A DNA stretch of 55,035 nucleotides, taken from positions 1 through 55,035 of the forward strand of contig JAFCCO010000009.1 in assembly GCA_017610175.1 (NCBI GenBank), given 5' to 3'. The stretch comes from Candidatus Iainarchaeum sp. GTDB lineage: Archaea; Iainarchaeota; Iainarchaeia; Iainarchaeales; GCA-2688035. Shown here one piece after another: positions 1 to 55,035 of the stretch. Position 1 is the stretch's first letter, and every line of letters starts with the position of its first letter. Below the pieces are notes generated by a model. That model was not told where the DNA came from and searched no databases. It worked only from the letters and a program-made list of their open reading frames with translations. The translations under genes were made by a program, and so were the position numbers.

Positions 1-1
1 A

Positions 2-955
2 ACCTGTGCAGCAGACTGCGGACCCGTTTGCGGGGACGGAGCATGCACCCACACAGAATCACTAATGACCTGCATTGCCGACTGCTTTGGCTGCGGAGAC
101 GGAATATGCAGCGAAACGGAGAGTTATGCAACCTGCCCGAACGACTGCATTTCAATGTGCGGAGACAGCGTTTGCTCTGAAAAAGAGGACTGCTTAAGCT
201 GCGAAGGCGATTGCGGAACCTGCCCAAAGGAAACAATTTTTGAGGAAACTGTTGTGGGCGAAGCAAGCGAAGAGGAAATTGAAGACGTGCTTGCAGAGGC
301 CGGAATGAAGCAGAGTGCGGAAAAGGCAAATGCTGCAATGAAGTTGCTTGATTTGGAGCGAAGTGTAATGGTTGAGGCTGCGGAAACGGGAAAGGAAAAG
401 CAGGCTTACAAATCGACAATTATAATCAGGGCAAGAAACACGGGCGAAAAGAAACTTAAGAGTGTTAAGATAATTGAAAGAATCCCAAAAGAGGTTGCGC
501 AGAACGCCTCAGAAATCAGAAGCCAGTTTGACTTTCGCATAATAAAGGCAGACCCAATCATTGAGTTTGAGATTGATGAGATTGGAATTGGGCAGGAGGC
601 AGAGGTTTCATACTATGTGGAAAACAAAATTGAGCAGGCAACGCTTGCCCGCTGGACCGCGGCAATCCCTGTGCAGGCAAAAGAGGTTAGCCCGCGCCCA
701 ACAAGCTGTGTGTACAATGCAGACTGCGACGACTTGAATCCGTGCACAAACGAAAGCTGCATTAAGGGAGTGTGCGGATTTGTTTCGGTTGCGAACGGAA
801 CTGTTTGCGGGTTTGGAATGGAGTGCTTTGACGCCGAGTGCGAGGAAATTGAAAAGATTGCAGTGGCCATTCCCGAAGACAACACGCTTTTGTACATTGC
901 AATAGCTGTTGCGGTCATCACACTGCTTGGCGCATACTACTACACAAGGCAGTAG
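2..955 (+). CDS. Cys-rich membrane-anchored surface protein, C-terminal part
   Basis: The frame is open to the left edge, so the true start lies outside the window; the ATG at 65 is internal. The visible N-terminal part holds three Cys-rich repeats of the form CGDGxC-xxxE-xxxxCxxDC. A segment rich in beta-type residues follows (RARNTGEKKLKSVKI), resembling an extracellular CARDB/DUF11-like domain. A second Cys cluster (CVYNADCDDLNPC) comes next, and a single C-terminal transmembrane helix (LLYIAIAVAVITLLGAYYY) ends the protein. This fits a protein displayed outside the cell and anchored at its C-terminus, with disulfide-rich or metal-binding repeats. No enzyme motif is visible and the specific function is unknown. 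Confidence 0.75.
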   Translation, partial: TCAADCGPVCGDGACTHTESLMTCIADCFGCGDGICSETESYATCPNDCISMCGDSVCSEKEDCLSCEGDCGTCPKETIFEETVVGEASEEEIEDVLAEAGMKQSAEKANAAMKLLDLERSVMVEAAETGKEKQAYKSTIIIRARNTGEKKLKSVKIIERIPKEVAQNASEIRSQFDFRIIKADPIIEFEIDEIGIGQEAEVSYYVENKIEQATLARWTAAIPVQAKEVSPRPTSCVYNADCDDLNPCTNESCIKGVCGFVSVANGTVCGFGMECFDAECEEIEKIAVAIPEDNTLLYIAIAVAVITLLGAYYYTRQ

Positions 956-963
956 TGCAATAC

Positions 964-971
964 TATTTAAA
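964..971 (+). promoter_or_regulatory. TATA box for rio1
   Basis: The sequence TATTTAAA lies about 29 nt before the ATG at 997. This spacing predicts a leaderless rio1 transcript and argues against the in-frame GTG at 955, which lies upstream of the box. Confidence 0.6.
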
Positions 972-996
972 GAGCTTGAAGCAAAATTCTTTTGTT

Positions 997-1755
997 ATGG
1001 ACAAAGAAGAATTCAGCATGATGAAGCTTGTTCCTGATGAGGAGCAAAGGCGAGTTTTTGCAAAAGTGTTTGACAGGCAGACAATTCTGGCCGTGCACGC
1101 ACTTGCCTCAAAGGGATACTTTAAGGTTCTTGAGTTTGTTGTGAGCACGGGAAAAGAGGGGCATGTGTTTCGGGCAATGGATGCCGCGGGGAATTTTAGG
1201 GCGGTAAAGATTTACAAGATTGAGACAACAGACTTCAAGCACATGTCAAAGTATGTTGATGGAGACGTGCGTTTCCAGGGAATCAAGAACAACAGGCGTG
1301 ATTTGGTTTACGCCTGGACAAGAAAGGAGTTCAGGAATTTGAACGAACTGAACAAGGCAGGGGTTCGGGTTCCGTTGCCAATTGCTTCAAAGGCCAATGT
1401 GCTGGTGATGGAATTTATTGGGGAAAAAGGCGAGGCAAGCCCTCCTTTAAAGGAAAAATATGCTGAAAATGCGGAAAAATTGCACGCCACTTTGGTTGAT
1501 TTCATGGCAAGGATGCATTTTAAGGCAAGGCTTGTGCACGCGGACTTGTCAGAATACAACATACTCAACAAATCAGAGGAAATTGTGGTAATTGACTGCG
1601 GGCAAGCAGTTCCCACCACACACCCATATGCAAAAAGCTTTTTTGAGCGAGATGTGAGGAATTTAAGCAATTATTTGAACAAAATTGGAATAAAAAGCAC
1701 TCCTGAGTCTTTAACTGAAGAAATAAGGGCAAAGAAGGGCGAATTCTCAAAATAA
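997..1755 (+). CDS. rio1: RIO1-type serine/threonine protein kinase
   Basis: This is an atypical kinase/ATPase of the RIO family, which acts in late maturation of the small ribosomal subunit. The nucleotide loop STGKEGHV is at residues 50-57 and a candidate ATP-contacting lysine is in AVKIYK near residue 71. The catalytic HADLSEYN (D183) and metal-binding IDCGQ (D200) are intact. The length of 252 residues is normal. ATG 997 is chosen over the in-frame GTG at 955 because a TATA box lies between them. The KH protein Pno1, another small-subunit biogenesis factor, follows. Confidence 0.93.
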   Translation: MDKEEFSMMKLVPDEEQRRVFAKVFDRQTILAVHALASKGYFKVLEFVVSTGKEGHVFRAMDAAGNFRAVKIYKIETTDFKHMSKYVDGDVRFQGIKNNRRDLVYAWTRKEFRNLNELNKAGVRVPLPIASKANVLVMEFIGEKGEASPPLKEKYAENAEKLHATLVDFMARMHFKARLVHADLSEYNILNKSEEIVVIDCGQAVPTTHPYAKSFFERDVRNLSNYLNKIGIKSTPESLTEEIRAKKGEFSK

Positions 1756-1852
1756 AGGCTTTATTTTTGCTCTGGAAAGCTTTTTAATGGTGATATTATA
1801 CTAATATTACATAGGTGCTGTTTCCCCAACACGCCCTTTTCTAGTGGTTTAA

Positions 1853-2383
1853 ATGGATGAATCTATCAAAGTCCCAAAGGAGAGAATTGCCGTTTTGCTG
1901 GGCAAAAACGGCGTTTCAAGAAAAAAGATTGAAAGCCTTACCGGAACAAAACTTAGTGTTGACAGCAAAACAGGCGATGTAAGGCTTGATGGCAAGGAAG
2001 GGAACTTAGCTTTTTATAATGCACTCAACATGATTAAGGCTATTGCTCGCGGTTTCTCGCCGGAGAAAGCCTTTGTACTTGCCGATGAAGAATACTATCT
2101 TGACCTGATTGACGTCAGCGAGGTTGCTGGAAAAAGTCAAAAGGAGATTGAGGCAAAAAAAGGAAGGGTAATTGGAAAAAGGGGAAAAGCAAGGGAAAGC
2201 ATTGAAAAATCGACCCACTGCTTTATTTCCGTTTACGGAAAAACAATTGGAATTATAGGAAAGGCTGATGATGTTGAAAAGGCCAGAAAGGCCGTTGAAA
2301 TGCTGCTTGAGGGGGCAAAACACACAACAGTTCTTGGCTACCTTAAAAGAACGGAATTAGAGGCAAGAAGATTTCAGTTATAG
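1853..2383 (+). CDS. pno1: KH-domain ribosome biogenesis protein, Pno1/Dim2-like
   Basis: This RNA-binding protein carries two KH modules. The first is degenerate (KERIAVLLGKNG, about residues 9-20). The second contains GRVIGKRGKARESIE (about 103-117) with the GxxG loop. The C-terminal LGYLKR region is typical of archaeal Pno1/Dim2 homologues. Eukaryotic Pno1 binds the 3' end of pre-18S rRNA; the archaeal role is inferred to be similar. It lies between rio1 and top6B on the same strand, a grouping I recall from other archaea. Its 176 residues are a usual length. Confidence 0.9.
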   Translation: MDESIKVPKERIAVLLGKNGVSRKKIESLTGTKLSVDSKTGDVRLDGKEGNLAFYNALNMIKAIARGFSPEKAFVLADEEYYLDLIDVSEVAGKSQKEIEAKKGRVIGKRGKARESIEKSTHCFISVYGKTIGIIGKADDVEKARKAVEMLLEGAKHTTVLGYLKRTELEARRFQL

Positions 2384-2392
2384 GTGAATTGG

Positions 2393-4060
2393 ATGGACGA
2401 GGCAATCAAGGAAATAGGCGCGGAACAAATCTCAAAGGAATTCAAAGAACACTCGGTTGCTGAATTTTTTAAGAAAAACAAGCAGATGCTTGGGCTTTAT
2501 GGGAAAGTCAGGTCACTTACAACAATTGTCCACGAATACGTTACAAACAGCCTTGACGCCTGCGAAGAGACAAACATTCTCCCGGACATTGATGTGAAAA
2601 TTGACGAACTTGGGCGGGAGTATTATGAGGTAACCGTAAAGGACAACGGCCCGGGCTTAACAGAGGAGACCGTTGGAAAGGCTCTTGGAAAGCTGCTTGC
2701 GGGAACAAAGTTCCACAGAATGATGCAAAGCCGCGGCCAGCAGGGAATCGGTTCAAGCGGATGCACAATGCTTAGCCAGATGACAACCGGAAAGCCAATC
2801 AAAGTTATTACAGGAACCGGAAAAAACGTAATTTCACTTGAGCTCACAATCGACCCAAAGAGAAACGAGCCAAAAATCAGCAACAAAAAAGACATTGCAA
2901 AGGAATTCAGGGGCCTTGCGGTTCAGGCAAAATTTAAGGGCGTTTTATACAGGGACAGCGAACAGGGACCGCTTGAGTATTTGAGAAGAACGGCGATTGC
3001 AAACCCTCACGCACAAATCAATTTCAGGGACCCTGCCGGGCAGAAACTCAAATTCAAAAGAACACTTAACAAAGTTCCGGAGCGCCCAAAAGAGGTTAAG
3101 CCGCATCCAAAAGGGGTAACGGTTGACGAGCTTATAACACTCTCCAAATACAGCGACTCAAAGAAGGTAATCAGTTTCCTGAAAAACGATTTTGACAGAA
3201 TGGGCCAGAAGAGTATTGAGACAATCAAAAAGAAGGTTGAGTTCGACATGAACAAGGACCCAAAGCAATTGACTTGGGACGAGGCAGAGCAGGTTGTTAC
3301 AGCATTCAAGGAAGTTGACTTTATTTCGCCAAGCGGGGACGCGCTAAGGCCAATCGGGCAGGCTCACGTTGAAAACAGTTTGAAAAGCATTGTGGAACCT
3401 GAATTCTTAACTGTGCTTACAAGAAAGCCGCAGGTTTACTCAGGGGGATTCCCGTTCCAGGTGGAGGTGGCAATTTCCTATGGTGGAAAAGCGGGAAGAA
3501 CTGTTTCAGGGCCGGAAGGGAATGAGAAAAGGCTTGAAATAATGAGGTTTGCAAACCGCGCACCGCTTCTCTTTGATGCGGGAAACTGCGCAATCACAAA
3601 AGCCGTTCACAGCATTGACTGGAAAAGATACGATATCAAGGACATTGACAGGGCCCCAGTTACTGTACTTGTGAATTTCGTGTCTGTTCACATCCCATAC
3701 ACCAGTGCGGGAAAGCAGGCAATTGCGGACGAGGACGAGGTAATTGAGGAAATCAGGCTTGCGCTAATGCAGTCCGGAAGAAAGGCGGGAAACTATATTG
3801 CGGGAAAGAGAAGGGAAAAGGAAAAGCAGCTGAAGAGGGAGCTTTTCTACAAATATATCCCCGAGGTTGTAGCCGCACTTAATAGCCTGACAGGCGCAAA
3901 CAAAGCAGACCTAAAGAAAAAGCTTGAAAAAATGGTTCTGGAAAAGCTAAGGCTTGAGGAAGCAGAAGACGTAGAGGAACTCAACGGAAAGGAAGCAAAA
4001 GCTGAAAAGGGTGAAGAGGATGGCAAAAAAGCAGGTAAAAAAGCCGAAGACAATAACTAA
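2393..4060 (+). CDS. top6B: Type II DNA topoisomerase VI, subunit B
   Basis: This is the ATPase subunit of topoisomerase VI, which relaxes and decatenates DNA as an A2B2 heterotetramer. The GHKL fold shows the N box HEYVTNSLDACEE (about residues 47-59), DNGPGL (84-89) and the glycine-rich RGQQGIGSSG (114-123). The helix-two-turns-helix and transducer domains follow. A GGTGA ribosome site ending at 2387 sits five bases before ATG 2393, so the GTG at 2384 is part of the ribosome site and not the start. The last 35 or so residues are a Lys/Glu-rich tail. The gene overlaps top6A by 41 bases. Confidence 0.96.
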   Translation: MDEAIKEIGAEQISKEFKEHSVAEFFKKNKQMLGLYGKVRSLTTIVHEYVTNSLDACEETNILPDIDVKIDELGREYYEVTVKDNGPGLTEETVGKALGKLLAGTKFHRMMQSRGQQGIGSSGCTMLSQMTTGKPIKVITGTGKNVISLELTIDPKRNEPKISNKKDIAKEFRGLAVQAKFKGVLYRDSEQGPLEYLRRTAIANPHAQINFRDPAGQKLKFKRTLNKVPERPKEVKPHPKGVTVDELITLSKYSDSKKVISFLKNDFDRMGQKSIETIKKKVEFDMNKDPKQLTWDEAEQVVTAFKEVDFISPSGDALRPIGQAHVENSLKSIVEPEFLTVLTRKPQVYSGGFPFQVEVAISYGGKAGRTVSGPEGNEKRLEIMRFANRAPLLFDAGNCAITKAVHSIDWKRYDIKDIDRAPVTVLVNFVSVHIPYTSAGKQAIADEDEVIEEIRLALMQSGRKAGNYIAGKRREKEKQLKRELFYKYIPEVVAALNSLTGANKADLKKKLEKMVLEKLRLEEAEDVEELNGKEAKAEKGEEDGKKAGKKAEDNN

Positions 4061-5162
4061 GGGAAAGGAAACCCCAAAGCAGGTTGCCAAAAAGCTTGAA
4101 AACATTGGGCACCAGATGGTCAAAGAAATAGGCAAGGGACTCGACCCGCATTTCAAGACACAGCTGAGGGGAAGAAGCAATGTTGAGTTCGACGAAAAAA
4201 GGGGAATTTTAACCCTTGGAGACAAGGAAACAACAAGAACCTTTTTGAACATCGGGCACGCGAAAAAATTCATGCAAACCACAATGATTGCCGCAAAGAC
4301 AAGGGATTATTTGAACCACAACAAGACGGCTTCAATCAGGGAAATTTACTACGAACTAAAGCACACCGTTCCAAACTCAAAGGAAAACACATTCGACGGT
4401 CAGACCGAGAGTGACGGGGTAATTGTTGACCTTGAGCACAGCGTGGACACAATCAGGGAAAAACTTAACCTGCATGCAAACCCGAAGGGAACGCTCTACG
4501 GAGACATAACCCTCAAGGACAAAATGCACCACAACGACAAATTCAACTGCGCAAAGTTGGGCAGGGGCGGCTGGAGCGTCATGTCCAGGCTTGAGCCCGA
4601 GGAAATTGAAATCGTTAAGGTAAACGCAAAATACGTTCTGGTAATTGAAACAGAGGCAATGTACGAAAGGCTTGTTGAGGAACAATTCGCATTAAAGAAC
4701 AAGTGCATCCTTGTAAGCACCGGAGGGCAGGCGGCAAGGGGGACAAGAAGGCTTGTTCACAGGCTTCACAAGGACGAGAAACTGCCTGTACTTGTTTTCA
4801 CAGACGGAGACCCCTACGGATGGTACATTTACAGCGTTATAAAGCAGGGTTCAATGGCGCTTGCGGCGCACTCAGACTACCTTGCATGCCCTGACGCAAA
4901 ATACATTGGAATGACCTTGGATGACGTTGAAACTTACGAGCTGCAGAATGTGACCGAAAAAATGAAGGACGGGGACATAAAGCGTGCAAAGGAAATGATG
5001 GAATACCCCTGGTTCAAAAACAAGGAATGGCAAAGGCAGCTTAAAAAAGCGTTAAAGGAAAAGATCAGAATAGAGCAGCAGGCCCTTGCAAACAAATCAC
5101 TTGAGTTTGTGGCAAAAGAATACCTGCCAAGGAAAATAAAGGAAGAGGACTTCCTGCCGTAA
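4020..5162 (+). CDS. top6A: Type II DNA topoisomerase VI, subunit A (Spo11-like)
   Basis: This is the DNA-cleaving subunit of topoisomerase VI. The winged-helix segment REIYYELKH (about 107-115) contains the candidate catalytic tyrosine, probably Y111. The Toprim domain shows VIETEAMYERL and the acidic FTDGDPYG motif for Mg2+. A GGTGA ribosome site at 4010-4014 inside top6B precedes ATG 4020 and supports this start over GTG 4011. The 41-base overlap suggests coupled synthesis of the two subunits. Length is 380 residues, normal for the family. Confidence 0.96.
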   Translation: MAKKQVKKPKTITKGKETPKQVAKKLENIGHQMVKEIGKGLDPHFKTQLRGRSNVEFDEKRGILTLGDKETTRTFLNIGHAKKFMQTTMIAAKTRDYLNHNKTASIREIYYELKHTVPNSKENTFDGQTESDGVIVDLEHSVDTIREKLNLHANPKGTLYGDITLKDKMHHNDKFNCAKLGRGGWSVMSRLEPEEIEIVKVNAKYVLVIETEAMYERLVEEQFALKNKCILVSTGGQAARGTRRLVHRLHKDEKLPVLVFTDGDPYGWYIYSVIKQGSMALAAHSDYLACPDAKYIGMTLDDVETYELQNVTEKMKDGDIKRAKEMMEYPWFKNKEWQRQLKKALKEKIRIEQQALANKSLEFVAKEYLPRKIKEEDFLP

Positions 5163-5185
5163 GGAAAGTTACTTTTTTCTAATTA

Positions 5186-6223
5186 TTACCCCGCTATAAA
5201 CCGGTCCAAAGTTTTTGCCTTGGCAGAATCCCTGAATCCAAGCTTGCGCCTGAATTTTACCAGTTCGGTTTGCGGAATAAACAGGCCGTATCTTGCGCCT
5301 TTGCGGTGAAGTGTTCCTTCCTGAAAGGCGGTCCACTTTTGTTCATGGGAAAGGATTGCCCCCTCCCTCGGATTGCTCTTAACCCCAAACTCTTTTAGCA
5401 GTGAGTGAAAGTAATCCCTTAAATCGCGATTTTTCGACCTGAAAATAATCCCCTTTGTTTGCTTTACCCTGCCTGGCTTTCTCCGCTCCACAGGAAATGC
5501 ACCGGAATCAATTAGTGCCATTGCAAACTCCTTTCTTGCCGTTCTTGTTTTAAGGAACTTGCGCGGAATATGCCGCCCAAAGAAAGTGGCCTCATTCAGG
5601 AACTGTGCAATCTCAACAGAGCTTGCCCTTACATCAACCGCAATGGACTTCTTTAAACGGCCCTCTGACATGTCCCTTGTCCTTTCCTTCACCCTGTAGC
5701 CAAAAACTTCCTTTTGCGCCCTTGCAAGCTCGTTTTCCACAGACCCCTTCTTTACAGTTGAAGCGATTGTAACCTGCCCCCTTTTGTCTGTGTGAACAAC
5801 CAAGTGGCCGCTCACTCTGGCACCCATGACGTATCCAATGCGCGGGTTCTTAACTGCGGCTTTGTTCAGGTAATGCAGCCTTTTTCCAACATTAAAGCTG
5901 ATTTGCTTTGTGGAAATGACATGCGGCAGGGTTTTGCCGTTAAGCCAGTTTCCCAATGCAGAAACAGAAACTCCAAGGTCACCTGCAACCTTTTGAATTG
6001 TTTCTCCGCGCTTTACCCTGGCAAAGGCCCTTTTCAGCTTTACAAATTCGCGGCGCATTGCGTAAAGCCTTTTTCTTTGCCTTGGAGCGGGCGCGCCCCT
6101 CCACCCGTAGGCCAAAAGATACTGCTCCCTTACCTGAGAGAAACGCAGGGGCTCTTTTCCCCCCTGGAACTTCAGCTCCACATCCCCTGAAGGCATTTTT
6201 TTCCTTTGGCGTCTTTTTGCCAT
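5186..6223 (-). CDS. HTH protein with degenerate LAGLIDADG endonuclease-like domain
   Basis: The N-terminal part is basic and contains a helix-turn-helix (TIQKVAGDLGVSVSALGNWL, about residues 75-94). The rest resembles a two-repeat LAGLIDADG domain: IGYVMGARVSGHL (129-141) aligns with the first motif and FAMALIDSGAF (233-243) with the second, each followed by a saddle-like segment. A C-terminal IPQTELVKFRRKLGF segment matches the usual end of such proteins. The acidic residue that normally ends each motif is absent (His or Gly there), so DNA cleavage is unlikely. It is free-standing, convergent with top6A and divergent from cutA. I infer a domesticated DNA-binding protein. Confidence 0.6.
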   Translation of the reverse strand: MAKRRQRKKMPSGDVELKFQGGKEPLRFSQVREQYLLAYGWRGAPAPRQRKRLYAMRREFVKLKRAFARVKRGETIQKVAGDLGVSVSALGNWLNGKTLPHVISTKQISFNVGKRLHYLNKAAVKNPRIGYVMGARVSGHLVVHTDKRGQVTIASTVKKGSVENELARAQKEVFGYRVKERTRDMSEGRLKKSIAVDVRASSVEIAQFLNEATFFGRHIPRKFLKTRTARKEFAMALIDSGAFPVERRKPGRVKQTKGIIFRSKNRDLRDYFHSLLKEFGVKSNPREGAILSHEQKWTAFQEGTLHRKGARYGLFIPQTELVKFRRKLGFRDSAKAKTLDRFIAG

Positions 6224-6265
6224 AATTTAATTAAGCAGTTTCCCGTTAATAAGATTAGTGATTTT

Positions 6266-6586
6266 GTGAAAACACTTATTTGCAGCGTAACCTGCGCTAA
6301 CAACAGGGCAGCAAGGAAGATTGCAACGGCGGTTGTTGAAAAAAGGCTTGCCGCCTGCGCAAACATTGTTCCGGGAATTGAATCAATTTACAGGTGGAGG
6401 GGCAAAATTGAGAACGGAACGGAAGTTTTGCTTCTGCTTAAGACAAGAAAGGAATTGAAGGGAAAGCTCAGTGCAGAGCTTAAGAAACTGCACAGCTACG
6501 AGCCCCCTGTTGTTGAGTTCTTTGAAGCCGACACCGGAAAAGATGTCGCTTCAGGGATAAAAGAAGAAACAGGAAAGAGGCGTTAG
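6266..6586 (+). CDS. cutA: CutA1-like divalent cation tolerance protein
   Basis: The segments RKIATAVVEKRLAACANIVPG, SIYRWRGKIE and EVLLLLKT are the hallmark of the small trimeric CutA1 family. Its physiological role is unsettled; links to copper tolerance come from bacteria. The GTG at 6266 is chosen because it gives the canonical N-terminus (VKTLICSVTC) and has a GTGAT ribosome site four bases upstream. The longer reading frame from 6206 would run back into the divergent gene. Length is 106 residues, normal. Confidence 0.9.
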   Translation: MKTLICSVTCANNRAARKIATAVVEKRLAACANIVPGIESIYRWRGKIENGTEVLLLLKTRKELKGKLSAELKKLHSYEPPVVEFFEADTGKDVASGIKEETGKRR

Positions 6587-6588
6587 CC

Positions 6589-8547
6589 TCATTCCTTGTA
6601 ACCGACAACTTCTTTGAGGTAATCCACAATTTCCGGGTTCTGCAGTGTTGTTGCGTCACCAAGCTTGTCGTTTACCAGCATGCTTCTAAGAAAGCGCCTC
6701 ATTATCTTTCCGCTTCTTGTTTTGGGCAAGCCCTTGACAAGGTAAACCTTGTGCGGTTTTGCGGTTGGTCCGATTTCCTTTCTCACCTGGCCAATAATTT
6801 CTTTCTCCTTTCCCTCAGAGGATTCAACCCCTGCTTTTAGCACAACAAATGCTATCGGAACCTGCCCGCGAATGTCGTCCGGTTTTGGAACAACGGCTGA
6901 TTCAATAACGTCTTGGTGCGAGGTAATTGCGTCCTCGATTTCTGCACTGCTTAGCCTGTGGCCTGCAACCTTCATAACATCATCCACACGGCCTGTGACA
7001 CGGATGTTCTGGTCATCGAACCATCTTGCACCGTCCGCCGTGAAATATGTTTCCTTGCCGTACTCGCTCCAATAGGTGTCAATGAATTTTTTCTCATTGT
7101 TCCACAGCCCGCGCAGCAATCCTGGCACAAACGGCGGCTTGAACACAAGGTAACCTGTGTCCTCACCCGAAACCGGGTGGCCCCTGTCGTCATAAATGTC
7201 CGCGGTCCCTCCCGGAAATGGACGTCCTGCAACTGTTGGGATGAATGGCCCTATTCCAGGCAGGGCGTTAATTAACGTGCCACCTGTTTCGGTCTGCCAC
7301 CATGTATCGATTACAGGGCATCTTCCTTGCCCCACTGTGTTGAAGTACCACATCCAGGCCTCCACATCAATTGGCTCACCGACAGTTCCAAGGATTCTGA
7401 TGCTTGAAACGTCGTGCTTTGTAATCCATTCGTCTCCCATTTTCTTGAACATTCTTATCGCGGTCGGCGCGGTGTAGAAAACCGTTATTCCAAATTTTTC
7501 CACTATGCTCCAAAACCTTCCCCAATCAGGGTAGTCGGGACCGCCCTCATACTCAACCATTGTTGCTCCAACCGACAGCGGACCGTAACAGCCGTAAGTG
7601 TGCCCCGTTACCCAGCCTATGTCTGCGGTGCACCAGAACACATCGTCATCGTGCAGGTCAAAGTCAAGCTTTGTTGTCCAGTAGGCCTGTGTTAAATAAC
7701 CTGCTGTGTCGTGAATTATCCCCTTTGGCTTCCCGGTTGTCCCGGAGGAGTAAAGAAGGAACAAAACATCGTTTGCGTCCATTTGCTCCGGCTCACACTC
7801 TGCCGGCTCGTTTTCAACAATCTCATGGTACCAAACGTCTTTTCCCTCAGTGGTTGCAATTTCGTTTCCTTCCCTTTTTACAATCACAACGTGTTCAATA
7901 CTCGGTGAAGAGGCGGCAATATCTGACTGCTTCTTGAGTTCGATTACCTTTCCCCTCCTTGTGTATCCGTCGCAGGTAATAATTAATTTTGCCTCGGAGT
8001 TCTCTACCCTGTCTTTTAGGGATTCACCGCTGAACGCAGAGAACACAACCCCGTGGATTGCACCGATTCTTGCGCAGGCAAGAAGCGTAATTTGCACCTC
8101 CGGAATCATTGGGAGATAAACGGCAACCCTGTCGCCCTTCTTTACCCCAAGTTTTTTAAGCGCGTTTGCAAACTTGCAAACCTGTTCATGTAACTGCCCG
8201 TAAGTTATTTTCCTTGCCTCTTCCTCAGTGTTTTCGGGCTCCCAGTGTATTGCAACCTTGTCCTTTTTGTCTTTAAGATGCCTGTCAAGGCAGTTGTATG
8301 AAACGTTTATTTTTCCCCCAACAAACCATTTGAAGTAAGGCGGTTTCGATTCATAGGCCGTATCCCATTCCTTAAACCATGTAAGGCCTTCTTTTGCACG
8401 GTTTTCCCAAAATTTAATCGGGTCCTTCTTGGCCTCTTCGTAAAAAGATTCATCATTAACGTAAGCAATTTTCTTCATTTCCTCGCTTGGCCAGAAAATC
8501 TGCTTTTTTTTCTTATCCTCTACTACCCACTGAACACCTTTTTTCAA
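6589..8547 (-). CDS. acs: Acetyl-CoA synthetase, AMP-forming
   Basis: It activates acetate with ATP and CoA to acetyl-CoA, AMP and PPi. The adenylate-forming signature YSSGTTGKPKGIIHD is clear. DTWWQTETGG contains the Trp linked to acetate selectivity. The hinge/CoA region is TGRVDDVMKVAGHRLSSAEIE, and RSGKIMRR carries the catalytic lysine that protein acetylation targets in bacteria. A perfect GGAGG lies about seven bases before TTG 8547, so I prefer this start (652 residues) to the ATG at 8568, which lacks a ribosome site. The gene follows the membrane pyrophosphatase gene closely on the same strand, so its PPi product may drive ion pumping. Confidence 0.95.
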   Translation of the reverse strand: MKKGVQWVVEDKKKKQIFWPSEEMKKIAYVNDESFYEEAKKDPIKFWENRAKEGLTWFKEWDTAYESKPPYFKWFVGGKINVSYNCLDRHLKDKKDKVAIHWEPENTEEEARKITYGQLHEQVCKFANALKKLGVKKGDRVAVYLPMIPEVQITLLACARIGAIHGVVFSAFSGESLKDRVENSEAKLIITCDGYTRRGKVIELKKQSDIAASSPSIEHVVIVKREGNEIATTEGKDVWYHEIVENEPAECEPEQMDANDVLFLLYSSGTTGKPKGIIHDTAGYLTQAYWTTKLDFDLHDDDVFWCTADIGWVTGHTYGCYGPLSVGATMVEYEGGPDYPDWGRFWSIVEKFGITVFYTAPTAIRMFKKMGDEWITKHDVSSIRILGTVGEPIDVEAWMWYFNTVGQGRCPVIDTWWQTETGGTLINALPGIGPFIPTVAGRPFPGGTADIYDDRGHPVSGEDTGYLVFKPPFVPGLLRGLWNNEKKFIDTYWSEYGKETYFTADGARWFDDQNIRVTGRVDDVMKVAGHRLSSAEIEDAITSHQDVIESAVVPKPDDIRGQVPIAFVVLKAGVESSEGKEKEIIGQVRKEIGPTAKPHKVYLVKGLPKTRSGKIMRRFLRSMLVNDKLGDATTLQNPEIVDYLKEVVGYKE

Positions 8548-8606
8548 AAAGAACCCTCCTAACTGCATTCAAAATTTTACTTAATTTATGAGAAATGTAA
8601 ATGATT

Positions 8607-10556
8607 TTAAATAATTAATGGTACAGCCACCAATGCAACAATGGTCATCAGTTTAATCAAAATGTTCAGTGAAGGCCCCGCAGTGTCCTTAAACGGGTCT
8701 CCAACCGTGTCCCCAACAACCGCCGCCTTGTGAACAGGGCTTCCTTTTCCGCCCAAATTTCCTTTCTCAATCCATTTCTTTGCATTGTCCCAAACAGCGC
8801 CTGTGTTTGCCATAAACACAGCCAGCAGGAAACCTGTGGCAATTGAGCCCGCGAGGAAGCCTGCGAGCGCCTCAGCCCCAAGAGACAGGCCGATTGCAAG
8901 CGGGAAGAGAATTGCCGTAAGGGCCGGAACAAGCATTGCATGAATTGCCCCTTCAGTGCTTATTGCAATGCATCTGTCATAATCCGGTTTTGCCTTTCCC
9001 TGCAAAATCCCCTTTATTTCGCGGAACTGCCTGCGAACCTCTTCAACCATTTTGTTGGCTGTTTTTCCAACGGCAGTCATTGTAAGCGATGAGAATATGA
9101 ATGGAACAAGCGCCCCAATAAACAAGCCCACCATGACAACAGGGTTGTTCAAATTAATTGATTCAAGGCCTGCAACAAGGCTGAATGAAGCAAACAATGC
9201 AATCGAGGTTAGTGCTGCGGAACTTATTGCAAAGCCCTTTCCAATTGCCGCTGTGCTGTTTCCAACAGCATCAAGCATTGAAGTTCTTTCAAGAACCTCG
9301 GCATTAAGCCCGGTCATCTCGGCAATTCCCTGTGCATTGTCAGAGATGCTTCCGAACGTGTCTGATGCAAGTGTCAATGCAAGAACTGAAAGCATTCCAA
9401 CCGCTGCAATTGCAATCCCAAAAAGGCCTGCAAAGTAATATGAGACAAGCATTGCAAAACATACTGCAACAACCGGCCCTATTGTTGAAAGCATTCCTGT
9501 TCCAATGCCGCTGATTATGTTTGTGCCCGCCCCTGTTTTTGCAGCCATCGCAACCTGCCTGGCAGGAGAGTATTCGGTTGAAGTAAAGTATTCGGCAGAG
9601 TAGCCTACAAATATTGCGCTAACAAGGCCTGCGACAAGGGCGTAGAATAATCCAAGGTTTGGGAATGCGCCGCTTATTGCAAAGAATGAAAGTGCCGCAG
9701 TTAGCCCTGTGGCAATAAGAACCGAACGATTAATTGCAGTGAATACCTTTTCTCCGCTTGCCTTGGCAAAGAAACTTGCAATAACGCTTGCAACTATCCC
9801 AAGGGCTGCAATTCCAAGGGGAAGAAGGGCACCAAGAATCGGGTATGTAATAACCCCAATTACCATTGCCGCAATTATTGAATCAACATAGCTTTCAAAG
9901 AGATCTGCGCCCATCCCTGCAACATCCCCAACATTGTCCCCAACATTGTCTGCGATTGTTGCAGGATTCATTGGAGAATCCTCGGGAATTCCCGCCTCAA
10001 CCTTGCCAACAAGGTCTGCCCCAACATCTGCCGCTTTTGTGAAAATTCCGCCCCCAACCCTTGCAAAGAGCGCTACGCTGCTTGCCCCGAAACCAAAGCC
10101 GTAGAGCAGGACCGGATCCTGGAAAAAATAATAAAGGGCTGTTACCCCAAGAAGGCCAAAACCCGCAACTGCAAAGCCCGCAACAAGCCCGCTTGAAAAC
10201 GCTACATTGAAGGCCTGCCCAATTCCAGATTTTGCGGCATGAGCGGTTCGAGTGTTTGCCTTTGTTGCTATCCTCATTCCAATGTTTCCGCTCAATGCGG
10301 AAAGCAATGCCCCCAAAACAAACCCAACAGTTGTTTCAAACCCGATTGTGAAGAACAGCACAATCGCAACCACAACAACAAAGCCTGAGAGAACAACATA
10401 CTCCTTGTGCAAAAACGTTAGAGCCCCTTGGTGGATTAGTTCGGAAACTTCCTGCATTGGCTTTGTGCCCGGATTTTTTTTAAGAATGTTAAAATAGTTG
10501 AAGATGGCAAAGCCCACCGCTGCAAGGGCTATTAGCGCAATCCATTCCAAAGGCAT
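8607..10556 (-). CDS. hppA: Membrane-bound ion-pumping pyrophosphatase
   Basis: This is a polytopic integral membrane enzyme that hydrolyses PPi and pumps H+ and/or Na+. The diagnostic [19 protein letters not shown] and [25 protein letters not shown] stretches and the C-terminal [16 protein letters not shown] bind Mg-PPi. The motif [10 protein letters not shown] has Ala where K+-independent enzymes carry Lys, so the K+-dependent class is predicted. Pump specificity cannot be read reliably by eye. It is 649 residues long with about 16 hydrophobic segments. It lies just upstream of acs, a PPi producer. Confidence 0.95.
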
Positions 10557-10582
10557 ACTATTTTAGAGAGAATTTGAAATTA

Positions 10583-11806
10583 TTAAGCTTTTTGGCTGTT
10601 TTTGGAAAGCCTTTCAACCGCGTCATCCACTTTGCCCTCTGCAAAAAGCTGGAAAAATTCCCTCACATCAAAAGCGTTCTTGAAAGATGTTTGCGCAAGG
10701 TTCTTCTCAAGAAGGTCAAGGCCCATTGCGCTAATGCTTTTCTTTCCGGCCTGCATTGCCCTTAATTCCTCAAGCTTTTTTGCGAACGAAATTGTTTCAA
10801 ACTCCTTGTCAACAAACACAATCGCCTTTTCGCAAAATGGCTCAAGCACCTTGCTAAGCGATATGTCACTTTGCCTCAGCCCTTTTGCAAGGCTTCCCTT
10901 TAATTTTATTTTAACCAGTGGCTTTTGCTCAAATTGGTTGGATAAAACTTCCTTCATTGAGCTTTCAATCGCTTTTTCCACCAGCTCCTGTGTCGCGCCC
11001 TCAAGCTTGTGCTTGAAGAAAAGGAACTTGCGCTGCGCAGGCAGTGAAACAAATTCAAGGGAGTCAGACTCCGTGTCCCAGATAAAAATCCCTTTCTCCT
11101 TTTCGGACTCAAGGCGCTTCATCTGCGTAAGGACAGTGCTGCCGGGCATTATAAAGCGCGAGCCGTTGAGGTCTTCCTGGCTGGTCCAGTGCAAATGCCC
11201 GTTTATTGCAAGGTCAAAGCCGCGCGGAATGTCGGCAAGAGAAATGCTTGCAATCATCTCGTCATCAAAAGGCAGGTAATCCTTAATGCTTTGGTGAAGC
11301 ATTAGCACATTCTTTTTGCCGTCAATTGGCTTTGGGTCCCACATCTTCAATGCGTCAAGCGCTTTCTTTTCCGGAACACCACTTAAGCCGTGCACAACCA
11401 ATCCATTGAATGAGGCGGTTGCGGCATGAATGTGGACAAGGATTCCCGCCGCCTCAAGAACCTCAAGCGCATTCTTAAAGCCCTTGCCGCGGCATTCGTG
11501 TGTCCCGTGAATTGCAATCAAAGGAATGTGTGAGAAGCCAAACTCTTCCTGCCTGCCCTGCTTTTCCTTCACAACAGTTGCATCGGCAGGCGCTTTATTT
11601 AGCATTGAAAACAGCCGAAATGTCTTCTCCCACGTTTCCTGCGAGGGAACATCGTCATCAAATAGGTCGCCTGCGTGAAGAATCAGTTCGGCCTTATTTT
11701 CAATCGCAAGCTTTAGTGCCTGGCCCGCCTGATCAAAGCATTCGCTGGCGCGCTCTGTTCCCTCGGCAAAGCCAAGGTGAAAATCGGACAATATCGCTAC
11801 CTTCAT
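10583..11806 (-). CDS. mre11: Mre11/SbcD-like DNA repair metallophosphoesterase
   Basis: The calcineurin-like motifs occur in order: SDFHLG (D8, H10), HAGDLFDDD, IHGTHE, LHQS and NGHLH. This matches the Mre11/SbcD nuclease that works with Rad50 at double-strand breaks. The usual GNHD/E motif reads GTHE, so the metal-bridging Asn is replaced by Thr. The C-terminal 150 residues form the variable capping and partner-binding region. No rad50 is adjacent; the downstream neighbour is hppA. Assignment to Mre11 rather than another metallophosphoesterase rests on length (407) and motif order. Confidence 0.8.
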   Translation of the reverse strand: MKVAILSDFHLGFAEGTERASECFDQAGQALKLAIENKAELILHAGDLFDDDVPSQETWEKTFRLFSMLNKAPADATVVKEKQGRQEEFGFSHIPLIAIHGTHECRGKGFKNALEVLEAAGILVHIHAATASFNGLVVHGLSGVPEKKALDALKMWDPKPIDGKKNVLMLHQSIKDYLPFDDEMIASISLADIPRGFDLAINGHLHWTSQEDLNGSRFIMPGSTVLTQMKRLESEKEKGIFIWDTESDSLEFVSLPAQRKFLFFKHKLEGATQELVEKAIESSMKEVLSNQFEQKPLVKIKLKGSLAKGLRQSDISLSKVLEPFCEKAIVFVDKEFETISFAKKLEELRAMQAGKKSISAMGLDLLEKNLAQTSFKNAFDVREFFQLFAEGKVDDAVERLSKNSQKA

Positions 11807-11849
11807 CGAATCAATAAAATTAGGCAGGAGAGTGCATAAATAGGTTTCT

Positions 11850-12167
11850 CTAACTCACAAGCTTTAGTGTTTTATCAAGCTCTTTTCTAGCCTCTTTAAG
11901 CAGTGCCTTTCCCGACGCGGTTATTGTGTAAATTGTCCTGTTGCCCTCTTTTTTTGCGGTCACAAAGTCCCTGTTTTCAAGCTTGTAGAGTACAACGTAA
12001 ACCGACACATTTCCGGGAAGAAAGCCAAATTTTTTCTTAATCTGTTCGCGCAGAACATAGGCGTGGGATGAATCCTTCTTCAGCATGCTAAGAATGTAAA
12101 TCCAAAGAAGCTCAATGCCCAATTTTCTCTTAAGCCGGTCAATTTCCCTGCTTTTTGGCGAAACCAT
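11850..12167 (-). CDS. PadR-like winged-helix transcriptional regulator
   Basis: The protein shows a winged helix: IELLWIYILSML, SHAYVLREQIKKKFGF, VSVYVVLYKLENRDFV and a beta wing KKEGNRTIYTITASGKALL. This is the PadR pattern; members usually bind palindromic operators as dimers. ATG 12167 is used because sequence upstream of it is the AT-rich divergent promoter region with palindromes, although a longer frame exists to 12311. It is divergent from the inositol-phosphate synthase gene and is the obvious candidate regulator of that gene and of itself. Length is 105 residues. Confidence 0.82.
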   Translation of the reverse strand: MVSPKSREIDRLKRKLGIELLWIYILSMLKKDSSHAYVLREQIKKKFGFLPGNVSVYVVLYKLENRDFVTAKKEGNRTIYTITASGKALLKEARKELDKTLKLVS

Positions 12168-12200
12168 TGCTACATAAGATGGAAAGAAAGCTTTATAAGC

Positions 12201-12217
12201 ATAAAATACTATTTTAT
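12201..12217. promoter_or_regulatory. Perfect palindrome between padR-like gene and ino1
   Basis: The sequence ATAAAATACTATTTTAT is a perfect 8-bp inverted repeat around a central C. It lies in the divergent intergenic region and overlaps TATA-like sequence. It is a good candidate operator for the adjacent PadR-like protein. Confidence 0.55.
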
Positions 12218-12234
12218 GAATATAAAATAGTTTA

Positions 12235-12254
12235 CGATTATAAAATAATAATCG
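12235..12254. promoter_or_regulatory. Second inverted repeat upstream of ino1
   Basis: CGATTAT and ATAATCG form a perfect 7-bp inverted repeat around AAAATA. It sits 19 bases before the ino1 ATG, just ahead of a GAGGTGGT ribosome site. It could be a second operator or a promoter-proximal hairpin in the leader. Confidence 0.5.
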
Positions 12255-12273
12255 AAAAATCCGAGGTGGTTTA

Positions 12274-13380
12274 ATGGGAAAAATTAAGGTTGCGATTGCA
12301 GGAATAGGCAATTGTGCCAGCTCACTGATTCAGGGAGTTGAATTCTACAAGGACGTTAGCGAAAGCGACGAGCTTGTTCCGGGCCTAATGCACAATGTTG
12401 TGGGAGGCTACAAGATTTCAGACATTGAATTTGTTGCGGCATTCGACGTTGACAAAAGAAAGGTTGGCAAGCCTTTGAACGAGGCAATTTACGCAAAGCC
12501 AAACAACACATACACAATCATAGAAAAAGTTTCAAAGTGGGGAGATATAATTGTGCAGAAAGGACCTGTACTTGACGGTATCGCAGACCACATGATTGAA
12601 TACGACGAGGACGTTTCCTTCAGGGTTGACGAAAGTACGGAACCCGCCGACACAACAAAGGTTCTGAAAGAATCGGGAGCCGACGTTTTCATGAACTACA
12701 TGCCGGTTGGTTCGGAAAAGGCAACACAGCACTATGCACAGGCCGCGCTTGATGCAGGTTGTGCTTTCCTCAACTGTATCCCTTCATTCATCGTTTCAGA
12801 CGAGGCATGGGAGAAAAAGTTTGTTGAGAAAAAGCTTCCTTGCGCAGGAGACGACATCAAGGCACAGGTTGGTGCAACAATTGTGCACAGAACCCTTGCA
12901 AAGCTGTTCGATGACCGAGGAGTTAAGATTGACGGAACCTACCAGCTTAATGTTGGGGGAAACACAGACTTTTTGAACATGGCAAGGCACAACAGGCTAA
13001 AGTTCAAGAGGATTTCAAAGACAGAGGCCGTTCAGAGCAATTTGAAAGTGCCGCTTGACGCAGACAAGGTCCACATCGGGCCAAGCGATTTCGTGCCATG
13101 GATTAAGGACAGAAAGATTTGCTTCTGCAGAATAGAGGGAAGAAAATTCGGTGAAGCGCCTGTAAACGTTGAGGTAAGGCTTCAGGTTGAGGACTCTCCA
13201 AACAGCGCAGGATGCACAATTGACGGGATTCGCTGCCTAAAGCTTGCTTTGGACAGGGGAGTTTCAGGAAAGCTGACATCAATTTCGGCCTACACAATGA
13301 AGCACCCGCCACACCAGTTCCCTGACCCTGAAGCAAGGAAAATGGTTGAAGAATATATCACAGGAGAAAGGGAAAGATAA
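12274..13380 (+). CDS. ino1: Myo-inositol-1-phosphate synthase
   Basis: It converts glucose-6-phosphate to L-myo-inositol-1-phosphate using NAD+. The Rossmann start KIKVAIAGIGNCASSLIQG is followed by family blocks GGYKISDIEFVAAFDVD, FMNYMPVGSEKA, CAFLNCIPSFI, GDDIKAQVGATIVHR, NVGGNTDFLNM and VEDSPNSAGCTIDGIRC. The length of 368 is normal for the archaeal/actinobacterial type. The ribosome site GAGGTGG precedes ATG 12274. The downstream CDP-alcohol phosphatidyltransferase probably uses its product for inositol lipids. Regulation by the divergent PadR-like protein is inferred from the palindromes between them. Confidence 0.95.
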   Translation: MGKIKVAIAGIGNCASSLIQGVEFYKDVSESDELVPGLMHNVVGGYKISDIEFVAAFDVDKRKVGKPLNEAIYAKPNNTYTIIEKVSKWGDIIVQKGPVLDGIADHMIEYDEDVSFRVDESTEPADTTKVLKESGADVFMNYMPVGSEKATQHYAQAALDAGCAFLNCIPSFIVSDEAWEKKFVEKKLPCAGDDIKAQVGATIVHRTLAKLFDDRGVKIDGTYQLNVGGNTDFLNMARHNRLKFKRISKTEAVQSNLKVPLDADKVHIGPSDFVPWIKDRKICFCRIEGRKFGEAPVNVEVRLQVEDSPNSAGCTIDGIRCLKLALDRGVSGKLTSISAYTMKHPPHQFPDPEARKMVEEYITGERER

Positions 13381-13409
13381 TTTCCCTTTTCCTTATTTCT
13401 TTTTTTTTA
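13367..13409 (+). terminator. Hairpin and T-tract after ino1
   Basis: AAAGGGAAA and TTTCCCTTT form a perfect 9-bp stem around GATAA, overlapping the ino1 stop codon. A T-rich run ending in nine T follows. This looks like a terminator or 3'-end stabilising hairpin that separates ino1 from the next gene. Confidence 0.6.
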
Positions 13410-13446
13410 GAAAAACATATTAACCAGAAAAGAGACTGTTTCTTTA

Positions 13447-14058
13447 ATGCTCTACAAGAACCGCGCAAGGTTTGACAAACTGTCCACAAAAATTGGAATA
13501 CTTTTCAGCAAGCTCCCACTCACCCCAAACCAGTGGACCGTGCTCTCCCTTCTTCCGGCATTAATTGCACTTTATTTTCTCAGCCAAAGCGAATTCATTC
13601 TCGCAGGCGCATTCTTCATAGTTTCAGCATTCCTCGATATGGTTGACGGGGCAGTTGCACGCGTAAGGGAGCAGTCAACAAAGTTCGGGGCATATCTTGA
13701 CACAATTGTGGACAGGTATGTTGAGGCAATAATTGTTTTTGGCCTGCTTTTTGTCGCACTCCCGGAATTCATTGTTCCCGCGGTTGCCTGGATTTTTCTC
13801 TACCTGTTCGGGGCAATGATGACAACATATGCAAAGGCCGCTGCAAAGGAGAAAGAGATTGTGCAGGGGCAGGAGCTTAAGGGCGGGCTGCTTGAAAGGG
13901 CGGAAAGGCTAATTATTCTCTTTGTTGGAATATTAAGCGCCTCATTCAACCCTCTTTACCTTACATATGTTTTGGCTGCGCTTGCAATTCTCACAAACAT
14001 TTCCGCACTGCAGAGAATCAGGATTGCAATGAAATTCAAAAAGGCTTCATCAGCTTGA
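13447..14058 (+). CDS. CDP-alcohol phosphatidyltransferase, likely archaetidylinositol phosphate synthase
   Basis: The family signature DGAVARVREQSTKFGAYLDTIVDRY (written DGxxAR-x8-Gx3Dx3D) is complete around residues 68-92. Five or six hydrophobic helices place it in the membrane. Enzymes of this type join a CDP-activated lipid to a polar alcohol. Because ino1 lies immediately upstream on the same strand, the likely alcohol is inositol-1-phosphate, which would give archaetidylinositol phosphate. The substrate is inferred from context only; archaetidylserine or glycerol phosphate substrates remain possible. Its 3' end overlaps the convergent PHP gene by 23 bases. Confidence 0.85.
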   Translation: MLYKNRARFDKLSTKIGILFSKLPLTPNQWTVLSLLPALIALYFLSQSEFILAGAFFIVSAFLDMVDGAVARVREQSTKFGAYLDTIVDRYVEAIIVFGLLFVALPEFIVPAVAWIFLYLFGAMMTTYAKAAAKEKEIVQGQELKGGLLERAERLIILFVGILSASFNPLYLTYVLAALAILTNISALQRIRIAMKFKKASSA

Positions 14059-14698
14059 ATTTTGCAATTGTTGAAAAGCGGTGTATAAGGGGGCTTGAAA
14101 GTTTTCCTGAAGCAATTGTCTTTTTCTTAAGCAACGCCTTTCTCAAATCATCCGTTGTTGCCCCTGTGCATTCGGTAAACGCGTTTCCAATTTCCTGCGG
14201 GACATGGGCATCGCTTCCGCCGGTAACTGCAAGGTTGTTCTTTTCTGCAAATTCAGCCGCCTTTTTGTTAAAGCTGCTTAGCACGCACCTGCTGTTGAAT
14301 GCCTCAACCGCATTGACCTTCTTTGCAAAGCCCTGCTTGTCCTTGAAGTTGTGCCTGAAAATATCAAACGGGTGCGCTATAACAGAGATTGCCCCCTGTG
14401 AATTAAGGGAATCAATAACCTCACCGCGCGAAGCGGGCTTTACCTCCTTGTTCATGAAAAGGCCGATTAGTTCCCCAACCGTTTTGCCGTTTTCAAGAAC
14501 CTTTATTTCCTCACCCTTAACAAAGAGAAGCCTGCTTTTTTTGCAGAACTTTTCAAGTTCATTCCACGCAGCAGTTGTGTTGTGGTCTGTTATTGCAATT
14601 CCCTCCAACCCAACCTTTAGCGCGGTCTTCACAATTGTCTCAGGTTTTGAAAGCCCGTCAGAGCTGTACATGCTGTGTATGTGCAAGTCAAACCTCAT
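14036..14698 (-). CDS. PHP-domain phosphoesterase
   Basis: The PHP metal-binding motifs are visible: DLHIHS at the N-terminus, ITDHN, GEE, VIAHPFD and GGSDAH. This matches stand-alone PHP phosphoesterases of about 220 residues, related to histidinol phosphatase and to nucleotide phosphodiesterases. The substrate cannot be determined. Its ATG overlaps the stop codon of the upstream ThiI-like gene (4-base overlap), so the two are probably co-translated. Confidence 0.85.
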   Translation of the reverse strand: MRFDLHIHSMYSSDGLSKPETIVKTALKVGLEGIAITDHNTTAAWNELEKFCKKSRLLFVKGEEIKVLENGKTVGELIGLFMNKEVKPASRGEVIDSLNSQGAISVIAHPFDIFRHNFKDKQGFAKKVNAVEAFNSRCVLSSFNKKAAEFAEKNNLAVTGGSDAHVPQEIGNAFTECTGATTDDLRKALLKKKTIASGKLSSPLIHRFSTIAKFKLMKPF

Positions 14699-15606
14699 GC
14701 AATCATCGCCTCCTTCTCTTTTCGAATGGAGTTGGGGTAAAGAAGCAGCGGCCTTATGACCACAAGCTTGCTTTTTGAATCGTGCTTTGCATAGGCCTTG
14801 AGGGCTTTTTCTGAAACGCCTTCATCCGCCGTTCCCACTGCCTGAACTTCCCTTTCTTTAACAAGCTTTTCAAAGTCCTTTTCCTCGGTGAAAAGGAATT
14901 CCCTGAATGCATTGAATTTTTTCAGCTTGTTAATGTGTGCTTCAAGCGCCTTGGTTTTCTTTGCCACAACAGGATGGATGTTGCAGCCCCTAAACATTAG
15001 CAGTAGTGCAGCGGTCAATTCGTTTTTCTCCCCCTTAAACTCAAACGCAAGGTTTCCCTCAACCCCAAGGGGCAAGCCCCGCGGGCAGGAAATACTGTCT
15101 GCAAAAACAAAGAAGTCCCTTTGTCTGACCTCCACAAAAATTGTTTTGTCCGGCTTTTTTAGCTTTACGGAAAGCCCCGGAATCGCATCCATTATTGTGG
15201 CGCCCAGCTTAATTTCAAAGTCCTTGGAGGTAATTTCAACAGTTTTAACCCTTCTTGCCCTCACCGCAAACGAATCCCCTTTTTTGAGGATGCGCTTTGC
15301 ATATTCAAGAACCGGCTGCTCAACATCAGAGTATTCTTTCCACTTTTTTCTTTCAGCAAATGCAACCGCATGCACCCCAACTGTGTACTTCATTATTTCA
15401 GCAACCTTTTCAAGCTCTGGCGCAAACAGGTAGAGCCTGCCTCCACCTCTTGCAACCCTTTCAAGCCCCACTCCCTTGTTCTTTAGCGCGTGCTTTATGT
15501 TTAGCACAAGCTTTTTTGTGAAATAGGTTCTGACATGGTCGCTTTTCAAAGCAATTTCGCTTCCTGTTTTCACAAGCAGGCAAGGGCCGTAATTTGCCTC
15601 AATCAT
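14695..15606 (-). CDS. ThiI-like THUMP protein with degenerate PP-loop
   Basis: The N-terminal half matches the ferredoxin-like and THUMP domains of ThiI (LVKTGSEIALKSDHVRTYF, GGGRLYLFAP, DSFAVRARRVK). THUMP binds tRNA. CPRGLPLGVEGNLAFEFKG follows where ThiI has its PPase domain, but the ATP-binding SGGxDS motif reads KGEKNEL. The later RPL strand is present and the protein ends soon after it. Thiolation of U8 using ATP is therefore doubtful. I infer a tRNA-binding paralogue that lost catalysis, or a divergent enzyme. ATG 15606 is chosen; a TATA-like TATAATTTAA (15640-15631) lies about 30 bases upstream. Length is 303, shorter than typical ThiI. Confidence 0.7.
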   Translation of the reverse strand: MIEANYGPCLLVKTGSEIALKSDHVRTYFTKKLVLNIKHALKNKGVGLERVARGGGRLYLFAPELEKVAEIMKYTVGVHAVAFAERKKWKEYSDVEQPVLEYAKRILKKGDSFAVRARRVKTVEITSKDFEIKLGATIMDAIPGLSVKLKKPDKTIFVEVRQRDFFVFADSISCPRGLPLGVEGNLAFEFKGEKNELTAALLLMFRGCNIHPVVAKKTKALEAHINKLKKFNAFREFLFTEEKDFEKLVKEREVQAVGTADEGVSEKALKAYAKHDSKSKLVVIRPLLLYPNSIRKEKEAMIA

Positions 15607-15655
15607 AAGATATTTAAAGGAAAGCAAGCATTAAATTATATTATGGCTGCAAGAA

Positions 15656-15883
15656 GTGAGCGCCTTTGCCAAGGCCAGTGAACTTATTCTAGACATTTTA
15701 GCCAGCCACAGGAAACTTTCACAGAAAGGCATCGCCACATATGGCAAAATTCCCGCAAGAACGGTCAGGTACAACCTAAAGCAACTGGTGCAAAAGGGGC
15801 TTGTGAGGGAAAGCATTGTGTGGAACGATTTGAGGCAGAAAGAGTTTGAACTGGGTGATGGACTTTGTCTGATTCGGTACTGA
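15656..15883 (+). CDS. Small winged-helix DNA-binding protein
   Basis: This 75-residue protein is almost entirely a winged helix: ASELILDILASHRKLSQKGIA, then PARTVRYNLKQLVQKGLV as recognition helix and wing. It starts at a GTG; no better start is visible. Its last 19 bases overlap the cysteine synthase gene, and that gene's ribosome site lies within it, so the two are co-transcribed. A role in regulating cysteine synthesis is suggested by position only. Confidence 0.7.
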   Translation: MSAFAKASELILDILASHRKLSQKGIATYGKIPARTVRYNLKQLVQKGLVRESIVWNDLRQKEFELGDGLCLIRY

Positions 15884-16758
15884 ACGCCATTGGAAACACC
15901 CCGCTTATTGAAATGGGCAATGTTTTTGCAAAGCTTGAAAGCGTTAATCCAAGCGGGAGCATAAAGGACAGGGTTGCGTTGGAAATAATTGGGGACGCGG
16001 AAAGGAAGGGACTGCTGAAAAAAGGTCACAGAATAGTTGAGGCAAGCAGCGGAAACACAGGGATAGCCTTGTCTATGGTTGCGGCCGTGAAGGGTTACAG
16101 GACAACAATTGTGATGCCCGAGAACATGAGTGAGGAAAGAAAGCAGATGATGCAGGCCTTTGGTGCGAAAATAGTGCTCACCCCAAAAAGTGGAAGCCTG
16201 GGAGAGGCAATAAAAATGGCCGAGGAAATTGCCGGCGAGCCAAAAACGTTTCATGCACAACAGTTCAGCAACCCTGCAAACATAACGGCCCAAGAGAAGA
16301 CAGGGGAAGAAATTTTGGGAGAAATTGGCGCCGTTGACGCAATCGTTGCAGGTGTTGGAACAGGCGGAACGCTTATGGGAATCGCAAACGCGGTAAGAAA
16401 AGTTAATCCAAATGTAAAGACCATTGCAGTGGAACCGGAGGAAGCCGCAGTAATGTTTGGCGGAAGCGAAGCCAGGATAAGGGAACACAAGATTCAGGGA
16501 ATCGGGGACGGCTTTATCCCAAAACTTATTGACATGAACAAGGTTGATGAGGTCTTTACAGTGAAAAGCAAGGAAGCGATGGCAATGGCAAGAAAGCTCT
16601 CGGCAGAGCATGGGCTGCTTGTCGGAATAAGCAGTGGCGCAAACATGCTTATAGCAAGGAGGGCGGCAAAAAGGTTCGGAAAAGTGGCAACAGTGCTTCC
16701 CGACAGGGGGGAAAGATACCTCAGCATGAACCTGTTCAAAGGCAATAGCAACAAATAA
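15865..16758 (+). CDS. cysK: Cysteine synthase (PLP-dependent sulfhydrylase)
   Basis: It makes cysteine from O-acetylserine or O-phosphoserine plus sulfide. The PLP lysine is in NPSGSIKDR. The phosphate and substrate loops are SSGNTGIAL and GVGTGGTLMG, followed by GIGDGFIPK and GISSGANM, all typical of CysK/CysM. The start is TTG 15865, with GGTGAT at 15854-15859 five bases upstream; this gives the canonical N-terminus SVLNAIGNTPLIEM. Length is 297. Which serine derivative is used cannot be read from the sequence. The next gene downstream is tRNA-Cys. Confidence 0.93.
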   Translation: MSDSVLNAIGNTPLIEMGNVFAKLESVNPSGSIKDRVALEIIGDAERKGLLKKGHRIVEASSGNTGIALSMVAAVKGYRTTIVMPENMSEERKQMMQAFGAKIVLTPKSGSLGEAIKMAEEIAGEPKTFHAQQFSNPANITAQEKTGEEILGEIGAVDAIVAGVGTGGTLMGIANAVRKVNPNVKTIAVEPEEAAVMFGGSEARIREHKIQGIGDGFIPKLIDMNKVDEVFTVKSKEAMAMARKLSAEHGLLVGISSGANMLIARRAAKRFGKVATVLPDRGERYLSMNLFKGNSNK

Positions 16759-16830
16759 AAACACTTGCTGGGAAAAAGTTTTCAGAAAAGTTTCTTTTGG
16801 TAAAGCTTTTCTTTCACAAAGAAAAAGTTC

Positions 16831-16901
16831 GCGGGGTTGGCAGAACGGTCATGCACTCGCCTGCAGAGCGAGATAAGGGGGTTCGGCTCCCCCACCCCGC
16901 T
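16831..16901 (+). tRNA. tRNA-Cys (anticodon GCA)
   Basis: The acceptor stem GCGGGGT pairs with ACCCCGC. The anticodon stem CTCGC/GCGAG encloses CTGCAGA, with GCA at 16863-16865. The T stem GGGGG/CCCCC encloses TTCGGCT. The discriminator is T (U73), as expected for tRNA-Cys. No CCA is encoded. The T loop has G at position 58 where A is usual. It lies 72 bases after cysteine synthase and ends three bases before the next start codon. Confidence 0.95.
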
Positions 16902-16904
16902 TTA

Positions 16905-17267
16905 ATGAAAGCAAAATTAGCCAGAGGTGGAGCCCTAGTAACAATTGGGTATATCCTTTCCCCCCTCTCTTTTTGGAACGACCTTTTTATCAACCTGCCA
17001 ATAGCATATGTTTTTGGAGCAATTTTTGGATTCTTCTCCAAACCACTGTTCTTGCCGGGAATGATTGCAGGCTACTGGATTAGCAATGTTGCAGGAATTA
17101 TCCTAATGCACTTTGGTGCAAAGGACATTGTTTCAAAAGACGGGGTCAAGTACACAAAGAAGGCTCTGGCAAAAGACCTGCTGTTCTCAGTTGGCTACAC
17201 CCTACTTATTATTGCACTAGTTTACTTTGGTTGGCTTAAGCCGCCTACAGAATATTTCAGCACCTAA
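16905..17267 (+). CDS. Small integral membrane protein, unknown
   Basis: This 120-residue protein has three hydrophobic segments (about LVTIGYILSPLSFW; AYVFGAIFGFF with FLPGMIAGYWISNVAGIILM; LLFSVGYTLLIIALVYFGWL) and a positively charged loop before the last. I do not recognise the family. The longer frame from 16797 is rejected because it would translate the tRNA. The ATG lies three bases after the tRNA-Cys discriminator, so processing of a joint transcript would leave a nearly leaderless mRNA. Confidence 0.75.
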   Translation: MKAKLARGGALVTIGYILSPLSFWNDLFINLPIAYVFGAIFGFFSKPLFLPGMIAGYWISNVAGIILMHFGAKDIVSKDGVKYTKKALAKDLLFSVGYTLLIIALVYFGWLKPPTEYFST

Positions 17268-17333
17268 TTTTGCTTCTACACCCCTCCCTTGCTTTTAGTT
17301 AAATTAAAATACTAGCTTCAACTTAATACCAAC

Positions 17334-17810
17334 ATGCCTCGAACACTGGATTCGGAAGATTTTGACATTCACAAATTTGAGCACCCTGAACCTGAAGTCT
17401 ACCCTGTGACGGACAAAGAAAAAATTGACCCAAGAGTACTGAAGGGCGTTGATGAAAGCAAAGAACCCAAAGCAACCAAGAAAACACTTTTGATTGCAAC
17501 CGCAGCTAACCTTTTGATTCCAGGGTTAGGCAATATGATTCTCAAAAAAGGGACAGTTGGCTCACTGCTGCTTGCTGTCAATATTTTACTGTCAATTTTA
17601 AGCATCGCACCGTTTTCGATTGTGGGATTCCTGGGAAACCTTTACGCCCCAAAACTGCCAACATTGGTCTCTGCATCATTTATTACCTCCGCAGCAGGAG
17701 AGGCATCCCTTGCAGGAGATCCCGCACTTAGCCCGCTGATTAATCTTGCTATGGCAATAGCAGCAATAACCTGGCTGCATTTCATTTACCTGGTGTTAAA
17801 AAGAAAATAA
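17334..17810 (+). CDS. Membrane protein, unknown
   Basis: The first 45 residues are acidic and hydrophilic (DSEDFDIHKFEHPEPEVYPV), then three or four hydrophobic segments follow. The motif LLIPGLGNMILKKGTVGSLL resembles the PGxG-turn seen in TM2-type and related small membrane proteins, but this is weak evidence. A TATA-like AAATTAAAAT lies about 28 bases before the ATG, suggesting a leaderless mRNA. Function unknown. Confidence 0.7.
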   Translation: MPRTLDSEDFDIHKFEHPEPEVYPVTDKEKIDPRVLKGVDESKEPKATKKTLLIATAANLLIPGLGNMILKKGTVGSLLLAVNILLSILSIAPFSIVGFLGNLYAPKLPTLVSASFITSAAGEASLAGDPALSPLINLAMAIAAITWLHFIYLVLKRK

Positions 17811-17875
17811 CTCTCCAACTTATTTTTCACCCCCAAAAACAACAAATAAATACCCCCTTGCATTATATTCTTCCC

Positions 17876-18595
17876 ATGCACGGGCGGGAAGACCCTGAGA
17901 AAAAACTTGAGATTTACATAAAAGCCGGACTGACCAAGGAAGAGGTCATCAAAAAGATGCAGCCCTACCTTAACGAGCGCAACCGCGAAGTTCTTCTCGA
18001 GGTAATAGACGAATACTTTGAGTCCAGGGGAAGCAGCGACCAAACAAAGTTTGTAATCAAAGCCATTTTCGGCCTTGTTGTGCTGGCGGTGGTTGCATAC
18101 GCAATATTCTTTATCTTTTTCCAAAGCGCGGTTTACAGCCCGACAAAATGCTTGGACAAACCTGTTTCAATTTCACTGCACGGGGATTTGATGAACAGGG
18201 ACAGGATGATGAACGCACTTGCACGCGTGGAAGAGGACAACTGTGAATACTTCAACTTTATTGCGGACAACGCAAAAAAGATTTTTGTAAACCCGCCGGG
18301 CTTCATGAGTTCAGGGCAATACCGCGGAAACGAGGACGAGATTCACGTGAATTCCCTTACCGGAAGCGAGCACTATGTTGCCTCAATACTAATTCACGAA
18401 GCATGCCACTCGTTCCAGCACAAACAGGGGCTGGAAATTTCAGATAACGACTGCACCGCAACACAGTACAATTTCCTCAAAGCGGTGAACGCGCAGCCTG
18501 ATGATTTGAAGGCAGTGGAACGCATCGCAAGCTTTTGGCCCGGCTACAGCATAAAGGGAAACGACGTTTTTGAGCAGTGGAAGTCAACAAGTTGA
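17876..18595 (+). CDS. Single-pass membrane protein with HExxH metalloprotease-like motif
   Basis: Residues 1-56 are a charged cytoplasmic part with a short helical bundle-like segment (GLTKEEVIKKMQPYL). A transmembrane helix follows at about 60-86, then an extracytoplasmic domain with HEACH at 174-178 in LIHEACHSFQHKQG, the zinc-binding HExxH pattern. A helix after it (CTATQYNFLKAV) is where many such folds place a third ligand, but no Glu is obvious there. The domain also has Cys residues that could form disulfides. ATG 17876 is chosen because a TATA box (AAATAAATA) lies about 27 bases upstream. The substrate is unknown. Confidence 0.72.
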   Translation: MHGREDPEKKLEIYIKAGLTKEEVIKKMQPYLNERNREVLLEVIDEYFESRGSSDQTKFVIKAIFGLVVLAVVAYAIFFIFFQSAVYSPTKCLDKPVSISLHGDLMNRDRMMNALARVEEDNCEYFNFIADNAKKIFVNPPGFMSSGQYRGNEDEIHVNSLTGSEHYVASILIHEACHSFQHKQGLEISDNDCTATQYNFLKAVNAQPDDLKAVERIASFWPGYSIKGNDVFEQWKSTS

Positions 18596-18661
18596 TAGCC
18601 GCAAATACTTAAAATTAGCAAGAAATAAGGAATTTCGATTCCCGACGTTAAAGAACAGTTT

Positions 18662-18784
18662 TTGCGAAGGGTTGGAGATGTTAAAACAATTCAGGCAATC
18701 GATAAAAGGCTTGCAGAGCTTGAAAAGAAGTCAAAAGCCAAAAAAATGGTTAAGAAGCGCAAAACTGCCAAATCCAAGAAATAA
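18662..18784 (+). CDS. Possible small Lys-rich protein
   Basis: A short frame encodes RRVGDVKTIQAIDKRLAELE followed by a Lys-rich tail (KKSKAKKMVKKRKTAKSKK). Amphipathic helix plus basic tail is protein-like rather than random. The only standard start is TTG 18662; the frame is open back to 18629 and reads ISIPDVKEQF there, so a non-standard ATT start or longer N-terminus is possible. A TATA-like CTTAAAAT lies at 18608-18615. The overlapping frame 18570-18809 looks like its shadow. Confidence 0.35.
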   Translation: MRRVGDVKTIQAIDKRLAELEKKSKAKKMVKKRKTAKSKK

Positions 18785-18884
18785 ACCCGGTTTAGATAAA
18801 GCTTTTTAAAGCTTAACCGTCAAGAAGTAATACTATAGACTCCTGATTTTTCGGGTTTTTCTATTAAATAAAGTGGTGTTTTTT

Positions 18885-19571
18885 ATGGGTTTAAGACCTG
18901 GCAGATGTTATAGGTCCAAAAAGGACCGTGCGTTCACAAGGATAGCCGTTAGAGTGCACCGCAAAAATTTCATTGGAGCCGTCCCAAACATCCTAACAAG
19001 GCAGTTTAACATGGGAAACACAACAAAGAAGTTCACCCACATCCTTGACCTTAAGGTAAAAAAGGGAGTGCAGCTTCGCGACAACAGCATTGAATCGGCA
19101 AGAATTGCAATCAACAGGCACTTGCACAACCGCCTTGGAAAAGAAGGCTATTTTATGAAAATCCGTGTCTACCCGTTCCAAATTCTTAGAGAGAATAAGC
19201 AGGCACAGGGAGCACACGCGGACAGAATTCAGACAGGAATGTCAAAGGCATACGGAAAGTCAATTGGAAGGGCAATAAGGGTAAGACCTGAGCAGACAAT
19301 AATTAGTGTGCTGGTCGACGAGCCAAACATTAAGGTTGCAAAAGAGGCTTTGCTTAGGGCAAAATCAAGGCTAAGCAGTGATGTGCACGTTGTTGTCCAC
19401 ACAGACGTTGAAAGCATTGGCACAAAGCCAAAGAAAACCAGGGCGCCAGCCGTTGCAAAGAAACCGGGTGAAAAGAAGGAAGGCGAAGAGGCAAAGGAAG
19501 AGGGCAAGGAAGGAAAGGAAGAGGGAAAAGAAGAGAAAAAGGAAAAAAAGAAAGAAGAGAAAAAGAAATAA
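18885..19571 (+). CDS. rpl10e: 50S ribosomal protein L10e (uL16)
   Basis: This is the archaeal uL16/L10e protein of the large subunit, near the peptidyl transferase centre and tRNA corridor. MGLRPGRCYRSKKDRAFTRIAVRV, VKKGVQLRDNSIESARIAINRHL and the RVYPFQILRENK segment are characteristic. ATG 18885 is preceded by a GTGGTG ribosome-site-like stretch. Residues 180-228 form an extra tail made almost only of Lys, Glu, Gly and Ala, which ordinary L10e proteins (about 170-180 residues) lack. Confidence 0.95.
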   Translation: MGLRPGRCYRSKKDRAFTRIAVRVHRKNFIGAVPNILTRQFNMGNTTKKFTHILDLKVKKGVQLRDNSIESARIAINRHLHNRLGKEGYFMKIRVYPFQILRENKQAQGAHADRIQTGMSKAYGKSIGRAIRVRPEQTIISVLVDEPNIKVAKEALLRAKSRLSSDVHVVVHTDVESIGTKPKKTRAPAVAKKPGEKKEGEEAKEEGKEGKEEGKEEKKEKKKEEKKK

Positions 19572-19630
19572 CGCCCCCAATTAACTAATTTTTTTAAAAC
19601 CCGAATTCAAAGCGCTAAAGCCGACGTAAA

Positions 19631-19640
19631 GTTATTAAAG
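19631..19640 (+). promoter_or_regulatory. TATA box for ppsA
   Basis: GTTATTAAAG lies about 29 bases before the ppsA ATG, consistent with leaderless transcription. Confidence 0.5.
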
Positions 19641-19664
19641 AACAAACTTCATTCTCTATATTGA

Positions 19665-22262
19665 ATGTTTGAAGACAACATTTTATGGTTCAGAAGCATC
19701 CGCAAGAAGGACATTCCAAAAGTCGGAGGCAAAGGCGCAAATCTCGGAGAGATGACTGCCGCTAATTTTCCAATACCACCCGGCTTCTGCGTAACAGCAC
19801 AAGCATACTTTAACTACCTCGCTGAAGCAGGGCTAAAGGACAAGATTGTGGAAAAAATTGACGCAATAGACGTTGAAAACGCAGAGCAGCTGCAGGAAGT
19901 TACCAAAGAAGTAAGGGAAACAATTAAGGCAAGCACAATGTCTGATGACCTTGCAAACGAGATTAAAATTGCTTACAAGAAGCTGGGTGAAAGAAAACTT
20001 GCTTCATGGATTACAAGCAGCGAAGAATGCTTTGTTGCAGTAAGAAGCAGTGCGACCGCAGAGGACCTTCCCGAAGCAAGCTTTGCAGGGCAGCAGGATA
20101 CCTACCTAAACATAAAGGGCGGTCGCGAGCTTGTGAAAGCCGTTCAAAAGTGCTGGTCCTCACTCTTTACCGCAAGGGCTGTTTATTACAGAAAAAAGCA
20201 GGGCTTTAGCACCGCACAGGTTGGAATCTCGGTTGTGGTGCAGAAAATGATCAACGGGGAGACCGCCGGAGTAATGTTTACCGCGTCACCCACAGGGGAT
20301 GAATCAAAAATTATCATTGAAGCCGCATATGGGCTGGGCGAAGCAGTTGTTTCCGGAAGCATTACTCCTGACACATATACCGTGGACAAGGGAAGCATGA
20401 AGCTTGCGGACAAGCACATGGGAGCGCAGGAATTCAAGATTGTGAAAAAGGGGCGCGAGAACATTAGGGAAAAGCTTTCAACAACAATATCAAAGAAGCA
20501 AAAGATTTCAGACAAGGAAATAATCGAGCTGGCAAAAATCGGAAAGCAAATTGAACACCACTACAAGGCACCGCAGGACATAGAGTGGGCAATTGAAAAC
20601 AAGGAAATTTACATTGTCCAAAGCCGTGCAATAACAACGCTTGGACTGAAGGAAGACGAATCTGCAAAGCAAAACAGGGAAGAGCAGATTAAAAAGTTCG
20701 AGGACAAAATTGTCGCAAAAGGACTGGCGGCATCACCCGGAATTGCAAGCGGAAAGGCAAAGGTTATTCCAACAATTGCAGACATCACAAAAATTCATCC
20801 CGGCGACGTAATAGTTACAAACATGACCTCCCCCGACTGGGTCCCCACAATGAAGAAGGCGGCAGGAATTGTGACCAATGAAGGGGGAAGCACCTGCCAC
20901 GCCGCAATTGTTTCAAGGGAACTTGGAATCCCATGTGTTGTAGGAACAAGCAACGGCACAAAAGTTATAGAGGACAACCAGGAAATAACAGTAAACGGGT
21001 TTGACGGGATTGTTTACAATGGAAAGGTTGAAATTGCCCTGCCAACAGAAGAAAAAATCGAAGTGATTAAGCAAGAGGACATTGACAAGCTGGAGGGCGT
21101 TCTTGAAAAGGTTGCAGAGCCCGAGGAAAAAAAAGAAGCGGAAACCAAAGAGCAACCGGAATGGATTGAGGAAAAGAAAGAGGTTGCCAAAGCCGCAGAG
21201 CAGGAACACAAGGAAAGAAGCAAGGAAGAGCTTGAAGAGGTTGCACAAAAGGCAGGGCAGGATGCAAAAGAAATCGTTGAAAAATACGGTGAAGTGAAAG
21301 CAGCTGAAATGAATCCCGAAGAGATTGAAGCCGAGAAAGACGAGCTGGTTGAGCTGCTAAGAAAGGTCTCTGCAAAAGTAAAGGTGAATGTTGCACTGCC
21401 AAGCGTTGCCGAGAAAGCAGCCGAAACAAATGCAGACGGGGTTGGCCTGCTTAGGGCAGAGCACATGATTACATCAACGGGAATGCACCCGGCAGAATTC
21501 ATCAGGGAAGGAAAGCAGGATGAATTAAAGGACGCGGTAAAAGCGGGAATTAAAACCGTTGCAGAAAAGTTTGTTGGAAAACCTGTGTGGTTCAGGACGT
21601 TTGATGCGAGAAGCGACGAATTCAGGCAGCTAAAGGGCGGGGAGAAAGAGCCTGACGAGGACAACCCAATGCTTGGATGGCACGGAATCCGCAGGGACCT
21701 TGATGAGCCAAACCAGCTAAAGGCACAGTTCTATGCAATAAAGGAACTGCGCGATGAGGGATTAAAAAACGTGGGGGCAATGCTTCCGTTTGTGCAAAGC
21801 GTGGAGGAATTCAAAAAAGCAAAAGCCATTGCAAAGGAATGCGGATTGGATCCGGACAGCGAAGACTTTGAATTTGGGGTAATGGTTGAAACACCTGCAG
21901 CCGTTTGGGTAATAGACGAACTAATTGATGCGGGAATCGATTTTATCAGCTTTGGAACAAATGATTTGACTCAGCTGACACTGGGGATTGACAGAAACAA
22001 TGAAAGGATTCAGGAGCTCTTCACCGAACTGCACCCCGCAATCCTCAGAGAAATTCACCATGTGATAAGAAAGTGCAGAAAAGCCAATGTAAAAACAAGC
22101 ATCTGCGGGCAGGCAGCCTCAAACCCGGAGATGGTAAAGCACCTTGTAAAATTCGGGATAGACTCTATCTCAGCAAACATTGATGCAGTGCAAAAAATAA
22201 AGTCGGTTGTTCTCGTAGAGGAAAAGAAACTTATTCTAAAAGAAAGAGAGAAGAAAGCATAG
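19665..22262 (+). CDS. ppsA: Phosphoenolpyruvate synthase
   Basis: It converts pyruvate, ATP and water to PEP, AMP and Pi, the entry to gluconeogenesis. The N-terminal ATP-grasp part shows VGGKGANLGEM and RSSATAEDLPEASFAGQQ (about 127-144). The phosphohistidine domain has GGSTCHAA with His near 412. The C-terminal TIM barrel shows ADGVGLLRAEHM, WFRTFDARSDEFRQL, SFGTNDLTQ and the SICGQAASNP cysteine. Residues 460-568 hold a Glu/Lys/Ala-rich, probably coiled-coil linker between the His domain and barrel; this makes the protein 865 residues, longer than usual. All catalytic motifs remain. Confidence 0.96.
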   Translation: MFEDNILWFRSIRKKDIPKVGGKGANLGEMTAANFPIPPGFCVTAQAYFNYLAEAGLKDKIVEKIDAIDVENAEQLQEVTKEVRETIKASTMSDDLANEIKIAYKKLGERKLASWITSSEECFVAVRSSATAEDLPEASFAGQQDTYLNIKGGRELVKAVQKCWSSLFTARAVYYRKKQGFSTAQVGISVVVQKMINGETAGVMFTASPTGDESKIIIEAAYGLGEAVVSGSITPDTYTVDKGSMKLADKHMGAQEFKIVKKGRENIREKLSTTISKKQKISDKEIIELAKIGKQIEHHYKAPQDIEWAIENKEIYIVQSRAITTLGLKEDESAKQNREEQIKKFEDKIVAKGLAASPGIASGKAKVIPTIADITKIHPGDVIVTNMTSPDWVPTMKKAAGIVTNEGGSTCHAAIVSRELGIPCVVGTSNGTKVIEDNQEITVNGFDGIVYNGKVEIALPTEEKIEVIKQEDIDKLEGVLEKVAEPEEKKEAETKEQPEWIEEKKEVAKAAEQEHKERSKEELEEVAQKAGQDAKEIVEKYGEVKAAEMNPEEIEAEKDELVELLRKVSAKVKVNVALPSVAEKAAETNADGVGLLRAEHMITSTGMHPAEFIREGKQDELKDAVKAGIKTVAEKFVGKPVWFRTFDARSDEFRQLKGGEKEPDEDNPMLGWHGIRRDLDEPNQLKAQFYAIKELRDEGLKNVGAMLPFVQSVEEFKKAKAIAKECGLDPDSEDFEFGVMVETPAAVWVIDELIDAGIDFISFGTNDLTQLTLGIDRNNERIQELFTELHPAILREIHHVIRKCRKANVKTSICGQAASNPEMVKHLVKFGIDSISANIDAVQKIKSVVLVEEKKLILKEREKKA

Positions 22263-22299
22263 CCCTGCTTTAAATAATGTTTTCAGGCACTATTTTTTT

Positions 22300-23295
22300 A
22301 TGCTTAAAATGGATTTAGAGCCCGCAATCAAGGCAGTGAAGAAGAAAAAGGCAAAGCTTGTTGCAATACAAATTCCCGAGGGGCTAAAGCAGCGCACCCT
22401 GGAAATTGCATCAAAAATTGAGGAGAAAACGGGCGCGGAAACATTCACATTCATGGATCCATGCTTTGGCGCGTGCGATATTGCGGACTCGAGGGCAAAG
22501 GCAATGGATGCCGACATACTGATTCACTTCGGACACAGCCGGTTCGTTCCAAAAGAAGAGCTTGAAACAGTTTACATCCCACTGCACTATTCATTGAAAA
22601 AAAGCGCACTAAAGGCGCTTGCGGAGGGAATCTCAAAAAAGGCAAAGAAGGGAAAAACAATTGCGCTTTGCACAACCATCCAGTACCTTGATTACCTGCC
22701 GGAGTTTAAAAAAATTCTCAAAACAAAAGGCTTCAAAATTGAAATTGGAAAGGGAAAGAATGTTTTGCAGGGACAAGTGCTTGGATGCAATTACTCAAGC
22801 GTGAAAGCGGTTGAAAAAAAGGTAGACTCTGTTGTGTTTCTGGGGGACGGACTGTTCCACCCGATTGGAATTTCTTTTACAAGCAAGAAACCGGTGTTTA
22901 CCGCAAACCCGCACAGCCTTGAGGTTAACAAACTTGAAAGCGAAAGGGATTTGTTTTTGAGAAAAAGAAGTGCCGCAATTGCAAGAGCAATGGACGCAAA
23001 AACCTTTGGAATCCTTGTAAGCGACAAAAAGGGGCAGGCAAAAAAAGAGCTTGCATTTGCACTGAAGAAAAAAATTGAAAAGTCCGGAAGAAAGGCGTTT
23101 GTGCTTGTTGCAGACTACATAAAGCCGGAATACATCCTTGGAGTTGGGCTGGACGCGCTTGTTGGAACGGCGTGCCCGCGCATTGTGTTTGATGACGCTT
23201 CAAGCTTTAAGCAGCCTATTCTCTCAGCCTCGGAACTGGACATTCTGCTTGGGCAAAAAAAGTTTGGGCAATACAAAATAGAGGAATTGAATTAG
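22300..23295 (+). CDS. dph2: Diphthamide synthase Dph2 (2-(3-amino-3-carboxypropyl)histidine synthase)
   Basis: This noncanonical radical-SAM enzyme transfers the aminocarboxypropyl group of SAM to the conserved His of elongation factor 2. The protein has IPEGLKQ, then DPCFGACDIAD (C55, C59), GCNYSSV (C163) and GTACPRI (C292). C59, C163 and C292 fit the three-cysteine [4Fe-4S] site, one from each repeat domain. TTTAAATA at 22270-22277 lies about 26 bases before the ATG. It overlaps the convergent UMP kinase gene by 4 bases. Length is 331, usual for archaeal Dph2. Confidence 0.93.
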   Translation: MLKMDLEPAIKAVKKKKAKLVAIQIPEGLKQRTLEIASKIEEKTGAETFTFMDPCFGACDIADSRAKAMDADILIHFGHSRFVPKEELETVYIPLHYSLKKSALKALAEGISKKAKKGKTIALCTTIQYLDYLPEFKKILKTKGFKIEIGKGKNVLQGQVLGCNYSSVKAVEKKVDSVVFLGDGLFHPIGISFTSKKPVFTANPHSLEVNKLESERDLFLRKRSAAIARAMDAKTFGILVSDKKGQAKKELAFALKKKIEKSGRKAFVLVADYIKPEYILGVGLDALVGTACPRIVFDDASSFKQPILSASELDILLGQKKFGQYKIEELN

Positions 23296-24194
23296 AAATC
23301 TATTTCATGTGGCTTTGGAGGCTCGTACTCCTCTTCTTCCTCAATCTTGTGCCTCTTTCTTGGAACCCTTCTTCCTGTTGTGTTTGCTTCCTGTTCTGAA
23401 ATTTCCTCACTCACAACGGTTCCCTTGAACTCAAGGCCGCGAACGGCATTTTCAAAGTTTTCAAGGTTGTCCCCGTGAAGGAACCATGCATTGATTTTGC
23501 TGCGCTTTAGGATTAAGGATGCTGGCAGGTCAAGAACAACGTTTTGGCCCGGCTTTGTTTCAGCAACCTGGATTATGCTAACCAACCGCTCATAGCTAAG
23601 TTGGGGGTAAAATTTTGCGCTCGGGCTTTTTTTTGGGTCGGCGCTGTAAACCCCATCGACATTGCTTAAGTTGATAAATGTTCCGTTCATCATTTCCGCA
23701 ATAAGTGCGGCAACGGCGTCTGTTGTAAAGCCAGGCATCATCCCGCCACTGATTGGAATTTTTCCCGAATCAATAATTTTCTTTGCCTCAGGCACATTTG
23801 TAATAACCTGCGGAGCCGCGTTTTCAATTGTTTGAGTGAGAAGTGATGCGTTAACGCGGGTTACCTCAATTCCAATCGAATCAAGGAAAAAATTGTTTGC
23901 CCCAAGGGACTTTGCCGCAGCCTGGTAACGCCTGCATGCCTTTCCGCCCCCCACAACCAAAGCAAATTTGTATCCCTCCAAAGCAAGCTTATTAATTGAC
24001 TCGGAGAACTTTGCAATCTTTGCGACATCCGGTTTTTCACCAATGAGAACGCTTCCCCCAACGCTTATGCTGAAAAACCTTCCATCGGAAGCCTGGGTTG
24101 GTTCATAACTTGAGCCCTGGACAGAGCTCTCGCTTTGCTCTTCCTTTTGCTCGTCCTGGTTAAACATTTCAAACATGTCAAACATGTTAAACAC
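23292..24194 (-). CDS. pyrH: UMP kinase, archaeal type, with terminal extensions
   Basis: It phosphorylates UMP to UDP. The amino-acid-kinase core (about residues 39-262) shows SVGGSVL, LVVGGGKACRRYQ, GGMMPGFTTDAVAALIAE and NVDGVYSADPKKSPSAK. The archaeal enzyme is usually about 225 residues; this one has 300. The extra parts are an N-terminal stretch that begins with repeated Met-Phe dipeptides and becomes Glu/Gln/Ser-rich, and a C-terminal acidic-basic tail with EEEEEYEPP. The start at 24194 is the first ATG after the divergent promoter; internal ATGs (MFDMF, MFEMF) are alternatives. Confidence 0.9.
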   Translation of the reverse strand: MFNMFDMFEMFNQDEQKEEQSESSVQGSSYEPTQASDGRFFSISVGGSVLIGEKPDVAKIAKFSESINKLALEGYKFALVVGGGKACRRYQAAAKSLGANNFFLDSIGIEVTRVNASLLTQTIENAAPQVITNVPEAKKIIDSGKIPISGGMMPGFTTDAVAALIAEMMNGTFINLSNVDGVYSADPKKSPSAKFYPQLSYERLVSIIQVAETKPGQNVVLDLPASLILKRSKINAWFLHGDNLENFENAVRGLEFKGTVVSEEISEQEANTTGRRVPRKRHKIEEEEEYEPPKPHEIDF

Positions 24195-24230
24195 TCTAAA
24201 CGATGAGTTAAATAATGTAATGTGATGTTT

Positions 24231-24240
24231 TATTTAAATA
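24231..24240. promoter_or_regulatory. Palindromic TATA element between pyrH and prf1
   Basis: TATTTAAATA is self-complementary and lies about 22 bases before prf1 and 42 before pyrH. It can serve prf1 as a leaderless promoter, and possibly pyrH with a short leader. Confidence 0.5.
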
Positions 24241-24256
24241 GTGGGGTTCGATTGAG

Positions 24257-25507
24257 ATGAAACAAAGTCACCTTGAAGAGGTTGACGAGGCTGAACTTCT
24301 CATTTTCAAAAAAAAACTCAAGAAAATGAAGTCCTACAAGGGAAGGGGAACACAGCTTATTTCACTGTATTTGCCGCCCAACGTGGACAGAAGCGGAATA
24401 ATGGCCCAGTTGACAGAGGAAACTAGCCAAAGCAGCAACATAAAGAGTCCCCAGACCAGAAAAAATGTTCAAGGGGCTTTGAGAAGGCTGAGCAATTTCT
24501 TAAAGCAAATTAACTTTGACATCCCAAAAACAGGGCTGGTTGTTTTTTCAGGAAACGTTTCAGAGCAGGAGGGAAAAGCAGACATAAGGCTTTTCACCAT
24601 CAAGCCGCCAAAAGAACTTAAGACAAAGCTTTACTGGTGTGACTCGGAATTCCACCTTGACCCCTTGCAGGAAATGGTTGCCCCGACAGATGTGTTTGGA
24701 ATTTTGACAATTGACAAAAAGGAGGCAACTGTTGCAATCCTTGTGGGAAAAAAATATGAAATTCTCGGGCACTTTACTTCAGGAATAAGCGGCAAGCACA
24801 GGGCAGGGGGGCAGAGTGCACAAAGGTTTGCAAGGCTGCATGAAGAGGCAGTAACCGAATTCTACAGAAGAATTGCGGACAAGGTTCAGGAAATTTTCAT
24901 TCCGCAGATTGACAGGCTTAAGGGAATGCTTATTGCAGGGCCGGGAATTACGAAAAATTATTTTATCAACCAGGGGCACCTTGATGCAAGATTGAAGGAA
25001 AAGGTCCTTGGAACAATTGATACATCCTACACCGATGAAAGCGGCATAAGGGAAGCTGTAAACAAGAGTGAGGAGTTGCTGCGCGACGCCGACATCACAA
25101 AGGAGAGAACAACCGTGAACGATTTTATGGGCGAAGTAGTAAAGCCAGGCGGGCTTGCGGCATACGGCCAAAACGAGGTTGAGGAAGCGCTTTCAATGGG
25201 GAAGGTTGCAACACTTCTCTTAAGTGAGGAAATTGAGTGGATGGTGTACAAGTTCAAGTGCAACAATTGCGAGGCGGAAGAAGAGCTTGTTGTAAAAGAA
25301 CCGGACAAGTTTAAATTCACAGCACACAAATGCAAGAAGTGCAGTTCCTCATCAGAATTGATAGAGGAAGTGGATTATACAGACTGGCTTGTTGAAAAGG
25401 CGCACGACACAGGTGCCAAAACCAAAATAATAAGCACAGACACTTCAGAAGGCGAACAATTCTTCCGCGGCTTTGGCGGGATAGGGGCAGTTTTGCGTTA
25501 CAGGTAG
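24257..25507 (+). CDS. prf1: Peptide chain release factor 1 (aRF1)
   Basis: It recognises all three stop codons and triggers peptidyl-tRNA hydrolysis. The stop-codon motif NIKS is at residues 61-64 and the GGQ motif, in RAGGQSAQRF, near 183-186. The C-terminal domain carries a CNNCEAEEE...CKKCSS zinc-ribbon-like minidomain. The length of 416 is normal. The next gene, truD, begins within or just after its stop codon. Confidence 0.96.
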   Translation: MKQSHLEEVDEAELLIFKKKLKKMKSYKGRGTQLISLYLPPNVDRSGIMAQLTEETSQSSNIKSPQTRKNVQGALRRLSNFLKQINFDIPKTGLVVFSGNVSEQEGKADIRLFTIKPPKELKTKLYWCDSEFHLDPLQEMVAPTDVFGILTIDKKEATVAILVGKKYEILGHFTSGISGKHRAGGQSAQRFARLHEEAVTEFYRRIADKVQEIFIPQIDRLKGMLIAGPGITKNYFINQGHLDARLKEKVLGTIDTSYTDESGIREAVNKSEELLRDADITKERTTVNDFMGEVVKPGGLAAYGQNEVEEALSMGKVATLLLSEEIEWMVYKFKCNNCEAEEELVVKEPDKFKFTAHKCKKCSSSSELIEEVDYTDWLVEKAHDTGAKTKIISTDTSEGEQFFRGFGGIGAVLRYR

Positions 25508-25515
25508 TGAATTTT

Positions 25516-26751
25516 ATGTACTCGACAAAATGCAAGGGGATAGGCGGACAGCTGAAGCGAAGGTACACCGACTTTATCGTCGAGGAAATCGAGCCCAACG
25601 GGCGGGTTTGCGAGGTTAAGAGGTTTTTAGGCGGAGACTTTGAACCGGGAAATGTTGAGGTTCCCGAAAACACGGAGAACATGGAACAGCTCCGTGTTGA
25701 CATGGAGAAAATAAACAAGGACATCAATTTTTGCGTGACAAAAATCACAAGGTTTCTGCAGTGCAGCAAGAAAAGGGTTGGATATGCCGGAATGAAGGAC
25801 AAGAGGGCCGTTACCTGCCAGCGCATTTCAATCTTCGACCCGGACCTTGAAAGGCTAAAGGTTTTTAGGTCAAAGGGAATTGATTTGAGGAATGCGGAGT
25901 GGAGCAATGAACGCGTTGAAATTGGGGGCTTAAAGGAAAACAAGTTCAGAATAACCGTGCGCGACCTTGACCTTGACGAAAAGGAGCTGCGGAAAAGAAT
26001 CGGGAACTGCATTAAGGAAATTAATGAAAACGGGACCGCAAACTTTTTTGGAGAGCAAAGGTTTGGGGGAATAAGGAAAGTTACGCACCTTGTGGGAAGG
26101 GAATTTATTAACGGAGACCCTGAAAAGGCGGTTATGCTTTACCTTACGGCAACAGCACCCCAGGAGGAAGACGAAATCAAGGAAGCAAGGATCGAGCTTG
26201 CAAAGACCCAAAACTTTTCAGAGGCAAGCAAAAAGTTCCCGGTCAAATTCAGGTACGAAAGGACACTGATTCACCACCTCTGCAAATACCCAAAGGACTT
26301 TGTCGGGGCGTTCAGGCAACTTCCCCGCTCACTTGCATACCTTTTTACGCACGCATACCAAAGCTACCTGTTCAACGAAATAATTAGCGAAAGGATGAGG
26401 CTTGGCTGGGATTTAAAAGAAGTGACAGGCGACATATTGATGAACAACGTTCCAACAGCCCCGCTCTACGGCTTTGAGTCAAAGCTTGCAGAGGACGAGG
26501 CAGGGGAAGTTGAGAAAAGAGTGCTTGAAAAGGAAGGGCGTTCATTGAGTGATTTTAAGATAAAGGAAATGCCTGAGCTCTCATCCAAGGGAGCAAGGAA
26601 AGAAATCGTGCTGAAGCCGCAGAATATGAAACTTGAGGAAATCGGGGAAGACGAATTCTACGAGGGAAAAAAGTTTGCAGTGGTTTCGTTCACACTCTCG
26701 AAAGGGAATTACGCAACAACGGTTATGAGAGAAATGATGAAGGTGGATTAA
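25516..26751 (+). CDS. truD: tRNA pseudouridine(13) synthase TruD
   Basis: It makes pseudouridine 13 in tRNA. The catalytic aspartate lies in GYAGMKDKRAVTCQRISI. FFGEQRFGG, SLAYLFTHAYQSYLFNEI and the final VSFTLSKGNYATTVMREMMK are TruD signatures. The GTG at 25507 overlaps the aRF1 stop codon; I choose ATG 25516 because the GTGA then acts as a ribosome site, as in top6A/top6B. Length is 411, with the TRUD insertion domain in the middle. Confidence 0.94.
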   Translation: MYSTKCKGIGGQLKRRYTDFIVEEIEPNGRVCEVKRFLGGDFEPGNVEVPENTENMEQLRVDMEKINKDINFCVTKITRFLQCSKKRVGYAGMKDKRAVTCQRISIFDPDLERLKVFRSKGIDLRNAEWSNERVEIGGLKENKFRITVRDLDLDEKELRKRIGNCIKEINENGTANFFGEQRFGGIRKVTHLVGREFINGDPEKAVMLYLTATAPQEEDEIKEARIELAKTQNFSEASKKFPVKFRYERTLIHHLCKYPKDFVGAFRQLPRSLAYLFTHAYQSYLFNEIISERMRLGWDLKEVTGDILMNNVPTAPLYGFESKLAEDEAGEVEKRVLEKEGRSLSDFKIKEMPELSSKGARKEIVLKPQNMKLEEIGEDEFYEGKKFAVVSFTLSKGNYATTVMREMMKVD

Positions 26752-27708
26752 GTGGAGGGCATGCTTTTCCTGATGATTTCGTTTCTGCTTTCACTTACAT
26801 TCACATACCTTGCGGCAAAAATCAACGCACGCAACGGAATTATTGGAAAGGACATTAACAAGGCAAGGCACCCGATTCTGCCCGAGGCCGCAGGAATTGC
26901 ACTGCTTGTTCCCACCTGGATTATGATTTCCGCGCTAATGCTGTTCTTTATCGGGGAATTCAACCTGTTCTACTTTATCTTCGGGCTTATAGTTACAGCC
27001 TTTGCTTTCATCGGGCTAATGGATGACACAAAACACAAATTTATGATGAAAACAACCCCCTGGGTTTTTAGGGCTGTTCCAGTTGCATTTGTTTCGCTCA
27101 TTTTTGGGGCAGTTAACTTCCACGACCCGTTCTGGGCAGTGCTAATCGCAGCGCTTGTGGCGGGATTTGCCTCGCTTGAAAACACTTTTGCAGGGCTTAA
27201 CGGATGGGAAATCGGGTCCGGTTTCATAATCTCGCTCTTTGTTACACTAATTGTTTCAAGAAGCCTTGACCCCAACCTTGTGCTGCTTGCACTTGCACTC
27301 AACGGAATGATTCTTGGGCTGCTTTTCTGGAACAGATTTCCCGCAAGGGTTTTTCCGGGAGACAGTGGAACGCTGTTTATTGGAAGCGCCATTGCCGCGA
27401 TTCTTGTAATGAACCAGAGCCTTGAAATGATTTTGCTGGGAGTACTGTTTTTCCTCCCCCATATGGTTGACTTCTTTATCCTGAAACTTTTAACAAATCC
27501 AAAGGATGTAAGCCAGGCAAGAACCCTACCCTACAGGCTGCTTGGAAACGGGAAGCTTGCAATTCCGCATGGAAAAGAAAAACTTGACTTTGCAAAGCTC
27601 ATCATAAAGATTTTCGGGCCGCTGAAAGAGTGGCAGATTGTTTTTGTAATCTGGGCAATTGTTGCGCTGAACTGCCTGTTCTGGTCAAGGCTGTTTGGAG
27701 TAATCTGA
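26752..27708 (+). CDS. Polyprenyl-phosphate GlcNAc-1-phosphate transferase-like (GPT/MraY family)
   Basis: This family moves a sugar-1-phosphate from a UDP-sugar to a polyprenyl (dolichyl) phosphate in the membrane, the first step of N-glycan or surface glycan assembly. GLMDDTKH, NTFAGLNGWEIG and RVFPGDSGTLFIG are the cytoplasmic active-site loops. About ten hydrophobic helices are present. The sugar is not determinable by eye; AglH-type GlcNAc-1-P transferase is the best guess. It starts at GTG directly after the truD stop, with GGTGGAT upstream. A flippase-like gene is convergent 5 bases downstream. Confidence 0.87.
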   Translation: MEGMLFLMISFLLSLTFTYLAAKINARNGIIGKDINKARHPILPEAAGIALLVPTWIMISALMLFFIGEFNLFYFIFGLIVTAFAFIGLMDDTKHKFMMKTTPWVFRAVPVAFVSLIFGAVNFHDPFWAVLIAALVAGFASLENTFAGLNGWEIGSGFIISLFVTLIVSRSLDPNLVLLALALNGMILGLLFWNRFPARVFPGDSGTLFIGSAIAAILVMNQSLEMILLGVLFFLPHMVDFFILKLLTNPKDVSQARTLPYRLLGNGKLAIPHGKEKLDFAKLIIKIFGPLKEWQIVFVIWAIVALNCLFWSRLFGVI

Positions 27709-27713
27709 TTTTT

Positions 27714-28676
27714 TCACCGCATAGATGAGATTGCGTGCACCAGGATGCTTGCAATGGTTGGCACAACCAGCCTGACAAAATCAAACACAATAAGCAGTGC
27801 CGCAATCTGCGCGGGCGCAATGCTGGCAGAAACAATTGGAAGCGAAAGGTAAACAAAGCCTATTCCCTCAACAAGCCCTATCCCTCTTGGCAGGAAAGGG
27901 GTTCTTTCAAGGATTGCAATCAGCACAAACAAAATCGCAATTGATTGAAGCGGGATTGAAAGCGCAATTGCCTGAAAGGAAAATGCAAGCGCAAGGAATT
28001 CAAGCAGGAGAGAGAATGCGGCGAGAAGTGCAACAAGAAAGAAGCTTCCCCAGCCCATCTGCTGCAAATAGTTGCTGTAGGATTTGAAAAAAGACTCAAG
28101 CCTTTTGGCTGGAGGAATTACTTTGGAGATTTTTCCAAAGACCGATGCAATCCTCATTCCAAAACTCTTTTTGAGCGGGAGCAGGAAGAGAGCTGTTGCA
28201 AGGGCAACCACAAAAAAGCCCGAGAGCAGGCCTGCCAGCAAAAGCAAATCGCTTGTTGTAGAGATAAACACCAGCATAAGTCCGCTTGAAACAAGCGCGA
28301 TTAGAAGAAATTTTACTCCCTTGACAACCATGGAGGCGGAAATTGACTCGGAGTAGGGAACCGAAAACTTTTGCTTCATCCAAAGGGAGCGAAGCATGTC
28401 GGCCCCCACCTGAACAGGGGTTAGGGCGCCGTAGGCTGCAGAAAACCCAATTACCGTGCTCTGCAGAAAGCCCACTTTACTTTGTTTTTTGACCAAATAA
28501 GACCATGAAATTACCCAAATTAGTATTGAAAGTATGAAAAAAAGGCAGGCTATGCCGAATAATATTAGATTTGTTGATTGCAAGACTTCTGTGGCATTCG
28601 TAACCCTAGCTCCAATGCCCAAAACTGCAAAAATCAAAACAAGGAAAATTAGCGCGTTTCTAAGGTATTTCTGCAT
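27714..28676 (-). CDS. Flippase-like membrane protein (LPG synthase TM / UPF0104 family)
   Basis: This polytopic protein of about eight helices shows SAAYGALTPVQVGADMLRSLWM near residues 80-100 and RTPFLPRGIGLVEGIGFVYL near the C-terminus. Both blocks are characteristic of the lysylphosphatidylglycerol synthase transmembrane domain family, which also occurs as the membrane half of AglD-like proteins. A role in moving or modifying lipid-linked glycans is inferred from the family and from the neighbouring glycosyl-1-P transferase. Confidence 0.82.
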   Translation of the reverse strand: MQKYLRNALIFLVLIFAVLGIGARVTNATEVLQSTNLILFGIACLFFILSILIWVISWSYLVKKQSKVGFLQSTVIGFSAAYGALTPVQVGADMLRSLWMKQKFSVPYSESISASMVVKGVKFLLIALVSSGLMLVFISTTSDLLLLAGLLSGFFVVALATALFLLPLKKSFGMRIASVFGKISKVIPPAKRLESFFKSYSNYLQQMGWGSFFLVALLAAFSLLLEFLALAFSFQAIALSIPLQSIAILFVLIAILERTPFLPRGIGLVEGIGFVYLSLPIVSASIAPAQIAALLIVFDFVRLVVPTIASILVHAISSMR

Positions 28677-28682
28677 GTTGAA

Positions 28683-29300
28683 TCAGCCGAGTTGAGAGGT
28701 TATTGCATTGCTTTTTGAAATTACTTCCTCTGCGTTGCTGAACATAGTTTTCAACAAGGTAAAAGCCGCGTTGCTTGTTGATTCAACCTTGTCGGCCTCA
28801 ATTGTTACACTGTCCCCTGAAAACGAAATTCTTGGTTGTGAAAGAGATGAGTTTGCCGGATTAATAAGGATTTTAACAGGGCCGTCGCCTGCAAGGAGTG
28901 AATTGCATTCCTCAACAGAAAGCCTTTCCTCTGTTGTGAGTTCGCCGTGGTTTGTAAGGCAGTATGATAGATTGCCTTGCTGGTCCACAATGCGGAAAAG
29001 CTGGATAACGTTTTTTTCGTTTCCGCTAAGCACAACTATGAAGAGTGCGGCTGAATTAAAGAGCAAAGTGTCTGCACCGGTTACCGGATCGTGGACCTGT
29101 GCGCTGATAATAAAGCTTTCACTTCCGGCAAGTTGCCGAACTGCCGAAATGGGAGAACTCTGCGCAGAAACAAACTCAATGTTTTCAACAACCACTGTAT
29201 TTGCGGGCGGTTCCACCCCGATAAACGCTATGGTTGCAAAGATTACTGCCGCAGCTATAAGAATTGCGTAAATCTGCAGTTTCCTGCTTTTAAAGTCCAT
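28683..29300 (-). CDS. Membrane-anchored extracytoplasmic protein, unknown
   Basis: A short basic N-terminus (MDFKSRKLQ) precedes one hydrophobic helix (IYAILIAAAVIFATIAFIGV); the remaining 170 residues are polar and probably lie outside the cell. Two Cys residues (SYCLTN and EECNSLL) could form a disulfide. ATG 29300 fits a TATA box (TTTATATT) about 25 bases upstream, so the longer frame from 29336 is rejected. The flippase-like gene starts seven bases after its stop codon on the same strand. Family not recognised. Confidence 0.7.
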   Translation of the reverse strand: MDFKSRKLQIYAILIAAAVIFATIAFIGVEPPANTVVVENIEFVSAQSSPISAVRQLAGSESFIISAQVHDPVTGADTLLFNSAALFIVVLSGNEKNVIQLFRIVDQQGNLSYCLTNHGELTTEERLSVEECNSLLAGDGPVKILINPANSSLSQPRISFSGDSVTIEADKVESTSNAAFTLLKTMFSNAEEVISKSNAITSQLG

Positions 29301-29400
29301 AATCAAAACACGGGGCAAAAGAAATATAAAAGGCATTCAGTTGCCAAGGCAAAGGCCTAACTTCTACATAATTAGTTTGCGGCCTTACAGGAGGACCCGG

Positions 29401-29453
29401 TAAAAAAAATAAAAAAAAGAAAGGAAAAGGGTGGTTTTTCAACCAACCCTTTT
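29401..29453 (-). terminator. Strong terminator of the S-layer gene
   Basis: On the minus strand, AAAAGGG pairs with CCCTTTT, extended by AACC/GGTT with one bulge and a four-base loop. A T-rich run including two tracts of eight T follows. It lies just after the S-layer stop codon and fits efficient termination of an abundant mRNA. Confidence 0.8.
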
Positions 29454-29460
29454 AGGTTAC

Positions 29461-32457
29461 TTAGACCAATGCGTCAAGTGCCGCAATTAAGTCCATAGCT
29501 GCCTGTTTGGTGTCGTTTACTCCGTAACCTGCAACAACGATGTCGCCGTTATCGAGTAATTGAACAACCCTGTCGCCGCTTGTAGTCAGAGCTTCGCCGA
29601 GTGTGCCTTCACCGATAGAAGTTGATTCTGATACTAGTGCGTTGACCATCCATCCACCAATAATGATATTGGCGCCGGCTGGTTTAGGTGTGTCCAAGTA
29701 CACCAACTGTCCAACAGGTATGACGTCTGCGTATGTTGCTGGGCTTGCGACTGCGTCGCCTGCTCCGCATACACCTGCTGTGTAGCTGATTGCATCTATG
29801 GTTATTTTGGTAGATCCTTCTTCACCGCTTTGGCCCTCGCCAAGTCCTGCGAATGAGGTTCCGCCTGCTGCGGTCACTGCTGTCTCTGCTCCGAGAACAA
29901 CGTGTCTCAGGTAGAGCTGGTTCTCTGGGACTGTGATTTTTACATAGTCGCCCTCGGCGTCTGTGCTCACAAGTTCCACCTTTGAACCGTAGTCCAACCA
30001 GGTTGCTGTTGACTGGGTCTCTTCACTGTCTGTTCTCAGTCCCCAGCTGGCTATATAGTTTATGTCTACCTGGTACCCGTATACCTCCTCCCTCTGTGCG
30101 TTCGGGAAGATAATTAATTCTCCCGAAGAGGTGTCTAGGTATGCGTTGACATCTGCGCCTGACTTGTTCGTGTCGAAACCGAAGTTTGCCACGAAGTAGT
30201 CGAAGTCAGCAGGGTCAAATCCCAACGAAGTAAGGTCCGGTACATAGAATCTCTGGTCTATTGTACCGTCTTCCACTGTACAGGCACTATGCGAATAGTA
30301 TGTGGCCATTCCGTAACCATCACATTCAGCATCTGTTCCTGTGAAGAACGCATCGATTGATGCGAACTCATTCGTGAAGTCTGTACTGTTGTCAAGCAAC
30401 AGATAAACCTTCTTGTATGCAGCCTCGTCGGTTACGTACATCTTGTAGTTGTATGTGTCCTGTAATGCATCGTTTGTTACCGCAAGATTCGGGTAACCCC
30501 ATGCCTTATCAAGACTCTGGTTGTCGTCGTCGTAGAACACTGTGTCATATATAGGTGCTGCACTGTTTATACTCAGAATTGCAGAACTACCTTCTGTGTA
30601 GTTGCTAAAACTCTGGTTAGAGAACTGGCAGTTTCCGTCTGCTCCAAGATATACAGTAGTTGCAGTGCCCCCCATACCCTCGTTTGTGTACGAAACACCG
30701 TTTATGTCGAACGTGTCTACTGGGGTGCCGTTAATATCAAGATAACCATAGTCAGTTGCGATATTAGCGTCAGTGCCTATAGTAGGTGGCATTATAACAC
30801 TTATTCCGTTCAACAGACTTCCGTTAGATATTGCGATGTTTGCATCCGTTGTGTCACATCTGTAGTAGAAGGTCTGGTCGTCCAACATGAATGTTCCTTC
30901 TTCGGTTGGGCCTGTGGTTAACAGAAGCTCGTAGTATAGTGGGACTTCCCTCTCTACTCCTGCACTGTCTGTGTAGATCAAGCATCCGGATTCTGCTCCT
31001 TCGCTTGTTTCACAGTTTCCCACACCAAGTGTGAAGGTTGTTGTGTCCTGATCCTGTACAAATCCGTCAAATCGGAACCTAACAAAGTTGTATCCAACAT
31101 CGTCCTCGTCGTTTCCGTCAAGGAATATTGCCTCTCCAGATGCATCAACTGATGTTAACGAGCCTGTTGTTGGGTACAACGGGTTTACTGAGTTCCACTT
31201 TTTGACTGCGTTGTAGATGGTGACTGTTTTGAGTACATTTACATCCGGACTTGCATCCGTATTAAAGGCAAATGTGGCTTTCCAGTAGTCATCGGTCGTG
31301 TCTGTGTCTGTGCTGTCGTACGGGTATGCTTTGCCGGACTTAAGCTCAATTACGCTTGTGCCCTGTGTTATTGTCGCAAAACCTTTCCCTGTCGTTGTTT
31401 CCTTTCCTGCGTCGGAAATATACACAACTGTCTTCAGTGCATATTCACCTGTGCTGTCAAGGAATTGGTCGTTAAGGTATACACCTGTTCCAAGTGTCTG
31501 CCTGTCGATTTCGTTTCCCTCAGTATCAAGCAGCAAGTACCTAACGTTGTAGTTTGCGGCTTCTCCTGACTGGGTTACTGCATCGATCCTTACCGACATC
31601 TCTTCGCCTGCATAGTTTCCTCTGCCTGTGAGACCTGTTAGCTCGTCAGCTTCGTAGAATGTTGCCTTGTTCGATTCCTTGATCAACTTCATTACTCCTG
31701 CAGTCCTGTCAACTTCCTGGACTGTGTACTCCTCTCCAAGGAATGGAATGACAATGTTGTCGTTGTCACCGTCTGTGAACTTTACTGCGCTTGTAGTTGA
31801 CACATCAGCTGGAATTCCGTCTCCTAGGTCAAGGATATAGTTGAAGTCTCCTTCGTTGGTCAAATATGCAACGAGGTCCTCAACGTCCTTGTCGACGAGA
31901 TCCATTCTAGGGTCTACTTCAAGGCCGATGTTTTCCTTCACAACGATACTGTAACTTGAACCGTTATATCTGTAGGTTCTTGTTTCGTTGGTCAAGAACG
32001 GTAGCTGTGCGTTTGTCAGTTGCTTAACAAGCGGGTCATTGTCCGCCGTTGTTTCACCAACCGATGAATTCAAAGGATACTGTGTTCCTTCGTATGTTTT
32101 TGAAGTCTCAGTAGAGTACTCAATGTCTCCGCCGACTGTTAAATCAACCGACAAATCCGTTGGGTTTGCTGTGACTTCTCCTCCGCCACCTGTTACTGTA
32201 ACAGTCTTATCGACTGTTGCAAGCTGTGCGACCTTAGCGGCAACGTTACCGGCCCAAATGAAGTCACTTGGTGCTGCTCCCGAACCAACTACTACGTTGA
32301 CTGCCGGAGCACCGGTGGCTGTGTTTACAATATCTGACTTTTGCAAGTCACCGACATTGCTTGTCACTGCCGCTGAGACCACAGGAGCTAGTGCCGAACC
32401 GATTAAGGCTCCGCCAACTGCAACTGCGGCGAGCTTCTTTATGCTCAATCCTTTCAT
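29461..32457 (-). CDS. S-layer protein, Methanococcus-type
   Basis: The precursor has a signal peptide (KGLSIKKLAAVAVGGALIG, then LAPVVSAA) and the S_layer_N motif VVVGSGAAPSDFIWAGNVAAKVAQL written here as two blocks around residues 53-77. The end shows the S_layer_C motif DRVVQLLDNGDIVVAGYGVNDTKQAA. The middle is acidic and rich in Asp, Thr, Gly and Ser with scattered N-glycosylation sequons. ATG 32457 is preceded by GAGGTGA eight bases upstream, better than the ATG at 32487. The 998-residue protein should form the cell's surface lattice. Regulatory sites surround it: a long leader, repeats and a terminator. Confidence 0.93.
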   Translation of the reverse strand: MKGLSIKKLAAVAVGGALIGSALAPVVSAAVTSNVGDLQKSDIVNTATGAPAVNVVVGSGAAPSDFIWAGNVAAKVAQLATVDKTVTVTGGGGEVTANPTDLSVDLTVGGDIEYSTETSKTYEGTQYPLNSSVGETTADNDPLVKQLTNAQLPFLTNETRTYRYNGSSYSIVVKENIGLEVDPRMDLVDKDVEDLVAYLTNEGDFNYILDLGDGIPADVSTTSAVKFTDGDNDNIVIPFLGEEYTVQEVDRTAGVMKLIKESNKATFYEADELTGLTGRGNYAGEEMSVRIDAVTQSGEAANYNVRYLLLDTEGNEIDRQTLGTGVYLNDQFLDSTGEYALKTVVYISDAGKETTTGKGFATITQGTSVIELKSGKAYPYDSTDTDTTDDYWKATFAFNTDASPDVNVLKTVTIYNAVKKWNSVNPLYPTTGSLTSVDASGEAIFLDGNDEDDVGYNFVRFRFDGFVQDQDTTTFTLGVGNCETSEGAESGCLIYTDSAGVEREVPLYYELLLTTGPTEEGTFMLDDQTFYYRCDTTDANIAISNGSLLNGISVIMPPTIGTDANIATDYGYLDINGTPVDTFDINGVSYTNEGMGGTATTVYLGADGNCQFSNQSFSNYTEGSSAILSINSAAPIYDTVFYDDDNQSLDKAWGYPNLAVTNDALQDTYNYKMYVTDEAAYKKVYLLLDNSTDFTNEFASIDAFFTGTDAECDGYGMATYYSHSACTVEDGTIDQRFYVPDLTSLGFDPADFDYFVANFGFDTNKSGADVNAYLDTSSGELIIFPNAQREEVYGYQVDINYIASWGLRTDSEETQSTATWLDYGSKVELVSTDAEGDYVKITVPENQLYLRHVVLGAETAVTAAGGTSFAGLGEGQSGEEGSTKITIDAISYTAGVCGAGDAVASPATYADVIPVGQLVYLDTPKPAGANIIIGGWMVNALVSESTSIGEGTLGEALTTSGDRVVQLLDNGDIVVAGYGVNDTKQAAMDLIAALDALV

Positions 32458-32519
32458 GTATTGTTTCACCTCACAATTTTTTTTCACATGAAAAACAAGC
32501 CCAGATATGGCTATGCCTT

Positions 32520-32669
32520 AATTTAGTCGATTTTATGAAGGCACATCATAGCTAGACCACTACCTTATAGAGACAGGATATTTAAATACTTTTCGGTAAA
32601 GAAAAAGCCTTAAAATGCTTCTTTCACCCCATATGGGCAAAATTAAGTCGTTTGATGAATGTACCATCA
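32520..32669. repeat. Imperfect direct repeat flanking the S-layer TATA box
   Basis: Copy one (32520-32548) begins AATTTAGTCG and copy two (32641-32669) begins AATTAAGTCG; both continue with TTTxATGAAxGxAC and end in ATCA. They match at roughly four of five bases. One copy lies in the predicted leader and one upstream of the promoter. Copy two also contains TTGATG/CATCAA as a 6-bp inverted repeat (32652-32670). Confidence 0.45.
32578..32592 (-). promoter_or_regulatory. TATA box of the S-layer gene
   Basis: On the minus strand, AAGTATTTAAATATC contains a strong TATA box with an A-rich BRE-like stretch before it. Transcription is predicted to start near 32558, leaving about 100 bases of leader before the ATG. 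Most other promoters here give leaderless or short-leader mRNAs. Confidence 0.65.
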
Positions 32670-32682
32670 ACAATCAACGAAT

Positions 32683-33318
32683 TCACTTGTATAACTTCTG
32701 ATGGAACTTTTCAACGTCCTCTCGCTTCATGTTTTTGGAGATGTAACTGGTGTATTTCTGCACCCAATCAGCTATATCCACCAGGCCGTCCTGGAAATCC
32801 TGCGCCGAAAGCTCTATTTTGGCCGGTTTTAGGATTTCCACGCTTGTCGGACTGTAACTGAACATGAATTTGACCAATGAAACAAAGTCCTTTACGGAAA
32901 AATTCAGGTCAATGAATGAAGAGTAATATTCGCCGTCCTGCACGATTTTCTGGGATTCTGCAGCATAAAGGGTAAAATCCTCGTCTCCCTGCAGGGCCTC
33001 CTTTAGCTTCAAAAGCTGTTTTTTGAGCAAATCCTTCTCAATTGCCTGCATTTCAATGAATGCACGCACCCTTATCTCATACTGGTCGTCGTCGGAAACC
33101 TTTTTCCTCCTTTGGACTTCAGACGCGATATTTTCCTTCAAAGTGTACTTTGTAGGATATCCTGAGCGCTCCACAACCCCCAGTTTCAGCATCCCCTTAA
33201 GCTCTTCCATTAGATTGTTGTATGGGATGCTTAACTGCTTGTTAAGCTCTTCAGCCGTTTTTGCATCGTGCAAAAGCAGCAGCGCAATTCTTTTTTGCTC
33301 TTCACTAAACCTGCTCAT
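32683..33318 (-). CDS. HTH-domain protein, possible regulator
   Basis: The N-terminal 65 residues form a winged helix (EEQKRIALLLLHDAKTAEELNKQL split over two helices, then YNNLMEELKGMLKLGVVERSG). A charged helical linker follows and a C-terminal domain of about 100 residues (FSVKDFVSLVKFMFSYSPTSVEIL; DGLVDIADWVQKYTSYISKNM). The family is not recognised by name. It lies directly upstream of the S-layer gene on the same strand and shares a symmetric TATA element with the divergent membrane gene. A role in S-layer regulation is only suggested by position. Confidence 0.7.
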   Translation of the reverse strand: MSRFSEEQKRIALLLLHDAKTAEELNKQLSIPYNNLMEELKGMLKLGVVERSGYPTKYTLKENIASEVQRRKKVSDDDQYEIRVRAFIEMQAIEKDLLKKQLLKLKEALQGDEDFTLYAAESQKIVQDGEYYSSFIDLNFSVKDFVSLVKFMFSYSPTSVEILKPAKIELSAQDFQDGLVDIADWVQKYTSYISKNMKREDVEKFHQKLYK

Positions 33319-33343
33319 GCAAGCAATTCACATACAAAAAGAA

Positions 33344-33349
33344 TTTAAA
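33344..33349. promoter_or_regulatory. Symmetric TATA element serving two divergent genes
   Basis: TTTAAA is centred 29.5 bases from the ATG of the plus-strand gene and 28.5 from the ATG of the minus-strand gene. No other TATA-like sequence is visible at the correct distance for either gene in the 57-base gap, so one box may drive both leaderless transcripts. Confidence 0.55.
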
Positions 33350-33375
33350 AGATTGTTGGCGTACGTTTTTATTGA

Positions 33376-33699
33376 ATGGACGTTGAAATTCCGGCAGAAG
33401 CCCTTAATTCCCTTGGGGAAACCACTGCAGCAGTGGGTGGAGAGGCAGCAAACGCCATTGCAAGCAATCCTGGAATTCTAATAACTGGGATTTTGCTGAT
33501 TGCCGCGGCAATACTAATATTCTTCTTTATCAAGAAACTAATAGTAAACAGCGTGCTCGGATTTGTGGGCTGGATACTGTTCATCTTCTTTGTGGGCGTT
33601 GACCAAAGCCTTCTCATCCCAAGCCTTGTGATAAGCGTGATTTTTGGGCTTGCAGGAGTCGGAGTGCTGCTGGTGCTAACATTCTTTGGAGTAGTTTAA
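33376..33699 (+). CDS. Small membrane protein, BofA-like
   Basis: This 107-residue protein has a polar N-terminus of about 30 residues and then three hydrophobic helices. KKLIVNSVLGFVGWILFIFF resembles the conserved block of archaeal proteins annotated as pro-sigmaK processing inhibitor BofA family. The similarity is modest. It ends immediately next to the stop codon of the convergent gene. No role is known in archaea. Confidence 0.6.
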   Translation: MDVEIPAEALNSLGETTAAVGGEAANAIASNPGILITGILLIAAAILIFFFIKKLIVNSVLGFVGWILFIFFVGVDQSLLIPSLVISVIFGLAGVGVLLVLTFFGVV

Positions 33700-34020
33700 T
33701 CAGCGCCTTTGCTTTTTGCGGGCATTTCTCCTTTTCTTCCGATCCTTTAACGCACCAACACCCAAACCGACAGCCGCACCCAGTGGAATTGATGCAGGTG
33801 CAAGATATGAATGAACCTTTCCTCTTGCGGTAAGGGATTTTGCCTGCTTCAAATGCTTTTGCTTGCGAGAACCGCCTGTTTTTGCAGCAGCCTCTCTATG
33901 CATTTGAGCCATTTGGGACTTGTGCGCGGCCTCTGTTGCAAAGTGCCCGCTTGCGCCCAATCCGAGAGCAGTCCCTATTGCCAAACCAATTATTTTTTTG
34001 GATGTTTTTCTTCGCGCCAT
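33700..34020 (-). CDS. Small basic protein with hydrophobic segments, unknown
   Basis: The protein begins MARRKTSKK and then has a Gly/Ala-rich hydrophobic stretch (IIGLAIGTALGLGASGHF), a basic middle (SRKQKHLKQAKSL), another Gly/Ala-rich segment (ASIPLGAAVGLGVGAL) and a strongly basic end (KDRKKRRNARKKQRR). ATG 34020 has an AGTGAT ribosome site that includes the upstream gene's stop codon, so the pair is co-translated. Family not recognised. Confidence 0.6.
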   Translation of the reverse strand: MARRKTSKKIIGLAIGTALGLGASGHFATEAAHKSQMAQMHREAAAKTGGSRKQKHLKQAKSLTARGKVHSYLAPASIPLGAAVGLGVGALKDRKKRRNARKKQRR

Positions 34021-34027
34021 AGAAAAA

Positions 34028-34354
34028 TCACTTCTTCTTTGCATTCCCAACTTCTTTTGCAATTCTTTTGGCACGCGCCTTTCTTGGATTCTTGGTGACA
34101 AGCCTTCGCAAAGCCTGCAGCCTCTTCATTCGCTTAAGATGCCACTTCTTGCTTGAGCGCTCCACATCCGCAACCTCTCCCCAGTAATCCAAACGCTTTC
34201 TTGAAGAAGAGCCCCTCTGGATTACGCGGTCATCCCCCACAAACATGTCCTTGTAGCCTCCGGCGCGCTCTGCACTCTCGCCACTTTTAATCGCTGCAGC
34301 GCGGTGCTCGTTTATTTTTCTTTTTAAGAACCCTGACTTTCTCTTTGGAGTCAT
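34028..34354 (-). CDS. Small Lys/Arg-rich protein, unknown
   Basis: This 108-residue, very basic protein starts MTPKRKSGFLKRKINEHR and ends in KNPRKARAKRIAKEVGNAKKK. The composition suggests binding to nucleic acid or the ribosome, but no known domain is visible. It is upstream of another small basic protein and downstream of the radical SAM gene, all on the minus strand. Confidence 0.6.
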   Translation of the reverse strand: MTPKRKSGFLKRKINEHRAAAIKSGESAERAGGYKDMFVGDDRVIQRGSSSRKRLDYWGEVADVERSSKKWHLKRMKRLQALRRLVTKNPRKARAKRIAKEVGNAKKK

Positions 34355-34375
34355 AATAAAACCGCATTGCTTAAA

Positions 34376-35389
34376 CTATAAAATGATTCCTGTTTCAAAC
34401 CCGCATTTTGCGCACTTTCCACCCTCTTTCAGGGCCTTTGGCTCGGCGGCAAAGCCAACGCGCTTTACAAGAACTTCACTGCACGAAGGGCAGCGGGTGC
34501 TGTCTTCCCCAACAATGTTTCCCTCGTAAACATATTTCATTCCTGCCTCGAGCGCAATCTTTTTTGCCGTGCGAAGTTTTTCAACATCGGTTGGGGGAAG
34601 GTCAGCCATCTTGTATTGCGGGAAAAATCTGGTGAAGTGGAGCGGAATCATTTCACCAACCGAAACCATGAACTCGCCAATTTCCCTGAAATCCTTTTCC
34701 GAATCGTTGAATCCCGGAACCAAAAGATTGGTTACCTCAAGATGGATTCCCTTTTCAAAAACATAGCGAATGTTTTCCTTCACAAACTCAATGTTTGCGT
34801 CACCGCAAACCTCTTTGTAAAAGCGTGCGTCTCCCTTGAGGTCGATGTTTATCCCGTCAAGATAGGGGGCAAGTGCATCAATGCACTCGCGGCTCATGTA
34901 GCCGTTTGACACCCACACATTGTAGAGGCCTTTCCTGCGCGCCTCCTTCATTGTGTCAAGAGCGTACTCTGCAAAGATTGTGGGCTCGGTGTAAGTGTAG
35001 GCAATTCCCTCAATTCCCGCCTCAAGAGTTTTCTCAACAATTTCTTTGGGCGAGGTGAAAGGAACTTTTAGAATTGTGTCCTCACTTCTCTGTTGCGAAA
35101 TTTCCCAGTTCTGGCAGTGCTTGCAGAAGTAGTTGCAGCCATAGGTTGAAATTCCAAGGCACTGTGTCCCTGGCCTGAAGTGAAAAAGCGGTTTCTTTTC
35201 AATTGGGTCAATTTCCATTGTGATTGTTCTGCCGTAGACAAGGGAATAAAGTTTTCCTGAAACGTTCTTGCGCACCCCGCACTTTCCAAAATTGCCCTCG
35301 GTTATTGCACAGTTCCTGTGGCAGAGGTTGCAGTGCACTGCTTTGCCTTTTAACTTCCTGTAAAACAGGGCCTCATGCATGTCAGGCAT
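34376..35389 (-). CDS. amrS: AmmeMemoRadiSam-system radical SAM protein
   Basis: The [4Fe-4S]/SAM motif is CNYFCKHCQNW, and a Cys-rich N-terminus (CNLCHRNCAITEGNFGKCGVR) and C-terminus (CPSCSEVL, CAKCGFETG) flank the barrel. This layout matches the AmrS/PflA-like family that co-occurs with AMMECR1 and Memo proteins, neither of which is in this window. IAYTYTEPTIFAEYALDT and VSNGYMSRE are family blocks. The reaction remains poorly defined; related proteins resemble glycyl-radical activases. Confidence 0.9.
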   Translation of the reverse strand: MPDMHEALFYRKLKGKAVHCNLCHRNCAITEGNFGKCGVRKNVSGKLYSLVYGRTITMEIDPIEKKPLFHFRPGTQCLGISTYGCNYFCKHCQNWEISQQRSEDTILKVPFTSPKEIVEKTLEAGIEGIAYTYTEPTIFAEYALDTMKEARRKGLYNVWVSNGYMSRECIDALAPYLDGINIDLKGDARFYKEVCGDANIEFVKENIRYVFEKGIHLEVTNLLVPGFNDSEKDFREIGEFMVSVGEMIPLHFTRFFPQYKMADLPPTDVEKLRTAKKIALEAGMKYVYEGNIVGEDSTRCPSCSEVLVKRVGFAAEPKALKEGGKCAKCGFETGIIL

Positions 35390-35396
35390 AATATAG

Positions 35397-35420
35397 TCTT
35401 TTATAGGAAGATATTAATTA
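35397..35420. promoter_or_regulatory. Overlapping divergent promoters
   Basis: TTTTATAGG (about 35399-35407) is correctly spaced for the plus-strand ATG at 35431. ATATATAATTAAT on the minus strand (about 35424-35412) is spaced for the radical SAM gene at 35389. Each box lies close to the other gene's expected start site, so the two promoters may interfere. Confidence 0.45.
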
Positions 35421-35430
35421 TATATCTAAT

Positions 35431-36021
35431 ATGGCTCCTGCAAAGAAAAGAAAGCTAACACATAGGAGAATTATTACAATGCCCTTGAGAGTTGGCAGGC
35501 ACGCAGTTAGAAGAGTTACTGAAAGGAAGCCCTTGCCTGCCAGAGACATTCACGCAAGCGTCCTGAAAAACATTAAGGGGCACGCAGGCAAGGCCCCAAG
35601 CATTGAAGCGGTCAATGCAGTCGCACTTGACCTCGTTGCAATCTATGCAAAGCAGGCGGGAGTGGGAAAACTTCACATGCCGCGCATCAAAAAGCTTGCA
35701 AAGCTACAGATGAATCCGCACATGGAAATTGTGAAAAGAAATGCAAGGATTCACAGAACGCTGGGGCAAAGAAAACTTATTGAAGAACTTTCAAGAATGG
35801 GTGACAACGCAATGAGGCAGGCGACAGATAACAGGCTTGCAAAAGAATACCACACAAAAACTTTGGCAAACGCTGCCCCAATGAAGGGAAAGGAGGCAGA
35901 CAAAAAAGTGCACCCTGTTCCGAAAACATTTGCAGCCGAGCTTGTTAAGAGAGCGGCGCAGGTTGCAGCCATAACAATTACAGACCTCAACAGTTCATTG
36001 AGATTCAGAATAAGAGGCTGA
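35431..36021 (+). CDS. Basic protein, unknown
   Basis: This 196-residue, strongly basic protein begins MAPAKKRKLTHRRIITMPLR and continues with mostly helical segments (HASVLKNIKGHAGKAPSIEAV, PRIKKLAKLQMNPHMEIVKR). The C-terminal ELVKRAAQVAAITITDLNSS is more hydrophobic. It looks like a nucleic-acid or ribosome-associated protein but I recognise no family. EndoQ follows 22 bases later on the same strand. Confidence 0.65.
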   Translation: MAPAKKRKLTHRRIITMPLRVGRHAVRRVTERKPLPARDIHASVLKNIKGHAGKAPSIEAVNAVALDLVAIYAKQAGVGKLHMPRIKKLAKLQMNPHMEIVKRNARIHRTLGQRKLIEELSRMGDNAMRQATDNRLAKEYHTKTLANAAPMKGKEADKKVHPVPKTFAAELVKRAAQVAAITITDLNSSLRFRIRG

Positions 36022-36043
36022 ACCATTTAAGGCGCTGAACCAA

Positions 36044-37306
36044 ATGACTGAATTCAATTGTGACCTGCACTTTCATGGCCCCTACAGCACAGGGGTTTCA
36101 AAAAACATGCTAATCCCGATAATTGCGGAGCAAAGCAGGCTCAAGGGGCTGGACGTTTGCGGGACAGCCGACATCCTGCAGGGAACCTGGTTCAAGCACC
36201 TGAAAGAAAACATAATTGAAAGCGGAAACGGGCTGTTCACAGACAGGGAAGAGCGCGTTCATTTCATCCCGCAGGTTGAGGTCCAATGCAATAAGAGGGT
36301 GCACCACCTTGTTTTTCTGCCGGACTTTGCAAGCGCGGAAAACCTGAAGAAAAGCCTTGAGGGAAAAGCGATATTTGACTCATGGGGCTGCGGGCGGCCG
36401 GTAATAAGGCTCAGTGCGGAGGAAATCGCAGGCAATGTAAAGGACGTTGGTGGAATCATCGGGCCCGCGCATGCATTCACCCCCTACTTTTCAGTCTACG
36501 CGCACTTTGATTCAATAAGGGAACTTTACGGCTCAATGGAAAAGGAAATAAGTTTTCTGGAGCTTGGGCTAAGCGCGGACACAGAGTTTGCGGACGCAAT
36601 TCCGGAAAACCGCAAATACCAGTTCCTGACAAATTCGGACTCCCACTCACCCTGGCCGTACAGGATTGGACGCGAGTTTACAAGAATTGAATTGCGCAAG
36701 CCATGCTTTAAGGAACTGAAGGGTGCGCTTGAGAAAAAGGAAGAGAAAAAAATAAAGCTCAACGTAGGCCTTGACCCAAGGGAGGGGAAGTACCATGAGA
36801 CCGCATGCAATGCATGCTATGCAAAGTACTCACTCAAGGAAGCGGAGAGCCTGAACTGGCGCTGCCCATCCTGCAGGGGCTCAATTAAGCGAGGGGTGCG
36901 CGACAGGATTGAAATGCTTTCAGACGGGCAAAGCAGGCACCCTGATTTCAGGCCCGAGTACCTTCACTCAATTCCGCTTGCCGAAATAATTCAGCTCGCC
37001 CTTGAGGTAAAGGGAATCAACACAAGAAAAGTGCAGGGGCTTTGGAGGGAATTCATTGACCTGTTCGGGAACGAAATCAAGGTTCTTGTGGAGGTTAAAG
37101 AGAAAGAGCTTGCAGCTGTAAACAAGGAGGTTGCAAGGGACATTGTTTCATTCAGGAACGGATGGGTCTACTACATTGCAGGCGGCGGCGGGCAGTACGG
37201 CAAGCCGGTTATCTGCAAGTCCAAAGAAGAGTTTGAAGCAAGGGAAAAAGAACTGGAAGCCGAGGAAAAAAAGCAGGGCCTGCAAAAAAGCCTTGGGCGG
37301 TTTTAA
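36044..37306 (+). CDS. endoQ: Endonuclease Q (PHP-type deaminated-DNA repair nuclease)
   Basis: EndoQ cuts 5' of deoxyuridine, hypoxanthine, xanthine and AP sites. The N-terminal PHP domain shows CDLHFHGPYSTGVSKNM, GTADILQGTW, GGIIGPAHAFTPYFS and TNSDSHSPWP. The zinc-binding part has CNACYAKYSLKEA and CPSCRGSI, and the C-terminus has AGGGGQYGKPV. Known EndoQ homologues (Thermococcales, some methanogens and Bacillus) share this layout, and EndoQ binds PCNA in Thermococcales. Length is 420, as expected. Confidence 0.9.
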   Translation: MTEFNCDLHFHGPYSTGVSKNMLIPIIAEQSRLKGLDVCGTADILQGTWFKHLKENIIESGNGLFTDREERVHFIPQVEVQCNKRVHHLVFLPDFASAENLKKSLEGKAIFDSWGCGRPVIRLSAEEIAGNVKDVGGIIGPAHAFTPYFSVYAHFDSIRELYGSMEKEISFLELGLSADTEFADAIPENRKYQFLTNSDSHSPWPYRIGREFTRIELRKPCFKELKGALEKKEEKKIKLNVGLDPREGKYHETACNACYAKYSLKEAESLNWRCPSCRGSIKRGVRDRIEMLSDGQSRHPDFRPEYLHSIPLAEIIQLALEVKGINTRKVQGLWREFIDLFGNEIKVLVEVKEKELAAVNKEVARDIVSFRNGWVYYIAGGGGQYGKPVICKSKEEFEAREKELEAEEKKQGLQKSLGRF

Positions 37307-37307
37307 A

Positions 37308-38081
37308 TCAGCGGACATAGCTTGGGTAGCTTGTGTCCTCTTCATCCACCTGCTCAAACTGTTCAGCAAGTTGCTTGAAAGCGGACTCAATGTTCTTGCT
37401 GTCCTCAACAATGTCGGTCATGTCAACCTTGAAGCCAAACCTTTTGACAAGCATCTCAACAAGCGTTTTTGCTGAACCGTGGTCGCCGTAAATAAGGTTT
37501 GAATTTGTTTCACCCATTAAACAGGCCCCTTCAAGCCCGCGTTCCTTTGCGATTCCAAGAAGCAGCCCCGCCGCCCCTGAAATTAAGCCCTCTTTCTTGT
37601 CGGACTTTGCCCCAACTTCCTTAAACCAAGCAAGAAGGTTCTTGTTTGTTGCGGCAACAATTACGCCGGGCTCTTTCTCCATTCGCTTGTTGCCAATGTT
37701 TATTCCGGCAAGTGTAAAAATCTTTTTTACACCAATTCCCTCCACAGCCTTAACAAGGGTTGCGGCAAACTCGTGGTGCTCCTGCCCCATGCCAATGCGT
37801 GCGTCAAGCGATGGCTGCACAGGCCCCACCAGGAAAAGGTAGTCCTTTTTGTCAAACTTGAATGCATAAAGCTCGTCGTGGATTAAATTAATCAAGCCGC
37901 TTTTTGTGTGAACGCTTGGGGGAAAGCTGTCTGAAAAAATAAGCGCAATCTTTCTTGCCTTAAACTGCTTTAGGAGATAGTCAACCGAGATTTTCCCAAC
38001 AAGCCCTATTCCAGGGAGCCCTGTAAACAAAACCGCGTCCTTAAATGATTCCTTTTTCAAAAACATCACACTTGTTGGCAT
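37308..38081 (-). CDS. PAC2-family protein, proteasome assembly chaperone-like
   Basis: The fold is recognisable from FTGLPGIGLVGKISVDYLL at the start, ELYAF, GVKKIFTLAGINIGN and GLISGAAGLLLGIA. Archaeal members include PbaB, which helps assemble proteasomes. The C-terminus is SYPSYVR, which resembles but does not exactly match the HbYX proteasome-docking tail. The start codon abuts the aIF2-alpha stop, so the gene belongs to the informational operon. Length is 257. Confidence 0.85.
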   Translation of the reverse strand: MPTSVMFLKKESFKDAVLFTGLPGIGLVGKISVDYLLKQFKARKIALIFSDSFPPSVHTKSGLINLIHDELYAFKFDKKDYLFLVGPVQPSLDARIGMGQEHHEFAATLVKAVEGIGVKKIFTLAGINIGNKRMEKEPGVIVAATNKNLLAWFKEVGAKSDKKEGLISGAAGLLLGIAKERGLEGACLMGETNSNLIYGDHGSAKTLVEMLVKRFGFKVDMTDIVEDSKNIESAFKQLAEQFEQVDEEDTSYPSYVR

Positions 38082-38869
38082 TAGTCTTCCACCTCAAAAC
38101 TTGCATCTCCGCCTTTTGACTTTACAAAGTCAATAACTTTTTCGGCCGCTGAATTCAGCACCTTTTCAGAGGTTTTGAATTCGGGGCTTGTTGCCTTAAG
38201 CAAATACTTTCCGCTTCCGAGATAGAGAATTTCAATCTCAGCACCCTTCTGCTTTGCAAGCCCTTTGGAGAGGGCTTCCTTAACAATCTCGATTCCGTTT
38301 GGGGCAACAACCTTAATCTTGAGTTTTCCCTTCTTTATTTTTATTGGAACTGTAACGCTCTTTTCAATCATTTCAAGCAACGGTTTCATCCAGGCCTTTG
38401 GAACCCCTTCGGCCGCGTTCTCGCCCAGGAGTGCAATTTTTTGGAAAGCCTCCACAAGCGAACCATACTTTTTAATTAACGGTTCCGCAATATCGTCCCA
38501 GGCATCATCAAAAGATTTCTTTTCACGCTTGGCAAGTGTTTCAATTAGCTTTTTCTCTCTCTTGAACTGCTTGAATTCGTTTATTTTTGCACGCTGTGCC
38601 GAACCCGAGACCTTTGTAAGGCTCAGGTCAATCTGGTTCTTGTACTTGTCAATGCTTTGGACCTTTGCAGCCCTTGTTTGGCCCTCTTTCACAAAGTTCC
38701 TGATGTTTTTCACCCAGCCGGATGTGACCTGGCTGATGTGGACAAACCCCTTTAGGTTGTCGTACTCGAGGAGTTCCGCAAAGGCACCGTAGCCTAGAAC
38801 GTTGATTATCTTAACTACGACTACTTCCCCAATGTCCGGAAACTCCTGCTCTTCTTGCATAAAACTCAT
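38081..38869 (-). CDS. aif2a: Translation initiation factor 2 subunit alpha
   Basis: This subunit of aIF2 helps deliver initiator tRNA. The N-terminal S1 domain is clear (IGEVVVVKIINVLGYGAFAELLEY, KGFVHISQVTSGWVKNI, IDLSLTKV), followed by the helical domain and the alpha-beta domain with APNGIEIVKEALSKG. The ATG overlaps the S27e stop codon by 4 bases. A second ATG three codons in is an alternative start. Length is 262, normal. Confidence 0.95.
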   Translation of the reverse strand: MSFMQEEQEFPDIGEVVVVKIINVLGYGAFAELLEYDNLKGFVHISQVTSGWVKNIRNFVKEGQTRAAKVQSIDKYKNQIDLSLTKVSGSAQRAKINEFKQFKREKKLIETLAKREKKSFDDAWDDIAEPLIKKYGSLVEAFQKIALLGENAAEGVPKAWMKPLLEMIEKSVTVPIKIKKGKLKIKVVAPNGIEIVKEALSKGLAKQKGAEIEILYLGSGKYLLKATSPEFKTSEKVLNSAAEKVIDFVKSKGGDASFEVED

Positions 38870-39060
38870 TCCATTTCCTTTACAACTTTTGCCTTAAGCT
38901 TTACTTTCCCACCCTTGCTTTCTGCAAGAATGTTGTTGCAGGCCAGGCATTTTACGTCACGGTTTGCGTTGCTGAAAATTGTCTGCTCGTTTCCGCACCC
39001 CGCGCACTTAACCTTCAAAAACTTTGTTTTTGGCTTTGGTATTTCACCCTTGTTTTCCAT
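38866..39060 (-). CDS. rps27e: 30S ribosomal protein S27e
   Basis: This 64-residue zinc-ribbon protein has CAGC (C19, C22) and CLAC (C38, C41), preceded by KTKFLKVKC and followed by NNILAESKGGK, all typical of eS27. GGAGG lies seven bases before ATG 39060, which is why the longer frame from 39090 is rejected. It sits in the conserved archaeal order S27e-aIF2-alpha. Confidence 0.95.
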   Translation of the reverse strand: MENKGEIPKPKTKFLKVKCAGCGNEQTIFSNANRDVKCLACNNILAESKGGKVKLKAKVVKEME

Positions 39061-39073
39061 TTTACTGCCTCCT

Positions 39074-39616
39074 TTACTTCTCTTTGGCAAGTTTCCTTGT
39101 CACAAGCAGGTCCGCAACCTTTGAAGGGACCGAAACAGCTTCATCAACTGCAAACGGGCCGTATTCCTTCATATCCGGGCCGACAAAAACCGGAACCTCT
39201 TTTATTATTTTGAGGTCCTTTGGCTTTAACTCGTCAAGTTTTCCCTTTCCAGGCTCAAAAGCCTGCAACAAAGAGTCTCTGTGCTTATTCAATACTGCCA
39301 GCAATTCTTTAAAAGTCTTCTTCTCCTGGGCCGCAAGCCTTTCCTTGCTTTCCTCGCCCGTTCTGCTTGCAAGAAGTGCCCTCATTAAGAGCTTTTTCTC
39401 GCGCAGGGAAAAAATTTCCTCAACAATTTTTTTTACGTTTGCAAAGGTCCTTGCCTTTGCGGGTGAAAATTCCTTGAGGCTTGCAAGGTACTTTTTCTTC
39501 TCGCCCTGAATGAACAGGGTGAGTGAATCGTAAAAGTCCTCATCAATGTCCACAAGCCTGGAAGTGTTTTTTTCAAGCCTGTAAATCTGCCTCAGCTTGT
39601 CGTAATCAAGTTCCAT
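39074..39616 (-). CDS. gins51: GINS51-type replication factor
   Basis: Archaeal GINS binds the MCM helicase and the GAN/RecJ-like nuclease. The N-terminal helical A domain begins ELDYDKLRQIYRLEKNTSRL. The small B domain (VPVFVGPDMKEYGPFAVDEA and SVPSKVADLLVTRKLA) is at the C-terminus, the Gins51 (Psf1/Sld5-like) order. It lies immediately after priS and before S27e. Length is 180. No Gins23 is visible in this window. Confidence 0.88.
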   Translation of the reverse strand: MELDYDKLRQIYRLEKNTSRLVDIDEDFYDSLTLFIQGEKKKYLASLKEFSPAKARTFANVKKIVEEIFSLREKKLLMRALLASRTGEESKERLAAQEKKTFKELLAVLNKHRDSLLQAFEPGKGKLDELKPKDLKIIKEVPVFVGPDMKEYGPFAVDEAVSVPSKVADLLVTRKLAKEK

Positions 39617-39620
39617 TCAG

Positions 39621-40838
39621 CTACCCCACCAGATTTGCCCGCCTTTTCGCAACCAAGTAGATTGCGGCATAAAGAGGCAATTTTGCCTCCTCCTCATTAA
39701 ACGGCCCAAACCAGTTTCCCTTCAAGTAGATTTTGGGCGACTTGTTAATAAAAACCTTTACACTTTCATCCGAAAACACAACAGTGTCGCTTAAGGGGTC
39801 AAATTCCTTGAACTCCTCCCGCGAAAAAGATTTGGCAAGAAGCCCTGTTCCGCCGTGCAAGGTGTCCGGAACGCGGATTATTTTCCTTATGTCAGCGCTT
39901 GTCTGCCTGTCAATGTCCAAAGTGTTTGATGAAACAAGGTGTGAGAGAATTGACTCCCAGAACTGCTTGTTCTTTCTTCCAGATATCGAGTAAAGAATTC
40001 CCTTTTCCCTCATAGCAGCAAGAACCTGTTCCTTGTTGGCGAGAAGCTCCTTTGCCTTCTTAACGCTTATTCCCCCAAAAGCGGCAATCTTTGAGGAATC
40101 CCCCTCCCCCAGAAGCTTTTCAAGCAAAACAAGCAGCCTCTTTCCCCAACCCTTTGCCTGTTTTGGATATGGGCAGAAGAAAGTTTTTTCGCTCTCGTAA
40201 AAGCCCTGCTTTGCAAAATCAAGACCCTTTGCGGTGAGGTAGTCAAGCAGTTCAATTCTTGCCTCATGGCTCAAATCTTTTACCGAATCGCCGCGCAGGT
40301 GAATGTGGTAACCTGCATTCCCCGAAAAGTTCAGTGAAATTCCCTTATCCAAACCTAAGTCGTTTTCAAGCAGGTCAAGCAAAACAAAGGATTGCTTTCT
40401 GGTTGCATCCAAGCACTCGGGGCAAAACCACTGCTCCTTTTTCACAGGGGTTCCGCACTTCGGGCAGTTGTCCAAGGACCCCTTTCCCGTCCCCTCGCAC
40501 TTTGGGCAGGACCACGAATCGTGCCTTTGCTTGCACTCGGTTTTCAAGTCATCCGCATCAAACTCATAAATCAAGTCCGCGCCAAGAAAGCTCTTGCTTG
40601 ACATCGGGCTTCGCTCCGGAAACTCGTAGTATGCAAGGCTGTATGAAATAAAGAGCGGTGCCTGCTCGCGAAGGTAGGTGTTTAGTTCCGAATCGCTCTG
40701 GAATGAAAGGTGCCGCCTTGAAATCTTTTTTCCAAAGTCACCAACCCCAAATTCACGCTGTGAAATTGCCGGAACAGACAGGTCGGACTTTGCGTAAAAG
40801 TTTCTGAAATTTTTGCTCACAAACTGCTCTTCATTCAT
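39621..40838 (-). CDS. priS: DNA primase small (catalytic) subunit
   Basis: The catalytic subunit of the archaeo-eukaryotic primase has the metal motif EFDADD near residue 92 and SGNAGYHIHLRG, with PDTLHGGTGLLAKSF towards the end. A zinc-binding insert shows three Cys pairs, CPKC, CPKC and CPEC. Length is 405. priL lies just upstream and GINS51 just downstream on the same strand. Confidence 0.95.
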   Translation of the reverse strand: MNEEQFVSKNFRNFYAKSDLSVPAISQREFGVGDFGKKISRRHLSFQSDSELNTYLREQAPLFISYSLAYYEFPERSPMSSKSFLGADLIYEFDADDLKTECKQRHDSWSCPKCEGTGKGSLDNCPKCGTPVKKEQWFCPECLDATRKQSFVLLDLLENDLGLDKGISLNFSGNAGYHIHLRGDSVKDLSHEARIELLDYLTAKGLDFAKQGFYESEKTFFCPYPKQAKGWGKRLLVLLEKLLGEGDSSKIAAFGGISVKKAKELLANKEQVLAAMREKGILYSISGRKNKQFWESILSHLVSSNTLDIDRQTSADIRKIIRVPDTLHGGTGLLAKSFSREEFKEFDPLSDTVVFSDESVKVFINKSPKIYLKGNWFGPFNEEEAKLPLYAAIYLVAKRRANLVG

Positions 40839-40853
40839 TTAGTTCGCCTTCAC

Positions 40854-41897
40854 TTATTTCGCCTTCTTATCCTCATTCTTCGCCTTCTTTTCATCGGCTT
40901 TCTCTTTTGCAGCAAGCCCCTTAAGCTGCCTGCGGTAGTAGCTAAGCGGATGCCTTACATTGCATCCGGGGTCCTCACAAATCCCGTAGGTCTTAATTTT
41001 TTCACAGCTTGCGGGGGAATAATTTTGCGCGGCAATTCTCTTTATTTGGTAGCTTGCAATTTTCTCATCATAATTGGGGGACTTTTTGAATGCATCAAGA
41101 ATTGAGCGCTCGGGCATTCCAACCGCATTGAGAAAAGTCGCAAGGAAAAAGCGGGACATGTGGGGAAGGCTTTGCCCTGCAAGCTGTTTCTTGTAGAGCG
41201 AGGCAATGCATGGGGGGAACGCGTTTGGGTTAATCTTTCCCTCAACCTTGAAGTTGTATGCTTCGGTGTAGGTTTTTTTGCGGGAGTCAAGCTGGCTTGC
41301 AAAACTCTTGTAGATTGGCGGCAGGCCGGATGTTTTCACGGGCAAATCGTCGAAAACTTTTGTGTAAACAAATTCGCTTAGGAATCTGCAGAAAAGATTT
41401 ATGTTGAGCAAAACCACCCCCCTTTCAACACACTGGTTGACAAGCTTAAGCGAAGGGTGCCTGAATTTAATTGAGAGGAATTGCTCAAGCGGCATTGAAA
41501 CAAAAAAGCTGCCCTCCGCAATCCCAAAATCAATTGAAAGGTCTTCTGCAAGGTCGAGCGCAAGCTGTTTTCTGTCCTTTGCCTGCTCAAGATAAGCAAA
41601 TGTCGACTTTGCAACCATGGATGCAAAGCCCTTGAAGAGCATGGGCTCATTCATTAGTGAAATGATGATTTTTGAAACAGGGAAAGCGATAATTTCCTGC
41701 TCAAGAAGGTCGGAACTGTTTATTATTTGGGGCATGTATTCCTTTTTCTTGAAAGCGTGCGAAACCACAATCTTTGCGCGGTTCATTGTTTCCTCGGAAA
41801 CATCCTCCAGCGAAAGCTTTAACTCCCGAAGAACGGCCTTTGCCCTGTTTGTAAAAGGAAACATCTGCGCAAAACGCAACCTCTCAATTGAAGCCAT
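40854..41897 (-). CDS. priL: DNA primase large subunit, iron-sulfur
   Basis: PriL supports initiation by PriS. The C-terminal domain has four Cys that fit the [4Fe-4S] site: C230 (FPPCIASL), C298, C307 and C312 (SCEKIKTYGICEDPGCNVRHP). The helical N-terminal part binds PriS. The last 20 or so residues are a Lys/Glu/Ala tail (KEKADEKKAKNEDKKAK), an extra feature shared with other proteins here. Length is 347. Confidence 0.93.
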   Translation of the reverse strand: MASIERLRFAQMFPFTNRAKAVLRELKLSLEDVSEETMNRAKIVVSHAFKKKEYMPQIINSSDLLEQEIIAFPVSKIIISLMNEPMLFKGFASMVAKSTFAYLEQAKDRKQLALDLAEDLSIDFGIAEGSFFVSMPLEQFLSIKFRHPSLKLVNQCVERGVVLLNINLFCRFLSEFVYTKVFDDLPVKTSGLPPIYKSFASQLDSRKKTYTEAYNFKVEGKINPNAFPPCIASLYKKQLAGQSLPHMSRFFLATFLNAVGMPERSILDAFKKSPNYDEKIASYQIKRIAAQNYSPASCEKIKTYGICEDPGCNVRHPLSYYRRQLKGLAAKEKADEKKAKNEDKKAK

Positions 41898-41938
41898 AGT
41901 AAAAGAACTGTGTTAAAAAGAATAAAAATGGGACACAA

Positions 41939-42664
41939 TTAGAGAATCATATGCGCAAGGTGGAACTCTATGGGTGAGCTGCCAATCTTGTAACTAACGC
42001 GCATCGGGGCGTCGCTTTTGAGCTCAAGCTTGATTTTCTTGTTAGGATCCGCCTCTTTGACAACATTCTGCAGGAAATTGAGGCTGTACTTGCTTACAAC
42101 TTCAGCATTGCAGGTAACCGAAACCTGCTTTGTCTGCTTTGCAACGATTTTCAGTGTCCCTGAGCTTCCCCTTGCCTCAATGAAGAGCTCGTTTCCCTTA
42201 ACCCTGAGCACAACACTGCTTCCAAAAAGGGAGGCGTCCTTTAATGCCTCCTTAAAAATTCGGCCGTTTATTTCAATGGTTGCGTCAAAGTTTGAGGTTG
42301 GAAGATTTACATCATTGTCGCTTACATCAATTAGCGGGAGTGAAAAGCTTCTGCTCATAGCCCCATCAAGCCGGAGGTTCATTTCAGAATCACTTAAGTT
42401 AAGAATAAGCTTGTCGTTGGGCATGCTTCTTGAAAGGATTTTGCTAAGCTCAACCATGTCAACCCCGACAAATGTCGGCTCCAAAGAGTACTTCTCAAAA
42501 ACCTTTTTGTCCATTGAAAAGTTTACCAAAACAATCTGGCTTGGGTCAATTGCCCTGAATTTTATCCCATCATCTGAAAAGCGAAAGTTGCCCTCAGATA
42601 TAAATGAAGAAATCGCGTCAATTGCTTTCCTTAAATGTTCAATATTCTTCAGCTCAATAGCCAT
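41939..42664 (-). CDS. pcn: DNA polymerase sliding clamp (PCNA), first paralogue
   Basis: PCNA rings tether polymerase and other repair enzymes to DNA. The sequence shows two similar domains: LRKAIDAISSFISEGNFRFS, RAIDPSQIVLVNFSMDK, LPLIDVSDND, then SMPNDKLILNLS and the C-terminal SYKIGSSPIEFHLAHMI. ATG 42664 gives the canonical length of 241; the frame from 42676 adds a TTG start with no ribosome site. A TATA-like TTTAAA at 42698-42703 inside the end of the upstream kinase gene suggests its own promoter. A second PCNA gene lies 4 kb away. Confidence 0.95.
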   Translation of the reverse strand: MAIELKNIEHLRKAIDAISSFISEGNFRFSDDGIKFRAIDPSQIVLVNFSMDKKVFEKYSLEPTFVGVDMVELSKILSRSMPNDKLILNLSDSEMNLRLDGAMSRSFSLPLIDVSDNDVNLPTSNFDATIEINGRIFKEALKDASLFGSSVVLRVKGNELFIEARGSSGTLKIVAKQTKQVSVTCNAEVVSKYSLNFLQNVVKEADPNKKIKLELKSDAPMRVSYKIGSSPIEFHLAHMIL

Positions 42665-42694
42665 TTCCCAACCCAATAAGATTAGGGCTGTAAC

Positions 42695-43489
42695 TTATTT
42701 AAAACAGTTTCCCCAAAAAACAGCCGCCCCAATGGCAGTGGCATAAGCCCTGTGCTTTGGAAAAGACGGCTTAAAGCCATAGTATGCAAGCACCCTCTTC
42801 AAAGCCCTTTTAACAGCGGGAAATGCATGTGCCTTTCCCACAAAGACAATTTTTTTGTGCCGAGCCTGCTTTGCGGCAAGCGCTGCGATTACCGCATTGG
42901 TTTCCCCAACCATTGCCTGAATCCCAAGGGCAAGGTCGTTTTTTGATCCGCCAACCTTTGCAAAATTACTCGCGGTCGCATCACTGGGAACAATCCCTAT
43001 TCCGGAACCGATTGCCTCGCGCACACTCAAATCTGTTTTGCTTTTTTTTCCCTTTAAAGCAAGCCTTGAAAGTTTTTGGATTGACGAGGTTCCAACCAGT
43101 TTTTTGGACAGGCCAAGTACTGTCCCTCCCGCTAGGCCTGTGCCCCCCACATGCTTTGCCTTGCCCTGCTTCACTGAAACCATACAGGTTCCTGTCCCCA
43201 TTGAAACAACAAGTGCGGACTTTGAATTTGCAATGGTTACGCCTCCAAAACCGATTGCGTCAATCTCGCCAACCCTTGAAAATTTCTTTCCCAAAACCTT
43301 TTTCAGCGAACGGTTTGCCCCCGTAACCACAATGTGCTCAACCTTTTCCAAATCAATTTTGTTTTTGCGCAGTGCCTTTTTCAGCGCGGCCTGCGACCTT
43401 GTTTCAAGGTGGAAGGTTTTGATTGGCTTGCAGCCGCGCACAAGTGCGACATCGGTTGTGCTAATCCCAAAATCTATTCCAAGAATCAT
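42695..43489 (-). CDS. coaW: Pantothenate kinase, type II-like
   Basis: It is an ASKHA-fold kinase. GIDFGISTTDVALV is the first phosphate loop, SMGTGTCMVSV the second, and VGGTGLAGGTVLGLSKKL is the hallmark of type II pantothenate kinases of Staphylococcus and eukaryotes. SDATASNFAKVG is another type II block. It should phosphorylate pantothenate to 4'-phosphopantothenate. Its start overlaps the panC stop by 4 bases, placing it in the CoA operon and supporting the assignment. Archaea usually use pantoate kinase instead. Length is 264. Confidence 0.87.
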   Translation of the reverse strand: MILGIDFGISTTDVALVRGCKPIKTFHLETRSQAALKKALRKNKIDLEKVEHIVVTGANRSLKKVLGKKFSRVGEIDAIGFGGVTIANSKSALVVSMGTGTCMVSVKQGKAKHVGGTGLAGGTVLGLSKKLVGTSSIQKLSRLALKGKKSKTDLSVREAIGSGIGIVPSDATASNFAKVGGSKNDLALGIQAMVGETNAVIAALAAKQARHKKIVFVGKAHAFPAVKRALKRVLAYYGFKPSFPKHRAYATAIGAAVFWGNCFK

Positions 43490-44322
43490 TCAAACACCCT
43501 GTTATCAATTAATCTTGCCTTTTCAAAAAACACGGCAAGAGCGATTGCGTTCCCTGAGCCGATTTTTTCCACCGGCTTAAGGGACTCTGTTTCAAACAAT
43601 TTAACGTAATCGATTTTGCAGCCGGTTTCTGAAAGCCTGTCAATTACCGCCTGCCGCACATTAGCGGGATTGGTTTCCCCTCTTGAAAACATTTCCTGCG
43701 CAAGGGAAAGTGCCTTGTTCAGAACAGGCGCTTTTTTGCGCTCTTCTTTTGAGAGATACTTGTTTCTGCTGCTCATTGCAAGCCCATCCTCTTCCCTTAC
43801 AATGGGACAGCCAACCAGCTCCAAATCAAAGTTCAGGTCATCAACCATTTTCTTCACTATTACAAACTGCTGAAAATCCTTTAAGCCAAAGTATGCATGG
43901 GTGGGCTTTGCAATGTTGAACAGTTTTGAAACAACTGTTGTGACCCCGCGAAAGTGGCTTGGCCTTGTTTTCCCGCAAAGAACTTTTCCAAGCTCTTCAA
44001 CCTCGACAAATGTTAGGGGCTTGGAATACATTTCCCCTGTGCTTGGAAAGAAGATTGCGTCTGCATTTTCTTTTTCACACAATTCTTTGTCCCGCTCAAA
44101 GTCGCGCGGGTATGCTTTAAGGTCCTCGTTTGGCGCAAACTGTGTTGGGTTTACAAAAATGCTTACAACAACAACCTCGCATTCGGCTCTTGCTTTTTTA
44201 ACAAGGCTCAAGTGCCCTTTGTGAAGAAAGCCCATTGTGGGAACAAACCCGATTGTTTTGCCTTTGAGCCTTGCGGCATTTGAAAACGCCCGCATCTCCC
44301 TAACGGTTTTGATTACATCCAA
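43486..44322 (-). CDS. panC: Pantothenate synthetase
   Basis: It joins pantoate and beta-alanine using ATP. The nucleotidyltransferase HxGH motif appears in PTMGFLHKGHLSLV, followed by SIFVNPTQFAPNEDL, FRGVTTVVSKLFNI, YFGLKDFQQ and the KMSKS-like AMSSRN. This is the bacterial/eukaryotic family, uncommon in archaea. It starts 5 bases after panB and overlaps the kinase gene. Length is 278, normal. Confidence 0.95.
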   Translation of the reverse strand: MDVIKTVREMRAFSNAARLKGKTIGFVPTMGFLHKGHLSLVKKARAECEVVVVSIFVNPTQFAPNEDLKAYPRDFERDKELCEKENADAIFFPSTGEMYSKPLTFVEVEELGKVLCGKTRPSHFRGVTTVVSKLFNIAKPTHAYFGLKDFQQFVIVKKMVDDLNFDLELVGCPIVREEDGLAMSSRNKYLSKEERKKAPVLNKALSLAQEMFSRGETNPANVRQAVIDRLSETGCKIDYVKLFETESLKPVEKIGSGNAIALAVFFEKARLIDNRVFE

Positions 44323-44327
44323 TTAGT

Positions 44328-45095
44328 TCACCCAAACGAGTTTTCTTCGGCAGGGAATTTTTCATCCAAAACATCCTGCTTAAATTCCAAGACGGCTTTT
44401 TCAATTTCTTCCGCAAGCGAGGCATATTTTTTCACAAACTTTGGCCTGAAACTGGGGTTGATGCCGAGAAGATCAGTAATAACCAGAACTTGCCCGCTGC
44501 AAAACTTTCCTGCGCCGATTCCGATTGTTGGCGCTGAAATTGATTCGGTAATTTTCTTTGCAAGCTTTGAAGGAACGCATTCAAGAACTATTGCTATTGC
44601 CCCAAGCGAATCAAGTTCCTTTGCGTCCTTTAAAATCTTTTCAGCTTCAGCTATTTCCTTTCCCTGAACGCAGTATTTCTCAGCAGTCTGGGGAAGCAAT
44701 CCAAGGTGACCCATTGCGGGAATTCCTGCTTTGGCCAGTGCCTTAATTACTTCCGGCTTGTTGCCCTCAAACTTTACAGCCAAAGCGCCTGCTTCAATCA
44801 GCCTGGTTGCATTTTTTACAGCGCTCTCACCTGTTTCGTATGAACCAATTGGCATGTCACCTATTACCGGTGTTTTTTCAACACCTCTTGCAACAGCAGC
44901 AGTGTGGCGAACCATATCATCCATAGTGACACTCTTTGTGTCCTTAAAACCGAGAACAACCATGCCAAGGCTGTCCCCAACAAGGATTAGGTCAATGCCC
45001 GCCTTTTCAACCAGCTTTGCCATGGGAAAGTCGTAGGCTGTGAGCATTGTTATTTTTTCTTTCCTGCGCAGCCATGAAAAATTTGCTTGGTTCAT
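44328..45095 (-). CDS. panB: Ketopantoate hydroxymethyltransferase
   Basis: It makes ketopantoate from ketoisovalerate and methylenetetrahydrofolate. MLTAYDFPMAKLVEKAGIDLILVGDSLGMV carries the metal-binding Asp (given here as the N-terminal block), followed by GDMPIGSYE, KFEGN, GHLGLLPQ, LECVPS, and GIGAGKFCSGQVLVITDLLG. The barrel is complete at 255 residues. The start overlaps the coaBC stop by 4 bases. No panE or panD is present in the window. Confidence 0.95.
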   Translation of the reverse strand: MNQANFSWLRRKEKITMLTAYDFPMAKLVEKAGIDLILVGDSLGMVVLGFKDTKSVTMDDMVRHTAAVARGVEKTPVIGDMPIGSYETGESAVKNATRLIEAGALAVKFEGNKPEVIKALAKAGIPAMGHLGLLPQTAEKYCVQGKEIAEAEKILKDAKELDSLGAIAIVLECVPSKLAKKITESISAPTIGIGAGKFCSGQVLVITDLLGINPSFRPKFVKKYASLAEEIEKAVLEFKQDVLDEKFPAEENSFG

Positions 45096-46264
45096 TTTAC
45101 CATGTCCAGAATCCTGTTTGCAATTTCTCGCTTGTGGCTCGGCCCGAAATGAATGCTTTTGCCACCCGCATTTACAACGTAAACCTCGTTTTTTTCAGAG
45201 CCGATTCCAATCCCCTTTCCGCATGCGTCGTTTGCAACAACCAAATCGGCTTTGGCATCTTTGAGTTTTGAAAATGCGCGTTCAACCAGTGTTTTCTTTG
45301 AAACATTGCACTCTGCCTTGAACCCCACAAGGAATACATTTGGATTGAGGCGCTTTATTTTTTCAAGAATCTTTTCGGTTGGGGTGAGCTTTAGGCTGAA
45401 TTCCTTTCCGCTTGCAATTTTTCCCGATTTCTTTTTTACGGTGTAATCCGAAACAGCCGCTGCGTGAATTATTATGTCTGCTTTCACATTTTTCTTAACC
45501 GCCTGAAGCATTTCACCTGCACTTCGAACTTTTACATCTTTGATTGCCGGGCTTGGCTCAATTGATGTGAGCCCCCTTACAAGTGTAACCTTTGCCCCAC
45601 GGGCTTGAGCCTGTTCTGCAATGTGAATTCCCATCTTTCCGCTGCTTCTGTTTGCAATGAATCTTACATCATCGATGTCCTCTGCGGTTCCGCCTGCGGT
45701 CACAAGAATTCTTTTCCCCATTAGGTCCTTTTTTGCAAGTGCGGAATCAATTAATTCAGCCAGCTCTTTTATTGCGGGAAACTTTGCCTTGTTTTCCGCA
45801 ATGTTTGGCTTTGCAACCACAACGTTGAATGACTCAAGCTTGGAAATGTTTTGCACAACGATTGGGTGCCGGTACATTGAAATGTGCATTGAAGGCACAA
45901 CCATTATTGGAATTTTGGAACCAAACGCGGTCGTGACAATTGTTGTTACCGGTGTGTCATCAATTCCTGCGGCAATTTTCCCGATTGTGTTTGCGGTGCA
46001 TGGCGCAACAACAACAAGGTCTGCTTTGTTGGGAACTTGTCCCGCAAGCTTTACGTGCTCTACTTTTCCGGTTATTTTTGTGACAACCTTGTTTTCGGAC
46101 GCCCACTCAAGCACGTCGGGGTGAATTATCTGCTTTGCGCTTTTCGACATCGCGCAGTAAACTTTTGCCCCGCGGCGCCTTAGCTCGCGAACAAGCTTGG
46201 GCGTTTCAATTGCCGCAACACTGCCGGTTACGCATACAACTATTCTCTTTCCTTTTAGGGCCAT
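45092..46264 (-). CDS. coaBC: Bifunctional phosphopantothenoylcysteine synthetase/decarboxylase
   Basis: The N-terminal CoaC half is a flavoprotein decarboxylase (CVTGSVAAIETPKLVRELRRRG, APCTANTIGKIAAGIDDTPV, PSMHISMY). The CoaB half ligates cysteine (GGTAEDIDDVRFIANRSSGKMG, AAVSDY, VFLVGFKAE, VANDACGKGIG). The Cys-containing flap seen in E. coli CoaC is not obvious; KPNIAENKAKF stands there, which resembles archaeal CoaBC sequences as I recall them. A TATA-like TTTAAA lies about 28 bases before the ATG and would start the coaBC-panB-panC-kinase operon. Length is 390. Confidence 0.95.
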   Translation of the reverse strand: MALKGKRIVVCVTGSVAAIETPKLVRELRRRGAKVYCAMSKSAKQIIHPDVLEWASENKVVTKITGKVEHVKLAGQVPNKADLVVVAPCTANTIGKIAAGIDDTPVTTIVTTAFGSKIPIMVVPSMHISMYRHPIVVQNISKLESFNVVVAKPNIAENKAKFPAIKELAELIDSALAKKDLMGKRILVTAGGTAEDIDDVRFIANRSSGKMGIHIAEQAQARGAKVTLVRGLTSIEPSPAIKDVKVRSAGEMLQAVKKNVKADIIIHAAAVSDYTVKKKSGKIASGKEFSLKLTPTEKILEKIKRLNPNVFLVGFKAECNVSKKTLVERAFSKLKDAKADLVVANDACGKGIGIGSEKNEVYVVNAGGKSIHFGPSHKREIANRILDMVK

Positions 46265-46336
46265 GATACAGAATAGCAGGGCACTATGGTTTAAATTCGT
46301 TTTGAAGGGAAGGGAAATTCGTCAAAAAGCGATAAT

Positions 46337-46759
46337 TTAGATGTTTTCGTTTTTTGCCTTCTGCCTTATTTCGTGCCTGTAAAGGAGGTTCTTTAGCTTC
46401 CTAACCTCTTCCTGCTCAAAAACAATGCTTTTCTCAACGTAACCCCTTGCAATTACCCCGAGCACATAGAGCACAAGACCCACTCCAAAAAGGGAGTAGA
46501 ATACGGTGAAAATCTTTGAGACGTCGGTTGTGGGTAAGAAATCCCCGTAGCCGATTGTTGTAAGTGTCATTGCACTAAAGTAGAATGAGTCAACATAAGT
46601 CCAGTTTTGGCCCTGCATCGGACCGTCCTTATAGGTTTCAAGGCCGCTGTAAATAAAGGTCCCCAGGATAATCATTATTCCGAGGAATATAACCGCAAAG
46701 CCAATTTTGACCTTTACCTCTTTTTCAGTTTCCTTGACAATTTCGGACTTATCAACCAT
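46337..46759 (-). CDS. Two-TM potassium channel
   Basis: Two helices (IGFAVIFLGIMIILGTFIYSG and IFTVFYSLFGVGLVLYVLGVI) flank a pore loop with the K+ filter TIGYGD. The short C-terminus is a charged helix (EQEEVRKLKNLLYRHEIRQK) and no RCK/TrkA-N domain is attached. Four copies would make one pore. Length is 140. Confidence 0.9.
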   Translation of the reverse strand: MVDKSEIVKETEKEVKVKIGFAVIFLGIMIILGTFIYSGLETYKDGPMQGQNWTYVDSFYFSAMTLTTIGYGDFLPTTDVSKIFTVFYSLFGVGLVLYVLGVIARGYVEKSIVFEQEEVRKLKNLLYRHEIRQKAKNENI

Positions 46760-46808
46760 GAAGAGAAAGAAAGCTTGAACTTGTTAATAAGTGTTTTGCA
46801 GGCGGAAA

Positions 46809-47555
46809 TTATTCCGATTCAATTCGGGGCGCAAGGAAATAGGTTATGTTTGCGGCACCGATTGCGTAAGAAATTTCAACAGGAGCGTTTGTTTTCAGCT
46901 TTACCGTTACCTCTGAGTCTGATGAAGGGCCTTTTAACATGTCCCGCAGGTAGTCGAGGGGAAACATGCTTGATGCCGGCTGTGAAGCGTTCAACTCCAA
47001 AAGATTTTTGTCGTCCTTCTTTGTTTCGTTATCCACTGAGCCCTTGCTGCTGCTTGCCCTTACAAAAAAGCTGTCTGATTCAACCCCAAGGGAAATGTGG
47101 GTGCTGATAAGTGCCGCGTCCTTAAATGCGTCCTGAAGAACGCCTGCCCTAAGCTTGACGGTGGCATCAAATTCAATTTTTGGGTTTGGAAGTTCTGCCG
47201 AGCTGATGTCAATCAATGGAACCTGGAATTTTCTGGTTGATGCGCCCTTGAACTGAACAAGAAGCCTGCTCTTGTCCTCGTTTAATTCTATGGACAGCAG
47301 GTCGTCGCTTTTTGCGCGCGACATTATTTGGTTAAGGTAATCCAAATCCATTCCAAGCTTCATCTTGCTGTCAATGGTGTATTCCTTGAACGCTGACTTC
47401 TCCATTTTGAAGTCAACCATTGAAATCTGGCTTGGGTCTGTTGCCTTGAGAAGAAGTGCGTTTTCATCGAGGGTAAATTCTGCCTCGTCAATCAGGACAC
47501 TTATTGCTGAAATGCTTTTCTGAAAATCCGCTGCCTTCTCCAAAACAATCTTCAA
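46809..47555 (-). CDS. DNA polymerase sliding clamp (PCNA), second paralogue
   Basis: The clamp pattern is clear: KIVLEKAADFQKSISAISVLI, KATDPSQISMVDFKMEKSAF, QVPLIDISSAELP, ASSMFPLDYLRDMLKG and SYAIGAANITYFLAPRIESE. A GAGGGG ribosome site lies seven bases before TTG 47555, which gives the usual clamp N-terminus, so the longer frame from 47585 is rejected. The sequence differs greatly from the other PCNA here and has an insert rich in Lys/Asp near residue 180 (SVDNETKKDDKN). Length is 248. Confidence 0.92.
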   Translation of the reverse strand: MKIVLEKAADFQKSISAISVLIDEAEFTLDENALLLKATDPSQISMVDFKMEKSAFKEYTIDSKMKLGMDLDYLNQIMSRAKSDDLLSIELNEDKSRLLVQFKGASTRKFQVPLIDISSAELPNPKIEFDATVKLRAGVLQDAFKDAALISTHISLGVESDSFFVRASSSKGSVDNETKKDDKNLLELNASQPASSMFPLDYLRDMLKGPSSDSEVTVKLKTNAPVEISYAIGAANITYFLAPRIESE

Positions 47556-47615
47556 ATTAAACCCCTCAGATAAAACTGAAGTCAATTAAGTTTAAAATGC
47601 TATTCAAAAATCGGT

Positions 47616-48524
47616 TCAGCAAAGGGTTCGAAAGTCTTTGGGAAGGGAGCCGGTGGATGCAATGGATGAAAAGTTGTCAAAAAGCCACAGTTTTACACAG
47701 CCAATTGCGGGAATCTGGAAAAGGGCCTTTCCCTGAAGCTCTTCCTCTTTTATTGGGTAACGCATTATGCATGGCTTTTCAGGCCTGCCGTAAACAACGT
47801 TTCCGCAATCCTGGTCAAGGGTTGTGTTATTAACGCTGTCCCCTTTGGTGAGGAAATAGGTTCCATCGGCTGCGTTGATTTTTGCGGCTATGCGGTGAAT
47901 TATCGGGCCCTGCACATTGAACAGGTTCTGGCTTGAGTAGACAACTATGCTTCCCTCGGTTGTTATTGGGATTGTCTGGCCGTCGTTGAACTCGATTTTT
48001 TCAATCACCTTTCCGTTCGGGCCGTTTCCATAAACAGGCTTTGCAAATGCCGCAAACGGCTTGCCGTTAATCGGCTCGTTAAGCTGCACTTCAGGGCCCT
48101 GCGTACTCTCAAAGTTTGCAGCCTGCAGGATTATTACGTCCCCCCTGTGGTAAACCGGTTCCATTGAACCGCTTACAACAATTACCAGCGGGCTTGAGGT
48201 TCCAAGAAGAAATCCAAACGAACTGTAAATAAACCATGCGAAGAGAAATGCTGAAAGCATGTAAATGCCCCAATCAAGGGCTTCTTTTCTTTCAAAGAGA
48301 AAAAGATATGCGTAGAAAACGGTAAGTGCAACCATAAAAAATCCGGTTACACCAATTATAATGTAAACAAGGGCTGCAAGGGCAAGGTAGCTTGCCACAA
48401 AAACTGCGGTCTGCTTTTGTTCGCTTAGCTTATGCAGGCGCGGCAGGATCAGGAGATCAACATAGGTAAAGGGATCAGCCCACTTTAGTTTTTTTCGGAG
48501 TGCTGAAATTTTTTCCCTGAACAT
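47616..48524 (-). CDS. Signal peptidase I, Sec11 type
   Basis: The serine of VVSGSMEPVYHRGDVIIL, the His of IIHRIAAK, and the Asp of TKGDSVNN form the Ser-His-Asp set used by archaeal and eukaryotic signal peptidases instead of the bacterial Ser-Lys dyad. Three or four hydrophobic helices precede the catalytic domain, more than in the simplest archaeal enzymes. A GTGAT ribosome site overlaps upstream ATG 48530, so ATG 48524 is used. The S-layer protein is an obvious substrate in this genome. Length is 302. Confidence 0.9.
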   Translation of the reverse strand: MFREKISALRKKLKWADPFTYVDLLILPRLHKLSEQKQTAVFVASYLALAALVYIIIGVTGFFMVALTVFYAYLFLFERKEALDWGIYMLSAFLFAWFIYSSFGFLLGTSSPLVIVVSGSMEPVYHRGDVIILQAANFESTQGPEVQLNEPINGKPFAAFAKPVYGNGPNGKVIEKIEFNDGQTIPITTEGSIVVYSSQNLFNVQGPIIHRIAAKINAADGTYFLTKGDSVNNTTLDQDCGNVVYGRPEKPCIMRYPIKEEELQGKALFQIPAIGCVKLWLFDNFSSIASTGSLPKDFRTLC

Positions 48525-48598
48525 TGACATCACGGGTGAACTTGAACAAGCCCCACGGCCTTAAAGCAAATATTGCCCTTCACCGCGGCACCGGCCAA

Positions 48599-48874
48599 TT
48601 ACTTAACTGTTTTCTTGACTTCTTTTTCGAAGTCTGCAAGTTCAGAGTTGATTTGCTTTAGTGCGTTTGCAAGCGCCTTCTTTGGGGTTTTGCCCTCGGT
48701 CTTTACAATAAATTCCGCCTGCTTATCATATGGGTGGTGTAGCTTGTATGCGGCAAACTTTACCTTGCTGTCTTTGAGAAGCGCACTTCTAAGGAGATTG
48801 GGAAAAGTATGCCTTTCACCCTTGATTATGAACTCAAGCCCGTCCTTGCTTTCGTTTATTATTTCAATTTCCAA
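48599..48874 (-). CDS. rpoL: DNA-directed RNA polymerase subunit Rpo11 (L)
   Basis: It is the Rpb11/alpha-like assembly subunit of archaeal RNA polymerase. GLEFIIKGERHTFPNLLRSALL and AAYKLHHPYDKQAEFIVKTEG match the family, as does the length of 91 residues. It follows csl4 on the same strand, a common archaeal arrangement. Confidence 0.95.
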   Translation of the reverse strand: MEIEIINESKDGLEFIIKGERHTFPNLLRSALLKDSKVKFAAYKLHHPYDKQAEFIVKTEGKTPKKALANALKQINSELADFEKEVKKTVK

Positions 48875-48899
48875 TTCAAACCCTCCGATTAAATTTTAT

Positions 48900-49463
48900 T
48901 TAAGCACCGTATTCAGTTGAAGCCTTTCTTTCCTCGTTTGAACCGCATTCCGTGCACTTAAAAGTTTCACCAAACTTTTCCAATGGAGCCCTGCAAACTG
49001 AACAAAATGCTTTCACAACCCCAAGGTCTGGCTCGTCTGTCTTCAAATCCATACAGTCTGCGTGAATTGCTGCAATCTTTGCCTTTACAATGTCACCAAC
49101 CTTAAAAAGTGCCCTGAGATTCTCAACGTAATCGCGGCTGACCATTCTGATGGGAATTGCAGCCCTTCCAAACGGCGAAACCCTTTTTTCCTTTGCATCG
49201 GGGTCTTTGAGCAAGGCCACAATAACACTGTTGTCCCTTACAAGAAAAACCTCGGCGTAAACAAGGTCTCCCCTGCGTGCGCTCTCAAGCACAAAAGGCT
49301 TTTGAACTGAGACCGTGTGCCTTGCTGTGTTTTCAACAACCTTTCCGATTGCCGCCGACCTGATGTCGCCGTTTTCCTCAAATGTGTCCTTTCCGGCTTC
49401 AAACTCTTCCTCTGTAGCTATGAAATCGCCGGGCAGAACCTTCTTTTCACTCTGTTTTTCCAA
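48900..49463 (-). CDS. csl4: Exosome RNA-binding subunit Csl4
   Basis: Csl4 is a cap subunit of the archaeal RNA exosome. The N-terminal domain holds LPGDFIATEEEFEAGKDTF, an S1-like domain follows (RGDLVYAEVFLVRDNSVIVALL; VGDIVKAKIAAIHADCMDLK), and a C-terminal zinc ribbon has CSVC and CTEC. A GGTGAT ribosome site four bases before TTG 49463 favours that start over 49475. Length is 187. Confidence 0.93.
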   Translation of the reverse strand: MEKQSEKKVLPGDFIATEEEFEAGKDTFEENGDIRSAAIGKVVENTARHTVSVQKPFVLESARRGDLVYAEVFLVRDNSVIVALLKDPDAKEKRVSPFGRAAIPIRMVSRDYVENLRALFKVGDIVKAKIAAIHADCMDLKTDEPDLGVVKAFCSVCRAPLEKFGETFKCTECGSNEERKASTEYGA

Positions 49464-49548
49464 AAAAATCACCAAAAAAGAATCGGTTTTTTATATTTGC
49501 TTTTATATATTCTTTCAACACTAAGTTATATAAATAAGGGTGTAAGGC

Positions 49549-50418
49549 ATGGTTTTGGAGGCAATTGTTTCAGGAAAGGAGTTAATGAAGCATCCTCTTG
49601 TAATGCTGTTCATTGCAATTCTTTTCAGCTCAACAGGAATGTGGCTTGCTTTCTTCACTTTCCCCGGAAGCAGCAGCATTTTGGGAATTGCATTTGTAAC
49701 AATTGCGCTTGTTCCCGTAATGCACTCAATTTTTGTGAGGGAGGAAGCCATTGAAGCTGAAACCGGGCACTGGACGCCGAACTTTATCCAAAGGCATTTT
49801 ACATTAATTAAAATTTATGCATGGTTCTTTATTGGGCTTATTATCTGTTACGCGTTCTGGTACGCAATTCTCCCTGTTGAAACAAGGTCTGTAGTTTTCA
49901 GCGAGCAGGAGGGAACCCTTGGAAGCATTGAAGCCCTTAAGTCAAGCATGACTGGAAATTTTACCCTTGCAAACAGCCCGTGCGCAAAAAACGAGGGCTG
50001 CTGGTTTAACCTGATTTTCTTCAACAACGCATTTGTAATGCTGTTGTCTGTTCTGTTCTCCTTTGTGTATGGGGCGGGCGCCGTATTCCTAATTGGGTGG
50101 AATGCTTCAGTAATCGGCGTTGTGATAGGGCGGGATGTTCTGCAAACAATGGCGGTTAACGGGAATTTCCTGCAGGCGTTTGGAACAGGGTTGTACAATG
50201 CGCTTGGCCTTTTGCCACACGGCCTTCCTGAATCAATTGGATACTTCTTCGGGGCGATTGCGGGCGGGATAATTGGTGTTGCCGTAATGAAGCGAAGCTA
50301 CAAGCCGCATGAGCTGAGAATAATCGGCAAGGATGCAATTGTAAGCATTGGAATTGCGCTTGTGCTCCTGTTTATTGGGGCATGGATTGAAGCAATGGTA
50401 ATAGTTCAGGCGCTTTAA
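49549..50418 (+). CDS. SpoIIM-family (DUF95) membrane protein
   Basis: This protein of five or six helices carries FNLIFFNNAFVMLLSVLFSF, GVVIGRDVL and ALGLLPHGLPESIGYFFGAIAGG, the conserved blocks of the stage II sporulation protein M family. In Bacillus SpoIIM belongs to the peptidoglycan-remodelling complex; archaeal members have no known role and cannot act the same way. A GGTGTAAGG stretch before ATG may be the ribosome site. It overlaps the convergent SPFH gene by 4 bases. Confidence 0.88.
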   Translation: MVLEAIVSGKELMKHPLVMLFIAILFSSTGMWLAFFTFPGSSSILGIAFVTIALVPVMHSIFVREEAIEAETGHWTPNFIQRHFTLIKIYAWFFIGLIICYAFWYAILPVETRSVVFSEQEGTLGSIEALKSSMTGNFTLANSPCAKNEGCWFNLIFFNNAFVMLLSVLFSFVYGAGAVFLIGWNASVIGVVIGRDVLQTMAVNGNFLQAFGTGLYNALGLLPHGLPESIGYFFGAIAGGIIGVAVMKRSYKPHELRIIGKDAIVSIGIALVLLFIGAWIEAMVIVQAL

Positions 50419-51389
50419 TCCTTTTCTTTCACTTCTCGGGAAATCTTTCTTTTTTCTGTTCGGCTAAGCATGCTGGTTATTGCGGGAGCATATTTCTTAA
50501 ATAATTCCTCCACATTGTTGGGCTGGCTTCCTGAAACACGCGCCCCAACCGCTTCGGCAAGCTTGCTTATTTCCATTGGGAAGATAATCTTTGTTGCCTT
50601 GCCCTGGCCAAGCTTTTCAAGCGCCCTAATGTAGTAGTATGCAAGTGCCTTGTCGCTTAGGTTGGCTGCTGCAGTCTTAACTGCTTCAATTTCCGCCATG
50701 TGGGCCTGAGCCCCCTCAATTCTCGCAAGCTTTCTCTGGATTGCGATCTTTTCCGCGTGCATTGAGTCAAGCACGGGTTTTGGAATGTCAACATCCTTGA
50801 AGTCAACGCTTACAATTTCAATGCCCCAATCCGACGCGATTTTGGAGGCCTCTATTTTGAGCTTTTCCTGCATCTTCCCAATGTTTGCAATTACATCGGA
50901 GAGCTCCATGCTTCCGACAACATCCCTGATTGAAGAGATTACATAAAGCTTGATTGCATCCTTGTAGTTCTCAATTTTCACAACGCTGTTGATTACGCAT
51001 TGCGGATGGTCCTTTACGCGCATGTAGATTACGCTGTCAACCTTCAGCTCAATGTTTCCCTTTGTGATAACATCCTGACGTGGCACATCCACGGTCTGGG
51101 TCCTTAAGTCAACGATTACAGGCTCCTCAATTCCTGGAACCATAAATGCCCAGCCTGGCCCCCCCACTCGGTTCACTTTCCCAAAGCGCATTATTACAAC
51201 GCGCTGGTAATCCTTAAGCTGCAGGAGAAAATCCCACTTCCACATCATCAGCACAAAAAGGCCCAGCACAACAAGCCACGGAAGGTTCTCAATAAATAGT
51301 GCGGAGTTTGACCACATGAACAAAATGGCCCCGAAAGCAAACGCTATTGCCACCAAAAAGAAGACATATTTTAAGTTTGCTGAAGCCAT
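50415..51389 (-). CDS. SPFH/band 7 (stomatin-like) membrane protein
   Basis: Two hydrophobic segments anchor the N-terminus. The SPFH domain follows (QLKDYQRVVIMRFGKVNRVGGPG in two blocks, DLRTQTVDVPRQDVITKGNIELKVDSVIYMRV, YVISSIRDVVGSMELSDVI), then an Ala/Glu/Lys helical stretch typical of stomatin oligomerisation. A role in membrane domains or protease regulation is known for relatives. No NfeD partner gene is adjacent, which is the usual companion. Length is 324. Confidence 0.92.
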   Translation of the reverse strand: MASANLKYVFFLVAIAFAFGAILFMWSNSALFIENLPWLVVLGLFVLMMWKWDFLLQLKDYQRVVIMRFGKVNRVGGPGWAFMVPGIEEPVIVDLRTQTVDVPRQDVITKGNIELKVDSVIYMRVKDHPQCVINSVVKIENYKDAIKLYVISSIRDVVGSMELSDVIANIGKMQEKLKIEASKIASDWGIEIVSVDFKDVDIPKPVLDSMHAEKIAIQRKLARIEGAQAHMAEIEAVKTAAANLSDKALAYYYIRALEKLGQGKATKIIFPMEISKLAEAVGARVSGSQPNNVEELFKKYAPAITSMLSRTEKRKISREVKEKD

Positions 51390-51477
51390 AATATTACACC
51401 GTTGTTACTAACCTTTAAATATAATGAATTAGAATATTACTTTATATATAAAAGTATGTTATTTGGACTTGTTTGGA

Positions 51478-52704
51478 ATGGCTAACTTGGGAAAATTGCT
51501 TGTAGTGTGCGTTGACCGCGATAACGATTTGGGAAAAAAGACCGGCATAAACGGGCCCGTTGTTGGCAGAAAAAATGTGCTTGAGGCGGCAACTTCCCTT
51601 GCGATTGCGGACCCAGGGGAAACGGATGCAAACTGCATGTTTGCGGCTGTAAAAAAACTTGATGAATTAAAGGCCGAGAAGATTGATACGGAAGTTGCGG
51701 CATTGACCGGGTGGGGAAAGCTTGGATTTAAGAGTGACCGCATAATTAACGAACAGCTTGACGCGGTCCTGAAAAAATTCAGCGCAGACGGTTTTGTGCT
51801 TGTAACGGATGGGGCGGAGGACGACCAGATAATTCCAATTCTGCAGGGCAGGGCAAGAATTGTAAGCAAGGAAACAGTAATTGTAAAGCAGGCCCAGGAG
51901 TTTGAGTCCGCATTTTTCACAATCAAGGAAGTTTTAAAGGATCCCTCGGTTAGCAGAACAGTGTTTGGGATTCCTGCAATAATTCTTTTGCTTTACGTTG
52001 CACTTGGAAGCCTTTCATTCCAGATAATTGCATTCATCTTTGGATTCTACCTTTTGATGAAAGGGTTTGGAGTGGAGGCACGGGTACTTCGCGCATTCAA
52101 CAGCGTTACAGAAAGCATCTCCGTGCAAAGGACTTCTTTCCCGTTCTATGTGGGGAGTTTGTTCATAATTGCGTTTGGATTGATTACGGCATACAACAAG
52201 TACACTACCACCGTCATTACAGACCCGATAATTGATGCTGTGAGCATTGCACAACCAACCTATCTGTTCATTGTTCTTGCGGCACTCAGCGTTGCAATCG
52301 GGCGAAGCATTGACCTAATACACTTCAAGAAGGCTTACATGCTCAGAAAGTACCTGCTTACAAGCGTGTCGATTATTCTGCTCTGGTTTATCCTGGATGC
52401 GGGAACACTTGTGCTACTAAGGCAGGCTGACCTAAACTGGTTCCTCACAAGCATAATCGCATCCTTTGCATTGATTCTTGTGGCATTCAAGCTAAGTGAA
52501 CTAATGAACATAAAAAAGCGGGTCACAACATTGCTTATTGGCCTGCCGATTTACAGCAGGGAAGGAATTCTTTTGGGCCGGGTTGAGGCAATCAACAAAA
52601 AAAAGAAATCCATCCTCTATCTTAATGCGACAACCAACAAGAAGCTTGAGTTATTTAGGGCACAGTTCAGGTTGAAGAGTGGAAAGCTTGTTTACACGGC
52701 TTAA
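51478..52704 (+). CDS. DUF373-family membrane protein
   Basis: The first 150 residues form a soluble domain with [29 protein letters not shown] (here as one recognisable block), [15 protein letters not shown] and [15 protein letters not shown]; this is the archaeal DUF373 signature. Seven or so transmembrane helices follow and then a short basic C-terminus. A TATA box (TTTATATATA at 51441-51450) suggests ATG 51478 rather than the frame from 51463. The acidic loops could bind a metal or nucleotide. No function is established. Confidence 0.85.
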
Positions 52705-54614
52705 GCTGTTGCCTTTGAAGCCGGCTTTGAAAGCGACGGCGAAATCTTAATTATCTTTGCAAGAGAAGTTAGAAGCCTTGCCTTTTTCTTGGATGGAATA
52801 AATGCCTGCTGAAGAACGTCCTTAAGGGATATAACAGGAATAATCTTGATTTTTGAAAGGTCTCCTTTTGAAAGCACAACATCCTGCAGGTTGGCCTTCG
52901 GAAGTATGACCTCTGTGAATCCCGCCTTAATTGCGGCCTGTACCTTCGAGGTTATTCCCCCGACAGGCAGAACCTCGCCGCGAACGGAGAGCGAGCCTGT
53001 CATCGCAAGGCCCTGGTTTACAGGAACCTGTTCAAGCGCGGAAATTACCGCTGTTGCAACACTTACGGATGCGGAGTCCCCTTCAACACCCTCATATGTT
53101 TGCAGGAACTGGATGTGCAAATCGTGCTTGCTAATATCTTTTCCACTAAGCATTTTGATGAGTGCGGAAACGTTTTGCACTGCCTCCTTTGCAATCTCCC
53201 CAAGCTTCCCTGTTGCAATAAGCTTGCCCTCAGAGCGTGAAGCCGCCGGGGCAACCTCTGCCTCAATTGGAAGAACCAATCCCGCCGAGCCCTCGGTAAG
53301 AACCGCAAGGCCGTTAACGCGCCCAATTGCGGAACCGTGTGTAAGGTAAACGTCGTAATCTTTTTTCATCTCAAGAATCTTGTCGGTCATCTGCTGTTCA
53401 AGCGTGCGGGCGGCAAACTTTGCCTGGTAAATGTCATCAGCCTGCACAAGCTTGTGGTTCTTTTCTATTGCAATGTCCCCCGCAGCCCTAAGCAGGCCAC
53501 CCAGGTCACGGAGCTTAAGGGTTAGCTTGTTTTTGCGACCTGCTCGCCTCTTTGCCTCAAGCACAATCTGCTCTGCCGCCTTGCTTGAAAAATGCGGAAT
53601 CTTTCCGTCCTTCTTAACCTCTTGTGCAATAAACTGCACAATCATTTTGCGGTTTGCCTCTGTGTCAGGCATGTCAACGTTCATATAAATTTCGTAACCG
53701 TAGCCGCGTATCCTGCTTCTAAGCGCGGGGTGAACTTTCTTAAGATCCTCATAATTCCCCGCGGCAACAAGAACAAAGTCGCATGGAACAGGCTCAGTGC
53801 GGGTCATTGCACCGCTTGAGAGCTCGCTTTGCCCGGTAATGCTGTACTTTTTGTCCTGCATTGCGGTGAGAAGTTCCTGCTGTGCCTTTTCAGAGAGTGT
53901 TGCTATTTCATCCAGGAAAAGAACCCCTCCGGAGGCGCGGTGAATCATTCCGGGCTCAACACGCAGGTGTGCGGGAGTTCCCAAGCCGCCTGACTGCAGC
54001 GGATCGTGCCTTACATCCCCAAGCAAAGAGCCTGAACGTGCGCCGGTTGCTTCAAAGAATGGCGCAATCTTTTTTGTTGCATTGTTTATGAGAAGCTTTG
54101 GTGTTTTTGCCGTTTCACGTGAACGCATCTGTGTTCCCAAAGCAAAGCCAACAAGGATGAATCCACCCAACACAATCATTGCGGCATAAACCACATCCGG
54201 AACCCAACCCATAAACCACACAATAAATGAGAAAAGGAACCAACCCAAAGGAAGCAGCATTCCAAGAAGACGTGAGTTGTCCTCTGTCTTCTGGGCTTCA
54301 AGGCGCTGCTTCTGCAAAACCCTTCGTCCTTCCCCTGCCTTTAACACACGAACCTTTGGATTGTTTGAATCCTCCGGGTTTGGATAAATTAAAACATCGT
54401 TGAGCTTTCCAACGGGAAGAATTTCAGCCATTGCCTGGGCAAGCATGCTCTTTCCGGTTCCCGGCAAGCCAACAAGCAAAACGTTTCTTTTCTGCGCGGC
54501 AGCCTTTTTGATGAGTTCAACACTCCTGTCCTGCCCCACAACCTGGTCAATCATTCGCGGGGAAACATGCATTTCAGATGTTGAATTTGACTCGCGCAAA
54601 GGTCTCTTAGGCAT
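52701..54614 (-). CDS. lonB: Archaeal membrane-anchored Lon protease (LonB)
   Basis: This ATP-dependent protease has Walker A GLPGTGKS (about residues 49-56) and Walker [14 protein letters not shown]. Two transmembrane helices lie between them ([40 protein letters not shown]), a hallmark of archaeal LonB. The C-terminal protease domain has the catalytic serine in VEGDSASV and lysine in [10 protein letters not shown]. It probably degrades misfolded membrane and soluble proteins on the cytoplasmic face. Length is 637. Confidence 0.96.
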
Positions 54615-54678
54615 ATTATCTATTAATGCTCAAAGGGTTAAAAAAGGTAAGCGAATACATTAGTGAAAAGCTTCAATC

Positions 54679-55035
54679 CTAACAGATATGGCAGTACAAA
54701 GAGCCGCTGCTGGTCGTCGGACAAGGCATGTAGCGCCCTATACTAACACAGCCTGACACACTGGAGTTGCTGCTTGTTACAAAGGTTTTGGTGCCGGGGC
54801 AAATGTGGCAATAATTGGAACCACTACTGGTCGTCGGACAAGGCATATACCTCTGCAGGCTACCGCACCCTGAAAGGCTGGAGTAACTTGACTGAACAAA
54901 TGTGTAAGTGCCGGGGCAAATGTGGCAATAATTGGAACCACTACTGGTCGTCGGACAAGGCATATACCTCTGAATATTTGAACAACCCGAAACACTTGAA
55001 CTTGAAGACTGAACAAATGTGTAAGTGCCGGGGCA
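54679..55035 (-). CDS. Cys-rich tandem-repeat protein, C-terminal end
   Basis: The frame is open to the right edge, so the start and most of the gene lie outside. Visible are two full copies and two partial copies of a 39-residue unit that begins MPCPTTSSGSNYCHICPGT and ends SGCxSxxRY. Each unit has four Cys (CPTT, YCHIC and SGC) and many Ser/Thr. The CxxC plus two more Cys per unit suggest disulfides or bound metal. The protein ends YCHIC with no membrane anchor. It is probably secreted; the family is not recognised. Confidence 0.6.
   Translation of the reverse strand, partial: CPGTYTFVQSSSSSVSGCSNIQRYMPCPTTSSGSNYCHICPGTYTFVQSSYSSLSGCGSLQRYMPCPTTSSGSNYCHICPGTKTFVTSSNSSVSGCVSIGRYMPCPTTSSGSLYCHIC
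54679..55035 (-). repeat. 117-bp tandem repeats
   Basis: Units run from the edge to about 54964, 54847-54963, 54730-54846 and 54679-54729 (partial). Two neighbouring units share a long identical block, including the sequence for SSGSNYCHICPG, so they duplicated recently or are kept similar by recombination. Confidence 0.75.

Follow-up and report, generated by a model that had tools for sequence, protein, structure and literature searches.

A panB-panC-type II pantothenate-kinase-like operon and a probable bacterial-order route to coenzyme A in an archaeon of the Iainarchaeota

Coenzyme A (CoA) in the archaeon studied here is very probably made by a route of bacterial order that passes through free pantothenate, or vitamin B5, and replaces the pantoate kinase-phosphopantothenate synthetase (PoK-PPS) route, which is the main archaeal route to CoA and a hallmark of archaea with few exceptions, among them the Bathyarchaeota and the Thermoplasmatales (PMC6650551). 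The genome is a MAG of Candidatus Iainarchaeum sp. (Iainarchaeota, or Diapherotrites; small-celled archaea) with 34 contigs, 1.24 Mb and 90% completeness; those of its relatives that have named records are mostly Candidatus Diapherotrites. At the sequence level, the case is built on the identities and linkage of four genes, on the absence of PPS and of a type III pantothenate kinase (PanK), and on the observation that no genome of the phylum combines the two routes. The genes lie on the minus strand at 46264-42695 of the window, by which we mean the whole 55,035-nucleotide stretch of DNA that was analysed, in the order coaBC, panB, panC and a type II pantothenate-kinase-like gene:

46264-45092, minus strand: coaBC, bifunctional phosphopantothenate-cysteine ligase/phosphopantothenoylcysteine decarboxylase of archaeal type (TIGR00521, 372 bits against an NCBIfam cut-off of 219.7)
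45095-44328, minus strand: panB, ketopantoate hydroxymethyltransferase (PF02548, 325 bits; TIGR00222, 291 bits against a cut-off of 207.6)
44322-43486, minus strand: panC, pantoate-beta-alanine ligase (pantothenate synthetase), TTG start (TIGR00018, 353 bits against a cut-off of 212.8)
43489-42695, minus strand: type II pantothenate-kinase-like ASKHA kinase (PF03630, 73 bits; AlphaFold model)
41939-42664, minus strand: PCNA (PF00705/PF02747), the next gene downstream of the kinase gene, given for context

A preliminary description of the window had already recognised these four tightly packed genes, and all of the reading frames were confirmed: coaBC and panB overlap by 4 bp, a 5-bp gap separates panB from panC, and panC overlaps the kinase gene by 4 bp. 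The four are probably co-transcribed, possibly together with the PCNA gene, whose ATG lies 30 bases past the kinase stop codon and which is followed by the primase subunits; PCNA is also the neighbour of the kinase gene in many relatives (loci L028-L031, L035 and L037-L040). The content of the contig is archaeal, with Topo VI, PCNA, both primase subunits, eIF2-alpha, aRF1, Gins51 and RpoL, and a search for regulatory RNAs near the cluster gave no Rfam match.

In the proposed pathway, PanB would make ketopantoate, which would be reduced to pantoate by an enzyme that was not found in this genome; PanC would condense pantoate with beta-alanine, the free pantothenate so formed would putatively be phosphorylated by the type II PanK-like protein, and the archaeal-type CoaBC would add cysteine and decarboxylate the product to 4'-phosphopantetheine. 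As far as can be seen from the genes present, the pathway is incomplete in two places. Specifically, the search for a ketopantoate reductase yielded no convincing match in this genome, the ApbA hits being weak and partial, and the archaeal dephospho-CoA kinase (DPCK, PF04019) is absent from 86 of the 87 phylum genomes, this one included, while the controls match. A bacterial CoaE could fill the latter step.

The preliminary description had proposed that a PanC-PanK route stands in place of PoK-PPS and had named pantoate kinase and PPS elsewhere in the genome as the check, and what was found there supports the proposal. This genome gave no match to PPS (PF02006) in a search that recovers the enzyme from each of the four archaeal controls and from 15 other Iainarchaeota genomes. 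Two GHMP kinases are present, one of which scores above the mevalonate kinase cut-off and the other of which is best matched by mevalonate and sugar kinases; neither is recognisable as a pantoate kinase, with scores of 31 and 27 bits against a cut-off of 380 for a model that is named for methanogens and against which a divergent pantoate kinase could score low. Likewise, a profile search across the phylum found no type III PanK.

It is informative to examine these absences in light of the distribution of the genes among the 87 Iainarchaeota genomes, of which 22 encode the kinase, 15 encode PPS and nine encode PanC. All nine PanC genomes lie inside the kinase set, and not one genome has both the kinase and PPS. 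If the genomes are treated as independent, though they are related, the hypergeometric probability is 0.008 for the lack of overlap between kinase and PPS and 1e-6 for the confinement of PanC to the kinase set. At the level of families, those with the kinase (f1, f2, f3, f5, f9, f11 and f16) and those with PPS (f6, f7, f10, f13, f17 and f19) are disjoint, and the same count applied to seven against six families gives 0.08. Near-complete genomes exist in both states: G057 (97% complete, two contigs) has PanB, PanC, the kinase, CoaBC and PanE and lacks PPS, and G035 (99%, one contig) has PPS, PanB, PanE and CoaBC and lacks PanC and the kinase. Hence, incompleteness does not explain the split. 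Judged by profile matches, then, the PoK-PPS and PanC-PanK routes are mutually exclusive across the phylum, and the split follows whole families. The remaining families, which have neither the kinase nor PPS, may be auxotrophs, and 13 genomes of the phylum carry the kinase with no match to PanC, PanB or PPS. The type II kinase had been called a rare choice; it is not, being found, in addition to the 22 genomes of this phylum, in at least 10 other archaeal genomes and in many bacteria.

The linkage recurs in relatives, sometimes entire and sometimes in part. The order coaBC-panB-panC-kinase is whole in the genome studied here (G000) and in G018 and G029, and is seen in G027 with a partial coaBC at the contig end; panB-panC-kinase occurs in the same order in G019 and G059, and G022 (locus L050) has panE-panC-carB-kinase. 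Because the gene order recurs in other genomes, the cluster is not a matter of chance. Furthermore, in G002 and G066, which are without PanB and PanC, coaBC lies directly upstream of the kinase gene, as would be expected for the use of imported pantothenate.

The kinase itself matches the Pfam family Fumble (PF03630) with 73.3 bits against a gathering threshold of 28.5 and scores below the cut-offs of the type II PanK equivalogs (PRK13317, 171.9 against 234; TIGR00555, 89.1 against 247.6), and members of its subfamily fall on both sides of the PRK13317 cut-off (locus L077, for example, at 249). Its AlphaFold model (pLDDT 95) is closest to the Staphylococcus aureus type II PanK (PDB 6awh, 4m7y and 2ews; TM 0.82-0.85), followed by yeast and human PanKs, and all 50 of the PDB matches listed are type II PanKs with TM values of 0.72-0.85 on the query. 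With the S. aureus enzyme it shares this fold and a glycine-rich GTGT loop, the glycines of its GTG loop being invariant, as well as the catalytic glutamate: E75 corresponds to S. aureus E70 and to E138 of human PANK3 and is invariant in alignments A1 and A2. The two proteins differ in overall identity, which is about 22%, and in residues near the substrate, where the archaeal kinase has Cys102 at S. aureus Ser102 (PANK3 Ser195) and His113 at S. aureus Arg113 (PANK3 Arg207). In human PANK3, Ser195 and Arg207 contact pantothenate (PMC8366970). The subfamily thus alters two of the three same-protomer side chains of PANK3 that contact pantothenate, Ser195 becoming Cys or Ala and Arg207 becoming His. 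Among the near relatives sampled, every archaeal and almost every bacterial one has His113, which is therefore a mark of the kinase subfamily; the idea that it is an oddity of the Iainarchaeota was rejected, as it is the norm in near relatives from both domains. We also rejected an assignment as a 2-hydroxyacyl-CoA dehydratase activase (TIGR00241, 36.7 against 125.4); L047, a genuine activase of the phylum, reaches 262 with that model. Bacillus anthracis is known to have a type II PanK without catalytic activity (PMC8366970). Given that PanC lies upstream and CoaBC downstream in the pathway, the substrate of the kinase should be pantothenate, and we regard it as a putative pantothenate-phosphorylating enzyme.

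The substrate-contact residues, being unlike those of known PanKs, could also mean that the kinase acts mainly on pantetheine, in salvage, and rides in the operon while another kinase makes phosphopantothenate. Such a role would suit the six non-Iainarchaeota archaeal genomes with kinase homologues that were searched for a CoaB domain, none of which has one, so that phosphopantothenate would be a dead end there, and it would suit two Bathyarchaeota loci where the kinase gene is near those for phosphopantetheine adenylyltransferase (PPAT) and an ECF S component. In the genome studied here, however, PanC would make pantothenate and CoaBC would need phosphopantothenate, and the searches for PPS and a type III PanK offered no other source; in addition, the kinase gene overlaps panC here and adjoins coaBC in G002 and G066. 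We therefore consider a mainly pantetheine-directed enzyme unlikely. The two activities need not conflict, as known PanKs may take both substrates: CoaA of Escherichia coli and of Bacillus subtilis accepts pantothenate and pantetheine (PMC11487621).

An archaeal lineage and scores below the PanK cut-offs might equally suggest a new kind of pantoate kinase, with the archaeal order of steps retained and PanC acting as a phosphopantothenate synthetase. This seems very improbable, as PanC here is a conventional pantoate-beta-alanine ligase whose motifs are intact (PTMGFLHKGH, FVNPTQF and SSRN), and in the 13 kinase genomes without PanC, PanB and PPS, phosphopantoate would have neither a source nor a use. 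Harder still to credit is a binning or assembly artefact in which bacterial genes were joined to an archaeal contig. Some records of relatives are labelled bacterial (L050 as 'Chloroflexi', L056 as 'Falkowbacteria'), but independent MAGs show the operon in the same order, next to archaeal genes for PCNA and primase, and the CoaBC of the operon is archaeal in type.

With a pantothenate kinase as the preferred reading, the origins of the four proteins can be considered separately. The preliminary description had envisaged a mosaic pathway obtained partly from bacteria, and PanC is the part for which this clearly holds. Its closest solved structure is 2ejc (337 bits), which we take to be the Thermotoga maritima PanC, and its profile matches nine bacterial control genomes and none of the four archaeal ones; for these reasons a bacterial source is likely. 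A tree with 11 bacterial rows places the Iainarchaeota PanCs near that of T. maritima, in three groups whose mutual relations it leaves unresolved, and PanC may have been acquired once or several times. PanB had been taken to be of bacterial type as well; instead, its tree places it among Iainarchaeota PanBs of both routes, including those of the PPS route. CoaBC, which had been thought archaeal-looking, is so according to alignment and tree alike. It has the CoaC and CoaB domains (PF02441 and PF04127); like the other Iainarchaeota CoaBC proteins examined by alignment, it carries AENKAKFP and does without the bacterial L-A-C/S-G-x-x-G-x-G-R/K segment; and in its tree the split between Iainarchaeota and bacterial rows is fully supported. 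Within the phylum, the CoaBC of this genome belongs to a distinct operon-linked type together with those of G018, G029 and G066, and the PanC-route genomes G022, G057 and G059 have the common type. As two types thus occur among PanC-route genomes, coaBC seems to have been replaced in some Iainarchaeota lineages. In the kinase tree, the Iainarchaeota sequences cluster together, one long-branched Peregrinibacteria row aside; support for the cluster is moderate and it has no close bacterial donor, so that the tree does not support a recent transfer of the kinase from bacteria.

Compared with the bacterial panBC-PanK-CoaBC pathway, the order of the chemistry is the same, with PanC followed by a pantothenate kinase and then CoaBC, and panB-panC adjacency is also seen in the bacterial comparison loci (L149-L152); what differs is that CoaBC here is of archaeal type and that its gene stands first in a four-gene operon that includes a type II kinase. 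In the small set of bacterial loci examined, none linked panBC to both coaBC and a type II kinase gene. With the archaeal PoK-PPS route, of the type known in Thermococcus kodakarensis (PMC6650551), the pathway has PanB and an archaeal-type CoaBC in common, and sister families within the phylum encode the PPS of that route; here, however, PoK and PPS were not found, and phosphorylation would follow the condensation with beta-alanine instead of preceding it. Archaea with a PanK and without PoK and PPS are already represented by the Thermoplasmatales: a pantothenate kinase of Picrophilus torridus is cited in PMC6650551, and Cuniculiplasma divulgatum has a reported type I PanK (PMC7285479). These belong to a different lineage, and the Cuniculiplasma enzyme is of a different type. 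A literature search that lacked most subscription journals found no paper on a PanC-type II PanK operon in the Iainarchaeota and none that treats Diapherotrites and pantothenate together. Since no describing paper was found, we regard the operon as a new form of a known pathway, exceptions to PoK-PPS and archaeal PanKs being known already. Its interest lies in how cleanly the families of one archaeal phylum divide into those with PPS and those with a PanK-type kinase, and in its bearing on the extent to which DPANN archaea with small genomes make their own cofactors or obtain them from others.

It is also worth considering the kinase outside the phylum, where it could be the enzyme used by some archaeal exceptions to PoK-PPS. 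The 10 or more genomes concerned include Bathyarchaeota, Brockarchaeota, a Micrarchaeota-labelled MAG and others, and profile searches of ten of them found neither PPS nor PanC (0 of 10 for each). In the Bathyarchaeota loci L071 and L111, the kinase gene is near an archaeal PPAT gene and a gene with weak resemblance to ECF S components of the riboflavin type. B. subtilis takes up pantothenate through an ECF S component, and its CoaA phosphorylates pantetheine as well as pantothenate (PMC11487621). By analogy of gene content, the kinase may have a salvage role in these archaea, with pantetheine the more likely substrate where CoaB is missing. We hesitate to generalize, but a tentative extension, which we hold somewhat short of an even chance, is that the His113 type II kinase subfamily represents a second means of CoA supply that is widespread among archaea: de novo synthesis in the Iainarchaeota with PanC, and, in those Bathyarchaeota, Brockarchaeota and relatives that are without PPS, PanC and CoaB, an entry to salvage in which an ECF system would import pantetheine (or pantothenate), the kinase would yield 4'-phosphopantetheine and the archaeal PPAT encoded nearby would convert this to dephospho-CoA. 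If true, the salvage reading would explain the absence of PoK and PPS from those phyla and would make them dependent on their neighbours for a vitamin. In the Brockarchaeota loci L078 and L115, an ECF S-like gene directly precedes the kinase gene, and a homologue of the kinase in a member of the Clostridiaceae (L076) adjoins an ECF S component.

Iainarchaeota that use the PanC route (PanC with a type II pantothenate-kinase-like protein) carry two distinct types of CoaBC, one linked to the CoA operon (coaBC-panB-panC-type II kinase), as in the window, and the other common to families using the archaeal phosphopantothenate synthetase (PPS) route, as at loci L169, L170 and L173. The presence of both types suggests that coaBC has been replaced among the PanC-route members of the phylum. 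In the window, the operon lies between paired PCNA genes, together with a small ion-channel-like gene:

41939-42664, PCNA gene
46337-46759, small ion-channel-like gene
46809-47585, PCNA gene

Paired PCNA genes likewise bracket the operon at L052 and L057. Operon genes of the Iainarchaeota type also occur at L050, L056 and L058, in publicly deposited MAGs that bear the names Chloroflexi, Falkowbacteria and Thaumarchaeota; these MAGs look either wrongly labelled or mixed in their binning.

At loci from Bathyarchaeota and Brockarchaeota, the type II kinase gene lies beside a gene resembling the S component of an ECF transporter (ECF S):

L071 527-2914, Bathyarchaeota, adjoining phosphopantetheine adenylyltransferase, ECF S-like and kinase genes
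L111 4216-6494, Bathyarchaeota, the same three genes, adjoining
L078 5145-6843, Brockarchaeota, ECF S-like gene immediately upstream of the kinase gene
L115 5173-7733, Brockarchaeota, ECF S-like gene immediately upstream of the kinase gene, with a second after it

Both Bathyarchaeota genomes lack PPS, PanC and the CoaB domain.

The final step of CoA synthesis is that of dephospho-CoA kinase, and the archaeal enzyme (DUF359/PF04019) had no match in 86 of the 87 Iainarchaeota genomes searched, G086 alone encoding it. Elsewhere in the window, a membrane proton pyrophosphatase gene (8607-10556) adjoins an acetyl-CoA-synthetase-like gene (6589-8568).
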